64,000 nt of DNA from assembly GCA_903845125.1 (NCBI GenBank), contig CAIMWS010000416.1, forward strand, positions 1-64,000, given 5' to 3'. The stretch comes from an uncultured Verrucomicrobiota bacterium (lineage in GTDB: Bacteria; Verrucomicrobiota; Verrucomicrobiia; Limisphaerales; UBA1319). The position numbers were made by a program, and so were the translations under genes. The number at the start of each line of letters is the position of its first letter. The first letter of the stretch is position 1. This document shows, in pieces, positions 1 through 64,000 of this stretch. Below the pieces are notes generated by a model. The model made no database searches, was not told where the DNA came from, and worked only from the letters and a program-made list of their open reading frames with translations.

Positions 1-475
1 ATGGAGCGTTCTGGTTTCCACCAGGTTTTGGCGTGCAGCGGCCTGCGGCGCTTTTCCCTTCCCCGTGGCTTGGGATCATTCCCGCGCCATCTCCACCCGG
101 TGTGCATTAGTCTGTTCTGGTTCCGTCACGGTTCAGAAAATAAAGCACACTGAAACCCTCCGTGGCCCGTTCGTCCCGTTTTTTGGTCGTTTTTTCATAT
201 AATGATTGGAATTCAAATCCCGCCAATTATTACCTTCCCCGGACGGGATAAACGGAAGCCAGAAGTGCAAAACCATAGCGAAACGGCTGCACCAGTCCAT
301 GGGCGGCCGGGGAGCACGGCGTAGCATTGCCATGATTGGATCTGGGTGGCAGGTCCTGGCACGAGGGAGACCGCCAAGCCAGCGGTGGCAGCGGTGCGTG
401 CACCCAGGAGCGGCTGAAATGGGGCGGCTACTGTAAGAAGCAGCCACAAATCGAGGCTGCAGCCGCCTCCTTGGG
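1..475. other. Left-edge region without a supported gene
   Basis: No convincing gene is visible. The short open frames here have no recognisable motif and no clear ribosome binding site, and the long minus-strand frame entering from the right is the alternate frame of the beta-helix gene that ends at 476. The stretch lies downstream of that gene and may hold its terminator, but no clear hairpin with a T-run was found. Confidence 0.5.
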
Positions 476-1912
476 CTAAAGCTGGCCATGGGGGGAAGCG
501 CCACGGAGTGGGTGGGCGTCGCGGTTGCCTGGCTTGAGGACGGAGAAGGCGGGCGGGTTGTATTCGTAAGCGCCCAAGTCCAACTGGCCATCCTGCGGCC
601 GGGTGCGGGAGCCCAGTGGAGGCTGGTATTCCAACGCAGGCTGCCCTGGGTGAGGATTGCCCTCGCCGTCCAGGTACGCCAACCCATTAAAACCCCGATT
701 GCGGCACGGAGAGGACGCGGTAAGGCGGAAATCCCGGGCGGTTCGTTTGGCGAATCCGGGATCGGTTCCCTGTAGGGTTCCCAGGAAAGTAGCGGGGATG
801 GCGGCGCTGGCCGCGGCCCAATTATTGGAGCCGATCATCCCGCCGCCCACCGTGCCCTGGATTTTGTTGCTGCCGTAAAAAATATTATTCACGGTGGTGA
901 TCCTGGCCCCGGCGGTGTTGGCACTCAGGAATTGGATGCGCCCGTCTCCCGCCACCCAGGTGTTGTTATAAGCGAACAAGGTGCCGTTGTGCTGGCCGCC
1001 GGAATCCTGGCCGAACTGGATGAATCGGCTGGAATTATAGCCCGCCGCCCGCGGTTTGCTGACGACGATGTTGCCAATCATTACCGCGTGGCTGTTGGTG
1101 GCGGCGGTCTCCGCTGAATCCACCAGGCCGATCTCCCCGTCCTGTGAATCGGTGATCAGGTTATAAAGCAGCTCGGTATAATGGGCGCGGGTTTTGAAAT
1201 TCTGTCCAAAGAGCGCATCGTGGATATGACAGAACCGGACCGTGGCGCTTTTGCCGCCCAAATAAAGATTGTGGCTGTAGCCGTCGTAGGAGGCCGTGCC
1301 GTTGGCGGCGATTTCCGAGGATTCGATCACCAATCCCCGGCAGCTATCGCTCATGATGCCCATGTCGCACTGGGTGATTTTGCAGCCGCGCACGGTGACG
1401 AAGTTGCCGCCCGTAACCCGGAGCCCGCTCCCGTTGTCGCCATTGCGGGCGTTTTTGAATTCCAGGTTTTCCAGGACGAGGTAATCCGCTTCCACCTGGA
1501 AAATGGCTCTTGGATTTGGCATCCTTCCGTCCACCGTCAAGCCGCTGGCATCAAAGATGGGGCGGGAATCGCCAACTCCACGGATGATGATGGGGTGGGT
1601 GGCGGTGCCTGGATTGGTCCAGCGTTTGACTTCGTGGTAAACCCCGGGGGCGATTTCCACGATGTCCCCGGCCTTCAGGGCGGGCAGGCCGGCTACAGAG
1701 GGGATGGCGCCGCCTGGGCCAACCTGGTAGGTGGCAGCCTGGACTGAGGCACCCCAGAGCAAAGCCGCCACTGCCAGCACGTGGGTCCAGGGTGGCCAAT
1801 TCCTGGATTTTCGGGGGGCTTCCACCACCCGCTCGAAATCCACTTGCGGAGAGCAAAAAGATACCCACCGGCTGGCGGGGGCCATTTTCTTTGGCATGGT
1901 GCGCTGGTTCAT
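476..1912 (-). CDS. Secreted right-handed parallel beta-helix protein
   Basis: A 478-residue protein with a long basic N-terminus, a hydrophobic stretch at about residues 44-59 (VLAVAALLWGASVQA) and then a repetitive region of short strands typical of right-handed beta-helix proteins (for example LVLENLEFKNARNGDNGSG and IESSEIAANG). Beta-helix folds of this kind are common in polysaccharide lyases and other carbohydrate-active surface proteins. The phrase GDIVEIAPGVYHEV near the start of the helix is typical of the family. The C-terminal part carries the SPCRNRGF and DLGAYEY motifs seen in many such proteins. The ATG is preceded by GGGG with good spacing. No catalytic residues can be assigned, so substrate and enzymatic activity are unknown. 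Confidence 0.75.
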   Translation of the reverse strand: MNQRTMPKKMAPASRWVSFCSPQVDFERVVEAPRKSRNWPPWTHVLAVAALLWGASVQAATYQVGPGGAIPSVAGLPALKAGDIVEIAPGVYHEVKRWTNPGTATHPIIIRGVGDSRPIFDASGLTVDGRMPNPRAIFQVEADYLVLENLEFKNARNGDNGSGLRVTGGNFVTVRGCKITQCDMGIMSDSCRGLVIESSEIAANGTASYDGYSHNLYLGGKSATVRFCHIHDALFGQNFKTRAHYTELLYNLITDSQDGEIGLVDSAETAATNSHAVMIGNIVVSKPRAAGYNSSRFIQFGQDSGGQHNGTLFAYNNTWVAGDGRIQFLSANTAGARITTVNNIFYGSNKIQGTVGGGMIGSNNWAAASAAIPATFLGTLQGTDPGFAKRTARDFRLTASSPCRNRGFNGLAYLDGEGNPHPGQPALEYQPPLGSRTRPQDGQLDLGAYEYNPPAFSVLKPGNRDAHPLRGASPHGQL

Positions 1913-1984
1913 ATCAATCCCCGGATCCTAGTCCCGGTGGACTGGCTTGAATAGCCCGAATGAGTCGGCGCCGGCGGTATCCTT

Positions 1985-2013
1985 TTGACAGTGTGACCGC
2001 CTCTTTCTACAAA
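1985..2013 (+). promoter_or_regulatory. Sigma-70-type promoter upstream of the GT2 gene
   Basis: A perfect -35 hexamer TTGACA (1985-1990) is followed by a 17-base spacer and TACAAA (2008-2013) as the -10. It points towards the glycosyltransferase gene starting at 2191, leaving a leader of about 170 bases. The match is seen directly; promoter activity is inferred. Confidence 0.5.
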
Positions 2014-2190
2014 CAAACCGGATGTCGATTTTGGAAATGAGCAATAATCCAGATGCTGCCATCAGCCAGCGAGTGAGCCATGGCCGTGCTGGCTGGGGCG
2101 AGCCAGGCCTCAACCGGCCGGTTTTCCGGGCAACGGCCCGGTCACTCAGGCGGGTTGGAGGCGCGAAAACCACCCATTCCGGCGCATAAA

Positions 2191-3129
2191 ATGACCACTG
2201 CCACCGCCAATTCGCCGCTGATCAGTGTGCTGATGCCCATTTATAACCACGAGGCCTTTGTGCGCATCGGTTTGGATAGTGTGGTGCAAACCCGGCACCG
2301 CCCGGTGGAAATTGTGGCCATCGATGACGGATCGACCGACCAATCCTTCGCCATCGCTGAAGCGTGGCAGGCCTCGCTGGCGGATCCGCAGATCTCCATG
2401 CAACTGTTGCGGCAGGATAACCAGGGCTTGGTCAAAACCTTGAACCGGCAAGTCCGGTTGGCCCGGGGGGAATTTTTCGCTTTGCTTGCCAGCGACGATT
2501 TTCTGCAGCCCGACGGATTGGGATGGCTCCTGGATGGACTGCAAAAACATCCGGAGTGGATGGCGGCGATCGGCGATGCCATCCTGGTGGATCAAGAAGG
2601 CCAGGTGACCGCCTCCAGTGCCCTGACCGATTTCTTCAGAGTAAATAAACGGGCTCTGCTGGATCGCCGATTCATCACCCGGGAAATGATCCTGCGTTGG
2701 GGGGTGCCTGGCGGTGCGATCATGATCCGGCGCCACTCCTTCCACGGCGGGGAGGGGATCGGTTTTTATGACGAAAGCCTCCCTTTTGAGGACCGGGATT
2801 ATTTCTTAAAATTGTTGGCCAGGAATGCCGTGGGATTTGTCGATGCTCCGGTATCCGGGTACCGCCGCCATTCCGCCAATTTTTTCAAAGTGCCCGACCG
2901 GGAAAAGCTGGCCCGTTATTACCGTGGTTTGCACCAGGCCGAGGTGCAGAATCTGCCGCTGTTCCGCGGCGGGGATTGGCTGGGATTGCGGCTGACTTCC
3001 TGGATGGCCTGGACGCTTTACCAGCGCACCCTGGCTCCCGGCCGTTGGCTCGATCTCAAAGTGAGGCTGCTCTGGATCCTGATGCGGATGGCGTATTGGC
3101 GCCACGAAAGGCGCGTGGCGGCCGCGTGA
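2191..3129 (+). CDS. Family 2 glycosyltransferase
   Basis: A 312-residue GT-A fold glycosyltransferase. The N-terminus reads ISVLMPIYNHEAFV, followed by VEIVAIDDGSTDQS, the nucleotide-sugar binding motif of GT2, and LLASDDFLQPDG, which contains the metal-binding acidic pair. A later PFEDRDYFLKLL matches the acceptor/catalytic region (ED pair). GT2 enzymes transfer a sugar from an NDP- or polyprenyl-linked donor, usually for surface glycans. An upstream in-frame ATG at 2080 would add 37 residues without family similarity, so the ATG at 2191, just before the conserved strand, is preferred. It stands alone and converges with the next gene. Confidence 0.85.
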   Translation: MTTATANSPLISVLMPIYNHEAFVRIGLDSVVQTRHRPVEIVAIDDGSTDQSFAIAEAWQASLADPQISMQLLRQDNQGLVKTLNRQVRLARGEFFALLASDDFLQPDGLGWLLDGLQKHPEWMAAIGDAILVDQEGQVTASSALTDFFRVNKRALLDRRFITREMILRWGVPGGAIMIRRHSFHGGEGIGFYDESLPFEDRDYFLKLLARNAVGFVDAPVSGYRRHSANFFKVPDREKLARYYRGLHQAEVQNLPLFRGGDWLGLRLTSWMAWTLYQRTLAPGRWLDLKVRLLWILMRMAYWRHERRVAAA

Positions 3130-3315
3130 TGGGATCACCACCGCGAGAATCAGCTCCCAGACCGCCACTTTCTGGCCTTCCTCCACACCCATGCCCCGGA
3201 ACAATCCTGCCGGCCGCAACCGGTCGGTGAGCGCCTCCCATTCGAATGGCGGTTGAATTCATGGCCAACCCTCCTTCAGTTACCTGGCCTTACGGCGGTT
3301 GTTTTTGGCCGCGTT

Positions 3316-5922
3316 TCAATGGGATGCTTGAATCCGCACCAGGGCACACCCACGCTGCAACGGGACCTCCAGCCGCCATTGCCCGTCGCGGATGCGGAAG
3401 GGAACGGGAACCGTACTTTCCGAACCAGGGTGCCAGGCCTCACACGTGGCTGGCGCCGCCTCCAGACGCGCATCCAGATTCTTTAGAAGGATCACGGCGC
3501 TCGCAGCCTGACCTCCAAAGGTCACCGGGATCAACCAGCCACCGGGAACTTCGAATAGATTGGCCTTCACCTGGGGATTTTCCGATCCGATCGCGTGGGG
3601 TTCCAGAACCCAGGTGCGGCCGCGCAGTTGGGTGAACAGCGGGCCGTAATCGAGATACCATTTTTCAGCCCAGGCACTGGCGTTGATCGTATGGTCATTG
3701 GCAGGCAGCGGCGCCGTGGGATAAACCCCCAGGTAAAGGTGCCGTTGGAAATAGGCATCGGGATCGGGCCTCAGCACCTCCTCGTTCGGGGTCCACGCCA
3801 CGCACGGTTTGCGCACGCACTGCAGGGCCGAGTTGTTGAGGTCGGCACCCACATGGCCGAATTCATGATATATGCCATCGACCTGGCGCAGCAGTTCGGT
3901 GCGGTTGATCATGGCATTTACAAAGATCACCTTGTCTGCCCGGTGGAAGATCGGACCCAGATCGGACATCAGGTTCCGCCAGGAGGAATATAGCGAGCGG
4001 CAAGCCTGGTCGTGCCTCCAGGACACTTCATCGTCGGCCCGGAAATTATAAAAACGCAGCCAATCCAGGCGGTCGATGCAGATGCCGGAGGAAGCGGGCA
4101 GGAGGTCGACATGCCGCTGTGCCTGGTCGAGCAGGAAGGCGCGGTAGGCGGGGCCGCCGCAGTCCATGGCGATGCTTCCCTCCCAGGATCCGAACACGCG
4201 CCCCTTGAGGCTGAGCAGGATGCCATCGGGAATCTTCAGATAGAGGAAATTATTGACGTTTTTCCAGTAATCCGGCGGCTGCAGCCGGGGGTCGGCATCC
4301 TTGGCTTCCCCCATTTTGCCGCCGAATTCCGTGACGTTGAAATAATTCAGCACATGAAACCCCGATTGGCGCATCCGCTCCGAATAATCACGCAGCTGCC
4401 CGATGGAAGTCTGGTTGCCTTTGGCCAGCCGGGTGTAGGGCGTGGCATCCGGGATGGGCGGCAGGAACATGCCCATGTAGGGGAAGTCGTAGCTGGCTTT
4501 CCAATTGAAGCGGAAGCCCATTTTCCGGAGCCGGGCGGCGTCCAGGCCGCCCTCCCAATCCGAGTATCCCCCCAGCCCGGCCACCTCGTGGGCCCGGGGA
4601 TTGGGCGGGTTGAAATATTCCCCGTATCTCCGTACCATCCAGCCCAAGCCGCTCCGCCAGTCCGCTGCATGGGCCACGAGGTTCATGGCGAAGCGGACCG
4701 GCTTGGCTCTCCCCAGCCGGTGGTCATTGCGGATGAACGTGAACAGGCCCGGTTTCCGGATGCTCAAGGCCATTTCCAGCAGGGTATCCTCGGGAGATAG
4801 CACCAGGCTCAGGCCGCGATCGGATGGTTCCTCCGCCACCGTGAACATCGGGATCGCAAACCGTTTGCCGTATCCGGGCTGATATCCGGAGGAGGCTCGC
4901 GCTTCGTCCCAGCGCGGCGCGCCATACCAAAGCCGGGCGTTATCCAGCGGTTGCATCACCAGCGGATCCTGCCAGTCGCCGCCCTTTTGCCGGGGATCAT
5001 CCCAGGCGGTCCACCACCGGGACTTTTCAGAAGCCGGCCAGGCCAGCCAGGTTTCAATGCTGGTGCTCCAAGGATCTTCCTCGCTGGAGATTTCGATTTC
5101 CCAGCGCACGCTATCTCCGGCGGGATAAAAACACTCTGTCAGGTTCGCCCGTTTCCCAGAAACAGCATGCCTGATCGGCCGCCGGAATTCGATTTTGCCG
5201 GCGCCCAGTTCCCGCACCTGAACCGGACCGGTATTCGTGCATTGCGCCAGCCGGGTTCCTCCCTGGAAGGGGCGCAATTCCTGGCCATTCAGCAGCGCTT
5301 TCACCAGGTTCCCCTCCGCGGAGAGAGCCAGCTTCAGGCCGGCCGTTTCCACCGGATAGCGCGGCAGTCCGGGCGGCGGCAGTTCTGCGAGAGCCGGTTT
5401 TTCAAAACGGCCCGTCAGCATCGCTTCGGCCCAATCAGCATGATCGCAGGTGATCCCATCCCCGCCGTCGGTGACCGCCAGCCGCAGCTCCTGCACACCC
5501 GCCAGGGGGACGCTGATTCGCCGGGCCGGGGTTTCTGGCCGCATCACGCCGCTATCGAACAGTTCTTTCCCATCGGCCACCACCTTGAAAACCACGCTTC
5601 CGTTGGTGTAAGAACGCATCGCGGCATCCACTCCCACCCAGGCCTCGAACCGCTCGGCCCGTCCATCCAGCCGGTAAGTCACCAGGCTGCTGGCATGAGT
5701 TCCCAAGCCGGTGGCAAACTGGCGGTCGCCGATGCGGATCGGCTTGCCCCAGACACTTTGATCCACGGCCAAGTCCCCCCAGTCCTGGCTGGCCGTCCAG
5801 GGCTCCAACTCACCCAGGGGAATTGATTTCAGGTCCGGTTCAGCGGCCAGGCCGCTGCCTAGCCCGAGGGCAAAAGCCAACATTCCCAGGTTGAGGACCT
5901 TCATCGCTTTGGGAGTTTTCAA
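3316..5922 (-). CDS. Secreted putative glycoside hydrolase with N-terminal NPCBM domain
   Basis: An 868-residue protein with a Sec signal (MLAFALGLGSGLAAEP). Residues about 30-175 resemble the NPCBM module found on GH98 and related enzymes (QFATGLGTHASSLVTYRL, VFKVVADGKELFDSGVM, ITCDHADWAEA). The remainder looks like a beta-sandwich followed by a TIM-barrel glycosidase. The segment SSGICIDRLDWLRFYN has an Asp placed like the nucleophile strand in clan GH-D-like enzymes, and FVNAMINRTELL and VDGIYHEFGH follow. I could not assign a CAZy family, so the substrate is unknown. It ends with a small C-terminal beta domain. The sugar porter gene lies only 25 bases upstream on the same strand, suggesting an uptake-and-degradation operon. 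Confidence 0.65.
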   Translation of the reverse strand: MKTPKAMKVLNLGMLAFALGLGSGLAAEPDLKSIPLGELEPWTASQDWGDLAVDQSVWGKPIRIGDRQFATGLGTHASSLVTYRLDGRAERFEAWVGVDAAMRSYTNGSVVFKVVADGKELFDSGVMRPETPARRISVPLAGVQELRLAVTDGGDGITCDHADWAEAMLTGRFEKPALAELPPPGLPRYPVETAGLKLALSAEGNLVKALLNGQELRPFQGGTRLAQCTNTGPVQVRELGAGKIEFRRPIRHAVSGKRANLTECFYPAGDSVRWEIEISSEEDPWSTSIETWLAWPASEKSRWWTAWDDPRQKGGDWQDPLVMQPLDNARLWYGAPRWDEARASSGYQPGYGKRFAIPMFTVAEEPSDRGLSLVLSPEDTLLEMALSIRKPGLFTFIRNDHRLGRAKPVRFAMNLVAHAADWRSGLGWMVRRYGEYFNPPNPRAHEVAGLGGYSDWEGGLDAARLRKMGFRFNWKASYDFPYMGMFLPPIPDATPYTRLAKGNQTSIGQLRDYSERMRQSGFHVLNYFNVTEFGGKMGEAKDADPRLQPPDYWKNVNNFLYLKIPDGILLSLKGRVFGSWEGSIAMDCGGPAYRAFLLDQAQRHVDLLPASSGICIDRLDWLRFYNFRADDEVSWRHDQACRSLYSSWRNLMSDLGPIFHRADKVIFVNAMINRTELLRQVDGIYHEFGHVGADLNNSALQCVRKPCVAWTPNEEVLRPDPDAYFQRHLYLGVYPTAPLPANDHTINASAWAEKWYLDYGPLFTQLRGRTWVLEPHAIGSENPQVKANLFEVPGGWLIPVTFGGQAASAVILLKNLDARLEAAPATCEAWHPGSESTVPVPFRIRDGQWRLEVPLQRGCALVRIQASH

Positions 5923-5947
5923 GAGTCGCTTTCAGGATGAGCGGCCA

Positions 5948-7375
5948 TCAATCCACCAGTTCCTTTTCAATCTCCTCCAAGGTTTTACCCTTGGTTTCGG
6001 GCAGGGTGGCCTTGAAGAGGAAGAAACCAACCACGCAGATGATGGCGTAGATCCAGAAGGTCCAGGCTGGTCCCAGCCGGGCATTCAGTTCAGGAAAGCT
6101 TTGGGTGAGGGTAAAGCAGCCGGTCCAAAGGGCGAATACGGCGATCGACATGGCCGCCCCGCGGATGCGGTTTGGGAAGATTTCGGAAAGGATGACCCAG
6201 GTGACTGGGGCCAGGGTGCAGGCATAGCAACCGATGGCCGCGACCACCAACGCCACCACCACCACGCCTTTGATCCCCTGGGCATAGGTGGCCCCCATGA
6301 GCAGGTAGATCAAGGCCAGGCCCGCCCAACCCGCCAGGAACAACGGGCGCCGGCCCAGTTTGTCCACCGAGAATATCGCCACAAAGGTGAAACTCAAATT
6401 GGCCAGCCCGACAATGACGATGTTGAGCAGAATGTCGGATACCGGGTAACCGGCGGCGGTGAAAATATCCTTGGTGTAATAGAAAATGACATTGATGCCA
6501 CACCATTGTTGCATCACCGCCAGGGCAACCCCGAGCAGGAGGATGTAGCGCATTTTGGGTTCGAGCAAGGCGCGGAAATTGACCTTCTCCTGGGCGTTGA
6601 TGAGGGTGGCTTCAATGGCGGCGATGGCCTCCCTGGCGTAGTTTTCACCACCGATTCGCGCCAAAATTGCCCGGGCCGCCTGGGCCTGCCCGTTTTTGGC
6701 CAGCCAACGGGGGCTTTCGGGGACAAAAAACATGCCCAGGAGAAAACAGAAGGCAGGCACCGCGGTGGCGGCAAACATCACCCGCCAACCGGTTTGACCA
6801 TTCCATGAATCCAATATCTGCTGGGCGGTGGCGTTGGCCGGCACTGGTTCAGCGATGCGCCAATTTATAAATTGAGCCAATAATATGCCGATCACAATCG
6901 TGAGCTGGTTGATGGAAACCAGCTTGCCGCGCATTCCAGCAGGGGCGACCTCGGCGATGTACATTGGCGAAAGGTTGGAAGCCATACCGATGGCCGCCCC
7001 GCCCACTATGCGCCAACTCACGAAAGTGGTGTAAGTATGCGCATAAGCGGTGCCCAGGGAGGAGGCGGCGAAGAGAAAGGCGGAAAGGATCAACAGCCGT
7101 TTGCGCCCGAATTTGTCGCTCAATGTCCCCGACAGTAAAGCGCCTACGAGGCAGCCCACCAGAGCACAGCTTTTGGCCCAACCGATGGCCGATGGTGAGG
7201 TTAGCTGGAAGTATTTCTCATAAAACAGGTCCGCCCCGCTGATGACGACCCAATCATAACCAAAGAGCAGGCCGCCGAGGGCCGCTACCAAGGAAATGGA
7301 CCAGATATAGGCCAGGTTGTAGTTGGGAACCGCTCCCACCACTGGCCCGTCCGCTTTTGAGGGGATCATGGGCAT
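5948..7375 (-). CDS. MFS sugar porter (sugar:H+ symporter)
   Basis: A 475-residue, 12-helix sugar porter of the XylE/AraE/GLUT type. Visible family signatures are GGLLFGYDWVVISGA in helix 1, DKFGRKRLL in the first cytoplasmic loop, PESPRWLAKNG before the central loop, a second KLGRRPLF and the C-terminal LPETKGKTLEEIE. It probably imports a hexose or pentose by proton symport at the inner membrane. The frame stays open upstream to 7471, but the upstream codons are a tandem repeat (RVFHGL/RVFHWP) without similarity to porters, so the ATG at 7375 (MPMIPSKADG) or the ATG two codons later is preferred. It probably heads an operon with the NPCBM glycosidase. Confidence 0.9.
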   Translation of the reverse strand: MPMIPSKADGPVVGAVPNYNLAYIWSISLVAALGGLLFGYDWVVISGADLFYEKYFQLTSPSAIGWAKSCALVGCLVGALLSGTLSDKFGRKRLLILSAFLFAASSLGTAYAHTYTTFVSWRIVGGAAIGMASNLSPMYIAEVAPAGMRGKLVSINQLTIVIGILLAQFINWRIAEPVPANATAQQILDSWNGQTGWRVMFAATAVPAFCFLLGMFFVPESPRWLAKNGQAQAARAILARIGGENYAREAIAAIEATLINAQEKVNFRALLEPKMRYILLLGVALAVMQQWCGINVIFYYTKDIFTAAGYPVSDILLNIVIVGLANLSFTFVAIFSVDKLGRRPLFLAGWAGLALIYLLMGATYAQGIKGVVVVALVVAAIGCYACTLAPVTWVILSEIFPNRIRGAAMSIAVFALWTGCFTLTQSFPELNARLGPAWTFWIYAIICVVGFFLFKATLPETKGKTLEEIEKELVD

Positions 7376-7435
7376 AAAATTTTTCTTATGGTTTTTCTTG
7401 AACGCCTTGAAACCTAGCAGTTGATTCACGCCAGG

Positions 7436-7471
7436 CCAATGAAAAACGCGCAACCCATGAAAAACGCGCAA
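7436..7471. repeat. Tandem 18-bp duplication
   Basis: Two adjacent 18-base units, CCAATGAAAAACGCGCAA and CCCATGAAAAACGCGCAA, differ at one base. They lie just upstream of the sugar porter gene, in the region between it and the divergent ACP/exosortase operon. The duplication may be a pair of regulator sites or simple slippage. Confidence 0.7.
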
Positions 7472-7806
7472 CCATTCCCGAAAGACGACGATAGACGTGG
7501 TTCAAAAGCCCGGGTTTTCGACTCTGGCTTGATACCCTGTGCGCGGGGGTCCGATCCAAAGCCGCTCCGGTTCAGGCCTGGATGGCGGGACGCAATCCCA
7601 ACGGCCTTATGGGTTTGCGGCTTTACGCTTGATTCCAATGGGCTTTTTAATTCTGATGGCGGGATTGGGAATTTTTACAACCATGCATAAATCCGCCCCT
7701 CACTTCCAAATCGGCGAATTGACAGGCACGAAGTGTCTTCAAAATCCGGTGTTGAATAAGGCCAAGTCATCCCAGGAGGACCAGCCAGTAATATCCCTTT
7801 GAAGTT
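7472..7806. other. Divergent intergenic region between sugar porter and ACP operon
   Basis: About 335 bases with no recognised RNA gene. It must hold the promoter of the large plus-strand operon and probably that of the sugar porter, but no strong -35/-10 pair stood out. A hydrophobic small reading frame at 7638-7802 is listed separately. Confidence 0.4.
7638..7802 (+). CDS. Possible small membrane protein at the head of the operon
   Basis: A 54-residue frame beginning MGFLILMAGLGIFTTMHKSA, a single hydrophobic segment followed by a polar tail. It ends 16 bases before the ATG of the acyl carrier protein gene, on the same strand. No good ribosome binding site precedes the ATG, and the frame could be extended upstream to 7539. 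It matches no family I recognise. The hydrophobic start and operon position are the only support, so this is a weak candidate. Confidence 0.25.
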   Translation: MGFLILMAGLGIFTTMHKSAPHFQIGELTGTKCLQNPVLNKAKSSQEDQPVISL

Positions 7807-7818
7807 TTGGAAACCAGG

Positions 7819-8067
7819 ATGCACTCGGACTCCATAATCACCCATCTTTCCAAGTGGGTGTTGTCAATCAATCACCGCAATGGCGGCAATTTGGAACGGC
7901 TTGATTTGGCCCTGCCCCTGATGGATTCCTCGCTGTTATTGGATTCGTTGGATCTGGCGGAAATCATGGTGGCGGTGGAACAAAAGTACGGGATTAGCCC
8001 TTTTGAGTCGGCCACGCCGCCAAAAACCTGGCAGGATTTGGCTGGCATATGCCAGCGCGCCATTTAG
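7819..8067 (+). CDS. Acyl carrier protein-like protein
   Basis: An 82-residue small acidic protein with the carrier motif LLLDSLDLAEIMVAVEQKYG; Ser43 of DSLDL would carry 4'-phosphopantetheine. Length and helix pattern match stand-alone acyl carrier proteins, although the sequence is unlike housekeeping AcpP. It is followed directly by an AMP-forming ligase, a FabG-like reductase and an acyltransferase, so it is probably a dedicated carrier for that pathway. The ATG at 7819 is preferred; a TTG at 7807 in the same frame would add four residues. Confidence 0.75.
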   Translation: MHSDSIITHLSKWVLSINHRNGGNLERLDLALPLMDSSLLLDSLDLAEIMVAVEQKYGISPFESATPPKTWQDLAGICQRAI

Positions 8068-8075
8068 CCAGGTGC

Positions 8076-9134
8076 ATGGATTTGGTATTCCCCACTTCCT
8101 TTGACGATCTGTTCGCCGTTTTTAGGCGGTTGGAGCAGGGAGCAGTGGCCGCGTTGATGCCACCGGATCAATCTGGCCTCTCCGAATTATCCTCCGCCGA
8201 AATTCCCAGCCAGGGTTGGTTGGGAGTTTGTTCTTCGGGATCCACTGGCCGCCCAAAATTGATTTGGAAACATTGGGCCAGCCTTTGCTCCGATATTCTT
8301 CGGTCGGGCCACATTTCTGGTTGGACTTGGTCCTCCCCATTTTACCCTTACAGTTTCGCCGGCGTTCAGGTGGCACTGCACGCCTGGATGAATCACGGCC
8401 GCGTATTGTTATTGGGATCGGATTGGCCTCAAAATTGGGATCGGTTGAACCAATCCCGGCCGGAAGCCTTGTCTTGCACACCCACCTTCCTCGATTTGCT
8501 GGTGCAAAACGAGCGCGGCAGCCAGCTGTGGTCCCCCCGGCAAATCACTTTGGGCGGTGAACCTTTGCGCGCTGGAGTGGGGGATCGATTCCGGCGGCGG
8601 TTCCCCACCACCCGCGCCAGCGTGATATACGCCACGGCTGAGCATGGGGTTATCCTGAAAACCAACCGCCTGGATGGCTGGTATGAAACCTGGCGCCTGA
8701 CGGAGCGGTTTACCCAGTGGCGCGTCGTGGAACAGGCCTTGGAGTTGCGGGTGGAGGAGGCTTGGAAACCGACCGGAGATTTGGTGGATATCAGTGGGGA
8801 TTTGTTGCGCATCGTGGGCCGTGCTGACCGGGTGGCCAACGTCGGTGGCGCCAAGGTCAGTCTCGATCTGATCGAAGAAAAGGCCGAGCAGGTGGCGGGT
8901 ATCCGGCAGGCATTGGCCACCGCCGAGGCCAACTCCATCACCGGTCAAATCGTCTCCCTTCATTACGAAGTGGCGAAGGGATTTGATCCCAGCACCGTGA
9001 CTTCGGAACTTCAAAACCGCTTGCGCGCCAGCCTCAGCAAGGAAGCCTGGCCACGCCGCTGGAATCTCACGGACCTCGGATTGGGCGCGAACGCCAAGCG
9101 CTTAAACCAGCGTATGCCCGCGGGTGATATATGA
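8076..9134 (+). CDS. Short AMP-forming acyl ligase (adenylating enzyme)
   Basis: A 352-residue member of the AMP-binding (ANL) superfamily. The phosphate-binding loop SSGSTGRPK is at residues 53-61, TLGGEPL and VIYATAEHG follow, and PTGDLVDISGDLLRIVGRAD plus VGGAKVSLDLIE mark the hinge and C-terminal domain. Canonical enzymes have the P-loop near residue 150-190, so about 100 N-terminal residues are missing. It would activate a carboxylic acid as acyl-AMP and probably load it onto the adjacent carrier protein. The ATG at 8076 lies eight bases after the ACP stop; an alternative ATG at 8049 would overlap it. The stop overlaps the next gene by ATGA. The substrate is unknown. Confidence 0.75.
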   Translation: MDLVFPTSFDDLFAVFRRLEQGAVAALMPPDQSGLSELSSAEIPSQGWLGVCSSGSTGRPKLIWKHWASLCSDILRSGHISGWTWSSPFYPYSFAGVQVALHAWMNHGRVLLLGSDWPQNWDRLNQSRPEALSCTPTFLDLLVQNERGSQLWSPRQITLGGEPLRAGVGDRFRRRFPTTRASVIYATAEHGVILKTNRLDGWYETWRLTERFTQWRVVEQALELRVEEAWKPTGDLVDISGDLLRIVGRADRVANVGGAKVSLDLIEEKAEQVAGIRQALATAEANSITGQIVSLHYEVAKGFDPSTVTSELQNRLRASLSKEAWPRRWNLTDLGLGANAKRLNQRMPAGDI

Positions 9135-9862
9135 GCCAAACCACGAGTTCACGCATCCTGGTTACGGGTGGATCCCGGGGTTTGGGCCTGGCTATTTGCA
9201 CCCGGTTGCTGACGGAGGGGCAGGAGGTGTTTACGCTGGCCCGTTCGATTTCCGCCGAGGTCCAAAAACTGGCGGCCTCCTTTCCGGGCAGGCTCCATTT
9301 CCATCCGGTGGATCTCGCTGATCGGGAGGCGGTGGATGGTTATGTAAAACAGCACCCCTGGCTGATGGACCTGGATGGTTTGGTGGCCAATGCGGCCTTG
9401 GGCACTGACGGTTTGTTGCTGATGACTCCCGACGCGGCCCTTCGGAAGTGCATCGAGGTGAACCTGACCTCAACCGTGGTTTTGACCAAAACCATCCTTA
9501 AGGGCATGCTGCAGCGAGGGGGGAACCTGGTTTTTATTTCCTCCATCGCAGCCAAGACAGCCCTTAAAGGCCTCTCAGTTTATAGCGCTACCAAAGCTGG
9601 GCTGGCGGCGTTTTGCCGCACGATCGCCAAAGAATACGGGGAACGAGGCATCCGGGCCAATTGCATTTTGCCGGGATTTTTGGACACCGAAATGAGCCAC
9701 GGTCTGAACGACCACCAGCGCCAGCAGATCATCCGGCGCACCGCACTGCGGCGCCTGGGTGAGGGGGACGATATTTGTGGGGTGGTTTCCTTTCTTCTGT
9801 CCCCCGCTGCACGGTTCATTACCGGCGCGGAAATAGTGGTTGATGGAGGATTCAGCATTTGA
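9131..9862 (+). CDS. SDR oxidoreductase, 3-oxoacyl-ACP reductase (FabG)-like
   Basis: A 243-residue classical short-chain dehydrogenase. The cofactor motif TGGSRGLGLA is near the N-terminus, ISSIAAKTALKGL carries the catalytic Ser and SVYSATKAG the Tyr151-x3-Lys155 pair. It ends with ITGAEIVVDGGFSI, typical of FabG proteins. The likely reaction is NAD(P)H-dependent reduction of a 3-oxoacyl group on the neighbouring carrier protein, though other carbonyl substrates are possible. The start overlaps the ligase stop by ATGA and the end overlaps the next start, indicating translational coupling. Confidence 0.85.
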   Translation: MSQTTSSRILVTGGSRGLGLAICTRLLTEGQEVFTLARSISAEVQKLAASFPGRLHFHPVDLADREAVDGYVKQHPWLMDLDGLVANAALGTDGLLLMTPDAALRKCIEVNLTSTVVLTKTILKGMLQRGGNLVFISSIAAKTALKGLSVYSATKAGLAAFCRTIAKEYGERGIRANCILPGFLDTEMSHGLNDHQRQQIIRRTALRRLGEGDDICGVVSFLLSPAARFITGAEIVVDGGFSI

Positions 9863-10494
9863 AAATTCCGATGGGAACCGATTGCCCGGTGGAGTTCCGG
9901 CCGGGACGTTTGATGGCGGAGACGGTGCTCAAGCAGTGGCTTGGCTCCTGCGGTTTCGGGGTGAAGGTGTATCATGGATGCCGCATTTTATTCCCCGAGC
10001 GCCTGCACCTGGGGCACTTCTCACAAATTGACGAAGGGACTTTTATTCACGCCGGGGAAGGGGTGACCATCGGCAACCATGTTCACCTGGCATATGGTTC
10101 GGCCATTTTGGGCGGTGGCAAATGCCTGATCCATGATTTTGCCGGGATCAGTCCCGGGGCGCGGTTGATCACTGGCACCGATAATCCGGATGGCAGTGGC
10201 CTGATTGGCCCCACCATCCCGGCTTCGTTCCGGGCGGTAACCCGCGGCCTCGTGGAGATTCAAGCCCATGCGTTGATATTCGCCAATGCCACGATCCTGC
10301 CTAATGTAACGATTGGCGAGGGATCCGTGGTGGCCGCCGGCGCGATTGTTCACCATTCGCTGAAACCATGGGGGATTTATGCGGGCAGCCCCCTGGTGCA
10401 AATCGGAGTTCGCCCCGCGGAAAAAATCCGCCAACTGGCGGCCGAATTGGCGGCCAGCGAGGGTGGTTTCAAACCCCGTGCTGATCGGGAATAA
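9859..10494 (+). CDS. Left-handed beta-helix (hexapeptide) acyltransferase
   Basis: A 211-residue protein built from hexapeptide repeats (HLGHFSQIDEGTFIHAGEG, VTIGNHVHLAYG, ATILPNVTIGEGSVVAAGA) and ending IYAGSPLVQIGVRPAEKI, the tail typical of WbbJ/LacA/NodL-type acetyltransferases. Such enzymes are trimers that move an acyl group, usually acetyl from acetyl-CoA, to a sugar hydroxyl or amine. Here an acyl-ACP donor is possible, given the upstream genes. The frame starts with TTG at 9859, overlapping the reductase stop; an ATG at 9871 is the alternative start. Confidence 0.8.
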   Translation: MKIPMGTDCPVEFRPGRLMAETVLKQWLGSCGFGVKVYHGCRILFPERLHLGHFSQIDEGTFIHAGEGVTIGNHVHLAYGSAILGGGKCLIHDFAGISPGARLITGTDNPDGSGLIGPTIPASFRAVTRGLVEIQAHALIFANATILPNVTIGEGSVVAAGAIVHHSLKPWGIYAGSPLVQIGVRPAEKIRQLAAELAASEGGFKPRADRE

Positions 10495-10506
10495 CCGGAG
10501 GTTTTC

Positions 10507-11331
10507 ATGCCCAATGAACCAGTAATGCCATCCGTTGAACCAACCAGGCAGACCTCAGCCACTCCCAAGTCGGCGGGGGTGGGAGTGTTGATCATCAGCC
10601 TGGCGATTTTGACCGTTTGGTGTTTCCCCAAATATTGGTATAACCAGTATGATGCCCGTGCCAATCGTTATTGGCTTACCGCCCATACGAATATTGCCGG
10701 CTGGCAATATACCCCCATTCCCATCGACAAATCCGCTGAAAAGGTATTGGTGGCTGACGCGCTGACCAACGGTGAATATAAGAACCCGCAAGGTGCCATG
10801 ATCCGCGTTTTTCTGGCGAAACGTTACGTGGAAAATAACGATGAAATCGGCCTTTTCGTGCATACGCCGGATCGTTGCTGGACCGAGGCCGGATGGCATA
10901 TCGAACCGGCTCCGATGGAACTTGCGGAGGTTTCGGTGGCTGGGCTGCAAATGCCCATGGAACGTCGCGTTTTCACCACTGCCAGCCAGCGGGAATTGGT
11001 TTATTTTGGCGGTCTGGTGGGGGGGCAGCCGCTGCCTTATCGGCTGGACCATAATTTGTCCGTGGGAATGAAGCACCAACTACGCCAAAATTTGGATAAA
11101 ACCGGCAGCAGTCTCCGGGCTGGAGACAAGCGCCTTTGGACCCGCGTGTGGGATGCCTTCAAATCGCGGCGGCCTTTGCTGGGACCCAAGGAGTTCATCC
11201 GTGTTTCCATGCCCGTCAAAGATGGCAACCTGGAGGCGGCTGACCGCCAGTTGCAGGAATTCATGGGCCGCTGGCTGCAACCGGTGGATTATCAGGACGA
11301 ATTGAACCGATGGAAAACCGTCAAGTCATGA
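10507..11331 (+). CDS. Exosortase-associated EpsI-like protein
   Basis: A 274-residue protein with one N-terminal membrane segment (VGVLIISLAILTVWCF) and a periplasmic domain. The signature VHTPDRCWTEAGWHIEP matches the conserved heart of EpsI (DUF3485), normally H-S/T-P-x3-C-x3-G-W. EpsI proteins are encoded beside or fused to exosortases; their exact role in exopolysaccharide assembly or sorting is not settled. Here the gene precedes the exosortase rather than following it. A good AGG lies before the ATG, and the stop overlaps the next start. EpsI is usually near 200 residues, so this one is somewhat longer. Confidence 0.75.
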   Translation: MPNEPVMPSVEPTRQTSATPKSAGVGVLIISLAILTVWCFPKYWYNQYDARANRYWLTAHTNIAGWQYTPIPIDKSAEKVLVADALTNGEYKNPQGAMIRVFLAKRYVENNDEIGLFVHTPDRCWTEAGWHIEPAPMELAEVSVAGLQMPMERRVFTTASQRELVYFGGLVGGQPLPYRLDHNLSVGMKHQLRQNLDKTGSSLRAGDKRLWTRVWDAFKSRRPLLGPKEFIRVSMPVKDGNLEAADRQLQEFMGRWLQPVDYQDELNRWKTVKS

Positions 11332-12230
11332 AGGATCGTGGCCAGTATTGGCTTTTGTTGCCAGCGGGATTGGCGTTTGCCTGGCTGGTGTCCAAGGCCC
11401 AATGGTTTTGGAATCACAATCCGGAGCTCAGCTTCGGCTGGGTGGTGGTCATGCTCTGCGGGTTTTTATTCTGGGATGCCAGCGAAACCCGGCCGCCCTT
11501 TGATTTCCGCTGGCGGTTGCTCGGTATTTTGCCCGGCGCGCTCGGTTTGGGCTGGTTGTTTTTTGTCCAGCTATACCAAGCCGCTTACGGCAGCAACGCC
11601 GCCAGCGCGCAAGGCCTGGCGATGGGGGTTTTTGCGTTGGTGGCCGCCAACTTGATGCTGGCCTTCGGTTGGCCGGGCTTGCGCCATTACGCCTTTGCTT
11701 TTTTCTTCATCTGGCTGGCGCTGCCGCTGCCCTCAGCCGTCTTGAATTTGGTGATCTCCAACCTCCAGCACGGGATAGCCGCGGCCAACGTTGAAATCCT
11801 CAACCTGGCAGGCATCCCGGCGCAAAAAAGGGGTAGCCTCGTCCAATTGGCCAATTGCGTGGTGGGCATTGATGAGGCTTGCAGCGGAATCCGCAGCCTC
11901 CAGTCCACCGTCATGGCGACCTTGTTTATCGGTTATCTTACTTTGAAGAACAATTCCTTGCGCCTGACGCTCCTCGTCGGGGGTGTTTGCCTGGCCATCG
12001 TGGGCAACCTGATCCGTTCCCTGTATTTGAGCATCACCGCTCACAATCATGGTGTTGAAGCGATCAAATCCGTGCATGACCAGGCGGGTTGGACCATCCT
12101 GGTGTTTACCGTGGTGGGAGTGGCTTTGGGTTCGTGGGCTTTGGGCCACCTTGAAAAAATGTTGCAGCAGCTCAGCACCCAATCCACCGAACCACAGCCC
12201 CTGGCGCCGGGTCCGGACGCTGGCTCATGA
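11328..12230 (+). CDS. Exosortase (EpsH-type membrane transpeptidase)
   Basis: A 300-residue polytopic membrane protein of the exosortase/archaeosortase family. The catalytic triad is visible: Cys185 in DEACSGIRS, Arg230 in NLIRS and His250 in SVHDQAGW. Exosortases cleave C-terminal sorting signals such as PEP-CTERM and attach the protein to a surface structure; they sit in exopolysaccharide gene clusters. The start at 11328 gives an ATGA overlap with the EpsI gene; an upstream ATG at 11310 would add six residues. No target protein with a PEP-CTERM tail was noticed in this window. The stop overlaps moaD. Confidence 0.88.
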   Translation: MKDRGQYWLLLPAGLAFAWLVSKAQWFWNHNPELSFGWVVVMLCGFLFWDASETRPPFDFRWRLLGILPGALGLGWLFFVQLYQAAYGSNAASAQGLAMGVFALVAANLMLAFGWPGLRHYAFAFFFIWLALPLPSAVLNLVISNLQHGIAAANVEILNLAGIPAQKRGSLVQLANCVVGIDEACSGIRSLQSTVMATLFIGYLTLKNNSLRLTLLVGGVCLAIVGNLIRSLYLSITAHNHGVEAIKSVHDQAGWTILVFTVVGVALGSWALGHLEKMLQQLSTQSTEPQPLAPGPDAGS

Positions 12231-12466
12231 AAATCCTCTTTTTTGCCCAGTTGGTTCAGGCGACCGGGAAGCCTGAACTGGAGTTGGCCATTGATCAACC
12301 CCTCTCCGGGGATGAGCTTTGGCGGCGATTATCGCGGGATTACCCGGCGTTGGGTCCCTTTAAATCCCATATTCGGCTCGCCCGCGACTGCGAGTATGTT
12401 CCCTGGGATTCCCTCCTGGAAAACCACCACGAAGTGGCCTTAATCCCTCCAGTTTCCGGGGGCTGA
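12227..12466 (+). CDS. moaD: Molybdopterin synthase sulfur carrier subunit MoaD
   Basis: A 79-residue ubiquitin-fold protein starting MKILFFAQLVQATGK and ending ALIPPVSGG. The C-terminal Gly-Gly is the site that becomes a thiocarboxylate and donates sulfur in molybdopterin synthase. The moaE gene follows four bases downstream. The start overlaps the exosortase stop by ATGA, so it is translationally coupled to an unrelated function. Length and terminus are normal for MoaD. Confidence 0.9.
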   Translation: MKILFFAQLVQATGKPELELAIDQPLSGDELWRRLSRDYPALGPFKSHIRLARDCEYVPWDSLLENHHEVALIPPVSGG

Positions 12467-12470
12467 CTGC

Positions 12471-12863
12471 TTGGAAACATTAATCCAGATTACCACCGAG
12501 CCGATTGAGCGCAGCCAGTTGGATGCTCCGCCTGATTTGCCTGAAATGGGTTCGTGGGTGGAGTTTTTCGGGGTGGTGCGGGGGATGGAAGATGGGCGGC
12601 CAATCCAGGCTCTGGAATACCAGGCTTATCAGGAAATGGCCATCCGTGAAATGCGCTCCATCCTGGAACGGTTGGACGCCAAAAATCCCTGCTTAAGAGC
12701 GCGGATCATCCATCGGATTGGCGTCATACCCGTGGGTGAGAACGCCATTTACGTGGGAATTGCCTCGGCCCATCGAGGCGAAGGCTTCACGCTATTGGCC
12801 TCGTTTATGGATTGCCTAAAACGGGACGTGCCAATTTGGAAGGTCCGGTCCATTCCCTGTTGA
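12471..12863 (+). CDS. moaE: Molybdopterin synthase catalytic subunit MoaE
   Basis: A 130-residue protein with MoaE hallmarks: GSWVEFFGVVRG near the N-terminus, EYQAYQEMAIREM in the middle, IIHRIGVIPVGENAIYVGI, the SAHRGEGF motif and DVPIWKVR near the C-terminus with the catalytic lysine. Together with MoaD it converts cyclic pyranopterin monophosphate to molybdopterin. The frame appears to start with TTG at 12471, four bases after moaD. The C-terminus is a little shorter than in E. coli MoaE. Confidence 0.88.
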   Translation: METLIQITTEPIERSQLDAPPDLPEMGSWVEFFGVVRGMEDGRPIQALEYQAYQEMAIREMRSILERLDAKNPCLRARIIHRIGVIPVGENAIYVGIASAHRGEGFTLLASFMDCLKRDVPIWKVRSIPC

Positions 12864-12879
12864 AAAGCCCGCTCTTATT

Positions 12880-14067
12880 ATGATCCCGGTTTCAGAGGCT
12901 TTGGAAATCATCCGGTCCCAGTGTGTGCCGCTTCCGGTGGAACCGGTCGCTTTGGACCAATGCTGGCATCGGGTGTTGCGTGAGGAGATCCACGCCACCG
13001 AAGATTTGCCCGCGTTCGATCGGGCCGCCATGGATGGGTATGCCATCGGGCGGGATGATCCCGCTGAAGAGTTCGGTGTTGTGGGCGAACTCCAGGCGGG
13101 CGGAACCTGGGCCGGCGCCATCGGGAAGGGCCAGGCGCTGCGCATATTCACCGGCGCCGCTTTGCCCCCGGGTGGCTTGCGGGTGGTGATGCAGGAGGAT
13201 GTGGAGATCCAGGGGGGGAAGATCAAGTTGCGCCGCCGGAGCGCGGAACTGAACATTCGTTTTCGGGGGGAAGACGCCCGCCGGGGTACCCGTTTGTTAT
13301 CCCAGGGCACCCGGCTGGGTGGTGGTGAAATGGCGGTGCTCGCCTCCCTGGGGCAGACCCGGCCGCAAGTGGCTCGCGCGCTCCGGGTGAGCCATTTTGT
13401 GATGGGTGATGAGTTGGTGCCGCCGGGTGGCACACCCCAGGCCGGGCAAATCCGCAACAGCAACTCATCCCTCCTGCAAGGTTTGCTGCGCGATATGGAT
13501 TTGGCGCCCCGGCAAGGCTGGCTCCGCGATGATGTGGAAGCCGCCCTTCAGCAATTGCGGTCCGAGGCGGTGGACCAGGCGGATCTCCTGCTGATCTCCG
13601 GCGGGACCAGTGTGGGGAAAATGGATTTCACCCGTCCGCTCCTGGAGCGTTTGGGATTCCAGATCCATATTTCCAAGGTGTGCGTCCGGCCTGGAAAACC
13701 GCTCCTGTTCGGCACCAGCGGCAACCGGGTGGCTTTTGGCTTGCCGGGCAATCCGCTGTCTCATTTTGTCTGTTTCCACCTTTTTGTGGCGGAGGCCATC
13801 CGGTGTTTACAGGGATTGCCGTCCCGGCCAGGTTTGCCGTCCGCCTTTCTGGAGGGCGGCCTCCCCGGCTGTCTGAACGAACGTGAAACTTATGCTCCCG
13901 CCCGGATTTCCACGGGGGGCGGAAGGCAGCATTTAACTCCGCTGGCCTGGCGCAGTTCGGGTGATGTAGTATCGCTGATCGATGTGAATGCCTTGCTGCA
14001 AATACCGGCTGGAACTCCGGAGTTGGCCGCGGGCGCTGTGGTCAGTTACCTGCCGGTTACCCATTAA
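12880..14067 (+). CDS. moeA: Molybdopterin molybdenumtransferase MoeA
   Basis: A 395-residue protein with the MoeA pattern: LPAFDRAAMDGYAI, IFTGAALPPGG, a MogA-like domain with LLISGGTSVGKMD and KVCVRPGKPLLFG, then GLPGNPLSHFVCF, and a C-terminal beta domain. It inserts molybdate into adenylated molybdopterin. It is the third Mo-cofactor gene in a row, 16 bases after moaE. Length is normal. Confidence 0.92.
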   Translation: MIPVSEALEIIRSQCVPLPVEPVALDQCWHRVLREEIHATEDLPAFDRAAMDGYAIGRDDPAEEFGVVGELQAGGTWAGAIGKGQALRIFTGAALPPGGLRVVMQEDVEIQGGKIKLRRRSAELNIRFRGEDARRGTRLLSQGTRLGGGEMAVLASLGQTRPQVARALRVSHFVMGDELVPPGGTPQAGQIRNSNSSLLQGLLRDMDLAPRQGWLRDDVEAALQQLRSEAVDQADLLLISGGTSVGKMDFTRPLLERLGFQIHISKVCVRPGKPLLFGTSGNRVAFGLPGNPLSHFVCFHLFVAEAIRCLQGLPSRPGLPSAFLEGGLPGCLNERETYAPARISTGGGRQHLTPLAWRSSGDVVSLIDVNALLQIPAGTPELAAGAVVSYLPVTH

Positions 14068-14071
14068 ACAC

Positions 14072-14554
14072 ATGCCCGGAAATAAAGCAGGCGGCTCAAC
14101 GCCAAACCGTCCGCAATTCAGCCACCTGGATGCCAGGGGTGAGGCTTCGATGGTCAAGGTGGGGGCCAAGCCGGTTCAATTCCGCCGGGCCGTGGCCGAA
14201 GCGATTCTGAACTGCGCGCCCGCTACGATCTCTGCTTTGCGGGAGCAGGCGCTGCCCAAGGGAGATGCCTTGGCCGTGGCCCGGGTGGCCGGCATCCAGG
14301 CGGCCAAAAAGACGGCTGACCTGATCCCGCTTTGCCACCCTTTGGCGCCGCATTTCATTGGCGTGGAATTCGTCGTTCAATCCCGGTGCGTTAAAATCCG
14401 CTGCACGGTTGAAATCGAAGCCAAAACCGGGGTTGAAATGGAAGCCCTTACCGGCGCCGGAATCGCGGCCTTGACCCTCTACGATATGTGCAAGGCGATC
14501 GATAAATCCATGCACGTCGATGGCCTTCGCGTTCTACAAAAACTCAAGCAATGA
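14072..14554 (+). CDS. moaC: Cyclic pyranopterin monophosphate synthase MoaC
   Basis: A 160-residue protein with the MoaC signatures [33 protein letters not shown] and [20 protein letters not shown] followed by [10 protein letters not shown]. MoaC rearranges the MoaA product into cyclic pyranopterin monophosphate. The ATG at 14072 comes five bases after the moeA stop; the frame stays open further upstream, but that part overlaps moeA. Its partner moaA is not in the window. The stop overlaps the next start by ATGA. Confidence 0.92.
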
Positions 14555-15033
14555 TCATTGGCCGCATCACCCTGAGCGACCGCGCCTCCGCCGGCATTTA
14601 TGAAGACCGCAGCGGGCCGGAGATCGAGCGGATTCTGCGCGCTCATTTCGCAGGCGATCTGGTTTTCGAAACCGCCCTGATCCCGGACGATCGCGAATTG
14701 ATTGTACGGAAACTCACCGAATTCGTCGATGAGCGCGGTTGCGAATTGGTGGTGACCACCGGCGGTACCGGGCCGATGCGGCGCGATGTCACCCCCGAAG
14801 CCACGCGGGAAGTCCTGGCTAAGGAGCTTCCCGGCTTCGGTGAGGCGATGCGGATGCAATCCTTCGCCAAAGTCAAAACTTCCATCCTATCCCGGGCCAC
14901 GGCGGGCATCCGCGGCCGTTCGCTGATCATCAATCTTCCCGGCAATCCCAAAGCCATCAGCGAATGCCTGGAAATTCTTCTGCCCGCCATCCTCGAGGCG
15001 TTGCGCCATCTGCGCGAGGATTTCGCGGCCTGA
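14551..15033 (+). CDS. mogA: Molybdopterin adenylyltransferase, MogA/MoaB type
   Basis: A 160-residue single-domain protein: IGRITLSDRASAGIYEDRSG at the start, VVTTGGTGPMRRDVTPEAT in the middle and IINLPGNPKAISECLEIL near the end. These match the MogA/MoaB fold that adenylates molybdopterin before MoeA acts. It is the last gene of the plus-strand operon and converges with the GH2 gene only nine bases away. The symbol mogA is chosen over moaB from the SDRASAG and DVTPEAT motifs. Confidence 0.88.
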   Translation: MIIGRITLSDRASAGIYEDRSGPEIERILRAHFAGDLVFETALIPDDRELIVRKLTEFVDERGCELVVTTGGTGPMRRDVTPEATREVLAKELPGFGEAMRMQSFAKVKTSILSRATAGIRGRSLIINLPGNPKAISECLEILLPAILEALRHLREDFAA

Positions 15034-15042
15034 TCCCCGATT

Positions 15043-17958
15043 CTATTTTCCTTGCGGACTGGCCTTTGCGGCCGGTTCGCCAAGCAATTCCTGCACCTGT
15101 TTGGGTGCCAGTTTACAGGCCGGTTTAAATCCCGGGCTGCTCATATATTTCAGCAGGCTGGCCCGCATTTGCCGTGCCACCGGTCTCTCCCCGAGATTGG
15201 TTTCCAGATCGATCCCGCAGGCCAGGAGGCGTCCGCCATTGACTTGGGCTTCAAAAACCAAGCCCAGCCGCCGGTTGGTGAACCAATCATCAATCACCTG
15301 CACGATGGGCCGCAGGTCGGCTGGCAGGCCATTCAGGATGAACGGGTGGGACTGCGTCACCAATTCCCACCATTGCCAGTTGCTGTGGGCCTCGGTTGGG
15401 AAATCCGCCAATGCCGCGTGTTTGGGATCGCACAGGATCCCCAAGGTATGCGGGGCTTGCCGGCGGGTCCAGGCGGTGTTCCAAAAGATGCTGGAGAAGC
15501 CGGCGGGGATGCGACCGGAAGCATCGCCCTTGATGCTGGCGACCGGGGGCAGCAGCAACACCTTTTGGCCCGCGCTCAAGGCTGCCAGGACCGCTTCGTC
15601 CAGCTTGGCGGTTACCACAATTTCGGGGGCTTGGGGTGGGGGCGTGCCCGCGCTCGGATAGACCCAGAAATCCCAGTCATTGGCAAAGGGGGTTCCTTCC
15701 AGCGCCACTTCCAGGTTGAATTTGCCCGCCTTGCGGATGCCGTTTAACGGGAAATTCACGCGCCCCAGCAAGGTCAGTTCGCCGGTCGCTGCGGTGGACT
15801 GGGGAAATTGGCCGGAGGCCACCACCTGGCCGGTGCTGTCCTTGATCCGCCACCCAGGCCGCAGGTTTTCGAGTTTCGTGGGGCCGTAGTGAGCCAGTTC
15901 TACTTGGGCGGCGAAATTTTCCTCCTGGGTCAGGATGCGTTTGCGCATGCGAGCCAGGGGGACGGTCTCACAGGCAAAGCGGCTGAACTCGCCCGCCGAA
16001 ACGTATCCTTTCGACTCCCAAAACGGGTCCAGGATGCCCACCAAAGCGGTCCCTTGCCCGGGAAAGTCGTGCAGATCCAGCAGCTCAAATCCGCCAAACC
16101 CCGGGGTGCGCAAAGCGGATTCGATCTCCTCCTTATAGCAAAGCACCTGCAGTTTGCCGGAAGCCATCAACAGGCTGCGGGCCTGGTCCAGGAGATGGTT
16201 GGCCTTGAGCCCATCCCGGAAGATTTCAAAATTTTTCGCCTTCAGCACACCGGTGTATTTGTTGGTCTCCTCCAAATTCGGGTAAACACACCATTGGCCA
16301 ATCTCGTGGCTGATGACCGGCGCCTTGCTGCCCGCCACAAAATCGCGGTAGTCGGTGAAGGTTTCCGGCGGGCGCGCATTGATCCGGCTACCCAGCCCCT
16401 GGCCCCATTGCTGCACGCGCGGGGTGGGGGTCACGTGGAAATCATTCTCCGGCAGCATGGGCCAGCCGGCGGCGCTGGTGTAAAGCCGGCGGGGATCTTT
16501 TTGCTTCCACGAATTCACGAGGCGGCCCAGGTAAGTGTTCTGTTTGGAGCCGCCGGGCTCGTTCCCGTAAGACATCATGACCAGGGAGGGATGGTTGCCG
16601 TAGGCTTTCAAGATGCGGTCCCCTTCGGCTTCGATCCAGCGATCCACCGGTTTGCCGTCGCCCACCGCGGTCCAGCTGGCGCACTCCGCATACAGGTAAA
16701 AGCCCATTTCATCCGCCGCCACAAAAGCCGCTTCCGGAGGGCACCAGGAGTGGAAACGGATATGGTTCAATCCATGAGCCCGGCAGGCGCGCAGCACCTT
16801 TTTCCACGCCTCGGTATCGGTGGGGGGATATCCCGTCCGGGGGAAAATGGCGCATTCCAGGGTGCCCCGCAAAAAGACCTTGCGCCCGTTGAGGACCAGC
16901 TGATTGCCTTCCGCATGGAAATCCCGCACCCCAAAAACCACGGTTCGTACATCCCTCAGGGTGGTTTTCCCGATCCGGGCTTGCAGGGTGGCGTTCAGCC
17001 GGTATAAGGCCGGGGAAAATTCATCCCACGCCAGGACTTTGTCACCCAGCGGCCATTCAAATTCATTGGTGGACCATCCAGGTGGAAGGTTCAGCGGCAC
17101 AAACTTGCTGGGCGGCTCCACGGCTTCCTGGGTGTTGAAAGCCCGGCTTTGGATCACTACTTCAGCGGACACTGGGTGACTGGTGATATTCCGGATCACC
17201 ACGCGCAGGCGGGCGAGCTTATTGGCCAAATCCGGAAAGACTTGAATATCGTCCATGGCCACCGGCTCCATGGCAATCAGTCTTAATTGGCCCGTCAGGC
17301 CGTTCCAATTGCTTTGCGTGTGGTCCGATACGCTGTGCGCATTGGAGCCCACATCCACTTTCAAGCGGTTGTCGACCCGGATGGTCAGCCGGTGGGTGCC
17401 GGGACCCAGCAAGGCGCTCAAGTCGTATTCGTGGGGCGTGGACAGGCTATCGCTGGAACCAGCCCGCTGGTCATCCACCCAGACCGTGGTCTCCCAATGG
17501 GCCCGCTCCAGTTGCAGTAGAATCCGCTTTCCCTTCCAGTTTCCCGGTATCTTCACCTCCCGCTGGTACCACGCAGCTCCCACATAATGACGCTCCGGTG
17601 TCAGCCAGAACGGAACCTTGACGTTGCCGGTTTGCCGGTAAGGCGCATATTTTGGATCGGTGAAATAGGAGCGATCCACGATCTGGCCGGTCCAGGCCGT
17701 GTTGGTGCCCGGCACATCTCCGTAGCCCTGGGCTTGTAAGGAACCCGGAAGCTGGATTTTGTTTTTTGCCAATTCCTTTCTGAACCAGGCGTCCTTGATT
17801 CCCCGATCCTCCCGATCCAGTTTGATGGACCAGGTTCCGGCCAGCGGGATCTGGTTTCCGTTGTCTTCCTTGCGTGGGGCGGCGATCGCCAGCCCACTGG
17901 TCATCAAACAGGCGATCATCCGCCATATCCAGGTCCAGTCAGTTTTATTTGTGTTCAT
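15043..17958 (-). CDS. Secreted glycoside hydrolase family 2 protein
   Basis: A 971-residue GH2-type enzyme with a hydrophobic signal (MIACLMTSGLAIAAP). It has the sugar-binding jelly roll (WYQREVKIPGNWKGKRILL, TTVWVDDQRAGSSDS), an immunoglobulin-like domain and a TIM barrel with LRGTLECAIFPRTGYP, MSYGNEPGG (acid/base Glu467) and PVISHEIGQW (nucleophile Glu552). The C-terminal 300 residues hold further beta domains. GH2 covers beta-galactosidases, beta-glucuronidases, beta-mannosidases and others; the exact specificity cannot be told. The frame extends upstream to an ATG at 18000; the ATG at 17958 is closer to the signal peptide and is preferred. Confidence 0.85.
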   Translation of the reverse strand: MNTNKTDWTWIWRMIACLMTSGLAIAAPRKEDNGNQIPLAGTWSIKLDREDRGIKDAWFRKELAKNKIQLPGSLQAQGYGDVPGTNTAWTGQIVDRSYFTDPKYAPYRQTGNVKVPFWLTPERHYVGAAWYQREVKIPGNWKGKRILLQLERAHWETTVWVDDQRAGSSDSLSTPHEYDLSALLGPGTHRLTIRVDNRLKVDVGSNAHSVSDHTQSNWNGLTGQLRLIAMEPVAMDDIQVFPDLANKLARLRVVIRNITSHPVSAEVVIQSRAFNTQEAVEPPSKFVPLNLPPGWSTNEFEWPLGDKVLAWDEFSPALYRLNATLQARIGKTTLRDVRTVVFGVRDFHAEGNQLVLNGRKVFLRGTLECAIFPRTGYPPTDTEAWKKVLRACRAHGLNHIRFHSWCPPEAAFVAADEMGFYLYAECASWTAVGDGKPVDRWIEAEGDRILKAYGNHPSLVMMSYGNEPGGSKQNTYLGRLVNSWKQKDPRRLYTSAAGWPMLPENDFHVTPTPRVQQWGQGLGSRINARPPETFTDYRDFVAGSKAPVISHEIGQWCVYPNLEETNKYTGVLKAKNFEIFRDGLKANHLLDQARSLLMASGKLQVLCYKEEIESALRTPGFGGFELLDLHDFPGQGTALVGILDPFWESKGYVSAGEFSRFACETVPLARMRKRILTQEENFAAQVELAHYGPTKLENLRPGWRIKDSTGQVVASGQFPQSTAATGELTLLGRVNFPLNGIRKAGKFNLEVALEGTPFANDWDFWVYPSAGTPPPQAPEIVVTAKLDEAVLAALSAGQKVLLLPPVASIKGDASGRIPAGFSSIFWNTAWTRRQAPHTLGILCDPKHAALADFPTEAHSNWQWWELVTQSHPFILNGLPADLRPIVQVIDDWFTNRRLGLVFEAQVNGGRLLACGIDLETNLGERPVARQMRASLLKYMSSPGFKPACKLAPKQVQELLGEPAAKASPQGK

Positions 17959-18070
17959 GATTTCTTGGAAATCGATCGTTCCCTGCTGTTTATGTGCCAT
18001 TCGTTTTCCACTGTAAGCTGGGTTTATTCAATCCGCTCTGGATGATGGCGTCAAACCGGCATTTGGCCCG

Positions 18071-20359
18071 TTATTTCAATATCGGCACCAAACTGGAAAA
18101 ATCATCGGTCCACAATGCCACCGGGCGGGTCGTTGACACCGCGGTTTTTTGGTGGGCAGACAAAATAGCGGGTGCGTTCAGGAATATCTGGCTGCGGGTC
18201 AGCAAAATCCAGGTTGAATCATAGTGCCACCAGTTTGAATCTTGCTCGTCGCGGTTGTCATCGATGGTGGCCTGTTTCAGGTTGAAGTGCGCGGCCAGGT
18301 TGGCCACCACCGGGGCCAGGTCCAGGAAATGGTTCGAGATATGCACCGCAATAACGCCTTCGGGCCGCATATGCCGCAAATAAATCTCAAACGCTTCCCG
18401 GGTGAGCAGGTGGACCGGGATGGCGTCGCTGCTGAAGGCATCCAGGGCCAGGAGGTCGAAACGGCGGGATGGCTCGCGTTCCAGGGAGAGGCGGGCGTCC
18501 CCCATCACGATTTCCACCTGGGCGGCACAGTTGGAAAGGTAGGAGAAGGGCGCTCGGGCCAGCCGTGGCACCGCCGGGTTGATTTCGTAAAAGCACAATA
18601 AATCCCCCACCTGGCCATAGGCGGCCAGGGTGCCGGTGCCCAGGCCCACCATGCCGATCACCCGGTTTTGCTTGCGGGGGAGGTTTTTCACCGCCAATCC
18701 CACGCCGCTGGTTTCGGTATAATAGGAGGTCGGGCGGGTGGCCAGATCCGGATTGCGCAGTTGGAGTCCATGGGTGATCCCGCCGTGCTGCAGCAGAAGG
18801 TAATGGTTTTGGGGATCATCCCGGTTGTATTCCCATACGCTGAGCAAGCCATAAAAATTCCTCGAGGAGGCCACAATCTGCCGGTCTGGCCAGCCTTGAA
18901 TGACCAAAGCCACCGTGAGGGAGACCAACGCCAGGCCCAGGAGGGAGCAGGACCAACCGTGCCAGTGCGAGGGTTGGCCCAAACGCCGCCGGCGCAATAC
19001 CACGAGGGCCAGCACCGCCAGGGCCAGCGCGCTGAAAAGCCAATGCCAATAGCCTGCCCACGACCAATTGACCCCCGCCAACGGATCCCAACGACAGGTA
19101 TGATGGGTGGATTTTGCCCAATGGGCGAGCCAGGCCAGGCCGCGGTCAAAACCGGCCAGCGCCAGCGCCAGGTAGCCAAGCGTGAAAACTTTCCAGGCCC
19201 TGGTGCGCAGCGCGTTGCCGTCCCCCAGGCAAACCAGGAAAAACAGCATCAGGCAGAGCCCCAGTCCGAGCGGCAATTCCACACTGCTTCGGCAGGTCAA
19301 CGGAATCAGGACGGCCACCAATAAGCCGCCACATGCCCCGCCCAGGGCGATCACCAGGTAATAAGCCGTCAGGTATTTCGGATGCGGCTTCAGACGATAC
19401 AATTCCCCATGGCACACCATGCAGCAGACGAATAACAAGACCGAATAGAGGATGGACTGTTTGACGATGTCCAGATTGACACCTTCGTAAAGCGCGTAAA
19501 CTGCGGCTGCCAGGCATGGCCCCAGGACAATGCCAAACACCAGGCGGGAATACCACCGTGGGCTGTCAAAGCTGACGATGAAGGACGCCAGGTACAGGCT
19601 CAGTGGCAGAACCCAAAAAAAGGGCATCACCGCCATGTCCTGGCACAACTTGTTCGTGACCGCCAGCAGCAGCACTGAGGCGCAAGCCGGCAGGGCCAGC
19701 CAAAGCCAATAACGCCCGGCAGTAGGCGGAGCGGGGGCTTCCTCGGGGAGGGGAGACGAAGGCAGCGCCGGTCCCTGGCCCTGGCGCCAAATCCGCCCGG
19801 CGCAAATCCCCGACACCACCGCAAAAAACACAAATCCGATCGACCAGATCTCGGCCTGTTGCCACCGCGTCAAAGAGAGTTCGAACCAGAATGGGTAGCC
19901 CAGTAATCCCAGCAGGGACCCTATATTGGAGAGGGAATAAAGCCGGTAAGGCGAACGCCCGGGAAAAACCTGGCCGAACCAGGACTGCAACAACGGGCCC
20001 GTGGAGGAAAGAGCCACGTAGGGCAGCCCCACGGAGGCCATCAGCAAGGCCATGATCCGCCCGGTGGGGTGATTGCTGTCCGCCGGTTTCCATGCCTCCG
20101 AGGGGATGATCGGCAGCATCAGTACCGCGCAACCCAATAAACCGAGATGGACGAGGGCTTGTTTCCGGTTGGTCAGTTTGCGGGAACTCCAGTGGGCATA
20201 TCCGTAGCCTCCCAGCAGCGCGGTCTGGAAGAACAGCATGCACGTGGTCCAAACCGCCGGCGTCCCGCCAAACCACGGCAGGATGTACTTTGCGATCAAA
20301 GGCTGCACTTGGAACAGCAGCAAAGCACTGGTAAAAATGGTCAGGACAAAGACGAACAT
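18071..20359 (-). CDS. Fused membrane / spermidine synthase-like protein
   Basis: A 762-residue protein. The N-terminal half has many membrane helices (FTSALLLFQVQPLIAKYILP is typical of the fused MFS/spermidine synthase family). The C-terminal part is a Rossmann methyltransferase-like domain resembling spermidine synthase: MVGLGTGTLAAYGQVGD, a Glu in LCFYEINPAV, GDARLSLEREP and DLLALDAFSSDAIPVHLLT. Whether the enzyme makes polyamines is unknown; many such fusions remain uncharacterised. It is divergent from the TIM-barrel gene and stands alone. Confidence 0.82.
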   Translation of the reverse strand: MFVFVLTIFTSALLLFQVQPLIAKYILPWFGGTPAVWTTCMLFFQTALLGGYGYAHWSSRKLTNRKQALVHLGLLGCAVLMLPIIPSEAWKPADSNHPTGRIMALLMASVGLPYVALSSTGPLLQSWFGQVFPGRSPYRLYSLSNIGSLLGLLGYPFWFELSLTRWQQAEIWSIGFVFFAVVSGICAGRIWRQGQGPALPSSPLPEEAPAPPTAGRYWLWLALPACASVLLLAVTNKLCQDMAVMPFFWVLPLSLYLASFIVSFDSPRWYSRLVFGIVLGPCLAAAVYALYEGVNLDIVKQSILYSVLLFVCCMVCHGELYRLKPHPKYLTAYYLVIALGGACGGLLVAVLIPLTCRSSVELPLGLGLCLMLFFLVCLGDGNALRTRAWKVFTLGYLALALAGFDRGLAWLAHWAKSTHHTCRWDPLAGVNWSWAGYWHWLFSALALAVLALVVLRRRRLGQPSHWHGWSCSLLGLALVSLTVALVIQGWPDRQIVASSRNFYGLLSVWEYNRDDPQNHYLLLQHGGITHGLQLRNPDLATRPTSYYTETSGVGLAVKNLPRKQNRVIGMVGLGTGTLAAYGQVGDLLCFYEINPAVPRLARAPFSYLSNCAAQVEIVMGDARLSLEREPSRRFDLLALDAFSSDAIPVHLLTREAFEIYLRHMRPEGVIAVHISNHFLDLAPVVANLAAHFNLKQATIDDNRDEQDSNWWHYDSTWILLTRSQIFLNAPAILSAHQKTAVSTTRPVALWTDDFSSLVPILK

Positions 20360-20476
20360 AAGGGCGCAGTTTCGGGTAAACGGCCGCCAGTGCCAAGCGA
20401 ATTAACGGTTTGACGCGCCCGCTCTTTTACGTTTTGTTGGAAGCGGTGCAAAAAGCAACCCAATACGACTAAAACT
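20360..20476. promoter_or_regulatory. Divergent promoter region
   Basis: A 117-base gap between two divergent genes, so it must contain both promoters. A TTGACG at 20410-20415 on the plus strand could be a -35, but no convincing -10 follows at the expected distance. No operator is evident. Confidence 0.3.
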
Positions 20477-21355
20477 ATGAACAAATCAATTTCAAGACGA
20501 AGCGCCATTAAATCGATGGCGGGCGGCGCTTTGGCCGCCACGGCGGCGACCGTGATTCCCGGCAGCGCCCTGGCCGCCGAAGTGGAACCGCTGCAGTTGA
20601 AGGGCCGGGTCAAGCACTCCGTTTCCCAATGGTGTTACGGGGGCATTCCACTGGATGATTTTTGCCAGGCGGTCAAAAAGATGGGCTTGCTTTCCGTGGA
20701 ACTGCTCGGGCCCAAGGATTGGCCCACGCTGAAAAAACACGGCCTGGTCTGTGCCATGTGCAATGGGCCGGACAGCATCGGCTACGGTTTCAACCGGGTG
20801 GAGCATCACGACAAACTGGTGGATGGCTTTACCAAGGCGATCCCCCAGGTGGCCGAATACGGGTATCCCAATATCATTTGCTTCTCTGGCAATCGCCGAG
20901 GCATGAGCGACGAGGAAGGCTTGAAGAACTGCGTCCAGGGATTGAAACGGCTGATGCCCGTCGCCGAAAAGCACAAAGTCACCGTGGTGGTGGAATTGCT
21001 CAACAGCAAAGTGGACCACAAGGATTACATGGCAGACCATGTGGCCTGGGGTGCCGAATTGTGCAAGCAGGTTGGCTCCGAATACTGCAAATTGCTGTAT
21101 GATATTTACCACATGCAGATCATGGAAGGGGATCTGATCCGCAACATCAAAACCTTCCATCAGTACATCGCCCATTATCACACGGGCGGCAATCCCGGCC
21201 GCAACGAAATTGATGAAACCCAGGAAATCAACTACCCGGCGGTTATGAAAGCCATTGTCGGCACGGGCTACCAAGGTTTTGTGGGACAGGAATTCATGCC
21301 CAAACGCGATCCGCTGACCTCCCTCCGCCAATCCATCCAAATCTGCGACGTTTAA
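20477..21355 (+). CDS. Tat-exported TIM-barrel protein, hydroxypyruvate isomerase-like
   Basis: A 292-residue protein with a twin-arginine type leader (SRRSAIKSMAGGALAATAA, then GSALAAE) and an AP-endonuclease-2/xylose-isomerase-like TIM barrel. Motifs resembling hydroxypyruvate isomerase (Hyi) include VVVELLNSKVDH (metal-binding Glu), KLLYDIYHMQIMEGD and a C-terminal YQGFVGQEFMP with a second Glu. Secreted versions are frequent in Verrucomicrobiota and Planctomycetes, where they probably act on sugars or sugar acids. It forms an apparent operon with the ThuA gene 16 bases downstream. Confidence 0.85.
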   Translation: MNKSISRRSAIKSMAGGALAATAATVIPGSALAAEVEPLQLKGRVKHSVSQWCYGGIPLDDFCQAVKKMGLLSVELLGPKDWPTLKKHGLVCAMCNGPDSIGYGFNRVEHHDKLVDGFTKAIPQVAEYGYPNIICFSGNRRGMSDEEGLKNCVQGLKRLMPVAEKHKVTVVVELLNSKVDHKDYMADHVAWGAELCKQVGSEYCKLLYDIYHMQIMEGDLIRNIKTFHQYIAHYHTGGNPGRNEIDETQEINYPAVMKAIVGTGYQGFVGQEFMPKRDPLTSLRQSIQICDV

Positions 21356-21371
21356 CAACCCTGCAAAATCC

Positions 21372-22160
21372 ATGCGAATCATGAAATGCAATATTCCTGC
21401 CGGATCGTTGTTCTCCCGGCGTTCCGCCCTGAAAATCGGCGCCGTCCTTACCGGTAGCCTGGTGGCGGGATTCGACCTGGCGGGGGCGCCCGCCAAACGG
21501 CGCGTGGTGGTGTGGTCGGAGCGCACCGCCCCCAAGGACGTTTATCCGGACGACATCAACGGCGCCATCGCCAAAGGGCTGGAAGGCCTGGAAAACTGGG
21601 AGGTCATCAAAAAGAACCTCGACGATCCCGAGCAAGGGGTTTCGGAGGAGCTGTTGAGCCAGACCGATGTTTTGATTTGGTGGGGCCACAAACGGCATGG
21701 CGAGGTGAAGGACGCGCTCGTCGAGCGTATCGTCAAACGGGTCAAGGAGGGTGGCATGGGCTTTATTTCCGTTCATTCCTCCCACTTCGCCAAACCTTAC
21801 AAGAAATTGATGGGCACGGCTTGCAGTTGGAGCGAATACAAGGTCGATGGCAGCAGCGTCCAGGTGATCGTCAAGGAACCCAATCATCCAATCGCCAAAG
21901 GCGTCAAGGATTTCAACCTGCCGCAAACCGAGCGTTATGGTGAACCTTACAAGGTGCCCACCCCGGAGGCGGTCGTCTTTGACGGCATCTACAACCGGCC
22001 CGATGGCACCCATGAGCCGTCGCGCCAGGGGCTTTGCTGGACCGTGGGCAAAGGCAAAGTTTTCTATTTCCAGCCAGGCCACGAAACCTTCCCGGATTTA
22101 TTCCGGCCGGAGGTCCAGCTTATTTTCCGCAACGCGGTGGCGTGGGCTGCTCCGCGGTAG
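21372..22160 (+). CDS. ThuA-like domain protein with Tat signal
   Basis: A 262-residue protein with a leader containing SRRSALKIGAVLTGSLVAG. The mature part reads RRVVVWSERTAPKDVYPDD, DVLIWWGHKRHGEV, GMGFISVHSSHF and a C-terminal GKGKVFYFQPGHETFPDL, which match the ThuA (trehalose utilisation) flavodoxin-like fold. ThuA proteins occur in sugar catabolic loci and have been linked to 3-keto sugar metabolism. It is probably cotranscribed with the upstream isomerase-like gene. Confidence 0.85.
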   Translation: MRIMKCNIPAGSLFSRRSALKIGAVLTGSLVAGFDLAGAPAKRRVVVWSERTAPKDVYPDDINGAIAKGLEGLENWEVIKKNLDDPEQGVSEELLSQTDVLIWWGHKRHGEVKDALVERIVKRVKEGGMGFISVHSSHFAKPYKKLMGTACSWSEYKVDGSSVQVIVKEPNHPIAKGVKDFNLPQTERYGEPYKVPTPEAVVFDGIYNRPDGTHEPSRQGLCWTVGKGKVFYFQPGHETFPDLFRPEVQLIFRNAVAWAAPR

Positions 22161-22236
22161 CCGGAGACGATCCTCCAGCACCGCTTTGCCTCGGGTCTGC
22201 CTTTTTTAAAGCTCGGTTGGATTGGGGTTAAGTGGT

Positions 22237-22650
22237 TTATTTGGAATGTTTTGTCCGGTGGCTCTGGAGTTTTTGCTTAGGGGCCACCTGGATGGCCTTG
22301 CGTTGGATCTTCTGGGGTAGTAGCACCTGGGCCAGATCCAGCCACCGGCGCACCGGATCGCTGGGCTGGGGCAGGAGGGTGTCCTTTACCGGGCCATTGC
22401 CCATCACCGCCCTCAAAAAACGCGTATCCAGTTGCTGCAACCCTGCTTCCACCGTCAGATCCTGATGCTCGTGCTGGAGGGCCAGTTCGATGGCGCGGAT
22501 TTCCTCCCGAGTGCAAGGGGACAAGTTGGCCAGGATGTGGGGTTTGACCTTGACGTCGGCAGCGCGGTAGGAGTCGCAAAGGAGGGGGCGGGTATAGATT
22601 TTGCCGTGGACGGCATTTTTCGGGCGGTCGATATGCAGAGTGGCCACCAA
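22237..22650 (-). pseudogene. Transposase remnant, IS1634-type N-terminus
   Basis: A 137-codon frame whose first 65 or so residues (KIYTRPLLCDSYR, ILANLSPCTREEIRAIELAL) resemble the N-terminal domain of IS1634-family DDE transposases, which are normally over 450 residues long. No DDE catalytic domain follows in any frame; the last 70 codons match nothing I recognise. It is therefore a decayed insertion-sequence end. The 90 bases just upstream (22651-22740) are clearly more AT-rich than the surroundings. It sits next to a truncated gene, so the element probably caused that break. Confidence 0.6.
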
Positions 22651-22735
22651 ATAGTGGGTAATAATGATGATTACAGAGATATATATGGATGCATTCTGAA
22701 TCTATCGGTGGCTACAACAAGAGCAGGGAACAGCG

Positions 22736-23149
22736 TTAACATTGTTCATTGCCAATGACTTGCGTGAATTCAATCTGGGAAGATCTGCGGTTATAAACCT
22801 CGCACTGGGTAGCCCGGCCGGAATCACCCGGATCATTGACCATCTCGTCGAAAGAAAACAGATAGTCCAAGGCATCGGTGGATTCGTTGTAGCGGGCTAC
22901 TTTCGCGGCTCCGCACGGGACCGATTTCGCGCAGGCGGCGGCGTAAATCTGCCCGTCGAGGCCGACCAACAGCGATCAGCAGTTATCGGCCTCCGGGTGC
23001 CCCGTAAAGGGAAACCCGGTGGTTTTAAGGGGGGCCTCGAAGGGAAGGGCGGCGGTTTGGGCTTGGGCCGGCGCCCGGCCGGCGGTGGACAAGGCAAACC
23101 AGGCGGCGGCCGCACCTGCGCCGCCTTTGAGGAATGCGCGTCGTTTCAT
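22736..23149 (-). pseudogene. Broken Tat-signal protein gene with in-frame TGA and lost 3' end
   Basis: An ATG at 23149 opens a frame with a clear Tat leader (MKRRAFLKGGAGAAAAWFAL) and a mature start ending PFTGHPEADNC, then an in-frame TGA at 22976-22978. The same frame continues for about 80 codons (LLVGLDGQIYAAACAKSVPC, LDYLFSFDEMVNDPGDSG) as plausible protein, reminiscent of a propeller repeat, and stops at 22736 beside the transposase remnant. So a nonsense mutation and a truncation are both visible. It begins 10 bases after the aquaglyceroporin stop on the same strand, so it was probably the second gene of that operon. Original function unknown. Confidence 0.65.
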
Positions 23150-23158
23150 ATCGATGTT

Positions 23159-23980
23159 TTACCGTCGGTTTTGACGATTCGCATACGCGGGCCGGAAGAA
23201 AAGCTGGTAAATGCCGCCGCCCAGGATCCCGCCGATGACCGGCGCCACGATGTAAACCGTGAGCCAGCCCAGCCCGTTGACGCGGAAGGGAACCGCGCCC
23301 CATCCAGCCAGGGCGGTAAAAATCCGGGGCGCCAGGTCGCGCGCAGGATTGAAGCAGGCGAGGGTCAAAGGGGCGAACAGGGAAATCAAGCTGGTGTAAG
23401 TCAAGCCGATGGTCGCCGCGGTCAAGATTTGGGGGCGGCCCTGGTTCTGTTCATCGGTCGAACCCATGATGACCAGCACGAGAATGGCGGCGCCGATCAG
23501 TTCCACGCCGAAGGCGGCGGAAGGAGACATCAGCGCCCGCGTCTCCAGCAGCAATGGGCGGCCGCCCGGGTTGGGGAAAAAGCCGGTGAACATCATGGCA
23601 CTGGCCTCGCTGCCGGGGGCGCCCCGGTAGATCCGGCTGAGCTTTTCGAAAGAGGCGATGGCGTTGCCGTAGAGGAAATAGAGCACCGCCGCGGCCACGA
23701 AGGCCCCCAGCATTTGCGCCGCCACGTATTTCAGGGCGCGGCCTTTGGGGAAGCCGGCCCAGACGGCGAGGCCCGCCGTGACCGCCGGATTGAGATGGGC
23801 GCCGCTCAAGGCGGAGGCCAGATAAATGGCGGTGGCAAGGCCCATGCCCCAGACGATGGCCACCTGGAAGATGCCCACTTGGGCGCCGGTAGTGATGGCT
23901 GTGCAGATGCTGCCACAGCCAAAAAAGACCAGCAGGAACGTGCCCGCAAATTCACCTATGAACCAGTTCGGTATTCTCAT
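23159..23980 (-). CDS. MIP-family aquaglyceroporin
   Basis: A 273-residue, six-helix channel with both NPA loops: SGAHLNPAVTAGLAVW and ACFNPARDLAPR. The Asp directly after the second NPAR is characteristic of glycerol facilitators (GlpF type) rather than strict water channels. It would let glycerol or other small polyols, and possibly water, cross the inner membrane. No glpK or other glycerol gene lies nearby. A loop insertion near FYGNAIASFEKL separates the halves. Confidence 0.9.
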   Translation of the reverse strand: MRIPNWFIGEFAGTFLLVFFGCGSICTAITTGAQVGIFQVAIVWGMGLATAIYLASALSGAHLNPAVTAGLAVWAGFPKGRALKYVAAQMLGAFVAAAVLYFLYGNAIASFEKLSRIYRGAPGSEASAMMFTGFFPNPGGRPLLLETRALMSPSAAFGVELIGAAILVLVIMGSTDEQNQGRPQILTAATIGLTYTSLISLFAPLTLACFNPARDLAPRIFTALAGWGAVPFRVNGLGWLTVYIVAPVIGGILGGGIYQLFFRPAYANRQNRR

Positions 23981-24055
23981 CTGCCGGAACTATATCGACC
24001 GCCGGGCACCGGGCAAGCGCGGGGTGGCGGCCTGGCTTGGGGCCACCGGTTCCGC

Positions 24056-25102
24056 TTATTTGACCTGGTCCAGCGTATTCTTCAGGGCGGGCCAGAATTG
24101 ACGGCCCACAAACACGTGGCCCCCGGCGTGAATGTCCAGGGCCAGGCCGGATTCGGCTTTCCAGACGCGGTAGGCTGGCTGAATCTCGCTGAACGCCTGT
24201 CGGGCGATGGGCACGGGAAAGCCGCCGGGCGCCCGCTCCAATTCGCCGATTTCGCAGACCAAGGGCCGCGGCGCGATACAGCAGAAAATGTCGGCAAAGT
24301 CCAAATTCTGCTCCAGCCCCGGGAAATTCCAGCAAGGACAATGGCCTTGCTTCATATTCCCAATGGTGGTCAGCCAGCCACTGCTGCATACCGCCTTGAC
24401 CCGTTCATCCAGTGCGGCGACATACATGGTGGTTTCGCCACCGAGGGAAAGACCGCAAACAGCCAGTCGGCGGGCGTCGATTTCCGGGCGGGTGGCGAGA
24501 TAATCCAGGCACCGCAGCGCATCCCAGGTTCTTTCGCCCATGAGCGTCCAATTGGTGTGCTGCAGGTTGTGCGAGCCGATGTTCGGGGAGATGACCGCGT
24601 AGCCCATCTCCACCAAACGCGGACCGTACCAATACAGGCTCTCCCCTTTGACCACCATGGATCCAGTGCCGCCGTGGCCATGCAAAGCCAGCACGGCGGG
24701 CAGTTTTCGGCTGCGGTCGGCAGGCAGTGCCAGCCAGGCCCGTAATCGCCGATCCGGCAGGCTTTGCAGGGTCAACTCTTCGATGACCGATCCCCCGGGC
24801 GCAGTTTCCGTTTTGACAACCTCGGGTGCCAGGGGCAGCGCGGCCGGCTTTTGGCCGCCCATCATCAGGGCAAACAGCTTTTCGCGGCTTTGGTCTTGCC
24901 ACTTGCGGGCGGCCTCGACGGAAGCGGCCTCGAACCGCAGCGCCCGGGGGCGTGCCTGGTCCGGGGATTGGGCGGACATTATGGAGGGCATGCTTGGGGC
25001 CAGCAATAAGGCCAGTGCCAGCCAGCCAATCCCCGCCCGGAAACCTTCGGGTAACGATCGATTGCGGCGGAGACCAAAATAGTTGCGCAGATAGTTTTTC
25101 AT
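24056..25102 (-). CDS. Secreted alpha/beta hydrolase, acetylxylan esterase-like
   Basis: A 348-residue protein with an N-terminal hydrophobic segment (WLALALLLAPSMPSIMSA). The hydrolase domain has the oxyanion region LALHGHGGTG, nucleophile elbow CGLSLGGE (Ser219), the acidic region around PRPLVCEIGELE and a C-terminal His in DIHAGGHVFVG. It resembles dienelactone hydrolase-like and acetylxylan esterase-like proteins common in polysaccharide loci. Several cysteines (HCPCWNF, IFCCIAP) are unusual. It is divergent from murI. Confidence 0.75.
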   Translation of the reverse strand: MKNYLRNYFGLRRNRSLPEGFRAGIGWLALALLLAPSMPSIMSAQSPDQARPRALRFEAASVEAARKWQDQSREKLFALMMGGQKPAALPLAPEVVKTETAPGGSVIEELTLQSLPDRRLRAWLALPADRSRKLPAVLALHGHGGTGSMVVKGESLYWYGPRLVEMGYAVISPNIGSHNLQHTNWTLMGERTWDALRCLDYLATRPEIDARRLAVCGLSLGGETTMYVAALDERVKAVCSSGWLTTIGNMKQGHCPCWNFPGLEQNLDFADIFCCIAPRPLVCEIGELERAPGGFPVPIARQAFSEIQPAYRVWKAESGLALDIHAGGHVFVGRQFWPALKNTLDQVK

Positions 25103-25145
25103 ATGGGTCCGAATTATGAAATGACTCTACGCGCGAGCCCGGATT

Positions 25146-25174
25146 CCATCCACTTAAATATTTAGGTTGGATGG
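25146..25174. promoter_or_regulatory. Inverted repeat upstream of murI
   Basis: CCATCCA (25146-25152) and TGGATGG (25168-25174) form a perfect 7-base inverted repeat. The interior contains the 10-base palindrome TAAATATTTA, so almost the whole 29 bases can pair. A run of six T follows at 25182-25187. It lies between the divergent esterase and murI genes, so it may be an operator or a terminator-like attenuator. Confidence 0.45.
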
Positions 25175-25201
25175 GGCGCCGTTTTTTGAGATAAATACCG
25201 C

Positions 25202-26041
25202 ATGCTGGCCGAAGATATCGCGCGTTTGCATAATTCGGAATTGCCCATTGGGATTTTCGACAGCGGAGTGGGTGGTTTGACGGTGGTCCGTCAGATCCGG
25301 CACACCCTGCCGCACGAAGATATTGTGTATCTGGGTGATACCGCGCGGGTGCCGTATGGCACCAAATCCCCGAGCACGATTGTGCGTTTCTCCGATGAGG
25401 ACATTGAATTTTTGCTGCACCAACAGGTAAAGGCGGTGGTGGTGGGCTGCAGCACGGTGTCGGCCTGGGCGCTGCCCACGCTGATCAAAAAATATGATCT
25501 GCCCATTTGGGGGGTGATCATGCCGGGCGTGGAGACGGCCTTGAGCGTAACCCGCAACAACCGGATCGGCGTCATTGGCACCAACGCCACCATCCGCAGC
25601 ATGTGCTATAACCGATCCATCAAAGCCCGGCGGCCCGGCGCGCGGGTTTTCGCGCGGGCCTGCCCTTTGCTGGTACCCCTGGTGGAGGAGGGCTGGATGA
25701 ACCACCGGGTGACCCGCATCATCCTGGAGGATTACCTCCAGCCGCTGCTGCGGCAGCGCATCGACACCTTGATCCTGGCTTGCACCCATTTCCCGCTGCT
25801 GAAATCGGCCATCCGCCGGATCGTCGGCAAATCGGTGACCTTGGTGGACAGCGCTGAGCGCTGCGCGATCTACGCCCGCGAGAGCCTGGAACAGAACGGC
25901 TTGCTGTGCAAAAAACGCCGCCGCCACGGAAGGCTCGAAGCGTTTGTGACCGACGAAACCCAGCGTTTCACAAGCCTCGCGCAGCGATTCCTCGGGGAAC
26001 CGCTCCACTCGGCGCTTAAAGTTGTTTTGCCAGCCACCTGA
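25202..26041 (+). CDS. murI: Glutamate racemase MurI
   Basis: A 279-residue protein that makes D-glutamate for peptidoglycan. Typical motifs are IGIFDSGVGGLTVVRQIR, VYLGDTARVPYGTKS and LACTHFPLL with the second catalytic Cys194. The first cysteine motif, normally CNT, reads GCSTVS here (Cys83-Ser84), so the conserved Asn is replaced by Ser. The rest of the protein is normal in length. No clear ribosome binding site precedes the ATG at 25202. Related aspartate/glutamate racemases cannot be fully excluded. Confidence 0.85.
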   Translation: MLAEDIARLHNSELPIGIFDSGVGGLTVVRQIRHTLPHEDIVYLGDTARVPYGTKSPSTIVRFSDEDIEFLLHQQVKAVVVGCSTVSAWALPTLIKKYDLPIWGVIMPGVETALSVTRNNRIGVIGTNATIRSMCYNRSIKARRPGARVFARACPLLVPLVEEGWMNHRVTRIILEDYLQPLLRQRIDTLILACTHFPLLKSAIRRIVGKSVTLVDSAERCAIYARESLEQNGLLCKKRRRHGRLEAFVTDETQRFTSLAQRFLGEPLHSALKVVLPAT

Positions 26042-26119
26042 GCCGGAATAAGCAGGGCGGCTGGCCATGCCCCCATGCCGATCCGATGCCATGATCCCAG
26101 AAAGCCAATCCACTGAACG

Positions 26120-27430
26120 ATGAAACGTCGAAACTTCCTGAAAACGACCGCCGGCGCCACGCTCTGGCTGATGCAGGTGCCCATGCGCAGCGCGGAAACC
26201 GCCCGCCAGGCCGCCGAGGAGGACCTGTTGGGCCAGGCCGCCGAACGCATTGCAAAGCATCGCCAGGGAATGCTTTCGGTGCTGGTACAGGACCGGGCCG
26301 GCAAGCCGGTGCCGGAGGTGCAAATCCAGGTCCGGCAAATCCGGCATGATTTCCGGTTCGGCTGCAACTTCTTCAACTTTGACCGCCTGCGTGATCCTGA
26401 ATTGGAGGAGGCCTACCGGCGGCGTTTTGCCGCGATGTTCAACTTTTGCACGCTGGGATTTTATTGGGTGGCTTACGAGCGTCGGAAGGGAGCGCCGGAA
26501 TACGATCACACCGGGCGGGCGGCGGAATTTTGCCGGCGGCACGGCATTGTCTGCAAGGGGCATCCCCTGGTATGGGATTTCGCCGATCCGTCCTGGCTGC
26601 CGCAGGATATGGATGAAATCGAAAAACTGTCGCATGCCCGCGTGCGCGAAATAGTGGCCCGGTTCAAGGGCCGCATCGACCTTTGGGATGTGGTGAATGA
26701 GCCTACCCACCTGGGCCGTTTCAAGACCCGCACGGGGGAATGGGCGATGGCCCGTGGGGCGGTCCCCTATGTCCGGCAGCATCTCCAGATTGCCCGGGAG
26801 GCCAATCCCGCGGCCACGCTGCTGGTGAATGATTACCGCACCGACCCGCCCTATCACCAGATCCTTGAGGCCTTGCGCGAAGAAGGAAAGCCGCTCTTCG
26901 ATGCCATCGGCATCCAAAGCCACATGCATTCCGGCGGATGGCCGCTGGGGCGCATCTGGAAAACCTGCGATGCCTATGGTGATTTCCGGGTGCCCCTCCA
27001 TTTCACCGAGACCACCATTGTCAGTGGCCCGCGAAGGAACCAGGACCAATGGGGTTCCACCAACGCCGAGGGGGAACGAACCCAGGCCGAGTATGTGCCG
27101 AAATTTTACCAGATGCTTTTTGGCCATCCGGCGGTGGAGGCCATCACCTGGTGGGATTTCTCCGACCAAGGCGCGTGGCAGGGAGCGCCGGCGGGTTGGG
27201 TGCGCAAAGATATGTCGCCCAAACCGGTTTATGAGAAAATGGCCGCCCTGATCCAGGGCCAGTGGTGGACGCAGGCCAGCGGCCGCGCCGATGGTGCCGG
27301 CCGCTGGTCTGGCCGCGTGTTTTACGGCGGACACCAGGTCACGGTGCAATTGCCCGGCGGCGCTCAGCACACCCGGGATTTCGAACTGAAACGCGGCCAG
27401 TCCGGGACGATCTGTTTCCAAGTGGGCTGA
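26120..27430 (+). CDS. Secreted GH10 endo-1,4-beta-xylanase-like enzyme
   Basis: A 436-residue protein with a Tat-type leader (MKRRNFLKTTAGATLWL). The GH10 barrel is clear: FRFGCNFFNFD, CKGHPLVWDFADPSW, IDLWDVVNEP with acid/base Glu194, DAIGIQSHMHSGGWP, and LHFTET with nucleophile Glu297, then VEAITWWDFSDQGAWQG. A small domain of about 50 residues precedes the barrel and a short beta tail follows. GH10 enzymes cut the xylan backbone. Its context beside esterases, including a CE15-like one, fits glucuronoxylan degradation. Confidence 0.88.
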   Translation: MKRRNFLKTTAGATLWLMQVPMRSAETARQAAEEDLLGQAAERIAKHRQGMLSVLVQDRAGKPVPEVQIQVRQIRHDFRFGCNFFNFDRLRDPELEEAYRRRFAAMFNFCTLGFYWVAYERRKGAPEYDHTGRAAEFCRRHGIVCKGHPLVWDFADPSWLPQDMDEIEKLSHARVREIVARFKGRIDLWDVVNEPTHLGRFKTRTGEWAMARGAVPYVRQHLQIAREANPAATLLVNDYRTDPPYHQILEALREEGKPLFDAIGIQSHMHSGGWPLGRIWKTCDAYGDFRVPLHFTETTIVSGPRRNQDQWGSTNAEGERTQAEYVPKFYQMLFGHPAVEAITWWDFSDQGAWQGAPAGWVRKDMSPKPVYEKMAALIQGQWWTQASGRADGAGRWSGRVFYGGHQVTVQLPGGAQHTRDFELKRGQSGTICFQVG

Positions 27431-27504
27431 TTGCATCCCTGGCGCGATGGGATGGGAATCCGGATTGCGGGCGGGAAAGGATCACGGTAACCTGACTCCC
27501 ACGT

Positions 27505-28230
27505 ATGAATACAAAGATCCTTTGCTTGAGCCTGGCCGCTTTGGGTGCGGCCGGCCTTTGCCAACTGGCCCAGGCCGATTCCGTCCAGCAGGAAAAGGCT
27601 TTTGAAAAAACCATCAGCGTCAAAGTCCAGCTCAAATACCTGCTCTACCTGCCGCCTGGTTACCAGGATTCGGACCAGAAATGGCCGCTGGTGCTGTTCC
27701 TGCACGGTGCGGGGGAGACCGGCAGCGATCTGGCCAAAGTAAAGGTCCATGGCATCCCCAAGGTGGTGGAGGCGAAAAAGGATTTCCCGTTTGTGGCGGT
27801 TTCTCCCCAGGCGCCGGTTCGCGGATGGAATGTGGATACCTTGAATTCCCTGCTGGATGAAATCATCAGCCAGCACCGGATCGATCCGGACCGCGTTTAC
27901 CTTACTGGCTTGAGCATGGGCGGTTTCGGCACTTGGGCGCTGGCGGCGGCCCATCCGGAAAAATTCGCGGCCATCGTGCCGATTTGCGGCGGGGGCAATC
28001 CCGCCGATGCTCCGCGGTTGAAAAATCTCCCGACCTGGGTTTTCCACGGCGCCAAGGATGGCACCGTGCCCCTCCGGCAATCTGAAGTGATGGTCAATGC
28101 CCTCAAGGAAGCGGGCGGCAATGTGAAATTCACGGTTTACCCGGAAGCACAGCATGATAGCTGGACGGAAACCTACAATAATCCTGAATTATATAAATGG
28201 CTGCTCGCACAAAAACGAGTCAAACCTTGA
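27505..28230 (+). CDS. Secreted alpha/beta hydrolase (esterase/peptidase-like)
   Basis: A 241-residue protein with a Sec signal (LSLAALGAAGLCQLAQADS). The hydrolase core shows LVLFLHGAGETGSD (oxyanion region), LTGLSMGGFGTWALAA with nucleophile Ser137, VFHGAKDGTVP with the acid residue and AQHDSWTE with the catalytic His. The fold class includes phospholipase/carboxylesterase and feruloyl or acetyl esterases, so a carbohydrate esterase role is likely from context. It follows the GH10 gene by 74 bases on the same strand. Confidence 0.8.
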   Translation: MNTKILCLSLAALGAAGLCQLAQADSVQQEKAFEKTISVKVQLKYLLYLPPGYQDSDQKWPLVLFLHGAGETGSDLAKVKVHGIPKVVEAKKDFPFVAVSPQAPVRGWNVDTLNSLLDEIISQHRIDPDRVYLTGLSMGGFGTWALAAAHPEKFAAIVPICGGGNPADAPRLKNLPTWVFHGAKDGTVPLRQSEVMVNALKEAGGNVKFTVYPEAQHDSWTETYNNPELYKWLLAQKRVKP

Positions 28231-28307
28231 ACCCCACCATGGAGTTCCTCCGGATTTAGCTGAAAAATTCCTGACTTTTTAACCATCGGTTTTAGCTCTC
28301 ACGGTTT

Positions 28308-29546
28308 ATGAGGATCTGCCTGTGGATCATCCTTGGCACCGCCATCGCCCTGAACAACGGTTTCACCGACGAGCCGAAGTATCACGACAAAGACGTCATT
28401 TACGACGAAGCGCGAGTTCCGGCCTATGACTTGCCGCCTTTGCTGGTGTCCGCGGAGGGCAAGCCGATCACCACGGCCGATGAGTGGTTCCAGGTGCGCC
28501 GCCCCCAAATCATGTCGTTGTTTGGCAACCTGGTTTACGGGGTGGTGCCAGCGCCGGAATCTCCCCTTCGCACGACGTTTACCGTGTTGAAGACCCACCG
28601 GGAATTCATGAGCGGCCGTGCCACCCGCAAGGAAGTGCGCATCCGGTTCGAGAACGCCAAAGGCACGGCGGAGATGCTGGTGCTGGTGTTCTCACCCAAC
28701 GGTGTGCCAAAGCCCGCGCCCGCCTTCCTGCTGCAGAGCTTTGGCAACACGCGCGACACCGGCCACGATGCCGATCCCGACCGCCCGGGATACCTCCGCA
28801 ACGGGCTGCCCCTGGGCGAGTTCCTCCAGCGCGGTTTCGGGTTGGTGGTGGTGCATCAGGGGGATTTGGTCCGCCACAACGAGGTGGAGTTCCTCCAGGG
28901 CATCCATCCGCTCTTCTATCGCACCGGCCAGAGCTTTCCCAAGGCTTACGAATGGGGGGTGATCTCGGCCATCGCCTGGGGCGCCTCGCGGGCGATGGAT
29001 TACCTGGAAACCGACCCGGACCTGGACGCCCGGCGGGTGGCGATCATGGGGCATTCGAAGTGTGGCAAAGCGGCCTTGTGGGCGGCGGCCATGGACCAGC
29101 GGTTCGCGCTGGCCATCTCGGCGCAATCGGGCCATCCCGGGGCCGCTTTGAGCCGGCGGAAGTATGGGGAAACCCTCGAGAAGATGGTCACCCGGTTGCC
29201 CTACTGGTTGTGCCGCAACGCCGTGAAGTATGCCGGCAACGAGGACGATTTGCCGGTGGACCAGCACATGTTGCTGGCCTGCATCGCGCCACGGCCGGTC
29301 TATGTCATGAGCGGGGTGGATGACCAGTGGGCGGACGCGCGCGGGGAGTACCTTTCGGCCTACCATGCGAGCGAGGTGTATAAGCTGCTCGGGAAAAAGG
29401 GGCTCGCATCCGAGGCTTCGCCCCCGGTTGGCCAGGCGATCATAAAATCCGAGGTTGGCTATCACGTCCGGGAGGGAGGGCATTCCATCGAACCGTTCGA
29501 CTGGCTGAAGTTCATCGAATTTGCGGGTTACCACCTAAAGCCATGA
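28308..29546 (+). CDS. CE15-like glucuronoyl esterase
   Basis: A 412-residue secreted protein (leader MRICLWIILGTAIALNNG). The domain matches bacterial CE15 proteins: ITTADEWFQVRRPQIMSLFG, VAIMGHSKCGKAALWAAA with nucleophile Ser250, RFALAISAQSGHPGAAL and YHVREGGHSIEPFDW with catalytic His392. CE15 enzymes split the ester between lignin alcohols and 4-O-methyl-glucuronic acid on xylan. The usual HSR motif reads HSK here. The stop overlaps the next start by ATGA, so it is coupled to the alpha-galactosidase-like gene. Confidence 0.82.
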   Translation: MRICLWIILGTAIALNNGFTDEPKYHDKDVIYDEARVPAYDLPPLLVSAEGKPITTADEWFQVRRPQIMSLFGNLVYGVVPAPESPLRTTFTVLKTHREFMSGRATRKEVRIRFENAKGTAEMLVLVFSPNGVPKPAPAFLLQSFGNTRDTGHDADPDRPGYLRNGLPLGEFLQRGFGLVVVHQGDLVRHNEVEFLQGIHPLFYRTGQSFPKAYEWGVISAIAWGASRAMDYLETDPDLDARRVAIMGHSKCGKAALWAAAMDQRFALAISAQSGHPGAALSRRKYGETLEKMVTRLPYWLCRNAVKYAGNEDDLPVDQHMLLACIAPRPVYVMSGVDDQWADARGEYLSAYHASEVYKLLGKKGLASEASPPVGQAIIKSEVGYHVREGGHSIEPFDWLKFIEFAGYHLKP

Positions 29547-31777
29547 GCCAGATCCACAATGCCGCGCGAAACCTGGGCGGAGGCTTTTGCAGGAACACGC
29601 TCAAAAACGCCTTTGCGATTCTCCTCGCCGGCACTCCGGCGTTCCTTGCGATGGCCGGCACCGCCCGCGCTGCGGCCCCGGCCCTTTTCAAGCCGCCGCC
29701 CAATGCGCCGGCGGCTATCGAGTGGGAGGCCGGGACCGGGCATTTGTGCCTCCGATACCATGGGGGTGTGATCCTGGACGCCACAGTGCTGGCCGAGGAT
29801 GCAGCCGGGGGCGTATTGACCGGAGCTGGGATCAGGCTCGAGCCGGCGGAAACCAGTGGCGAAAAGGTGGAGCAACGCCTCAAGCTGGCCATGGCCAGGC
29901 CGGCGGAAGGCGCCAAGGTCGTCCTGCGCGGAACGGTCACCGGCAGCGAGGAGGCCTTTCCCGCCGAAACCAGCGGTGCCGCCCAGAAGCGATTCCCGCT
30001 GGTCCGCAACAGTGTCGGGCTCAGCCACAATCGGCGTAACCACGCGGTGTATGATCGCCACTGGGACTGGGTGCTCGCAGGCCCGGACGATGGAGCCACA
30101 CGCATCCTCCCGCAAACGGCCAGCCAGCAGGCCATCACCTTCGCCTGGGAGAGCCGCGGGGCCACCTTGGAGCTGGTCTTCCGGCCCCGGTATTACCAAA
30201 AGCACCGGGGGCTTGCGTTCTTCGAGCCGTGGACCTACCGGGTGTGGCGGGACACCGTCACTGGCTATTGCTCTTGGTGGCCTTACCGGGATGGCATCAG
30301 CCAGGCTGTCCTCGACTCATTGGTGGATGTGTTCGCGGCCAAGAAACTCCCTGACTTTGGCTACCAGTATCTCCAGCTCGATGCCGGCTATTGCGGGGGT
30401 GCCGGCGGGCCGCGGTCCTTCCTGGAATGGGACCCCAAGAAATTCCCGGGCGGCGCGGCGAACGCGATCACCAAGATCCGCTCGGGCGGCATGAAACCCG
30501 GCATCTGGGTCCATCGCGTTTACCGGTCATACGTGGATCGCGACCTGCCGGGCATTGGCAGGCAGCACCCGGAGTGGTTCGTGACCAAAGCGGACGGTTC
30601 CATTTATCAGGGCAGCTACGGGATTTGGACGCTGAACACCGGCAGCCCGGAGGCGGTGGCGGCCATGGTCCGTCCGCTCTTCCGCGAACTCAAGCGGCAG
30701 GATTGGGATTATGTGAAAATCGACGGCGCCGGCGATATGCTCCACTCCGACCGGGAAAAACCGGCGGCTGACCACTTCCAGCGGATCGGCTCGACTCCGG
30801 AACAGTCGCTGCGCGAGTGGGACCGGGTGGCCCGGGAGGAACTCGGAACGAACATCTTTATCCTCACCTGCTGGGGCGTGGGGCCGGGCCGCGCCTCAAT
30901 CGGGCTGGCCGATGGTTGCCGCCTCGGCAGCGACGGATTCCAATGGGACACCCTGGTGGCGAACAGCTCGCTCAACGGTGTGGTGTGGCGCGGCGACCCG
31001 GACCATTGCGACATCCTACCCGGGACGAAAGGCGGGCGGGCCACGGCGAAGATCTTTGGCGCTGAAAAGGCGATCGTCGATACCGTTCAACGGCCCTGCG
31101 TGGTGGCCATGGCCGGGAGCATGCTGCTGGTCAGCGACAAGGCGGAGATATACCAGGACGACGCCAGCCTCGAGGGCATGAAGCGGAGCGCGCCGGTGCT
31201 CTTCACGGTCCCCGGGCAGCTCTACGATGGCGGCGGCAACGGCGCCTGGTGGCTGCAGGAGATTGACCGGCCCTTTGAACACTGGTCCGTGCTGGCCCGG
31301 TTCAATTGGAGCGGGAAGGGCGCGCCGGAAACGGAGGTGAAGTTTGCGGACCTCGGATTGGAGGACGGCCGCGAATACGTGGTGTTCGAGTTTTGGACGC
31401 AGGCTTTCCTGGGCAAGTCCCGGGGCGCCTTCCGAGCCCCGGCGCAAAACACCAACGCGGCTCCCCAAGTCTTCGCCATCCGCGCGGCGCGCTCGCATCC
31501 GTGGGTCATCTCGACCACGCGGCACATTTCGCAGGGCGGCGTCAGCCTGCTCGACGAGCGCTGGGACGCGGGCAGCCTGACCCTCTCGGGCCGGAGCGCG
31601 GTGGTGGCCGGCGATCCGTATATGCTCACCGTGCATCTGCCAGATGGCTTCCAAATCAAGCAGGCCACCTTCGCGGGCGAGAAGGCGGAAACCGTAAGTC
31701 AGCCGGCAACCGCCACGATCCGCATCTTGCCCGCTGCCTCCCGGACCTTGGAATGGAAAATGTTTTTTGGCAAATGA
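29543..31777 (+). CDS. Clan GH-D-like alpha-galactosidase (GH27/36 type)
   Basis: A 744-residue secreted protein. After a signal (LLAGTPAFLAMAGTARAAAP) comes a beta domain, then a TIM barrel with YQYLQLDAGYCGG, MKPGIWVHRVYRSY, WDYVKIDGAGD (likely nucleophile Asp394) and LADGCRLGSDGFQW (likely acid/base Asp464). These are the positions used in GH27/GH36-type retaining alpha-galactosidases. A C-terminal beta domain follows. Alpha-galactosidase activity is the best guess, but the precise family is uncertain. Both ends overlap neighbouring genes by ATGA. Confidence 0.75.
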   Translation: MSQIHNAARNLGGGFCRNTLKNAFAILLAGTPAFLAMAGTARAAAPALFKPPPNAPAAIEWEAGTGHLCLRYHGGVILDATVLAEDAAGGVLTGAGIRLEPAETSGEKVEQRLKLAMARPAEGAKVVLRGTVTGSEEAFPAETSGAAQKRFPLVRNSVGLSHNRRNHAVYDRHWDWVLAGPDDGATRILPQTASQQAITFAWESRGATLELVFRPRYYQKHRGLAFFEPWTYRVWRDTVTGYCSWWPYRDGISQAVLDSLVDVFAAKKLPDFGYQYLQLDAGYCGGAGGPRSFLEWDPKKFPGGAANAITKIRSGGMKPGIWVHRVYRSYVDRDLPGIGRQHPEWFVTKADGSIYQGSYGIWTLNTGSPEAVAAMVRPLFRELKRQDWDYVKIDGAGDMLHSDREKPAADHFQRIGSTPEQSLREWDRVAREELGTNIFILTCWGVGPGRASIGLADGCRLGSDGFQWDTLVANSSLNGVVWRGDPDHCDILPGTKGGRATAKIFGAEKAIVDTVQRPCVVAMAGSMLLVSDKAEIYQDDASLEGMKRSAPVLFTVPGQLYDGGGNGAWWLQEIDRPFEHWSVLARFNWSGKGAPETEVKFADLGLEDGREYVVFEFWTQAFLGKSRGAFRAPAQNTNAAPQVFAIRAARSHPWVISTTRHISQGGVSLLDERWDAGSLTLSGRSAVVAGDPYMLTVHLPDGFQIKQATFAGEKAETVSQPATATIRILPAASRTLEWKMFFGK

Positions 31778-32379
31778 GCCGGCCAATCCCCGCCAGGTTT
31801 GAAGAGGAGCTTTGGGAATTCCAGTATGTTAGGAAAATAGTAAAAACAGCTCGCTGGATCGGCGCAACTTGGTTGAGCCTGGCTTTGACCACCGGACTGG
31901 GAGCCGGGGTAACGGCTGGTAAACCTGGCCCATACGGCAAAGAGGCGCTGGAGCCGGCGTCCCAACGCGCCGCGCAGAAACCAGCCTCCAGGGGAGCCGG
32001 AAACTTCCTCACTCTCCATGCGGACAATCCCCGCTACTTGTTCTGGTGCGGCAAGCCGGCCATGGATTCGGCCATCGCCGCCTCCTCCATCCGCAGGCCT
32101 GAATCATCCACCCCCGCGCCGCCTGATCGGAATCCAGTGTTCGATGGCGTGGCGGATCCGGTGCTGATTTGGAATCCCCAAAGCCAGGCATGGTGGATGG
32201 TTTGCGCGCCATCCCGGACCGCGCTCAATCTGCGCGGCAGGGCTTGGCTGCATGGCCCCGGGATCGGTGTGGTTGCTTCCCACTGTGGGAAACTCCCCTG
32301 TGGCCTGGGCAAATCCTTCCGCAGCCTGTTGCTGCGGCCCGGAAGCCCGGAAACAAAAAGGAAAGGAACTGAACAATGA
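31774..32379 (+). pseudogene. Truncated beta-propeller glycosidase
   Basis: A 201-codon frame starting at an ATG that overlaps the previous stop. The start has a membrane or signal segment (IGATWLSLALTTGLGAGVTAG), and DGVADPVLIWNPQSQAWWMV then resembles the first blade of GH43-like five-bladed propeller glycosidases. After GPGIGVVASH the similarity collapses into an unrelated tail, and the remaining blades are absent. It therefore looks like an enzyme truncated by deletion. However, the stop overlaps the next start by ATGA, so translation through it may still matter for the GH110 gene. Confidence 0.55.
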
Positions 32380-34220
32380 GACCGAATGGTGCAAACACGT
32401 TTTGGGTTGGGGTCAGCCTGGCAAGCCTGGCTCTGGCTTGGCAATCCAGCCGCGCTGCCGAGGTGCGGGTGACGGATTTTGGGGCGAAACCGGAAAGCCG
32501 GCGGAACGCCGTGGCCGCTGTGCAAAAGGCGCTGGAGGCCTGCCGGAAGCTCGAGCACCCGGTCCTGGTTTTCCCGCCAGGGCGTTATGATTTCTGGCCC
32601 CAAGGCTGCGTCGAGAAGGATTACTTCGAGTCCAACACGACCGCCAACAATCCCAAGCGCTTGGGGATTTTCCTGGAGAACATCCATGGCCTGACGGTTG
32701 ACTGCGGAGGCTCCACCTTGGTCTTCCACGATCGGATGCAGCCGTTCACGCTGGACCATTGCACCGGGATTGGGATCCGCAACGGGGCCATCGACTGGGA
32801 CATTCCTCTCACCGCGGAGGCTACGGTGGAGGCGGTCACCGGAGACTACCTCGATTTGCGGATTGACGACCGGCAGTTCCCCTACGTGATGGAGGGTGGG
32901 AAGTTGGTTTTTGTTGGCGAGGGATGGAAAAGCCGCTGGTGGGATGCGATGGAGTTTGACGGAAAGACGCTCCGCGTTGTGCCTGGCACCGGGGATAACG
33001 GATGCCTGGGGCAGGGGTGGAGGCAGTATCGCGCCGAGGAATTGGAGAAGGGGCGGATCCGGCTCCACCACCGGTTTGACCGGCGGCCCGCCGTCGGCAG
33101 CGTTCTCGTGCTGCGGCACAGTGAACGCGACCACGCCGGCCTGTTTGTCACTGATAGCAAGGACATCACCATCGAAAATGTGAGCCTGCATCACTGCGCC
33201 GGGCTGGGATTCCTGGCCCAGTATTCCGAAAACGTGACCCTGCGGCGCTACCAGGTGGTCCCTTCGCCCCGCCGGAAAGTCTTGTCGGGCCACGATGACG
33301 GGGTGCAGATCTCCAACTGCCGCGGCCTGATCCTGGTGGAGGAGTGTCGATTCCATGGTTTGATGGACGATCCGATCAATGTCCATGGCACCAGCGTGCG
33401 CATTCTCGCCCGGTTGGCGCCGGATCGCCTGCTGTGCAAGTTCATGCACGATCAATCCACCGGAATGACCTGGGGCAGGCCCGGCGACCGGATCGCTTTC
33501 CTGGACCACAACACCATGCGGACGGTGGGGCAGGGGATCTGCTCCAAGTATGAGGCGAAAGACCGCGATACCTTCGAGGTTTGCCTCACTGAACCTGTCC
33601 CGGCGGAAATCCAGCCCAGCGATGCCTTGGAGAACCTGACCTGGTCCCCCAGCGTGACCATCCGCGGGTGTCATTTTGCCTCCAACCGGGCCCGTGGAGT
33701 TCTGATCTCGACCCCCGGCCGGGTGGTGATTGAAAATAACCGTTTCGAATCGAGCGGCTCGGCCATTTTAATTGCGGGCGACGCGAATAATTGGTTTGAG
33801 TCCGGGGCAGTCACGGAGGTGGCCATCCGGCGGAATGTCTTTGAGGCGCCCTGCCTCACTTCCATGTACCAATTCTGCGAGGGCATCATCAGCATTGATC
33901 CGGAAATACCCAAACTGGACCCCGCTTATCCTTTCCACCGGAATATCCGGATCGAAGACAACGAGTTCCACCCGTTCGACTTCCCGGTGCTCTACGCCAA
34001 GTCAGTCGATGGGTTGACGTTTTCGAACAACCGATTGATACGCAGCCATGACTTTGCGCCTTTTCATGGCCGGCACGCGACGCTAACTCTGGAGGCCTGC
34101 CGCGGCATCGTCATCGCCGGGAATCAATTTGAGGGGGATGTCCTGGGCAGGAATATTGTCCTCAAGGAGACCGCTGAAAAGGAAGTGCGGATTGGCCCCG
34201 GCCAGGCTTGGCTGCATTGA
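32376..34220 (+). CDS. GH110-like alpha-1,3-galactosidase
   Basis: A 614-residue secreted beta-helix enzyme. The opening VRVTDFGAKPESRRNAVAAV, LVFPPGRYDFWPQG, the following LTVDCGGSTLVFHDRMQPF and LSGHDDGVQISNCRG, then DDPINVHGTSVRI, match GH110, whose members remove terminal alpha-1,3-linked galactose (for example blood group B or algal galactans). Right-handed beta-helix repeats fill the C-terminal half (VRGVLISTPGRVVIENNRFE-like units). AAGGAA lies before the ATG. This is one of several galactose-active genes in this run. Confidence 0.85.
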   Translation: MRPNGANTFWVGVSLASLALAWQSSRAAEVRVTDFGAKPESRRNAVAAVQKALEACRKLEHPVLVFPPGRYDFWPQGCVEKDYFESNTTANNPKRLGIFLENIHGLTVDCGGSTLVFHDRMQPFTLDHCTGIGIRNGAIDWDIPLTAEATVEAVTGDYLDLRIDDRQFPYVMEGGKLVFVGEGWKSRWWDAMEFDGKTLRVVPGTGDNGCLGQGWRQYRAEELEKGRIRLHHRFDRRPAVGSVLVLRHSERDHAGLFVTDSKDITIENVSLHHCAGLGFLAQYSENVTLRRYQVVPSPRRKVLSGHDDGVQISNCRGLILVEECRFHGLMDDPINVHGTSVRILARLAPDRLLCKFMHDQSTGMTWGRPGDRIAFLDHNTMRTVGQGICSKYEAKDRDTFEVCLTEPVPAEIQPSDALENLTWSPSVTIRGCHFASNRARGVLISTPGRVVIENNRFESSGSAILIAGDANNWFESGAVTEVAIRRNVFEAPCLTSMYQFCEGIISIDPEIPKLDPAYPFHRNIRIEDNEFHPFDFPVLYAKSVDGLTFSNNRLIRSHDFAPFHGRHATLTLEACRGIVIAGNQFEGDVLGRNIVLKETAEKEVRIGPGQAWLH

Positions 34221-34343
34221 GTGATCGGGGAATATTTCCGAAACGGTCCCCAGGCTCGTCCGCGTCCGCCCGCGGATTGATCGGTGGCCTGCAGCAGAAC
34301 ATTGAATCGATGACCGGTTATCGGGTAAAATGGAGCGAGATTT

Positions 34344-37067
34344 ATGAAACGATGCAATTTTGCGCTGGGGTTGTTGATCGCCGCCAGTGCCCACGCCGGA
34401 GACTGGCTCATTGATCCGACGCCGTACCGGGCTTCCATCCAGACCAACGCCCAGGAGATGGTCCTGGAAAACGGATTGGCGCGCCGGGTCATCCGGCTCG
34501 CGCCCAATGCCGCCACGGTGGAACTCCAGAACCTCACCACCGGCGAACATACCTTGCGCGCCATCGCGCCGGAAGCCCGCGTCACCATTGACGGAACCGA
34601 TTATGAAATCGGCGGGCTCAAAGGCCAGCCGGTCAATAATTACCTCAAGGCGGAATGGTTCTCCCGTCTGACAGCCGATCCGCAGGCCTACCGGCTGGCC
34701 GGCCTGACGATCGGGCCGACCGTGGCGCGCTTCCCTTGGCTGAAACGCCGGGAGTGGATGGCGAAGGATTTGCCCTGGCCGCCGCCCGGCAAACAAGTGG
34801 TGCTCCGTTTTATCCCGCCGGCCGAAGTTCCGCAGGCGTTGGCGGCGCCGGTTGTGCTGGAGGAGGATTTTTCCAAACAGACCGCCCTCAAACCGGAGTG
34901 GAGGGTGAAAGTGGCGGCGGGTTTTGAGCGGGCGTCCTTTGTCAACGAGGGCAAAGCCGGGGAAATCATGGCGGCCTCCGCCATGGCGGTTTGCGCGGAG
35001 CATGCCTGGCCGGCTGGCGCGCAGTCCGTGGAGGTTTTGCTGACCAGTGGTACGGATAATTCCGCCGCCTGGGGACCGGGGCTGGCCTTGGTAACCCGTG
35101 CGGGCACGCTGCGGTTCATCACCCGGCCCGGCGAAGGCAAATTCGAGGCGCCAGGAAAAATCGGCGGCGTCTTTGACCGCAGCAAGCCGGTCCGCCTGCG
35201 GGTGCGTTTTGAGAACGGGATCGCCACTTTCGAGGCCGCGCAGGCCGGCCAGCGCTTCACGATCCTTGGCACTGCGCCGAGTCCCATGCCTCCGGCGGCT
35301 TTGCGCGTGGGCAAGGTGGGGATGAACGGCACCGGCACGGATGCCGGCGCGGACAAGGCGCCGGTGCGGCTCCAGGTTTTGAAGGTGACCTGGCGCGGGA
35401 CGGAGCCGCCGGCCGGAACCGTCACGCCCCCCAGCCTACCGGAAGTGGAAGTGCATTATGAAATTTACGATGGCCTGCCGGCGTTTTCAAAATGGCTGGT
35501 GATCAAGAACACCTCTGGCCAGGAGGTGCGCGTGAACCGCTTTGTGGCGGAGGAGTTGCGCTTCGCGGAGCCGGAAATCAGCACCGGCACGGCGCCCACC
35601 CACGAATACCCGAACCTGAATGTGGAAACCGATTACACTTTCGGCAGCAACATGAGCCCGTATTACGATAATCCGGCGGTCCAGGTGGAGCCGGACCCGG
35701 ATTACCCCACCCAGGTCAATTACCCGCAAAAAACCCCCTGCCTGCTCAAATGCGCGCCGCCACAAATGGGGCCGGATGCCAGGGTCGCGCCGGGTGCCAC
35801 GTTCGAGTCCTTCCGGGTTTTCATCCTCCTGCTCGATTCCACCGAGCGCGAGCGGCGTACCCTGGCGCAACGCCGCCTGTACCGCACGCTGGCGCCGTGG
35901 ACGGCGCAAAACCCTTTGATGTTCCACAAGCTGGGCTCGGATCCGGCGACGCTCCGCGACGCCATCGCCCAGGCGCACGAAACCGGCTTTGAAATGGTCA
36001 TCATGTCGTTCGGTTCCGGTTTCAACTTCGAAAGCACCGATCCCGCCTACCATGCCCGGTATAAGGAACTCGCCGCTGAGGCCCGTGACCAAGGCATTGC
36101 CCTCGGTGGCTATTCGCTGCTCGCCTCGCGCAGTGCTGGAACCGCCGCCGACAATACCCAGGGCCAGCCGACCGCGTTTGGAGTGATGCCGTGCCTCGGA
36201 GCGAAGTGGGGGCAAAACTACCTCGCCACCCTGCGCCATTTCATCGAAACCGCCGGCCTGGGCGTGCTGGAGCACGATGGCTCCTATCCGGGCGACCGTT
36301 GCGCCGCGACCAATCACCCCGGCCACCACGGCCTGGAGGATTCGCAGTGGGTGATGTGGCGGGCCATCACCGATCTGTATCAATGGTGCACCGGCCACGG
36401 CGTTTACCTCAATATCCCCGATTGGTATTTTCTCTCCGGCGGCACCAAGTGCGCCATGCACTACCGCGAATCCAACTGGAGCCTGCCGCGCGCGGAGCAG
36501 GAGTTGATCGAGCGCCAGAACATGTTCGATGGCACCTGGAACAAGACGGCCTCGATGGGCTGGATGTTTGTGCCGCTCTCCGAATACCAGGGCGGAGGCG
36601 AGGCGGCGACCATCGAACCGCTGGACCAGCACCGCGACCATTACGAGGCCCGCTTCGCCAACCTGCTCGGCTACGGTGTGCAGGCGTGTTACCGTGGCCC
36701 GCGCCTCTACGATACCGAAGCCACCAAGGCGCTGGTGAAGAAGTGGGTGGCGTTCTATAAAGACCACCGGGAAGTGCTTGACGGCGACATCATTCATTTG
36801 TCCCGCGCCAACGGCCGCGATTGGGATGGGATCCTGCATGTGAATCCCCAGGGCCGTGAAAAGGGGTTGCTGATGCTCTACAACCCTCTGGATCAGCCGG
36901 TGCAGCGGGAGTTGAGCATCCCGCTCTATTACACCGGCCTGACCAGCGCCGCCGTCATCCGCGAACGCGCTGCCGCGCCGCGCACCTTCATGATTGACCG
37001 TGATTACCGGGTGGCGTTGCCGGTCAATATCCCGGCCCGAGGCCACACCTGGTTTGTGATGGAATGA
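34344..37067 (+). CDS. Secreted alpha-galactosidase-like hydrolase with inserted LamG-like domain
   Basis: A 907-residue protein with a Sec signal (LGLLIAASAHAGDW). It has an N-terminal beta domain, then at about 165-355 an inserted concanavalin/LamG-like domain (VVLEEDFSKQTALKPEWRV to LQVLKVTWRG), more beta domain and a TIM barrel with FEMVIMSFGSGFNFES, LGVLEHDGSYPGD (Asp645 as likely nucleophile) and YLNIPDWYFLSGG. The barrel looks like a distant clan GH-D enzyme. The LamG-like part may bind a carbohydrate. A ribosome site GGAGCGAG precedes the ATG. Specificity cannot be determined. Confidence 0.7.
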   Translation: MKRCNFALGLLIAASAHAGDWLIDPTPYRASIQTNAQEMVLENGLARRVIRLAPNAATVELQNLTTGEHTLRAIAPEARVTIDGTDYEIGGLKGQPVNNYLKAEWFSRLTADPQAYRLAGLTIGPTVARFPWLKRREWMAKDLPWPPPGKQVVLRFIPPAEVPQALAAPVVLEEDFSKQTALKPEWRVKVAAGFERASFVNEGKAGEIMAASAMAVCAEHAWPAGAQSVEVLLTSGTDNSAAWGPGLALVTRAGTLRFITRPGEGKFEAPGKIGGVFDRSKPVRLRVRFENGIATFEAAQAGQRFTILGTAPSPMPPAALRVGKVGMNGTGTDAGADKAPVRLQVLKVTWRGTEPPAGTVTPPSLPEVEVHYEIYDGLPAFSKWLVIKNTSGQEVRVNRFVAEELRFAEPEISTGTAPTHEYPNLNVETDYTFGSNMSPYYDNPAVQVEPDPDYPTQVNYPQKTPCLLKCAPPQMGPDARVAPGATFESFRVFILLLDSTERERRTLAQRRLYRTLAPWTAQNPLMFHKLGSDPATLRDAIAQAHETGFEMVIMSFGSGFNFESTDPAYHARYKELAAEARDQGIALGGYSLLASRSAGTAADNTQGQPTAFGVMPCLGAKWGQNYLATLRHFIETAGLGVLEHDGSYPGDRCAATNHPGHHGLEDSQWVMWRAITDLYQWCTGHGVYLNIPDWYFLSGGTKCAMHYRESNWSLPRAEQELIERQNMFDGTWNKTASMGWMFVPLSEYQGGGEAATIEPLDQHRDHYEARFANLLGYGVQACYRGPRLYDTEATKALVKKWVAFYKDHREVLDGDIIHLSRANGRDWDGILHVNPQGREKGLLMLYNPLDQPVQRELSIPLYYTGLTSAAVIRERAAAPRTFMIDRDYRVALPVNIPARGHTWFVME

Positions 37068-37078
37068 GGATTGATGAC

Positions 37079-38179
37079 ATGAAAGGAAACCCTCTGAAAA
37101 CCGCCCTGAACCTGGCCGTGCTGGCCTTGACCTGGGTGGGAGTCCATGGCCCGGAGGCCGCCCCGGCGGCGGAAAAGACTCCACCAGCCGGCGTGACGGT
37201 GTATCCGGATGGCCGGCCATCGGCGATCTGGCGCTTGGAGGCGAGGGACCAGGGGGTCGTGCTCAAACACGGTGGCGGCCCGAACCAGTGTGACTTGCTC
37301 GGGGCGCGCGACGCCTGGGTCTATGAGAGTGATGGCACGTATTACCTGCACTACGATGGGGCTGGGCCGAAGGGTTGGCTGGCTTGCCTGGCCACGAGCA
37401 AGGACCTGGTGAACTGGACGCTCAAGGGCCCGATTCTCGATTTCGGTGCGCCCGGTCAGGAGGATTCGGCCTCCGCCTCCTATGGCGTGACCTATTTCGA
37501 TGGCCAGACCTGGCACCTGTTCTATCTCGGCACCCCCCATTCATCGGGAGGGCAGGACAAGGTCCCCAGTTTCCCTTACCTGACCATGAAAGGGAAGGCT
37601 TCCTCGCCGGCCGGGCCATGGATCAAGCAGCCGGAGGTGATCCCCTTCCGGACGAAGCCAGGCACCTACTATCAGGATACCGCCAGCCCTGGCCAGGTCA
37701 TCCGGCACGGCGATGAGTATCTGATGTTTTTCAGTGCCTCGATGAAACGCACGCTCGGCATCGCGCGCACCAAGGATCTCAACGGCCCGTGGGCGGTTGA
37801 TCCGCGGCCGATTGTGCCACCGGAGGAACAGGTTGAGAATTCCTCGCTTTACTGGGAGCCATCCAACCAGACGTGGTTCTTGTTCACGAATCACATTGGC
37901 CTGGACGGCGGTGAATACACCGACGCGGTCTGGGTGTATTGGTCCAAAGATCTGAACCGATGGGACGCCAAGAACAAAGCCGTGGTGTTGGATGGCAGAA
38001 ACTGTTCATGGTCGAGGAAGTGCATCGGACTTCCCGCGGTGGTCCAGGTGGGCCGCCGCCTGGCCATCCTCTACGATGCCCCCGGCGGTGACAGCCAGAG
38101 CCACATGCATCGCGATGTGGGGCTGGCCTGGCTGGAGTTGCCGCTCAATCCGCCGGCCGCCAGCGCCACGAAGCAGTAG
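37079..38179 (+). CDS. Secreted five-bladed propeller glycosidase (GH43/GH32-like fold)
   Basis: A 366-residue protein with a signal peptide (ALNLAVLALTWVGVHGPEA). The repeated blades read GARDAWVYESDGTYYLHYDG, EDSASASYGVTYFDGQTWHL, YYQDTASPGQVIRHGDEYLM and NSSLYWEPSNQTWFLFTNH, as in GH43, GH32 and related propeller glycosidases. The early Asp in GARDAW is a candidate base. The exact family is uncertain. The frame begins with an ATG at 37064 overlapping the previous stop, but GAGG before the ATG at 37079 and the signal peptide favour the latter. Confidence 0.75.
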   Translation: MKGNPLKTALNLAVLALTWVGVHGPEAAPAAEKTPPAGVTVYPDGRPSAIWRLEARDQGVVLKHGGGPNQCDLLGARDAWVYESDGTYYLHYDGAGPKGWLACLATSKDLVNWTLKGPILDFGAPGQEDSASASYGVTYFDGQTWHLFYLGTPHSSGGQDKVPSFPYLTMKGKASSPAGPWIKQPEVIPFRTKPGTYYQDTASPGQVIRHGDEYLMFFSASMKRTLGIARTKDLNGPWAVDPRPIVPPEEQVENSSLYWEPSNQTWFLFTNHIGLDGGEYTDAVWVYWSKDLNRWDAKNKAVVLDGRNCSWSRKCIGLPAVVQVGRRLAILYDAPGGDSQSHMHRDVGLAWLELPLNPPAASATKQ

Positions 38180-38354
38180 TGCAACCAGCGGAAGGAGCCC
38201 ATCACGCAGAATAAACCGCGCTCGATGAAAAACCGGCCATCCTGGAATGAATCCCAATAACAATCCCTGTCGCGTGAAAAAAACGGACCAGCCCCGCCCC
38301 GCCGGCTCCCTTCCGGGTGCGTGCATGGCTGGCCTGGACGAAGGAGAATAAACC

Positions 38355-39095
38355 ATGAAAAACTACATCCAAGACAAAGTCATCGTCATCACCGGTGGTT
38401 CGTCGGGCTTCGGCTTGGCGGCGGCCGGCATGTTGCTGGAGAACGGCGCCAAGGTGGTCATCACCGGCCGCAATCAGGCGCGGCTCAACGTGGCGGCGAA
38501 ACAACTCGCCAGCCCGCAGTTGCTGGCGGTCCGGGCTGATGCGGTGCAGACTGCCGACTGGAAAGCGCTCGTGAAAAAAACCGTCAAGCGGTTCGGGCGG
38601 ATCGATGTGCTCATCAATAACCACGGGGCGGGCGTCAAAATCGCGGATGTGGAACAGATGGATGATGCGGCGATCCAGACGGTGCTCGACATCAACCTCA
38701 CCTCCGTCATCAAAGGGTGCCGGGAGGTCATCCCGGCGATGAAGGCCCAGGGCAGCGGCCACATCATCAACGTCTCCAGCGGTTGCGCGTACCACGGCTG
38801 GCCGAAATGGGGCACGTACACGGCCGCCAAGGCCGGGATGGTGGTATTCACCCGCTGCCTGCACCAGGAGATGGCGCAATGGGGCGGCAAAGCGACCTCG
38901 TTCATCCCCGGCGCCGCGAAGACGAACTTCTGCGGCGCGGCGCAGATTGACGACAGCTGGCAGGAAGGCTATCCCAGCGCGGAGGATTTCGCGCGCACGC
39001 TGGTGCATTGCGTGGATGTGCCGCCCGGCACGGTGATCGAAGAAGTCAACGTCTGGGGCACCAGGCAGGTCAAAGACATGCTCGTGCCGTATTGA
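38355..39095 (+). CDS. SDR family oxidoreductase
   Basis: A 246-residue classical short-chain dehydrogenase. The cofactor motif is VITGGSSGFGLAAAG, followed by LINNHGAG, INVSSGCAYHGW with the catalytic Ser and TYTAAKAGMVVF with the Tyr-x3-Lys pair. The substrate is unknown; a sugar or polyol is likely given the context. A strong AAGGAG precedes the ATG. It is followed closely by the URO-D-like gene on the same strand. Confidence 0.85.
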   Translation: MKNYIQDKVIVITGGSSGFGLAAAGMLLENGAKVVITGRNQARLNVAAKQLASPQLLAVRADAVQTADWKALVKKTVKRFGRIDVLINNHGAGVKIADVEQMDDAAIQTVLDINLTSVIKGCREVIPAMKAQGSGHIINVSSGCAYHGWPKWGTYTAAKAGMVVFTRCLHQEMAQWGGKATSFIPGAAKTNFCGAAQIDDSWQEGYPSAEDFARTLVHCVDVPPGTVIEEVNVWGTRQVKDMLVPY

Positions 39096-39103
39096 GGAGG
39101 ATC

Positions 39104-39151
39104 ATGAAAAACCAATCCCGCGGCGAAAACGCCCGGCCAACCACGGAATAG
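39104..39151 (+). CDS. Possible 15-residue leader peptide
   Basis: Between the SDR and URO-D-like genes an ATG preceded by GAGGAGG opens a frame of 15 residues, MKNQSRGENARPTTE, ending in TAG. The stop overlaps the GGAG that serves the next gene. The strong ribosome site but tiny size suggests either translational coupling or chance. No similarity is known. Confidence 0.25.
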   Translation: MKNQSRGENARPTTE

Positions 39152-39160
39152 GAGCATCCC

Positions 39161-40444
39161 ATGATTTCCCAAAAAGACCGCAATACCATTCGCGAGCTGG
39201 CCTCAAAATGGATGGAGTGGGCCTCCCTGCCGGTCATGCAGGAACGCCAACGCCTTTGGCAGGCCGTGCACGATCTCAAGGCCGAACGCCCGGTGATTCT
39301 GGTCGAGACGGCCTGGATTGACGGTTTCGTGGGGGCCGACGAACTCCGTTGTGAAGACCCATTCCTGCGCCAGGTCGAACAAAACCTGCGGGTCACGCTC
39401 CGGCAGGCCGCGGAATTGGGCGATGACCTCGTCATCGAGCCGCACTACCGCCTCGGTTGGCGGATGCGGTTTTCCGATTACGGCGTGCCGGTGGAGACCC
39501 GGGCCCCGCTGGGCGCGGATAAATCCATCGCTTACACCTTCAGCTTCCCCATCGCCACCCCCGCTGACATCGACCGGCTCCGCCCGCGGACGATAGCCGT
39601 GGACCGCGCCGAGACGCAACGCCGGCGCGCGCTGCTGGAGGAGATCATGGGCGATATCCTGCCGGTGCGGCTCGGCAATTTCGACCCGTTCATCTCCGAG
39701 TTTGACGTTGGCGAATATGGCGACCTGGGCTTCACCGGCAATTTCTTCTTCGGCCTCACCTGGCAGCTCTACCGGTTCATCGGCAACGACCGGCTGCTCT
39801 ACTGGGTCTATGACCAGCCAGCCGCAGTGCATAGATTGATGGAATATCTGCTGGCCGACCGGCTGGCGTTGTTCGGGTATTTTGAACAGGAAGGATTGCT
39901 TGATTTCAACACCGACAGCCAGATGGCCGGGCCGCGCAGTTATGGTTTCGTGTCCGACCTGCCGGCGCCGGGCACCGGGCACCCCGCCCGGTTGAAGGAT
40001 GTGTGGGGCTGGGCCGAGTCGCAGGAGTTCGAAATGATCTCGCCAGGAATGTACCAGGAATTTGTCCTCCCCTACCTGGCGAAACTCAGCGCGCGGTTCG
40101 GCCTGGTTTACTACGGCTGCTGCGAGCGGGTGGATGACCGGTTGCCACAGATCCTCAACGCCATTCCCAATCTCCGCTCCGTCTCCGTCTCCGGATGGTC
40201 CAACCTGGCCCGAACCGCCGAGTTGCTCGGCAGGAAGTATGTTTTCTCCCGCAAGCCAACACCGGCCAACATCAGCGGCGCCAGTCCGGACTGGGACGGC
40301 CTCGAAGCCGACATGAAAAACACCCGAGACGTCACCCGCGACAGCAATCTGGAAATCCTGTTCCGCGATGTTTACACCATCAACGGCGATCGCGCCCGGC
40401 TGCGCCAATGGGTCGATATGACCAAGCGGATTTTCCAGATTTAA
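39161..40444 (+). CDS. Uroporphyrinogen decarboxylase-like (URO-D superfamily) protein
   Basis: A 427-residue cytoplasmic protein of the URO-D/methyltransferase (MtaA/CmuA-like) superfamily, recognised by its layout and motifs such as LPVRLGNFDPFISEF, EMISPGMYQEFVLPYLAKLS, GLVYYGCCERVDD and SVSGWSNLARTAELL with GRKYVFSRKPTPANI. Such distant members are common in Verrucomicrobiota sugar loci and are not heme enzymes; the CC in YYGCCERVDD could bind zinc as in corrinoid methyltransferases. GGAG lies six bases before the ATG. Function unknown. Confidence 0.75.
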   Translation: MISQKDRNTIRELASKWMEWASLPVMQERQRLWQAVHDLKAERPVILVETAWIDGFVGADELRCEDPFLRQVEQNLRVTLRQAAELGDDLVIEPHYRLGWRMRFSDYGVPVETRAPLGADKSIAYTFSFPIATPADIDRLRPRTIAVDRAETQRRRALLEEIMGDILPVRLGNFDPFISEFDVGEYGDLGFTGNFFFGLTWQLYRFIGNDRLLYWVYDQPAAVHRLMEYLLADRLALFGYFEQEGLLDFNTDSQMAGPRSYGFVSDLPAPGTGHPARLKDVWGWAESQEFEMISPGMYQEFVLPYLAKLSARFGLVYYGCCERVDDRLPQILNAIPNLRSVSVSGWSNLARTAELLGRKYVFSRKPTPANISGASPDWDGLEADMKNTRDVTRDSNLEILFRDVYTINGDRARLRQWVDMTKRIFQI

Positions 40445-40514
40445 AACGCCTTCCCGGCCATGAATCACGGCCTTCTCCAGGGCTTGGATGTTGCCAAGGC
40501 CTTTAAAGCAAAAC

Positions 40515-40539
40515 GGGCGGAGCTGAAGCAGCGCCGCCC
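40515..40539 (-). terminator. Bidirectional intergenic terminator hairpin
   Basis: GGGCGG (40515-40520) and CCGCCC (40534-40539) enclose a second complementary pair (GCTG with CAGC) with one mismatch between the blocks. On the minus strand the hairpin is followed by GTTTTGCTTT. It lies 29 bases beyond the sialate esterase stop and between two convergent genes, so it probably ends transcription from that gene and perhaps from both sides. Confidence 0.7.
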
Positions 40540-40567
40540 GCTATTTACTTAAAATACGGCTCCGGGT

Positions 40568-42088
40568 TTATTTGTCGGTCCGGAACGGCGAGGCGGGGAG
40601 CCCGGCGCCATTGGCGAAATTAGGCTCGGCAATTTCATGCCAGCCAAAGCGCACCGCCACCGGTTTTTCCACGCTGGCGGCGCTGACCACTACCTGTTCG
40701 CCATCGATTTCCGCCTTGGCTTCGACGAAGTTTTTGTCTTCGCCCGCGATGGTGAACCAAGTGAGCGGTTTGCCGTCGAGCGCTTTCAACCCTTGGGCAT
40801 GGGTGAAGGAGAGGATGATTTTATTGCCATCCACTTTCATGGATTGATAAACCGGGCCGGAATATTCAAAACCCTCCTGGCCGTAGGTCTTGGCGAGGGC
40901 CCACAACGCGAGCCGGCGTCCCACCTCGAGTTTGTTGCGCGGGTGAATGTCCAGGATATTGCTGATATCCGTGATGACGGCCATGCCGGTGTGGGGGATG
41001 GATAAGGAGGCCTCCTGGGCTTCCCAGATGCCCGGGAGCGCCTGCGGGTTGTTATATTTGAACGGGGCGAGCTGCACGAAGAGGAATGGGAATTCGCCCT
41101 GGCCCCAGATCCGGCGCCAGGAGCCCACCAGGGCTTTCATCTTCTCGAAATAGAGCATGCCTTCTCCGTTGTTGCTCTCACCCTGGTACCAGATGGCGCC
41201 GCGGATCGTGAAGGGCACGAGCGGGGCGACCATGGCATGATAAATGGCGGTTGGCCGGTCCGCACGGTTCAAGGAATGCTCCGGCAAGGCGGGAAAAGCC
41301 GGAACATCGCCGCTGGCGCTCAGTTGTTCCCGGGCTTGCTTCACCCAGTTTTCCACCGCGTTAAGGTGTTTGCCGAGATTCGCCCGGTATTCCTGGTTGG
41401 CTTTGGCGATCTGTTCCGTGATGCCCGAGAGCTTGGGTGAGATGGCGAAGCCGTCGGGATCAGTCCAAGGCTCAATCCGGGTGCCGCCCCAGGAGGTGTT
41501 GATCAGGCCGATGGGGACATTCAGTTTTTTATGGAGCTGGAGGCCGAAATGATATCCCACCGCGGTGAACCAGGCCACCTTGTCCGGGGCGCAAACCTGC
41601 CAGTCGCCCGGCAGGTCTTTTTGCGGTTTGGTGTTGGTGACGTGCGGCACCTTGAAATGGCGGATCAGCGGGTATTTGGCGTCGGCGATGGTTTCCTTGG
41701 CATTGTGGGTGTCGTTGATAACCCATTCCATATTGGACTGCCCGGAGCAGATCCAGACTTCACCCACCAGGACATTTTTGATCACGACCTTGCTGTTCCC
41801 AGCCTGGACGGTGAGTTCCGCCGGATCCGCGCACGCTTTCAGGGGATCCAGGGTGATCATCCACTTGCCGCTGGTCCCCGCCTCGGCGGACTTGGTTTGC
41901 CCGGCAAAGGATAATTCCACTTTCTGGCCGGGCTCGGCCCAGCCCCAGACTTTGACGGGCTGGTCTCGTTGGAGCACCATGTTGTCATTAAAAATACGGG
42001 GCAGGTTGAGGGCCTGGGCTGAAATGGAAGCCAGCCAGAGGGTCGTCAAAACCGCCGCCAGTTTGCCAATGTTTCGGAGTTTCATCAT
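40568..42088 (-). CDS. Secreted sialate O-acetylesterase-like SGNH hydrolase
   Basis: A 506-residue protein with a signal (LTTLWLASISAQALN). Motifs typical of the SIAE/SASA family are LPRIFNDNMVLQRDQPVKVW, VWICSGQSNMEW with the nucleophile Ser, VPIGLINTSWGGTRIEPW and RGAIWYQGESN. Enzymes of this family remove acetyl esters from sialic acids or plant polysaccharides; in saccharolytic bacteria acetylated xylan or pectin is often the target. A Gfo/Idh/MocA gene lies upstream on the same strand, 48 bases away. Confidence 0.88.
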   Translation of the reverse strand: MMKLRNIGKLAAVLTTLWLASISAQALNLPRIFNDNMVLQRDQPVKVWGWAEPGQKVELSFAGQTKSAEAGTSGKWMITLDPLKACADPAELTVQAGNSKVVIKNVLVGEVWICSGQSNMEWVINDTHNAKETIADAKYPLIRHFKVPHVTNTKPQKDLPGDWQVCAPDKVAWFTAVGYHFGLQLHKKLNVPIGLINTSWGGTRIEPWTDPDGFAISPKLSGITEQIAKANQEYRANLGKHLNAVENWVKQAREQLSASGDVPAFPALPEHSLNRADRPTAIYHAMVAPLVPFTIRGAIWYQGESNNGEGMLYFEKMKALVGSWRRIWGQGEFPFLFVQLAPFKYNNPQALPGIWEAQEASLSIPHTGMAVITDISNILDIHPRNKLEVGRRLALWALAKTYGQEGFEYSGPVYQSMKVDGNKIILSFTHAQGLKALDGKPLTWFTIAGEDKNFVEAKAEIDGEQVVVSAASVEKPVAVRFGWHEIAEPNFANGAGLPASPFRTDK

Positions 42089-42136
42089 GGGTGGGAATGT
42101 TAGGGTATCACCGGTTTAATTCAATGCTTCATTTGT

Positions 42137-43426
42137 TCATTGTGGCGTATGCCGCCGCTGGTAGTCCTCGATGTCCACCACCGAGCCGGTCCGGCGCGCC
42201 TCCTCCGCGGCGAAGCCGATGAGATGGCTGTGCACGGTGGAGTTGATGCCCGCTGCCAGCGGTTCGCCCGCCGGCCTGGTCATCTCTTCGTAAAGGGCAT
42301 TCACCAGCCCGGCATCGCCTCCGCCGTGCAGTTCATAGCCGCCGTCCTCGGCCTGCACCGTGTAGCGCACGATTTCCCCTTCGTGGGGCAGGAACACCAG
42401 GTGCGAGCCAAAATGCCGGCGATAGGTTTCACCGCCTTTGAGCACTCCGCGGGTGCCATAAATTTCCAGGTGGCGGCCAGTTTCAAAGGCGGTCATGGTG
42501 AACGTGCCAGTCAGCCCCCCATCGAACTCCATGGCCAGCACCTGGCGGTCCACGGCATCATTGTCGCAGCGGTAAACGCACCGGCCCCAGGGGCTGGTCC
42601 GCAGCCAATCCTGAATCTCCGCCGGGGTGGCCTCCGCGGCCCGGTCATAAACCATGCCCAACCAGGGATCCCGCTGGTCGCCGGCATAACGCAGGGCGTT
42701 ATAGGGGCAGGTGTTCTCCACCGGGCACCCGTCGGTGCAGCGAGCCGGGACGCCGGCTGGCGCGCGCTCGGGCCGGAAATAATCCAGGGAGCCGAAGCTG
42801 GCGATTTTCCGGCAGCGCCGGCCCGCCAGCCAGTGGACGATGTCTGTATCGTGGCAGCATTTGGAGATGATCATGGGCGAGCTTTTGGAAACCACCGACC
42901 AATGGCCGCGCACGAAGGAATGCGCCTGGTGCCAGGGCATCACCCCTTCGCCCGCCTGGATGGAAACCAGGTCGCCCAATATCCCGGAGCCAATGATTTC
43001 CTTGACCTTGCGGTAGAATGCGGCGAACCGCAGGACGAAGCAGACCATCACCCGGCGATTGGCCTGCAGCGCCAGGCGCTCGATTTCCAGCACCTGGTCC
43101 ACACGGGTGGCGATCGGTTTCTCCAGCAGCACATCGTAGCCCAGTTCCAGGGCGCGATGGCACGACTCGAAATGATAATTATCCTGGGTGGCCACGATCA
43201 CCACATCCGCCAGCTTGCCTGCGGCCAGAAGATCCTGGGCGCCGGCAAACGCCCGGAAATCCGGGTTGCCGGAACAGCGCCGGATCTTTTCCACCCGTCC
43301 GGCCACGGGATCCGCACCGGCCACGATTTGGAAGCGGTCCGGCCGGCGGGCCGCCAGGGAGGTGTAGGTTTGTGCCCGCGCGCCACAGCCGATGCACGCC
43401 AGTTTTAATGGATTGGTTGGTTTCAT
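42137..43426 (-). CDS. Gfo/Idh/MocA family oxidoreductase
   Basis: A 429-residue NAD(P)-dependent dehydrogenase. The Rossmann opening is LACIGCGARAQTYTSLA, then VVIVATQDNYHFESC and the family hallmark VLLEKPIATR, followed by ICH-type region SKCCHDTDIVHWLAG. A cysteine-rich insertion (CTDGCPVENTCPYNALRYAG) resembles a metal or ferredoxin-like cluster site and occurs in a subset of these proteins. The substrate is probably a sugar or inositol derivative. Confidence 0.85.
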   Translation of the reverse strand: MKPTNPLKLACIGCGARAQTYTSLAARRPDRFQIVAGADPVAGRVEKIRRCSGNPDFRAFAGAQDLLAAGKLADVVIVATQDNYHFESCHRALELGYDVLLEKPIATRVDQVLEIERLALQANRRVMVCFVLRFAAFYRKVKEIIGSGILGDLVSIQAGEGVMPWHQAHSFVRGHWSVVSKSSPMIISKCCHDTDIVHWLAGRRCRKIASFGSLDYFRPERAPAGVPARCTDGCPVENTCPYNALRYAGDQRDPWLGMVYDRAAEATPAEIQDWLRTSPWGRCVYRCDNDAVDRQVLAMEFDGGLTGTFTMTAFETGRHLEIYGTRGVLKGGETYRRHFGSHLVFLPHEGEIVRYTVQAEDGGYELHGGGDAGLVNALYEEMTRPAGEPLAAGINSTVHSHLIGFAAEEARRTGSVVDIEDYQRRHTPQ

Positions 43427-43479
43427 AACGGGCTACTTATGGCACGCCGCCCTGCAAACGACAAAAGTTTTTTCGCGGT

Positions 43480-44883
43480 TCAAGCAGCGGCGGCGAGGTT
43501 GACCTTTAAACCGAGGTCATCCTGGTAGTGCAGAGCCGTCACCTGCCTGGCCAGCGCATCGAAATTGCTGAAGAGGACGGTGGCGGGCAAATCGCTGGCC
43601 AGGCAGCCCGGTTGGGCATCCCGTCGGGATCTGCGGATGCGATCGGCCGCGGAAGGGTGGGTATTGAACCAGCGGGTGGGCTGCAAACCAATAATATTCT
43701 CCAACTGCAACCGGTCGGCTTCGGGCACCGTGGCGGCGATCTGCAGCAGGTATTCGGGGAAATTCGGCGCGAGCAGGCCTTTGGTGCGGTGGATCTGCTC
43801 GAGGTTCTCGTAGGCCGGCCGGAGCAGGCAAAGCAGGAGGTTGATCCTCTGGGCAGCGGACTCAAAGGCTCCGCTGCCGGCGACCTGGATTTGATAATGG
43901 TCGGCATCGAATTCCATTTGGCGGCTGAGGAAACAACTGGCCGCGCGTCCGAGGTGCCCTAAAAACTTCAGCACCAGGCGGGACAGTCCCACCGCCATTA
44001 CCATGCAGGTGAAGAGGATGCTGGCGAAAGTGCTGTTTTCACCTGCCTGAGCCTCGGCGAGCCAGAGATCCCATTCATCGCGGTCATCAACCACCCGGGT
44101 AAACCACCGATTTACCCTCCCAATCAAGGAGCAAAGTCGCATGGCGAAGCCCTGGGTGAAATGGCCGAACTCGTGTGCCACCACGCCGCCGAATTCCTGC
44201 AAAGTCAGGCCTGCCACCAGGGGCAGCCCGAGGTTGAGGATCAGGCTCCCGCCGACGATCCCGCTCAAGTCCGGCGCCAGCCTCGCCGAGGCGTTCAGCC
44301 GGCAATCGATTTCGATCCGCCTGGGTTGGGGCGCTCCCACGCTTTGGCAGATTTTGGAAATGAAGCTGTAAAGCACCGGCTCCGCTCCCGGATTGATGGC
44401 CAGCGGTTGGGCGCCCCGGGAAGGCCGCGCGAACAGCGGCTTGATCATGAATAGCACGGCCATGGCGCCACCGGCTAGCGGACCGAAATAGAGAGCCGCT
44501 TTTAAAAGGTAAATCCACGGGCCGCCGGAGGCCGATGCCAGCAGGAAAGTGAAGTTGACTGCATAATAATACAAACCCAGTCCAATCCCCAGGACCATGA
44601 AAACATAGAGGCACGGCAGCAGCACCATCAGCCCAGCCGTCAGGAGCAAGCCTGCCTGGTAGAAAAGCGACAACGGCGATCCGGGCACCCGGCTGCCCAT
44701 TCGAGCCAGGATATCCAGCACCGGGCTGGCGGGCGGCGGGGATGCTTCGCCCAAAGCCGGCCCCGGCAGTTGGATTGGCTGGCGGCAATGCGGGCAGTCA
44801 ACGGTGGCTCCCGCCGAATCCGGAGGATACTCGATAAAGTTCCCGCAAAGCGGGCACTCACAGCGCTCATAAACCGCTTCCAT
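43480..44883 (-). CDS. M48-type membrane zinc metalloprotease with N-terminal zinc ribbon
   Basis: A 467-residue protein. Residues 8-33 form a zinc ribbon (CECPLCGNF, then CPHCRQP). About three membrane segments follow (AGLLLTAGLMVLLPCLYVFM, GIGLGLYYYAVNFTFLLA, GPLAGGAMAVLFMI). The peptidase domain has GVVAHEFGHFTQGFAMRL (HExxH, Glu238) and RQMEFDADHYQIQV with the third zinc ligand, as in M48/HtpX-like proteases. It may act in membrane protein quality control. The frame is open further upstream to 45222 but that part lacks similarity; the ATG at 44883 starts right before the ribbon. Confidence 0.82.
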   Translation of the reverse strand: MEAVYERCECPLCGNFIEYPPDSAGATVDCPHCRQPIQLPGPALGEASPPPASPVLDILARMGSRVPGSPLSLFYQAGLLLTAGLMVLLPCLYVFMVLGIGLGLYYYAVNFTFLLASASGGPWIYLLKAALYFGPLAGGAMAVLFMIKPLFARPSRGAQPLAINPGAEPVLYSFISKICQSVGAPQPRRIEIDCRLNASARLAPDLSGIVGGSLILNLGLPLVAGLTLQEFGGVVAHEFGHFTQGFAMRLCSLIGRVNRWFTRVVDDRDEWDLWLAEAQAGENSTFASILFTCMVMAVGLSRLVLKFLGHLGRAASCFLSRQMEFDADHYQIQVAGSGAFESAAQRINLLLCLLRPAYENLEQIHRTKGLLAPNFPEYLLQIAATVPEADRLQLENIIGLQPTRWFNTHPSAADRIRRSRRDAQPGCLASDLPATVLFSNFDALARQVTALHYQDDLGLKVNLAAAA

Positions 44884-45375
44884 GGTTATCCATACCCAAT
44901 ACTGAGCAGCCACAAAAATGGCAATTGCGAAGTTGCATTGCCGCTGGTTTCCAGGTTTTGAGATGTTTGCGGACGGGCCTGGTGGCAGGTGCGCCTGATC
45001 GGCAAACCGATCCGACTCAATGACGAACCTGCCAGGCTTTACGCACCACGATCCCGCAAAAACGATGGCCTTCTCTACCCGGACAAGCTCGGATCTTCCG
45101 TTCCCCCTGGGTCCGCACCGATCTGCCAGACGGATTATTGATGGCCGCCGCCATCGAGCCTGGCCGGATCCTGGTGAGGTCCGCCCCCATGGATCCAGCA
45201 CTGGCCGGAATTGCGGTTTCATCGGAAAAAGGGGGCGTCGAGCACTCAGCCACTGGTTTTATAACCGCAACGATTTGGCGGCCGCCAGAGTTAACCAGCG
45301 CCAGGGCTGCTCATTTATATTGGCGCCAAATGGAATTTGGTGATTTGATCTGTGAATTAGGGTCTGAAAATATCG
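44884..45375. other. Divergent intergenic region between protease and kinase operons
   Basis: About 490 bases with no recognised gene or RNA. On the minus strand TTGCCA (44919-44924) and TATTGG (44896-44901) are spaced by 17 bases, a weak promoter candidate for the protease, but it would leave almost no leader. Nothing clear was found for the kinase operon. Short frames here look like chance. Confidence 0.4.
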
Positions 45376-45660
45376 ATGTTACCAAATATCATCCAATGGA
45401 TGGCGCTGCAGGATGAATCAGGCCGGGCCGGCAGGGCTCAGCTTTTTGAACGGATTTACCCGGACAGCGCCCAAGCACCCGTGCCCGGGGCCTTCGGCTT
45501 TGAGCGGGACCGCGCTTTGCCAGTGGTGTGGCTCCGGGCATTGAAAGAATGGGTAGACAGCGGGGCATCCCGCGAGCTGGTCGCGCCCTTCGCTGGCACC
45601 GCCGGCAGGCCCGATCCCGTCACCTACGCGGCCGATTTGCGCCAGCGCCCAGCCCTATGA
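45376..45660 (+). CDS. Small hypothetical protein coupled to a sensor kinase
   Basis: A 94-residue frame beginning MLPNIIQWMALQDESGRAGR and ending ADLRQRPAL. Its stop overlaps the kinase start by ATGA, which supports translation. No domain is recognised: it is not hydrophobic and has no obvious binding motif. It could be a small regulator read together with the kinase. The start could also be the ATG at 45400. Confidence 0.45.
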   Translation: MLPNIIQWMALQDESGRAGRAQLFERIYPDSAQAPVPGAFGFERDRALPVVWLRALKEWVDSGASRELVAPFAGTAGRPDPVTYAADLRQRPAL

Positions 45661-48600
45661 AATTGCCCTATGCCAAGTATTCCCATCGGGCCTGGTTCCG
45701 GGTGCTGGCCAATGCCCGGCTATGGATCTGGTGTGCCATTTTGTTATCGGTTCTGATTTGTGCCATGGTCAGCTGGCTGCACCTGGAGCAGCGGAAGGTT
45801 TTGCGCCTGGCCTTGGGAGAACTGGCGAATATCCGGCAAGCCCGGGTGGACCTGTCCCGGGGATTTCTGCACCTCAGCCTGGCCGGCGATTTCAGCACCC
45901 CATTCAACCAAACCCAGGGATTGGCCCTGATCCAGCAAGCGACCGACGCCTTTGAACGGGTTCTGGCGGGCTTGAGCGTCGAGGATCCGGAGGCCACCAC
46001 CGCTTTCCGTGAGCGCGCAGCGGGATTTGGCAGGCGTCTGGCAGAGTGGAAGAAAGATGGATCGCCGCTGGCGGGCAAGGCGGCAGCTCTGCCACTGGCC
46101 TTCAACGAGTTGGAGCACGAGGCGAACCACCTGGACACCCAGATCCAGCACCATTTGCGCCGGTTGTCGGACCGGCACAATATCCAGTTCGGCCAGGCGC
46201 TGGGCAGCGCCATCATTCTGTTGGTGGCCCTCTGTGGCGTGGTATTTGTGGCTGGCTGGGCCAGCGAACAGCTGGCTGCCGAGTCGCGGGAGGGGGAATT
46301 TTTCCTGCGCACCATCTTTGAGAACCTGAGTGAAGGCTTGATCGCGGTGAGCCCGGACACCCAGGCGCTGCGCTGGAATCCGGCGGCCCTGGCCATGCAT
46401 GGTTTCAATAGCCTGGAGGAGGCGCCGGCGTCCATGGCGCAGGTTCCCAGTCTATATGAGCTGCGGACCATGGATGGCAAGACCGTGCCGTTGGAACAGT
46501 GGCCGGTTCCCCGCCTTCTCCGCGGCGAGCCCTTCCGGGATTACGCACTGCGGCTGCGCCACAATCAGCGCAGCGGAGAGCGGGTCTTCAGCTACCAGGG
46601 CGTCCTGGTCCGCACCGAGCGCGGCCACCCGCTGGCCGGGCTCCTGACGATCCGGGATATCACCGACCGGATGCGGATGGAGGAAAAGCTCAAGGAAAGC
46701 GAAACGCTGCACCGGGCGCTGGCGGAAAACATCCCCAATCTGCTCTGGACCGCCCAACCGGATGGGACAGTGGATTACTGCAACCAAAACTGGCTGAGAT
46801 TCACGGGCATGACCCCGGTGCAGACGCTGGGCGCCGGCTGGATGTCCGCCCTGCATCCCGGCGATTTGGAGCCAACCGGCCGGCTTTGGGCGGAAGCCTG
46901 CCGCACGGGTGAACGCTTCCAAGTGGAGCATCGCTTGCGCCGGCAGGATGGCGAATTCCGGTGGTTTTTGACCCGTGCCTTCCCGATCCGCGATGGTGGG
47001 GGGAAATTGTTACGGTGGTATGGGTGCAACACCGACATCACGGAGCAGAAACTGGCGGCCGAGCAGATCCGGACGACCTTGGAGAGCATCCGGGAAGGCT
47101 TTTTTGCCTGTGACGCGGGCTGGCGGTTTGTCTATGTCAATGCCCAGGCCGAACGCATTTTGGGAATCCGGCGGGCGGAGGTGCTGGGCCGGAGCCACTG
47201 GGAGGTGTTCCCGCTTACTTTGGGCACGCGCCTGGAAAAGGAATACCGTCTCGCTGCCGCCGGCGAAAACCGGGAGTTCGAGAATTTTTATGAACCGTGG
47301 GGCCGATGGTTCCACAATGCCTGCTCGCCGCGGGAGGGGGGCGGCATGTCGGTTTATTTCCAGGATATCACTGCCCGCAAGCAGGCCGAGGCAGCGCTCA
47401 AGCAAAGCGAAGCCAGGTATCGCAACCTGTTTGAAAACATGGCTGAGGAAGTGCATTTCTGGCAGCTGGCATACGATGCCTCGGGCCGGATCACGACCTG
47501 GCGGTTGCTGGATGCCAATCCCCCGGCGCTGCGTACCTGGCAGAAAACTCTCCCGGAAATCCAGGGCCGGACGACGGACGAAATTTTTGGGCCGGGTTCA
47601 ACCGACCACTATATGCCGATGGTGCGCAAGATCATGACCGAAAGGCTTCCCCACAGCTTTGAGGATTACTTTCCTGCCCTGGGCAAATATTTCCGGTTCA
47701 CCAGCGTTCCCTTGGGCGATTGTTTCATTACTACGGGAGCCGACATCACCTTGATCAAGCAAACTGTTGAATCCCTCCGGCAAAGCGAGGAGCCTTTCCG
47801 CCGGGCGGTGGTGGAATCGCCCTTTCCCATCATGCTGTACGCGGAGGATGGCGCCATTCTCCTGATCAGCCGTTCATGGAGCGAAATCACTGGGTATTCC
47901 CAGGAAGAGCTGCGCACAGTTGAGGATTGGGCCGAACGTGCCGGCGACGGTCGGAAGCTGCCCCTATGGACTCCAATTGAAGGGCTTAACGGGCTGGAAC
48001 CTGTGCAACACGCAGGGGATTTCAGCCTTCGCACCCGCAGTGGCACCATCCGCATTTGGGAATTCAGTTCCGCGCCGCTCGGCCGGCTGGCCGACGGGCG
48101 GCGGTTGGTCCTCACCATCGCCGCCGATGTCACGGAGCGGCGCCGCACGGAAAGCGCGTTGCAACAGGCCTTGGAGAAGGAGACCACACTGGCCCTCGAG
48201 AGCCGCCACCGGGTAAAAAATCACCTGTCGATTCTGGCCAGTTGGATCAGTCGGCAAGCCCGCCAAATCACGCATCCGGATGCGCAGGCCGCCTGGTCGG
48301 AAACCCGGAACCGCTTGGAGTCGATCTCCCGGCTGAATGAAATGCTGCATCCCTCCGGGCGCCTGGATCCAGTGGATACCCAGAGTTACCTGGCGGAATT
48401 GTGCCTCCACCTGGCGCAGGCCTTGGGGGCCGCCGCCCGGGGCATCGCGCTGCAAGCCCGGGCCCCCGCCTGGCGCATGGAAATCGGCCGGGCCGTGCCT
48501 TTAGGCGTGATCGTCAATGAACTGGTTTCCAACGCCCTGAAGCATGCGTTTCCCGATGACCGCCACGGCAGTGTGCAGGTGGAGCTGACCTCTGAAGACG

Positions 48601-48815
48601 AGGGTTTTTTCACTTTGCGCGTGAAGGATGATGGCGTGGGTTTGCCCGCTGGCCTGCAAGTAGAGACTGAAAATCCACCCGGGACTTTGGGATTGAAGCT
48701 GGTCCGCCTGCTCGTCCAGCAGCTTCAAGGCAGCCTTCAGGTCCGCCACGAGGGAGGCACGGTTTTTAAAATTGTGTTTCCAGCCGGTCATCTGGATACT
48801 TCATTCCGCAAATGA
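45657..48815 (+). CDS. Multi-PAS membrane sensor histidine kinase of the HisKA_2 type
   Basis: A 1052-residue protein. TM1 is at about residues 18-40 (LWIWCAILLSVLICAMV) and TM2 at about 180-203 (SAIILLVALCGVVFVAGWA), flanking an extracytoplasmic sensor region. Five PAS-like domains follow (for example IPNLLWTAQPDGTVDYCNQN, IREGFFACDAGWRFVYVNAQ). The catalytic part has ESRHRVKNHLSILASWISRQ with phosphoacceptor His851, the HisKA_2 pattern, then a HATPase with IVNELVSNALKHAFPDD and VKDDGVGLPAG. The frame is open upstream to 45528, but the ATG at 45657 (MKLPYAKYS) overlapping the small gene stop is preferred. It is coupled to the next kinase by ATGA. Confidence 0.9.
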   Translation: MKLPYAKYSHRAWFRVLANARLWIWCAILLSVLICAMVSWLHLEQRKVLRLALGELANIRQARVDLSRGFLHLSLAGDFSTPFNQTQGLALIQQATDAFERVLAGLSVEDPEATTAFRERAAGFGRRLAEWKKDGSPLAGKAAALPLAFNELEHEANHLDTQIQHHLRRLSDRHNIQFGQALGSAIILLVALCGVVFVAGWASEQLAAESREGEFFLRTIFENLSEGLIAVSPDTQALRWNPAALAMHGFNSLEEAPASMAQVPSLYELRTMDGKTVPLEQWPVPRLLRGEPFRDYALRLRHNQRSGERVFSYQGVLVRTERGHPLAGLLTIRDITDRMRMEEKLKESETLHRALAENIPNLLWTAQPDGTVDYCNQNWLRFTGMTPVQTLGAGWMSALHPGDLEPTGRLWAEACRTGERFQVEHRLRRQDGEFRWFLTRAFPIRDGGGKLLRWYGCNTDITEQKLAAEQIRTTLESIREGFFACDAGWRFVYVNAQAERILGIRRAEVLGRSHWEVFPLTLGTRLEKEYRLAAAGENREFENFYEPWGRWFHNACSPREGGGMSVYFQDITARKQAEAALKQSEARYRNLFENMAEEVHFWQLAYDASGRITTWRLLDANPPALRTWQKTLPEIQGRTTDEIFGPGSTDHYMPMVRKIMTERLPHSFEDYFPALGKYFRFTSVPLGDCFITTGADITLIKQTVESLRQSEEPFRRAVVESPFPIMLYAEDGAILLISRSWSEITGYSQEELRTVEDWAERAGDGRKLPLWTPIEGLNGLEPVQHAGDFSLRTRSGTIRIWEFSSAPLGRLADGRRLVLTIAADVTERRRTESALQQALEKETTLALESRHRVKNHLSILASWISRQARQITHPDAQAAWSETRNRLESISRLNEMLHPSGRLDPVDTQSYLAELCLHLAQALGAAARGIALQARAPAWRMEIGRAVPLGVIVNELVSNALKHAFPDDRHGSVQVELTSEDEGFFTLRVKDDGVGLPAGLQVETENPPGTLGLKLVRLLVQQLQGSLQVRHEGGTVFKIVFPAGHLDTSFRK

Positions 48816-51800
48816 GTCCATCTGATCGCAAACGCATCCTGATTGTCGAAGATGAAGTCATCCTCGCCGAGGATTTGCAGACCCGCCTGTCTGCCTTGGG
48901 TTTTGCAGTGGCGGGCCTGGCAAGCACTGGCGAGGAAGCCGTGGCGATGAGCGCCCGGCATAAGCCGGACTTTGTCCTCATGGATATCCAGCTGCCGGGG
49001 GAACTGAATGGCATTGCGGCGGCGATGGAAATCCGGCGCCAGCGGGAGGTTCCAGTGGTATTCCTCACCGCCTTTGGGGACGAGGAAACCATGCGGCGCG
49101 CCCGCCCGGCGGAGCCGTATGGCTTCCTGCTCAAACCGGTGGTGGAGCGGGATCTGCGGGCCACCTTGGAAATGGCGCTGGCCCGGCACGAATCCGAGCG
49201 GCGGCTCCAGGAAAGCGAAGCGCGCCTGCAGCGGGCGGTCATGGCGGGCAGAGTGGGCTTGTGGGAATGGGATCTGGACTCCAACCAAGTCTATTATTCA
49301 CTCGAATGGAAGCGTCAGTTGGGCTTTGCGGAGGAGGAAATTTCCCCCGATGTCGAAGAGTGGCACAGCCGCCTCCACCCGGAGGACCGGGACCGGGCCT
49401 GGCGGATTCTCCAAAGTTGCCGGGAGGAAGGAGTAGCCAATTACCAGGCGGAATTCCGGCTGCGGCATAAGGACGGCTCGTATCGCTGGATACTGGCCCA
49501 GGGATTGGTGGAAGCCGATCCCAGCGGCAAACCGGTCCGGGTTGTGGGTTCCCATATCGATTTCACCTCTCAAAAAACGCACGCCGCCGAGATCGAGCGC
49601 CTGAACCGCCTTTACCAAGCCTTGAGCCAGATCAACCACGAGATTACCCAAGCCCGGTCCCGGGAGGAATTGCTCGGGGGCATTTGCCGGGTATTGGTGG
49701 AATCCGGAGGGATGAAAATGGCCTGGGTGGGCTGGTGTGATCCCGAATCCATGAAGCTGGTTCCGCTGGTTCAGCACGGTGACCACGCTGATTATTCGAA
49801 CCAGGTTAAAGTGTATGTCGATGAACGGCCCGAGGGGAGGGGCCCAGCCGGGCGGGCGGTGCGGGAAGGCCGCACCATAGTGTGCAACGATTTCCTGCGG
49901 GCAGCCGAAAGCGGACCCTGGCATGAGGCGGCATCGCGGAGCGGATTCGGAGCCGGAGCGGCCTTGCCCATCCGGGAGGCGGGCCAGGTGCGCGGAGCCT
50001 TGATGGTTTATGCCACCGAGCCCGGGTTCTACCAGCAACAGGAGGTGCTGTTGCTGGAAGAGGCCGCCCGCGAGGTGTCGTTCGCCATCGATCACCTGAT
50101 GCAGGACGCCGCACGGAAGCAGGCGGAGGAGTCGCTGCGCCAGACCCATGCGGAGCTGGAACTTTATTTCTCCAACGCGCTGGATTTGCTGTGCATCGCC
50201 GACACCCGGGGATATTTCCGGCGCTTGAATCCCGAATGGGAGAAAACGCTCGGTTATCCGCTGTCCGAAATGATCAACCACCGCTTCCAGGATCTGGTCC
50301 ACCCGGATGACCTGGCAGGAACCTTGGATGCGATGTCCCGGCTTTCCGGGCAGCGGCCGGTGCTGGGATTCACCAACCGCTATCGCCATCAGGACGGGAC
50401 CTATCGCTGGATTGAATGGCGGGCTTTCCCCAAAGGCGAGTTGATTTACGCCGTGGCCCGCGACATGACCAGCCATAAACAGGCGCTGGCCGCCCTGGAG
50501 GCCAGCGACCGTCGTTACCGTTGCTTGTTTGAGAGCGGCAATGACGCCATTTTTGTCCATCATATCCATGCGGATGGCACTTTGGGGAAAATCAAGGAGG
50601 TGAATCAAATCGCCTGTGAAATCCTGGGCTATTCAGTCGAGGAATTCCGGCAAAAGACCCCGTTTGACTTGGTTGCCGCCGGATATGGAATCGATGTGGG
50701 GCCGGCCATTGTCGAACTGCAAAACCGTGGCCATGCGGTATTTGAACAGGTGCTGGCAACCCGGGATGGACGCCGGATTCCGGTGGAACTCAGCGCCCAG
50801 AAATTTGAGATTGACGGTTGTTCCACCATCATTTCCTTCGCCCGCGATATCACCGAGCGTAAACGGGTCGAGGCGGCGCTCCGGGAAAGTGAAGCGCGTT
50901 TCCGGACGCTTTTTGAAAGTTCTCCAGTTTCCATCTGGGAGGAGGATTTCTCAGCCGTAAGGGCACGACTGGTGCAGTTGGGGTGCACTACGGGTGAAGC
51001 GGTTCGGACCCTCGGCCAAGAAAATATTGCGGAATTGCGGAACCTGGCGGCGTTGGTGCGGGTGGTTGATTTCAATGCCCAAACCCTGGCGTTCTTTGGC
51101 GTCAACACCCGGGAGGAGGTTTGGACTTATCTGCCGAATTATTTCGATGACCGATCCCTGGCTTTGTTCACCGAGGAACTGGCGGCCCTCAGCGAGGGGC
51201 ACTCGCAATGGAACTGTGAAATGCCGGTGCGGGCGATGGATGGCAGGGAAAGGCTGCTTTGGCTAAGTTTGCGGCTCGCCGATGGCGCCGGGAGCCCTTG
51301 GGAGCGTGTTTTTGTCTCCTTCGTGGATATCACGGAGCGTAAGCGAATGGAGGTGGAACTTCGCCAGAGCAAGGAACGCTACCAGACTTTCATCGAGCAA
51401 AGCCACGAAGCCATTTATTGCACTGAATTCGACCAACCGATCGACACCTCCCTGCCGGTGGAAGCCCAGATCGATGCGATTTACCAGGGCGCCTATATGG
51501 GCGAATGCAACCGGGCGATGGCGGCCTTGTATGGCCTCGCATCCGAGCAGGAATTCCGGGGCAGGCGGTTGGTGGATTTTCACGGCGGCAAGGATAATGA
51601 CACCAACCGGCAGACTTTCCGGACGTTCATCGAGTCCCGGTACCGGGCCTTGGGGGTTGAGACGGAGGAGGCGGCTCCCGGCGGCAGGAAACAGTGGTTC
51701 TTGAGCAATAATCTGGGGATTGTGGAAAACGGTTTCCTGCTGCGGATTTGGGGAACGACCATTGAAATCACCGAACGGAAACTGGCGGAGGCCGCCTTGC

Positions 51801-54445
51801 GCCAGAGCGAACAGCGATTCCGCGACATCACTTTCATCCTGGCGGATTGGGTCTGGGAAATTGATGCCCAAGGCCGCTATTCATATTGTTCAGGGAGTGT
51901 CCGGCGGTTGCTGGGCTGGGACGTGGCGGAGATCCTGGGGCGGACTCCCTTTGACCTGATGCCGCCTGCCGAGGCGGAACGCGTTGGGAAAATCTTTGGC
52001 CCCATCGCAGCGCGTAAAGAGCCTTTCCAAGACTTGGAAAACACGATCCTGCACCGGGACGGCTCTTTGCGACACGTGTTATCCAGCGGGGTTCCGCTGC
52101 TGGGGCCGGACGGAAGCCTGCTGGGCTACCGCGGCACCGACAAAGATATCACTGACCGCAAACGAGCGGAGGATCTGCTCCGCAAATTATCGCGGGCCGT
52201 GGAGCAGAGCCCGGTCAGCATTGTCATCACGGATCCCTCGGGGGCCATCGAATACCTCAATCCGAAATTCACCCAGGTGACTGGCTATACCCTCGCGGAG
52301 GCACGCGGCCAGAATCCACGGCTGCTGAAAGGCAACCACACCTCCGCCGAGGAATACCGCAACCTATGGGAAACCATCTCCAAAGGGGGGGACTGGCACG
52401 GGGAGTTTCACAATAAAAAGAAAGACGGCACCCTTTTCTGGGAACTGGCTTCCATCTCTCCCATTTTCAATGCGGAGGGGCAGATCACCCATTTCCTGGC
52501 GGTCAAGGAGGACATCACCGAACGCCGGACCGCAGAAATCCACCTGCGGGAAAGCTACCACCGGCTGAATGCAGTGTTGAACACCATTCCAGATCCCGCC
52601 TGGCTGAAGGATCTTGCAGGTTGTTTCCAATCGGTGAACCTGGCCTGGCTCAGCTTTTTCGGGCGCCGCCCCGAGGAGGTCTTGGGGAAAAACGCGGCAG
52701 CCTTCCTGCCGGCAGACGTGGCGGCCCGGTTGGCCGAGGAGGATCGCCAGGTGGCGGCCAGCGGCCAGTTGCGGCTGCAGTTGGAGTGCCTGGTCAACCA
52801 GGAAGGGCAGGAACGGTGGTTTGAAACCATCAAAACCCCCCTGCGGAACAGCGCGGGGCAGGTGGTTGGCACCGTGGGGATTGCCCGCGACATGACCGAG
52901 CACCGGCTGGCCGAGGAGGCGCTACGCAACTCGGAGGGGCGGCTGCGGCTGGCCTTGGAGGCGGCCAAAATGGGCACCTGGGAATGGGATTTGCGGAGCG
53001 ACCGGATTTATTGGCCGGCCGCCACGGAGCGGATGAACGGCTTCGAGCCGGGCACCTTCCCGGGCACCGTGGATGCGTTTTTCGAGTTGCTCCACCCGGA
53101 CAGCCTGGCGGCGTATACGGCCTCCCAGAAGAAGGCCCGCGAGGGGGATGGCTCCTTCCAGGCCGAAGCGCATTTCCGGCTCCCGGGCCGGCGCGAGCGC
53201 TGGGGTTTGGTGGTGGGCCAGTTCTTGCGGGACGCGCAAGGGAAACCCGAGCGCCTGGTCGGCATCGACATGGACATCACCGAGCGCAAGCGGATGGAGG
53301 CGCAGCTGCGGCAGTCGCAGAAGTTGGAGGCGGTCGGTCAATTGGCCGGGGGCGTGGCCCACGACTTCAACAACATCCTCGCGGCCATGATGATGAACCT
53401 GGGCTTGCTGGAAACGGACCTTAAACTCAATCAGGGGGTGATGGCGGTGGTGGTGGAATTGCAGGCCGAAGCCCGGCGGGCCGCCAACCTGACCCAGCAG
53501 TTGCTCCTCTTCAGCCGCCGCTCGATGATGGATGTCAAAACGCTGGATCTCAACGAGGTGGTGGCCAACCTGCTGAAAATGCTGGGGCGCCTCATCGGCG
53601 AGCATATTGGGCTGCGGTTTGATCGGTGGGACGGGCTGTCCTCGGTGCAGGCAGACTCCGGCATGCTCGACCAGGTGCTGATGAACCTGGCGGTCAATGC
53701 CCGCGATGCCATGCCCAAGGGCGGCCGATTGACGATCACCACCTCCGAGACCGAGGTGGACGAGGAGCGGGCTAAAGACAATCCCGAAGCCCGGGCGGGC
53801 CGGTTTGTTTGCCTGACGGTCGAGGATACCGGTTGCGGCATGGACGAGGCCACTTTGGGACGCATTTTTGAGCCGTTTTTCACGACCAAGGAACCGGGCA
53901 AGGGGACCGGTTTGGGGCTGTCCACCGTTTATGGCATTGTGGCCCAGCACAAGGGGTGGGTGGAGGTGGTTAGCACTGTGGGCCAGGGCACCACGTTCCG
54001 GGTTTATCTGCCCGCGGCGGCCGGGGCGGCGCTGCAAAAAGTCAGCGAAAATGCCAATTTCGTGGCCATGGGAGGCAAGGAAACGATCCTCGTGGTGGAG
54101 GATGCCGAGAGCGTCCGCCGGGTGCTGACCCAAACCTTGCGGTTCCTGGGCTATCGCATCCTGGAGGCCCCCAATGGACCGGCCGCGTTGGAACTATGGC
54201 GGCAGCATTCCGGCCAGATTGATCTGCTGTTCTCGGACATGGTCATGCCCGAAGGCCTGACCGGCCTTGATTTGGCGGATCGACTCCGCGAGCAGAAGCC
54301 GAACCTCAAAGTCATCATCTCCAGCGGTTACAGCACGGAGATCACCGTGGAGGGAAGGCCGTTGGAGAACGTCGTTTTTCTATCCAAACCTTACCAGATC
54401 GGATCCCTCGCCAAAACCGTTCGGGAATACCTGGACCGGAAGTAG
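48812..54445 (+). CDS. Giant hybrid kinase: REC, nine PAS, GAF, HisKA, HATPase, REC
   Basis: An 1877-residue soluble protein. An N-terminal receiver carries Asp58 (FVLMDIQLPG), then PAS, a GAF domain (about 260-430) and eight further PAS-like domains, each ending in ITERKR-type linkers. The kinase core has GQLAGGVAHDFNNILAAM with His1517, NLAVNARDAMPKGG, DTGCGMDEAT and GKGTGLGLSTVYG, and a C-terminal receiver with Asp1809 (LFSDMVMPEG). It has no membrane segment, so inputs are cytoplasmic or come from the upstream membrane kinase, whose phosphoryl group could be passed to the N-terminal receiver. The start overlaps the upstream stop by ATGA. Confidence 0.9.
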   Translation: MSPSDRKRILIVEDEVILAEDLQTRLSALGFAVAGLASTGEEAVAMSARHKPDFVLMDIQLPGELNGIAAAMEIRRQREVPVVFLTAFGDEETMRRARPAEPYGFLLKPVVERDLRATLEMALARHESERRLQESEARLQRAVMAGRVGLWEWDLDSNQVYYSLEWKRQLGFAEEEISPDVEEWHSRLHPEDRDRAWRILQSCREEGVANYQAEFRLRHKDGSYRWILAQGLVEADPSGKPVRVVGSHIDFTSQKTHAAEIERLNRLYQALSQINHEITQARSREELLGGICRVLVESGGMKMAWVGWCDPESMKLVPLVQHGDHADYSNQVKVYVDERPEGRGPAGRAVREGRTIVCNDFLRAAESGPWHEAASRSGFGAGAALPIREAGQVRGALMVYATEPGFYQQQEVLLLEEAAREVSFAIDHLMQDAARKQAEESLRQTHAELELYFSNALDLLCIADTRGYFRRLNPEWEKTLGYPLSEMINHRFQDLVHPDDLAGTLDAMSRLSGQRPVLGFTNRYRHQDGTYRWIEWRAFPKGELIYAVARDMTSHKQALAALEASDRRYRCLFESGNDAIFVHHIHADGTLGKIKEVNQIACEILGYSVEEFRQKTPFDLVAAGYGIDVGPAIVELQNRGHAVFEQVLATRDGRRIPVELSAQKFEIDGCSTIISFARDITERKRVEAALRESEARFRTLFESSPVSIWEEDFSAVRARLVQLGCTTGEAVRTLGQENIAELRNLAALVRVVDFNAQTLAFFGVNTREEVWTYLPNYFDDRSLALFTEELAALSEGHSQWNCEMPVRAMDGRERLLWLSLRLADGAGSPWERVFVSFVDITERKRMEVELRQSKERYQTFIEQSHEAIYCTEFDQPIDTSLPVEAQIDAIYQGAYMGECNRAMAALYGLASEQEFRGRRLVDFHGGKDNDTNRQTFRTFIESRYRALGVETEEAAPGGRKQWFLSNNLGIVENGFLLRIWGTTIEITERKLAEAALRQSEQRFRDITFILADWVWEIDAQGRYSYCSGSVRRLLGWDVAEILGRTPFDLMPPAEAERVGKIFGPIAARKEPFQDLENTILHRDGSLRHVLSSGVPLLGPDGSLLGYRGTDKDITDRKRAEDLLRKLSRAVEQSPVSIVITDPSGAIEYLNPKFTQVTGYTLAEARGQNPRLLKGNHTSAEEYRNLWETISKGGDWHGEFHNKKKDGTLFWELASISPIFNAEGQITHFLAVKEDITERRTAEIHLRESYHRLNAVLNTIPDPAWLKDLAGCFQSVNLAWLSFFGRRPEEVLGKNAAAFLPADVAARLAEEDRQVAASGQLRLQLECLVNQEGQERWFETIKTPLRNSAGQVVGTVGIARDMTEHRLAEEALRNSEGRLRLALEAAKMGTWEWDLRSDRIYWPAATERMNGFEPGTFPGTVDAFFELLHPDSLAAYTASQKKAREGDGSFQAEAHFRLPGRRERWGLVVGQFLRDAQGKPERLVGIDMDITERKRMEAQLRQSQKLEAVGQLAGGVAHDFNNILAAMMMNLGLLETDLKLNQGVMAVVVELQAEARRAANLTQQLLLFSRRSMMDVKTLDLNEVVANLLKMLGRLIGEHIGLRFDRWDGLSSVQADSGMLDQVLMNLAVNARDAMPKGGRLTITTSETEVDEERAKDNPEARAGRFVCLTVEDTGCGMDEATLGRIFEPFFTTKEPGKGTGLGLSTVYGIVAQHKGWVEVVSTVGQGTTFRVYLPAAAGAALQKVSENANFVAMGGKETILVVEDAESVRRVLTQTLRFLGYRILEAPNGPAALELWRQHSGQIDLLFSDMVMPEGLTGLDLADRLREQKPNLKVIISSGYSTEITVEGRPLENVVFLSKPYQIGSLAKTVREYLDRK

Positions 54446-54488
54446 AATGGGCGGCGGTTGGTGGTACCACCGCCAGGATTCGCTCCGG

Positions 54489-54504
54489 GTGTGGAATTCC
54501 ACAC
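54489..54504. repeat. Perfect 16-bp palindrome
   Basis: GTGTGGAATTCCACAC is a perfect 16-base palindrome 44 bases after the giant kinase stop. Without a T-run it is not a typical terminator; it could be a protein-binding site or chance. Confidence 0.5.
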
Positions 54505-54684
54505 GGGCTGGGATTGAGCCACCCCAGGGATGGTATCGCCGCGCTGGAGGCCGTCTCCATCCTGGTCCGCTGGAAGCCAGGCCACAGGTAATGGGTGACT
54601 GTTTTCACTCGTCAACCGGGCTTGCTTGCCAACCTGGCAGGCGTGGCCGGCGGGGATATCGGCAGCGGTGGTTTCGCTGGTGAA

Positions 54685-54717
54685 GTGTTCAAAATGAACA
54701 CCGACGCCGCCGGCGTC
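54685..54717. terminator. Two adjacent hairpins between convergent genes
   Basis: GTGTTC-AAAAT-GAACAC (54685-54701) and GACGCCG-C-CGGCGTC (54703-54717) are perfect short inverted repeats placed back to back. They could end transcription from one or both sides, but no T-run follows, so the call is weak. Confidence 0.3.
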
Positions 54718-54851
54718 ACCGAGGGGGTGGCTTTTTACCCCTTTACCGCCCCGCGCACTCCTTCCCGGCGCTGGTCCATGTCCGGCCATCCGGCTTCAGA
54801 CCTCTGGCCTCGGATTCCTTTGGCCCCGTCCGGCGCTGTTTTCACAGGCGT

Positions 54852-57800
54852 TCATTGGGGCCGCCGCGTCATCACGAACGGCGCAAACAGGCCATAGCCA
54901 ATCGTCTGGTATTGGGCGCCCGGGGGCGGCCCCTGCGGCGGGGCTTGGTTGAACATCCCGGGTGAGACTATGCCGCCAGGCGGCCCGGCGTGGTGCGGCC
55001 CCAGCGCGTTGCGCAGGGTGCCGAGGACGGTCACCTCGATCCGGTTGCGGCCGGGTTGGAGCCATTCCGAAACCTCGCATTCCCACGGTTGCCAGCCGAT
55101 GCAGCCGGCCGGGTGGCCATTCACTGACACCTTGGCCACACTGCCCAGCCAGGCCGGTAATTCGACCCAATACCGGCCCGGGGGCTGGGGCAGATCGAAT
55201 TCCTCCGCATAGGCCACGCCGCCCGAATAAAAGGGGTGGCTCTGGAGGTTCCACCCGTCCGGCAGCAGCCCGCTGCCATTGACCAGGTCGGCGGCCCGGC
55301 GCTGGCAGAGGCCGGGGATGTCCAATTCACCGGAAACCTGGTGGATCTTCACCCCCACCATCGGTTTGCCGTCCGCACCCAGGAATTGGACCTCGCTCAG
55401 GCCCACCAGGGCAAAGTAGTGGCTCGGGTCCGTGGTGGGATAGCTGACGCCGTTGTGGTTCGACCGGATGTCGAAGCGGATCCAGCGGATGGCCGGAGCC
55501 TGGACCGGCAGGGTCTGCGGAAAGCCGGCGCCGAGCGGCGGTGGGGTGGAATCCGCGGCGGGTGCGGGCGACAGCTCGAACGTGCCGAGGCTCAGCGGAA
55601 GACTTTCGGCGGAGGCATCGCTGCCCGCCACGACCGTCAGTTGCTTTACCCCGAGCTTGGACCAATTGGCCTCGTTGTAGTTCCAGATGCGGATCGCTTT
55701 TACCTCGGCGGCCTGGCCCAGATCGAAGATCAGCCACGGGGAGCGGTCGTCTTTCCGGGTGGGCGGAAGATCCGGGCGGAACCCAATGCCGCCACTGAGC
55801 CACATGTTGCGGTCAGCCGAGGTGGTGTGGGTGGACGCGGAGGCGGCCAGCTGCAGCGGGGAATCCGGCACGATCTCGAAGCCCTTCCCGGCTGGCCGGA
55901 GGCGGAAATTACCCAGGATATAGGCCGGTTCCAGCTCGTGGAAGACCGTGAAAGCGCCGGCCTGGATGGTGATTTGGTTTTCACCCGCACGGGCCGCGGC
56001 GCGGATATCCAGCCGGCCGAAGGCGCGATCGAGCCACCAGGCGTTGGGGATGGGGGACACCGCCATCCCGTTGCAGGTGATGCTGCGGTAAAGGTCGGGA
56101 CGCTCCAGCACCAGCTGCAGGCGGTCCGGGATGGGGCCGGAGATCGTGAAGCGATACGTGGCTTCAAAGGCGCTTTCCGGCGGGAACTGGCGGCGGATAT
56201 GCTCGTCGGCGAACTGGACGGATTCAAACCACGGATTGCCCGCAAAGCCGTTTTGTTTGAATAGCCGGGTCGCGGCCTCCCGGCAATGGGTCGACTTCAG
56301 CGTCAAGCCGCGCGCCTCCAAGTCCAGGTAGTTCAGCACCAGCACATTGTCCTCCAGGCGGCGAAGCGACGGTCCGGACACCGCGGGAATCCGCTGCGCC
56401 TGGCTGGCCGTGGCCGAGTTTGAAGGGTTCGCGCGGAACGCGTCCCCACTGCCGGCCACTGGCTGGTTCGCCAGAAACAGCAACCGGCTGCCACCGGGCG
56501 GCAGGTCGAAACGGGTTTCCAGGCCGTGGGCATTGGTGGTGAAAGGATAAGATCCGGTCCGGCCATTTTCCAGCGACCACCATTCAACGCCGCGGCTGGA
56601 GGACTGCACGGAGCCCCGGCTGGGGTTGTCCAGGCTGGTGTTGACCAGGAACAGAAGCTGGCCGTCGGCGAACTGGCGGCGGTGATGGAACAGCAATCCG
56701 CGGTCCGCGGTTTCCCGGTGGATGAGGAATCCGTCGCTGGCTCTTTGGCGCAGTTCCGTCGGCAACGCAGAGGGCTCGAGCTGGCGCCAGCCCGGCCGTT
56801 TCGCGGCGGTTGGGCCACGCGGTGATTCCTGGCCGTCGATGCGGCGGGGGGCGGGGCCGCAGCAGAGGACGGTGGCGCCGGTTTGGAGGCAGCTTTCCAG
56901 CAGCTCCAGGGTGCGGGAGTTGAGGTTTTCCGTCAGGGGGGGCAGGACGATGACCGGGTATTGGCGCTGCCCCACCACCAGCCCCTGGCCGTTGACCGAG
57001 CCGTGGCGGGCGAGGAGGTCCTCCGAACCGAGATCGTATTCAACCTGGGCCCGTTCCAGGTTCAGCAGCAGGGCTTGGAACTGGTTGCCGATCTGGTCCA
57101 CGTGGGGATCGTTTTGATACATCCAGGCGGCGGTGGTTGGCTCCAGCACCAGCACCGGGTTGATCTGCTGGCCGTGGGAAAGGGCCGCCGACAAACGGGT
57201 GAAATAGCCGGCCAGCACATGATAGGATTCCCACCATGGATTGTGGTAGGAGAGGGAGCGCGGCCAGTTTCCTTTGCGCACGCCGCGGATGGTGACGTGC
57301 GAGAGGCATTCGTTCAGGGTGTTCAGGCCCAGCGCATATTGCCAGTCGCCCTGGCGTTTCATCTCCTCGAAGCGGATCTCCCAGCCGCTGCCGGCATAGG
57401 TTTCGCTGAGCGTCCGGCGGCGGCCCAGTTGGTTGGCCACGCTGCCGATTTCCTTGACGATCCGCACGTTGCCGAACTGGGCTTGCGGGTTTTCCTGGTA
57501 TTGGTTCATCAGGATGTCGATGCCTGGCCGGTGCTCCCAGGCCTGCAGCGCCATGAAGTCCGGGGTGGTCAGCAGCTTGGGCCAGTCGTGTTCGAGGTAG
57601 TGGCCGGTCAATTCCAGCCCGTGCCGCTGGCAATAATCATAGTAAGGCTTGGCCCAGCGTTCGATATACAGGTCCAGCAGCACCTGGAAATAATTGTGCC
57701 GGATGCGTCGCCAATCGCCCACCGGCTGGGCCAGGCTGGGCAGGTGATCCAGCAGGGCATAACCCCAGCGTTTTTGGAACACGGCGGGCAAATCCTCGGT

Positions 57801-58553
57801 CCAGGGCAGGCCACCCGCTGGCAGAATGGACGGCTCGTCCATGAAGACGCCTGGGATATGCCTGCCAAATTCGCTTCCGACTTCGCGTTGATACTTGTCC
57901 AGCGTGATCTCGAGGAACTTCTCGGTCACGCCCGGATACAGGAGATCGACATAGCAATGGCCGGCGTACCAGGAGGAGTCGGTGGCTCGCGCCACCACGG
58001 CGGTGAGGTATTTTCCCGCCGGCAAGGGCTGGCTGGCGCGGGCTTCCAGGGTGACGTTGACCACGCCGCTTTCGGCCAGCCGGTAAACGCCCAGCACCTC
58101 CGCGCCGGGCTGGCCGGCCGGTTTGCCTTCGCGGAACTGCAGCCCGCGACCACGCGATTCCGGCATCGCTTCGGGCACGTATCCGCCGGCAAACCCGGAT
58201 GGATAGGAGTTTTCGTCATAGATCCAGATGTTCAGATCGAGGGCTTTGGCCTCGCGCAAAGCCGCTTTCCAAAGGCGAAACCAGTCCGCCGACAGGTAAG
58301 GGGTCATCAAGCCTGGCTGGGGATGGACCCAGACTTGGCGCACTTGCTGTGCCGCCAGATCGCGAAGCGTGGTGACGACTTGTTCTTCGGTCAGCAGATC
58401 GTTCCAGTTCCACAACGGCCCGGTGCTGAATTCCCGCGGGGGGTTGGGGAACATCGCCCGCAAGGCGGCTGAGCCTTCCGTGGCGGCCTGGCCAGGCAGG
58501 GGAACCGTGGCGCAGAGCAGCCAGCACGCAAGGCGGGGGAATATGGTCTTCAT
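54852..58553 (-). CDS. Large secreted GH106-like glycoside hydrolase
   Basis: A 1233-residue protein with a Sec signal (LACWLLCATVPLPGQAATE). The N-terminal section (FPNPPREFSTGPLWNWNDLL, VWVHPQPGLM, LNIWIYDENSYPSGFAGGYV) matches the GH106/alpha-L-rhamnosidase-like family. A discoidin-like region near residues 920-1050 (LGQAAEVKAIRIWNYNEANW) and a C-terminal jelly-roll (GRYWVELPAWLGSVAKVSVN) are probably carbohydrate-binding. Rhamnose-containing glycans such as pectin or ulvan are possible substrates, but the specificity is inferred. The gene is divergent from the DUF5069 gene. Confidence 0.75.
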   Translation of the reverse strand: MKTIFPRLACWLLCATVPLPGQAATEGSAALRAMFPNPPREFSTGPLWNWNDLLTEEQVVTTLRDLAAQQVRQVWVHPQPGLMTPYLSADWFRLWKAALREAKALDLNIWIYDENSYPSGFAGGYVPEAMPESRGRGLQFREGKPAGQPGAEVLGVYRLAESGVVNVTLEARASQPLPAGKYLTAVVARATDSSWYAGHCYVDLLYPGVTEKFLEITLDKYQREVGSEFGRHIPGVFMDEPSILPAGGLPWTEDLPAVFQKRWGYALLDHLPSLAQPVGDWRRIRHNYFQVLLDLYIERWAKPYYDYCQRHGLELTGHYLEHDWPKLLTTPDFMALQAWEHRPGIDILMNQYQENPQAQFGNVRIVKEIGSVANQLGRRRTLSETYAGSGWEIRFEEMKRQGDWQYALGLNTLNECLSHVTIRGVRKGNWPRSLSYHNPWWESYHVLAGYFTRLSAALSHGQQINPVLVLEPTTAAWMYQNDPHVDQIGNQFQALLLNLERAQVEYDLGSEDLLARHGSVNGQGLVVGQRQYPVIVLPPLTENLNSRTLELLESCLQTGATVLCCGPAPRRIDGQESPRGPTAAKRPGWRQLEPSALPTELRQRASDGFLIHRETADRGLLFHHRRQFADGQLLFLVNTSLDNPSRGSVQSSSRGVEWWSLENGRTGSYPFTTNAHGLETRFDLPPGGSRLLFLANQPVAGSGDAFRANPSNSATASQAQRIPAVSGPSLRRLEDNVLVLNYLDLEARGLTLKSTHCREAATRLFKQNGFAGNPWFESVQFADEHIRRQFPPESAFEATYRFTISGPIPDRLQLVLERPDLYRSITCNGMAVSPIPNAWWLDRAFGRLDIRAAARAGENQITIQAGAFTVFHELEPAYILGNFRLRPAGKGFEIVPDSPLQLAASASTHTTSADRNMWLSGGIGFRPDLPPTRKDDRSPWLIFDLGQAAEVKAIRIWNYNEANWSKLGVKQLTVVAGSDASAESLPLSLGTFELSPAPAADSTPPPLGAGFPQTLPVQAPAIRWIRFDIRSNHNGVSYPTTDPSHYFALVGLSEVQFLGADGKPMVGVKIHQVSGELDIPGLCQRRAADLVNGSGLLPDGWNLQSHPFYSGGVAYAEEFDLPQPPGRYWVELPAWLGSVAKVSVNGHPAGCIGWQPWECEVSEWLQPGRNRIEVTVLGTLRNALGPHHAGPPGGIVSPGMFNQAPPQGPPPGAQYQTIGYGLFAPFVMTRRPQ

Positions 58554-58884
58554 GGGAGGCAGTTTAAGTCCGTCTCCGGGGTTTCGGCAACCGCGAATTC
58601 ACCGCCGGGTGTCCAATGTTCAAATGGGGGGGCATCGTGGGAACGGAACTGGCTCGATCGGCAGCAATATACGTTGGGCGGTGCCGTTGATTTTAAACGC
58701 GGCGGAGCTTGATTTGCCGGGTTTGGCGCGGATATTGTGCCGTTGGTATGATGGCTGGGGATCGTTGCCTCAGGAGCCGCCTGGTGGTGCCGCTGGAGTC
58801 TGCGCGGCCCGTGAAACGCTGGTTGGCATGCCCACGGCAAAGGTTCGGTTGGCCCGGTTAATCAAATCAATTGGAAAATTGACT
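58554..58884. other. Divergent intergenic region upstream of the DUF5069 gene
   Basis: About 330 bases between divergent genes, expected to hold two promoters. The frame of the DUF5069 gene is open through it, but the upstream codons show no similarity to the family. No clear promoter or RNA was found. Confidence 0.4.
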
Positions 58885-59334
58885 ATGAAAATTATTGCTC
58901 CGGATTTGGCGAAAAGCCCACCTCGCAGCCCGCGGGTGCGTTTGGGCGGATATGTGATGCTGCCACGCATTTTGGACAAGTGCCGGGCACTGATTGCCGG
59001 CACCAATGGCGCTTACAATTACAATTGCCCCATGGACCAGGAATTTTTCCAGTTCACCGGGATTTCAGCGGAGGCTTTGAAGAAACAGGTTGCCGCAGGC
59101 AAGGGGGATGGCGACCTCCTGAAGTGGATCACTGCCAAAGCCAAACCGGCGCGGGCCGGCGGGGAAGTGGCTGCGTGGTCCGCCTGGCTGGAGCAGCGGA
59201 GCCCCAGCGCCGTGGAAATGCGCGAGTTTTTCCAGGAAGAACATGAGCGCATCGCTCCCGCCCGGGAGGATATCGCCACCTGGTTCGATTACCTGGACTT
59301 GGACGACTATTTTTCCTTTGGCGGCCAGCCGTAA
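58885..59334 (+). CDS. DUF5069 domain protein
   Basis: A 149-residue protein matching DUF5069: APDLAKSPPRSPRVRLGGYV, MLPRILDKCRALIAGTNGAY, YNYNCPMDQEFFQFTGISAE and AAGKGDGDLLKWI. The family is small, cytoplasmic and without known function; it is frequent in Verrucomicrobiota. The ATG at 58885 starts directly before the conserved region. A PaaK-like ligase follows 13 bases downstream. Confidence 0.85.
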   Translation: MKIIAPDLAKSPPRSPRVRLGGYVMLPRILDKCRALIAGTNGAYNYNCPMDQEFFQFTGISAEALKKQVAAGKGDGDLLKWITAKAKPARAGGEVAAWSAWLEQRSPSAVEMREFFQEEHERIAPAREDIATWFDYLDLDDYFSFGGQP

Positions 59335-59347
59335 CAGCTCCAGCCGG

Positions 59348-60571
59348 ATGCATCTATCCAGCAATTTCTCCGCGGTGGAATCCCGGGTGGCGCCTTGGTT
59401 GAACCAAGTGCCCCTGTATCAGCGCCTTGCTGCGCCTTGCCGGGAAAAGGGCCTGGCTTTCCCGGCCTGTTTCGGGCAGTTGCCCCTGATCACCAAGTTG
59501 GATATCCGGCTGGATTTCCCCAGGAATTTCCTGGCGGCGGACGTTGAGTTGGATCAATTGCTAGAGAAGAAACAGGTGGAGTTGGAGCGCACTTCCGGCA
59601 CGTCCGAGGAATCCACACCCTTGCTGCTGGGGATGGGGTGGTGGGCGGAGCAGGAATGGCGGGCGTTACAGCTCAATTCGTGGATCGCCGGGCGGATAAA
59701 AAAAGAGGCCCGCCGGGTGACGGTGGTTTCCCCCATGTGCAGTGGTGAAATCTGCTACCGGGGGGTGCCGGCCCATTCGGAGCGAATAGTGGGCTCCAGC
59801 CTGGTGGTGAATATTTCACGGCATCCTTTTGCCTGGACCGACTCGGCTCTGGGCCGCATGGCGGAGGAAACCTTGGCTTGGGAACCGGCCTTCCTGGACG
59901 TCGATCCGGTTTACGGAGTCTTGCTGGCGCTTTACTGCGAGCGGAAAGGGTTGGCCTTGCCCACCCTGCAATTTGTCCTCAGCAGCTATGAGTATTTAAG
60001 CGTGCTGCACCGGCGCATCCTGGAGCGGGTATTCAAAGTGCCGGTCTTTAATCTCTATGGCTCCACAGAAACCGGGCACCTGATCATGGAAGATGGACAC
60101 GGAGGCATGGCGGTGAGCACGGAAACCGCCTTTCTCGAACTGGCGGAAATCGATGATCAGGGAATTGGCGACCTGGTGGTCACCACGCTATCCAACGAGT
60201 TCATGCCGTTGATCCGGTATGCGATCGGCGATCTGGCCCGTATGGACAGCCGTCAAAACTTGGAATTGCACGGGCGGTCGCGGGATGCCATTGCCCGGCC
60301 CGGCCGCCCTCGCCTCACCGTGGCCCAGGTGGACCACTGTTTCCAAGGGGTGGAAGGGATTGTTCATTACCAATTGCGGCAAACGGCCACCGAACAGTTT
60401 CTGTTGTATTATGTTCCCGAGCGGACCGGCCCCGCTCCCGGGGATTTGCAAAGGCTGGCAGGAAATTTGCAGGCTCAACTGGGGGATGGGGTGGAATTGC
60501 GGGCGGTGGACTATCTGGCCTGCGAGTCATCCGGGAAATTCCGGCTGGTTCTGCCCAGGCGGAATGGATAA
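59348..60571 (+). CDS. Phenylacetate-CoA ligase (PaaK)-like adenylating enzyme
   Basis: A 407-residue AMP-forming enzyme of the PaaK/CapK type. The ATP-binding loop is ERTSGTSEEST at about residue 79, FNLYGSTETGHL follows as the adenine-binding motif, and MPLIRYAIGDLARM is the hinge motif; the C-terminus SSGKFRLVLPRR is typical. Members activate aryl or acyl acids or sugar acids; the substrate is unknown. The ATG at 59348 is preferred over an upstream in-frame ATG at 59243, which would overlap the DUF5069 gene. Confidence 0.78.
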   Translation: MHLSSNFSAVESRVAPWLNQVPLYQRLAAPCREKGLAFPACFGQLPLITKLDIRLDFPRNFLAADVELDQLLEKKQVELERTSGTSEESTPLLLGMGWWAEQEWRALQLNSWIAGRIKKEARRVTVVSPMCSGEICYRGVPAHSERIVGSSLVVNISRHPFAWTDSALGRMAEETLAWEPAFLDVDPVYGVLLALYCERKGLALPTLQFVLSSYEYLSVLHRRILERVFKVPVFNLYGSTETGHLIMEDGHGGMAVSTETAFLELAEIDDQGIGDLVVTTLSNEFMPLIRYAIGDLARMDSRQNLELHGRSRDAIARPGRPRLTVAQVDHCFQGVEGIVHYQLRQTATEQFLLYYVPERTGPAPGDLQRLAGNLQAQLGDGVELRAVDYLACESSGKFRLVLPRRNG

Positions 60572-60580
60572 CTAAATATC

Positions 60581-61633
60581 ATGTTACGTTGGATTGGTTT
60601 TTGGCTGGCCTTGAGCCACTGTTCCAGACTGCTGGCGGCGGAGTTGGTTTTTGATTGGCGGGATATGATGTCCAATCAGCCGCCAGGTTTCTCCAGCCTG
60701 GTGTCCGGCCAGGGCCGGAAGGGCGGATGGCAGGTGGTTTGGGACGATGCCCCCTCCCAGATGGCCCGGTTCACCGAATTATCCCCGGTGGTCAACAAAA
60801 TGCCGGTGCTGGCGCAATTGGATGGCGATCCGACCGATGAACGGTTTCCGCTGCTGGTGTTTGACCAGGCCGTTTTTCAGGACTTCACCCTGACCACCCG
60901 GTTTAAAATGGTGGCGGGATCCCGCGAACAGATGGCGGGCATTGCCTTCCGGCTCCAGGATGAAAAAAATTTCTATGTTTTGCGCGCCAGTTCCCTGGGC
61001 AATACGCTCCGTTTTTATAAAGTGGTGAATGGTGAACGGAGCAAGATGCACGGGCCGGACCTGGTCATCGCCAAAGGGGTGTGGCATGAAATGAAGATTG
61101 AGTGCAAAGGCAACCAGATCCGTTGCTGGCTCAACGGCCAGGAACCGCTCCCGACCATCACCGATTATTCCTTCACGACCGGCAAGTTCGGTTTTTGGAC
61201 AAAATCCGATGCGATCACGTATTATGGGGAAACCCGGATTGATTATGTGCCGTTGGAGCCAGCCATCAAAGGGGTCATGAAGGACCTGGTGAAAAAATAT
61301 CCCCGCCTGGAGCTGATCAAGGTTTTCTCCTATACCAATGCCGAGCCGTATGTGCGGATTGTGGGGTCCTCCCGGCCGGCGGATATTGGGCAGACGGGGG
61401 ACAAGTTTGCCCGGGAGGCGATTGAGCGTAATGCGATCTACACCGGCCGCACACGGGGTAGCATCACGGTGACCATGCCCTTTCATGATCGCAATAGCGA
61501 AGTGATCGGTGCGTTACGGGTCGTTTTGAAGGCCCGTTTCACGGACAGCGAGCAAAACGCCATTGCCCGCGCCACACCGATCCTCAAGGAAGTGGAGCAG
61601 CGCCTCCGTTCGCGGGAAGACCTCGGGCCTTGA
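60581..61633 (+). CDS. Secreted LamG/DUF1080-like protein with C-terminal sensor-like domain
   Basis: A 350-residue protein with a Sec signal (LALSHCSRLLAAELV). Residues about 25-225 resemble the concanavalin-like DUF1080 domain (TTRFKMVAGSREQMAGIAFR, VWHEMKIECKGNQIRCWLNG). The last 110 residues (EPYVRIVGSSRP, ITVTMPFHDRNSEVIGALRV) resemble a Cache/PDC-type extracytoplasmic sensor. The pairing of a glycan-binding-like domain with a sensor-like domain is unusual. It follows the PaaK-like gene by nine bases. No membrane anchor beyond the signal is evident. Confidence 0.7.
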   Translation: MLRWIGFWLALSHCSRLLAAELVFDWRDMMSNQPPGFSSLVSGQGRKGGWQVVWDDAPSQMARFTELSPVVNKMPVLAQLDGDPTDERFPLLVFDQAVFQDFTLTTRFKMVAGSREQMAGIAFRLQDEKNFYVLRASSLGNTLRFYKVVNGERSKMHGPDLVIAKGVWHEMKIECKGNQIRCWLNGQEPLPTITDYSFTTGKFGFWTKSDAITYYGETRIDYVPLEPAIKGVMKDLVKKYPRLELIKVFSYTNAEPYVRIVGSSRPADIGQTGDKFAREAIERNAIYTGRTRGSITVTMPFHDRNSEVIGALRVVLKARFTDSEQNAIARATPILKEVEQRLRSREDLGP

Positions 61634-61653
61634 AACCGGAGCCAAGCTCGGTT
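61634..61653 (+). terminator. Weak hairpin after the LamG-sensor gene
   Basis: AACCGGAGC (61634-61642) can pair with GCTCGGTT (61646-61653) with one bulged G and a CAA loop, right after the stop. Only a short T stretch follows. It may end the three-gene unit, which converges with the kinase gene. Confidence 0.35.
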
Positions 61654-61684
61654 TGATCGGCTGCATGCCACCGTTGCCAACGCT

Positions 61685-64000
61685 TCAAGCTCCCATGGCT
61701 TTTTTCAGGAGTTGGAACTGGGCCTCCAATTCCGGCATCCATTTATCAAGCTGAGCCTGGCTGCCATCGAGGCAGGCTTTTTCCATCAGGTTGGCCACCT
61801 CGGAAAGGATTTCCCCGCCGACGATGGCTGCGGCGCCTTTGATGCGGTGGGACTGCTCCCGGGCCGCTTGCATTTCGCCGCGGGCGGCCAGGTCTTTGAG
61901 TGAGGCAATGTCCTGGGGAACATCCTCCAGAAAAGCCTGCTGGACTTTTTGCAGCATCAGTTCTTCATCCATCAAACGCTCCAGGAAGGCCTTGCGATTG
62001 AAGACCAAGGCGGTCCTGGGGACGATCTCCAAGGCCGGGACGGCAATTTCCCGGGAGGCAGGGGAATGGCCAGGCGGATCCAAGGGCAGCCATTTCTCCA
62101 AGGTTTTGGCCAGGATTTCGGGCTCCAGCGGCTTGGGGATGTGATCGTCCATGCCGGCCTCCAGGCACTGGTCCCGGTCCCGGTTTAGGGCGCTGGCAGT
62201 CATGGCAATGATCGTCAGGTTTTTAGGGGAGGATGGCGAATTTAAAGCGGCGGCTTTTTTGGCCTCGCGCTGCCGGATGCGCCGGGTGGCTTCCAGCCCG
62301 TCCATCAAGGGCATATGGACGTCCATGAACACCAAGTCGTATGGGGTGCTGGCTAATGCCTGGCAAGCTTCCAGGCCGCTGGCCACCACATCCACCGCCA
62401 GGCCCAGCTTGTTGAGCATGCCTTTGGCCACGAGTTGGTTGGTGCCATTGTCCTCGGCCAGCAGGATGCGGGCATCGCGGCGGTATCCCTTGGCGAGTGA
62501 GATGCGGGTAGTGATTGCCCCCTGGGCCGGTTGCTGAGGGCTGCCAGTGAGGGCGGTGGTGAGGCAGTTCCATAACTCGCCCTGGCGCACCGGCTTGACC
62601 AGGCGGGCTGCAAATCCGGTGCCGGAGGGCCATTCATCGGCGCCTGGCTTGACCAGGGAGGTCATCAGAACCAGGATGGTGTCATTCAGCCGGGAACCGC
62701 CGCGGATGATCCGGCCCAATTCAACTCCGGTCAGGCCAGGCAGGTGCATATCCAGAAGCGCCAGCCGGAACGGTTTTTCATCGTCCCGCGCCTGGTGCAG
62801 CAGCCGGAGAGCAAGGGTGCTGTCTGCCGCTTCGGCTACGGTCATTCCCCAAGTTTCCAATTGGATCCGGAGCACTTCCCGGGCGGTGTCGTTGTCATCC
62901 ACCACCAGCACGGGCACGCCGTGGAATCCGGCGTCCCGGGGAGGTTCATTCTCCCGCCCCGGCTGGGTGGGCAAGGTGATCTTGAACCAGAACTCCGAGC
63001 CGCGGCCTTCCTGGCTGGTGAAACCGATCTCCCCGCCCATCAGCTCCACGATCTGCTTGCAGATCGCCAGGCCCAGCCCGGTGCCACCGTATTGCCGGGT
63101 AATGGTGGCGTCCGCCTGGGTAAATTTGTTGAATAGCCGGTTGAGTTTGTCGGCCGGAATGCCGATGCCGGTGTCGCGCACCGAAAAACGCAGGCAGACC
63201 TGGCCGCCGGCCTGGGAGACCAGGGCGACCCGCACGGCCACCTCGCCCCGGTGAGTGAATTTTAAACCGTTACCTGCCAGGTTGGTGAGCACCTGGCGCA
63301 GTCGGCCGGGATCGCCGCGTAAATGCGCTGGAACCTCCGGCGCGGCCGCGCAAATGAACTCCAATCCCTGCTCCGTGGCTTTGACGGACATGATGCCGGC
63401 GAAATCGTCCAGTAGTTTCCGCAGATCGAAGTCCAGCGTCTCCAGTTCGAACTTGCCGGCCTCGATCCGGGAAATGTCGAGGATGTCGTTGATGAGCTGC
63501 AGCAGGGCCTGGCCGCTGGCGCGCACGGTTTCAGCGCAGCGCCGCTGGGCTTCCGTCAGGTCCGTATCCAGCAGCAGGCTGGTCATGCCGATGACGCCGT
63601 TCATCGGGGTGCGGATCTCATGGCTCATGCTGGCCAGAAACTCGCTTTTGGCAACATTGGCGCGCTCCGCTTCCCGGGCCAGGTCGTTGGCCCGGCCGGT
63701 GGCTTCCTGCAGGGCTTCTTCTGCCCGCTTGAGCTCGGTCATGTCATGGGAGATCCCCACGGTGCCGATGATCCGCCCGGAACTGTCTTTGAGCGGTGTT
63801 TTGATCCGTTCGATCCAGCGGTGGTGGCCGGGAGGATGCTCCACAGTTTGGAGGTTCCGGAACACCTCGCCGAAGGTGAGCACCCAACGGTCCCCTTCGA
63901 CCGCGCTGGTGGCCATGGCGGCGGGCAAAATCTCCGCGCTGGTTTTGCCCAGTACCTGGCTGGATTGGAAACCGAAAAAGGCCAGGAAAGCGTTGTTGAC
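61685..64000 (-). CDS. Hybrid sensor histidine kinase with two receivers and HPt (N-terminus cut by window edge)
   Basis: At least 771 residues, open to the right edge, so the N-terminal part is missing. The visible order is a PAS domain ending in a PAC segment (VGISHDMTELKRAEEAL), HisKA with SMSHEIRTPMNGVIG (His codon 63620-63622), HATPase with RQYGGTGLGLAICKQIVE, receiver 1 (VPVLVVDDND, LLDMHLPGLTG), receiver 2 (RILLAEDNGTNQ, LVFMDVHMPLMDG) and a C-terminal HPt with SHRIKGAAAIVGG. This is the BarA/EvgS-like tripartite phosphorelay layout. The output partner is not in the window. Confidence 0.9.
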   Translation of the reverse strand, partial: VNNAFLAFFGFQSSQVLGKTSAEILPAAMATSAVEGDRWVLTFGEVFRNLQTVEHPPGHHRWIERIKTPLKDSSGRIIGTVGISHDMTELKRAEEALQEATGRANDLAREAERANVAKSEFLASMSHEIRTPMNGVIGMTSLLLDTDLTEAQRRCAETVRASGQALLQLINDILDISRIEAGKFELETLDFDLRKLLDDFAGIMSVKATEQGLEFICAAAPEVPAHLRGDPGRLRQVLTNLAGNGLKFTHRGEVAVRVALVSQAGGQVCLRFSVRDTGIGIPADKLNRLFNKFTQADATITRQYGGTGLGLAICKQIVELMGGEIGFTSQEGRGSEFWFKITLPTQPGRENEPPRDAGFHGVPVLVVDDNDTAREVLRIQLETWGMTVAEAADSTLALRLLHQARDDEKPFRLALLDMHLPGLTGVELGRIIRGGSRLNDTILVLMTSLVKPGADEWPSGTGFAARLVKPVRQGELWNCLTTALTGSPQQPAQGAITTRISLAKGYRRDARILLAEDNGTNQLVAKGMLNKLGLAVDVVASGLEACQALASTPYDLVFMDVHMPLMDGLEATRRIRQREAKKAAALNSPSSPKNLTIIAMTASALNRDRDQCLEAGMDDHIPKPLEPEILAKTLEKWLPLDPPGHSPASREIAVPALEIVPRTALVFNRKAFLERLMDEELMLQKVQQAFLEDVPQDIASLKDLAARGEMQAAREQSHRIKGAAAIVGGEILSEVANLMEKACLDGSQAQLDKWMPELEAQFQLLKKAMGA

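Follow-up and report, generated by a model that had tools for sequence, protein, structure and literature searches.

A conserved acyl carrier protein–ligase cassette beside EpsI and an exosortase is a candidate for amino-sugar N-acylation in Limisphaerales

Gene content of the locus

The window analysed here, a 64,000-nucleotide stretch of contig CAIMWS010000416.1 from an uncultured Verrucomicrobiota bacterium of the order Limisphaerales, features six genes packed head to tail on the + strand between positions 7819 and 12230. The first encodes a predicted dedicated acyl carrier protein of 82 residues (ACP, 7819–8067) with the serine of a DSL motif and an invariant RNGG motif upstream of it, followed by a short AMP-forming ligase of the ANL superfamily (LIG, 361 residues, 8049–9134), a proposed acid:ACP ligase, and a FabG-like reductase (SDR, 9131–9862), a proposed oxoacyl-ACP reductase. 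The next gene, with a TTG start, encodes a predicted AntD-like N-acyltransferase of the left-handed beta-helix type (HEX, 9859–10494), and the last two encode an EpsI/DUF3485 protein with an invariant HTPDRCW motif (EPSI, 10507–11331) and an EpsH-family exosortase (XRT, 11310–12230) of a type that has no NCBIfam name of its own. The genes overlap by 19 (ACP/LIG), 4 (LIG/SDR), 4 (SDR/HEX) and 22 bases (EPSI/XRT), and a gap of 12 bases separates HEX from EPSI.

The original prediction, an operon of these six genes at 7638–12230, was correct as to the genes, which are joined by overlaps or the 12-base gap and retain their active-site residues. Its boundaries shift at both ends. Positions 7638–7802 hold only a 54-codon open reading frame without support, so the first gene starts at approximately 7819. 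At the other end, the start of moaD lies inside the stop of XRT (a 4-base overlap), and the co-directional run passes 12230 and continues unbroken through moaD, moaE, moeA, moaC and a mog-like gene to 15033. A part for these molybdopterin genes in the function of the cassette was considered and rejected, since relatives carry a sugar transferase at that place.

Pfam analysis placed LIG (AMP-binding), SDR (adh_short), HEX (Hexapep), EPSI (DUF3485) and XRT (Exosortase_EpsH) above their cut-offs and detected no ketosynthase among the six genes. ACP scored 16.7 bits against the PP-binding family (cut-off 20.8), and its DSL serine is invariant in 14 aligned relatives. XRT scored 139.5 bits against PF09721, the EpsH family (cut-off 25.7), and its residues Cys191, Arg195, Arg236 and His256 are invariant in 15 sequences. 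It fell below the cut-offs of the named NCBIfam types (XrtA, B, C, D, V, W and others; the best was XrtA, with 89.8 bits against a cut-off of 208) and just below that of the generic model TIGR02602 (102.7 bits, cut-off 105.55). EPSI is above the cut-off of DUF3485 (PF11984; 51.7 bits, cut-off 26.1) and below that of TIGR02914 (30.3 bits, cut-off 42.8), and is classed from these scores as a divergent EpsI.

Conservation and linkage of the cassette

With LIG as the query, a search of 245 Limisphaerales genomes returned 20 orthologs, in 20 genomes of about 15 genera, and one remote match. The neighbourhoods were read in two rounds, first with single sequences as queries and second with nine family profiles. 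Far from lying apart from exosortases in nearly all relatives, the pattern that the original prediction had named as speaking against it, the ACP-LIG-SDR-HEX-EPSI-XRT block adjoins EpsI/exosortase in 16 of these 20 genomes, its gene order and content varying locally; one of these 16 loci ends in EPSI at the end of its contig. In another genome (G192), both halves of the block lie at contig ends (L026, L092). A single genus (L029, L030 and L032) carries LIG-SDR-HEX apart, with an exosortase elsewhere in each genome, and a profile search of the stretch read around these genes did not detect an ACP. Locus L028 consists of ACP-LIG-EPSI-XRT without SDR or HEX, and a locus from another collection (L078) has the complete set. 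The cassette proteins share about 35–57% identity across many genera (35–49% for ACP, in 14 loci), a conservation far beyond chance. Outside the order, the ACP-LIG-SDR triad occurs without HEX; some other loci (L082, L083 and L086) have remote ligase/SDR sets, and the viral contigs searched contained no LIG relative.

It is quite possible, although not the view we favour, that the acyl cassette and the exosortase have no functional connection and travel together in one polysaccharide island, a reading that is compatible with sugar acylation and denies only a shared task. In the founding description of the family, epsH was almost always surrounded by genes for polysaccharides (PMC1569441), exosortase loci without the ligase exist, and remote acyl triads outside the order (L101–L103) have no EpsI or exosortase nearby. 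Against this, adjacency to EpsI, often with overlap, is repeated across some fourteen genera of the order. Furthermore, 19 of the 20 LIG genomes carry the XRT type of exosortase, compared with 64 of all 245 (hypergeometric p about 1e-11, with relatedness left uncorrected). Distances between the proteins are correlated across the six genes, LIG, SDR, HEX, EPSI and XRT among them; this fits common inheritance, and part or all of it may mirror species history.

Sugar-nucleotide genes around the cassette

In relatives, a DegT aminotransferase whose best match is the LegC family is encoded upstream of ACP, a Bac_transf sugar transferase (PglC/WbaP-type) downstream of the exosortase, and a Polysacc_synt_2 dehydratase (CapD/PglF-type) close by. 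In the known Pgl route, UDP-4-amino-4,6-dideoxy-GlcNAc is made and loaded by a dehydratase, an aminotransferase and a sugar transferase. In 12 loci, the cassette adjoins both EpsI/exosortase and the glycan-initiating transferase. The genome of the window encodes all three sugar proteins, none of them in the cassette: contig C338 carries a LegC aminotransferase (56% identical to the copy in L031) directly followed by a sugar transferase (71% identical to that of L023), and contig C30 carries a dehydratase (63% identical to the copy in L022). The pathway in this organism therefore appears complete but dispersed. The position of this genome's sugar genes outside the cassette, which is followed by molybdopterin genes instead, counts against the sugar N-acylation pathway proposed below, as do the unlinked genus and the locus without SDR and HEX.

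Predicted function of the acyltransferase

A profile search of solved structures identified AntD as the nearest relative of HEX (E 2e-36), with the next family at 4e-13. A Foldseek search with the HEX model returned AntD chains at ranks 1–13; this model is of low confidence (pLDDT 64), and the sequence search agrees with it. The titles of the AntD structures name dTDP-4-amino-4,6-dideoxyglucose and 3-hydroxybutyryl-CoA as ligands. HEX position 108, which corresponds to AntD Asp94 (numbering derived from the sequence alignment and from mutant names in the structure titles), is Asp or Glu in all 16 sequences, and the position of AntD Ser84 is Ser in the window's HEX and mostly Gly in its relatives. 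By its nearest relative and this acidic residue, HEX is therefore predicted to be an AntD-like sugar N-acyltransferase. The window's HEX is below the cut-off of the NeuD/PglB/VioB family (TIGR03570; 57 bits, cut-off 160.8). The HEX slot of L017, L099 and L104, the last two from outside the order, is occupied by a transferase of that family above the curated cut-off. In our view, no other single observation argues as strongly for the assignment of HEX as the occurrence of two transferase families in one slot, both predicted to be of amino-sugar-nucleotide kinds.

Hexapeptide proteins are hard to annotate from sequence alone, and HEX could instead be a conventional O-acetyltransferase that modifies the polysaccharide with acetyl-CoA, with ACP, LIG and SDR making something else, such as a lipid. 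The triads without HEX outside the order would suit such a division, but we consider it quite improbable, as HEX is far nearer to AntD than to the O-acetyltransferases, which match its profile at 4e-13 or worse, and as it is NeuD/PglD-type sugar acyltransferases that replace it in the same slot. Acylation of a lipid or a protein by HEX was set aside on the AntD/PglD relationship.

Predicted loading and reduction of the acyl group

Relative to standard ligases, LIG is missing some 150 residues at the N-terminus; it conserves the P-loop SSGSTGxPK, Asp244, Arg258 and a C-terminal Lys350. By E-value, the NCBIfam model closest to it is an amino acid adenylation domain (2e-15). Among PDB entries, its close relatives include DltA as well as a peptide synthetase. 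These similarities could indicate that LIG loads an amino acid and that the product is an aminoacyl sugar. All NCBIfam scores, including that of the adenylation domain, are nevertheless far below the curated cut-offs, and the alpha-amino-binding Asp of DltA and the peptide synthetase aligns with Ala104 of LIG, which is invariant in 18 of 18 sequences. A standard alpha-amino acid is therefore unlikely as the substrate. An aminoacyl product would also leave the FabG-like reductase without a role, and AntD uses hydroxyacyl groups; we thus judge this alternative very unlikely.

SDR is closest to 3-oxoacyl-ACP reductases among NCBIfam models, and its catalytic tetrad (Asn111-Ser138-Tyr151-Lys155) is invariant in 18 sequences. 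Together with the hydroxyacyl donors of AntD, this suggests loading of an oxo acid, reduction to a hydroxyacyl-ACP and transfer of the hydroxyacyl group. Locus L085 has the same exosortase type without LIG and encodes a thiolase and a 3-hydroxyacyl-CoA dehydrogenase between the sugar transferase and the dehydratase-EPSI-XRT genes, a possible further source of a 3-hydroxyacyl group.

A proposed pathway

Taken together, the neighbouring sugar genes and the AntD/PglD-type transferase point to a 4-amino-4,6-dideoxy sugar nucleotide as the N-acylation substrate. The probable product of the cassette, in our view, is an N-acylated 4-amino-4,6-dideoxy sugar destined for a polysaccharide whose genes share a locus with EpsI and the exosortase. 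A hydroxyacyl group, perhaps 3-hydroxyacyl, would be placed on the 4-amino group of UDP-4-amino-4,6-dideoxy-GlcNAc, which is likely to be the first sugar of the exosortase-associated polysaccharide. In the proposed route, a CapD/PglF-type dehydratase would convert UDP-GlcNAc to the 4-keto-6-deoxy sugar, from which a LegC/PglE-type aminotransferase would form UDP-4-amino-4,6-dideoxy-GlcNAc. LIG would then adenylate a small carboxylic acid lacking an alpha-amino group, such as acetoacetate or some other oxo acid, and load it on the phosphopantetheine of ACP. SDR would reduce the oxoacyl-ACP to hydroxyacyl-ACP, and HEX would use the latter to acylate the sugar nucleotide at its 4-amino group. Finally, a PglC/WbaP-type transferase would move the sugar-1-phosphate to undecaprenyl phosphate, with which the glycan begins, and EpsI and the exosortase would act on PEP-CTERM proteins in the same export system. 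The analysis establishes the gene content, its conservation and linkage, the retained active sites and the nearest structures, and genes for the first, second and last of these six steps are present in the genome; we infer the reactions themselves, their order, the identity of the acyl group and any use of the glycan by the exosortase. The original prediction had an unusual acyl group made on the dedicated carrier and attached either to an extracellular polymer or to the sorted protein; the sugar-gene neighbours and the AntD/PglD-type transferase support the former, and the latter gained no direct support.

An extension of this pathway would give the exosortase a direct use for the sugar: the acyl-amino sugar on an undecaprenyl-linked glycan would be the acceptor to which cleaved PEP-CTERM proteins are joined, with the acyl cassette tuning the acceptor and the variant acyl modules of sister loci defining acceptor types. 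The acceptor of the exosortase substrate was still called an unidentified compound in PMC7468200. C termini of type IX secretion cargo are amide-bonded to a seryl- or glycyl-amino sugar by the Porphyromonas sortase, and the same has been speculated for exosortases (PMC7468200). The 12 loci in which the cassette adjoins both EpsI/exosortase and the glycan-initiating transferase are consistent with such a role, and PEP-CTERM proteins were found in all 10 genomes tested, including one (G158) whose single exosortase is of the XRT type. However, 64 genomes have this exosortase type and only 20 have the ligase, so the acyl sugar is not generally needed by the exosortase. Moreover, a transfer of the sortase kind requires a nucleophile, for instance an amine, which fits poorly with a ligase that lacks the alpha-amino-binding Asp and a reductase suited to a hydroxy acid, and two loci outside the order (L099 and L104) have the acyl module with EpsI and their exosortases elsewhere. 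Both this acceptor function and the tuning of it by the acyl cassette are, in our judgement, improbable. The cassette is a candidate for exosortase-linked amino-sugar chemistry, with N-acylation of the sugar nucleotide as the preferred reading.

Comparison with known systems

The Campylobacter bacillosamine route consists of PglF, PglE, PglD and PglC, which are a dehydratase, an aminotransferase, an N-acyltransferase with acetyl-CoA as donor and a sugar transferase, respectively. The loci described here share with it a dehydratase, an N-acyltransferase, the LegC/PglE-type aminotransferase, the PglC/WbaP-type transferase and, in some cases, a NeuD/PglD-family protein in the HEX slot, whereas the acyl group of the cassette would be carrier-bound. 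The anthrose pathway of the Bacillus cereus group provides the nearest relative of HEX, AntD, which N-acylates dTDP-4-amino-4,6-dideoxyglucose from hydroxyacyl donors. The ligands in the AntD crystals are CoA thioesters and a dTDP sugar, whereas HEX would draw on acyl-ACP, a difference that weighs against the proposed pathway; we know of no exosortase context for the anthrose pathway. An AMP-forming ligase is also tied to an exosortase system in XrtA/PEP-CTERM loci with the TIGR03098 acyl-CoA ligase; LIG differs from that ligase in length and scores 19.5 bits against a cut-off of 592.35, and XRT is not XrtA.

The closest precedent for the acyl genes is the viosamine island of Pseudomonas syringae, compared here together with the flagellar glycosylation island of P. 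aeruginosa PAK (vioA, vioB, vioR, vioS and acp). In P. syringae, an ACP, a 3-oxoacyl-ACP reductase, which is needed as judged by deletion, and an acyltransferase yield an N-(3-hydroxy-1-oxobutyl) sugar (PMC3927599). The island shares with the cassette loci a 4-amino-4,6-dideoxy-sugar aminotransferase, an acyltransferase, a 3-oxoacyl-ACP reductase and its own ACP (PMC3927599), but it has a ketosynthase III (VioS) where the cassette has a ligase, employs a dTDP sugar, targets flagellin and includes no exosortase or EpsI. The linking sugar of type IX secretion (Wbp/Vim; Porphyromonas and Tannerella) likewise combines sortase-type anchoring with an acyl-modified amino sugar (PMC7468200), but its amino-acyl group is attributed to VimA, the sugar is a di-N-acyl uronic acid and the sortase is unrelated.

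A literature search for an exosortase together with an acyl carrier or ligase returned nothing direct. The original description of the layout as unrecognised requires qualification: the viosamine island is a precedent for the ACP, reductase and acyltransferase, and it is their combination with an unnamed exosortase type that appears new. The points that appear new are loading by a ligase where the island relies on a ketosynthase, the recurrence of the block next to EpsI and this type of exosortase, and the exchange of acyl modules between loci. They would represent ligase-loaded, carrier-based N-acylation of bacillosamine- or viosamine-like sugars in which acyltransferases and acyl sources can be exchanged, and this in a phylum with little-known glycan chemistry. 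By linking a particular amino-sugar chemistry to the pair of EpsI and exosortase, the conserved cassette would provide a concrete molecule to search for by mass spectrometry; its recurrence in many relatives offers a testable link between sugar chemistry and a poorly understood sorting system.

Genomic context of the cassette

In the window, the exosortase gene that ends the cassette is directly followed by a run of molybdopterin genes (moaD, moaE, moeA, moaC and a mog-like gene; 12227-15033), which it overlaps by 4 bases. Because relatives carry a sugar transferase at this position rather than molybdopterin genes, the exosortase/moaD junction looks like a rearrangement. Genes for a beta-helix protein (476-1912), a family 2 glycosyltransferase (2080-3129), an NPCBM protein (3316-5922) and a GH2-like protein (15043-18000) also lie near the cassette. 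The ten neighbours scanned included no sugar-nucleotide genes. The same genome encodes three more exosortases, all of other types, on contigs C541, C31 and C364 (L058, L059, L060). On C541, a short gene resembling EpsI and an EPS sugar transferase of full length come after the exosortase.

Related loci and alternative acyl modules

Single ORFs of ~850 amino acids with two aminotransferase domains are found upstream of the ACP gene at L022 (10421-12979), L024 (6398-8869) and L026 (5893-8520), and are apparent fusions of two sugar aminotransferases; for L022, Pfam confirmed the two domains, the first PseC-like and the second LegC-like. The L068 and L070 records are titled Candidatus Omnitrophota and Akkermansia muciniphila; the whole-genome set assigns the matching contigs to this order of Verrucomicrobia, and these titles are probably wrong.

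Outside the order, L099 (8757-18461) and L104 (8862-18579) combine an ACP-ligase-SDR-NeuD/PglD-EpsI series with LegC, a sugar transferase and a dehydratase, and the exosortases of both genomes are encoded at other places. The exosortase locus L085, which has no ligase cassette, includes 3-hydroxyacyl-CoA dehydrogenase and thiolase genes (3549-6183). At L082, L083 and L086, exosortase loci of the window's type, remote ligase/SDR sets are present (including a NeuD-type transferase at L086), i.e. alternative acyl modules.
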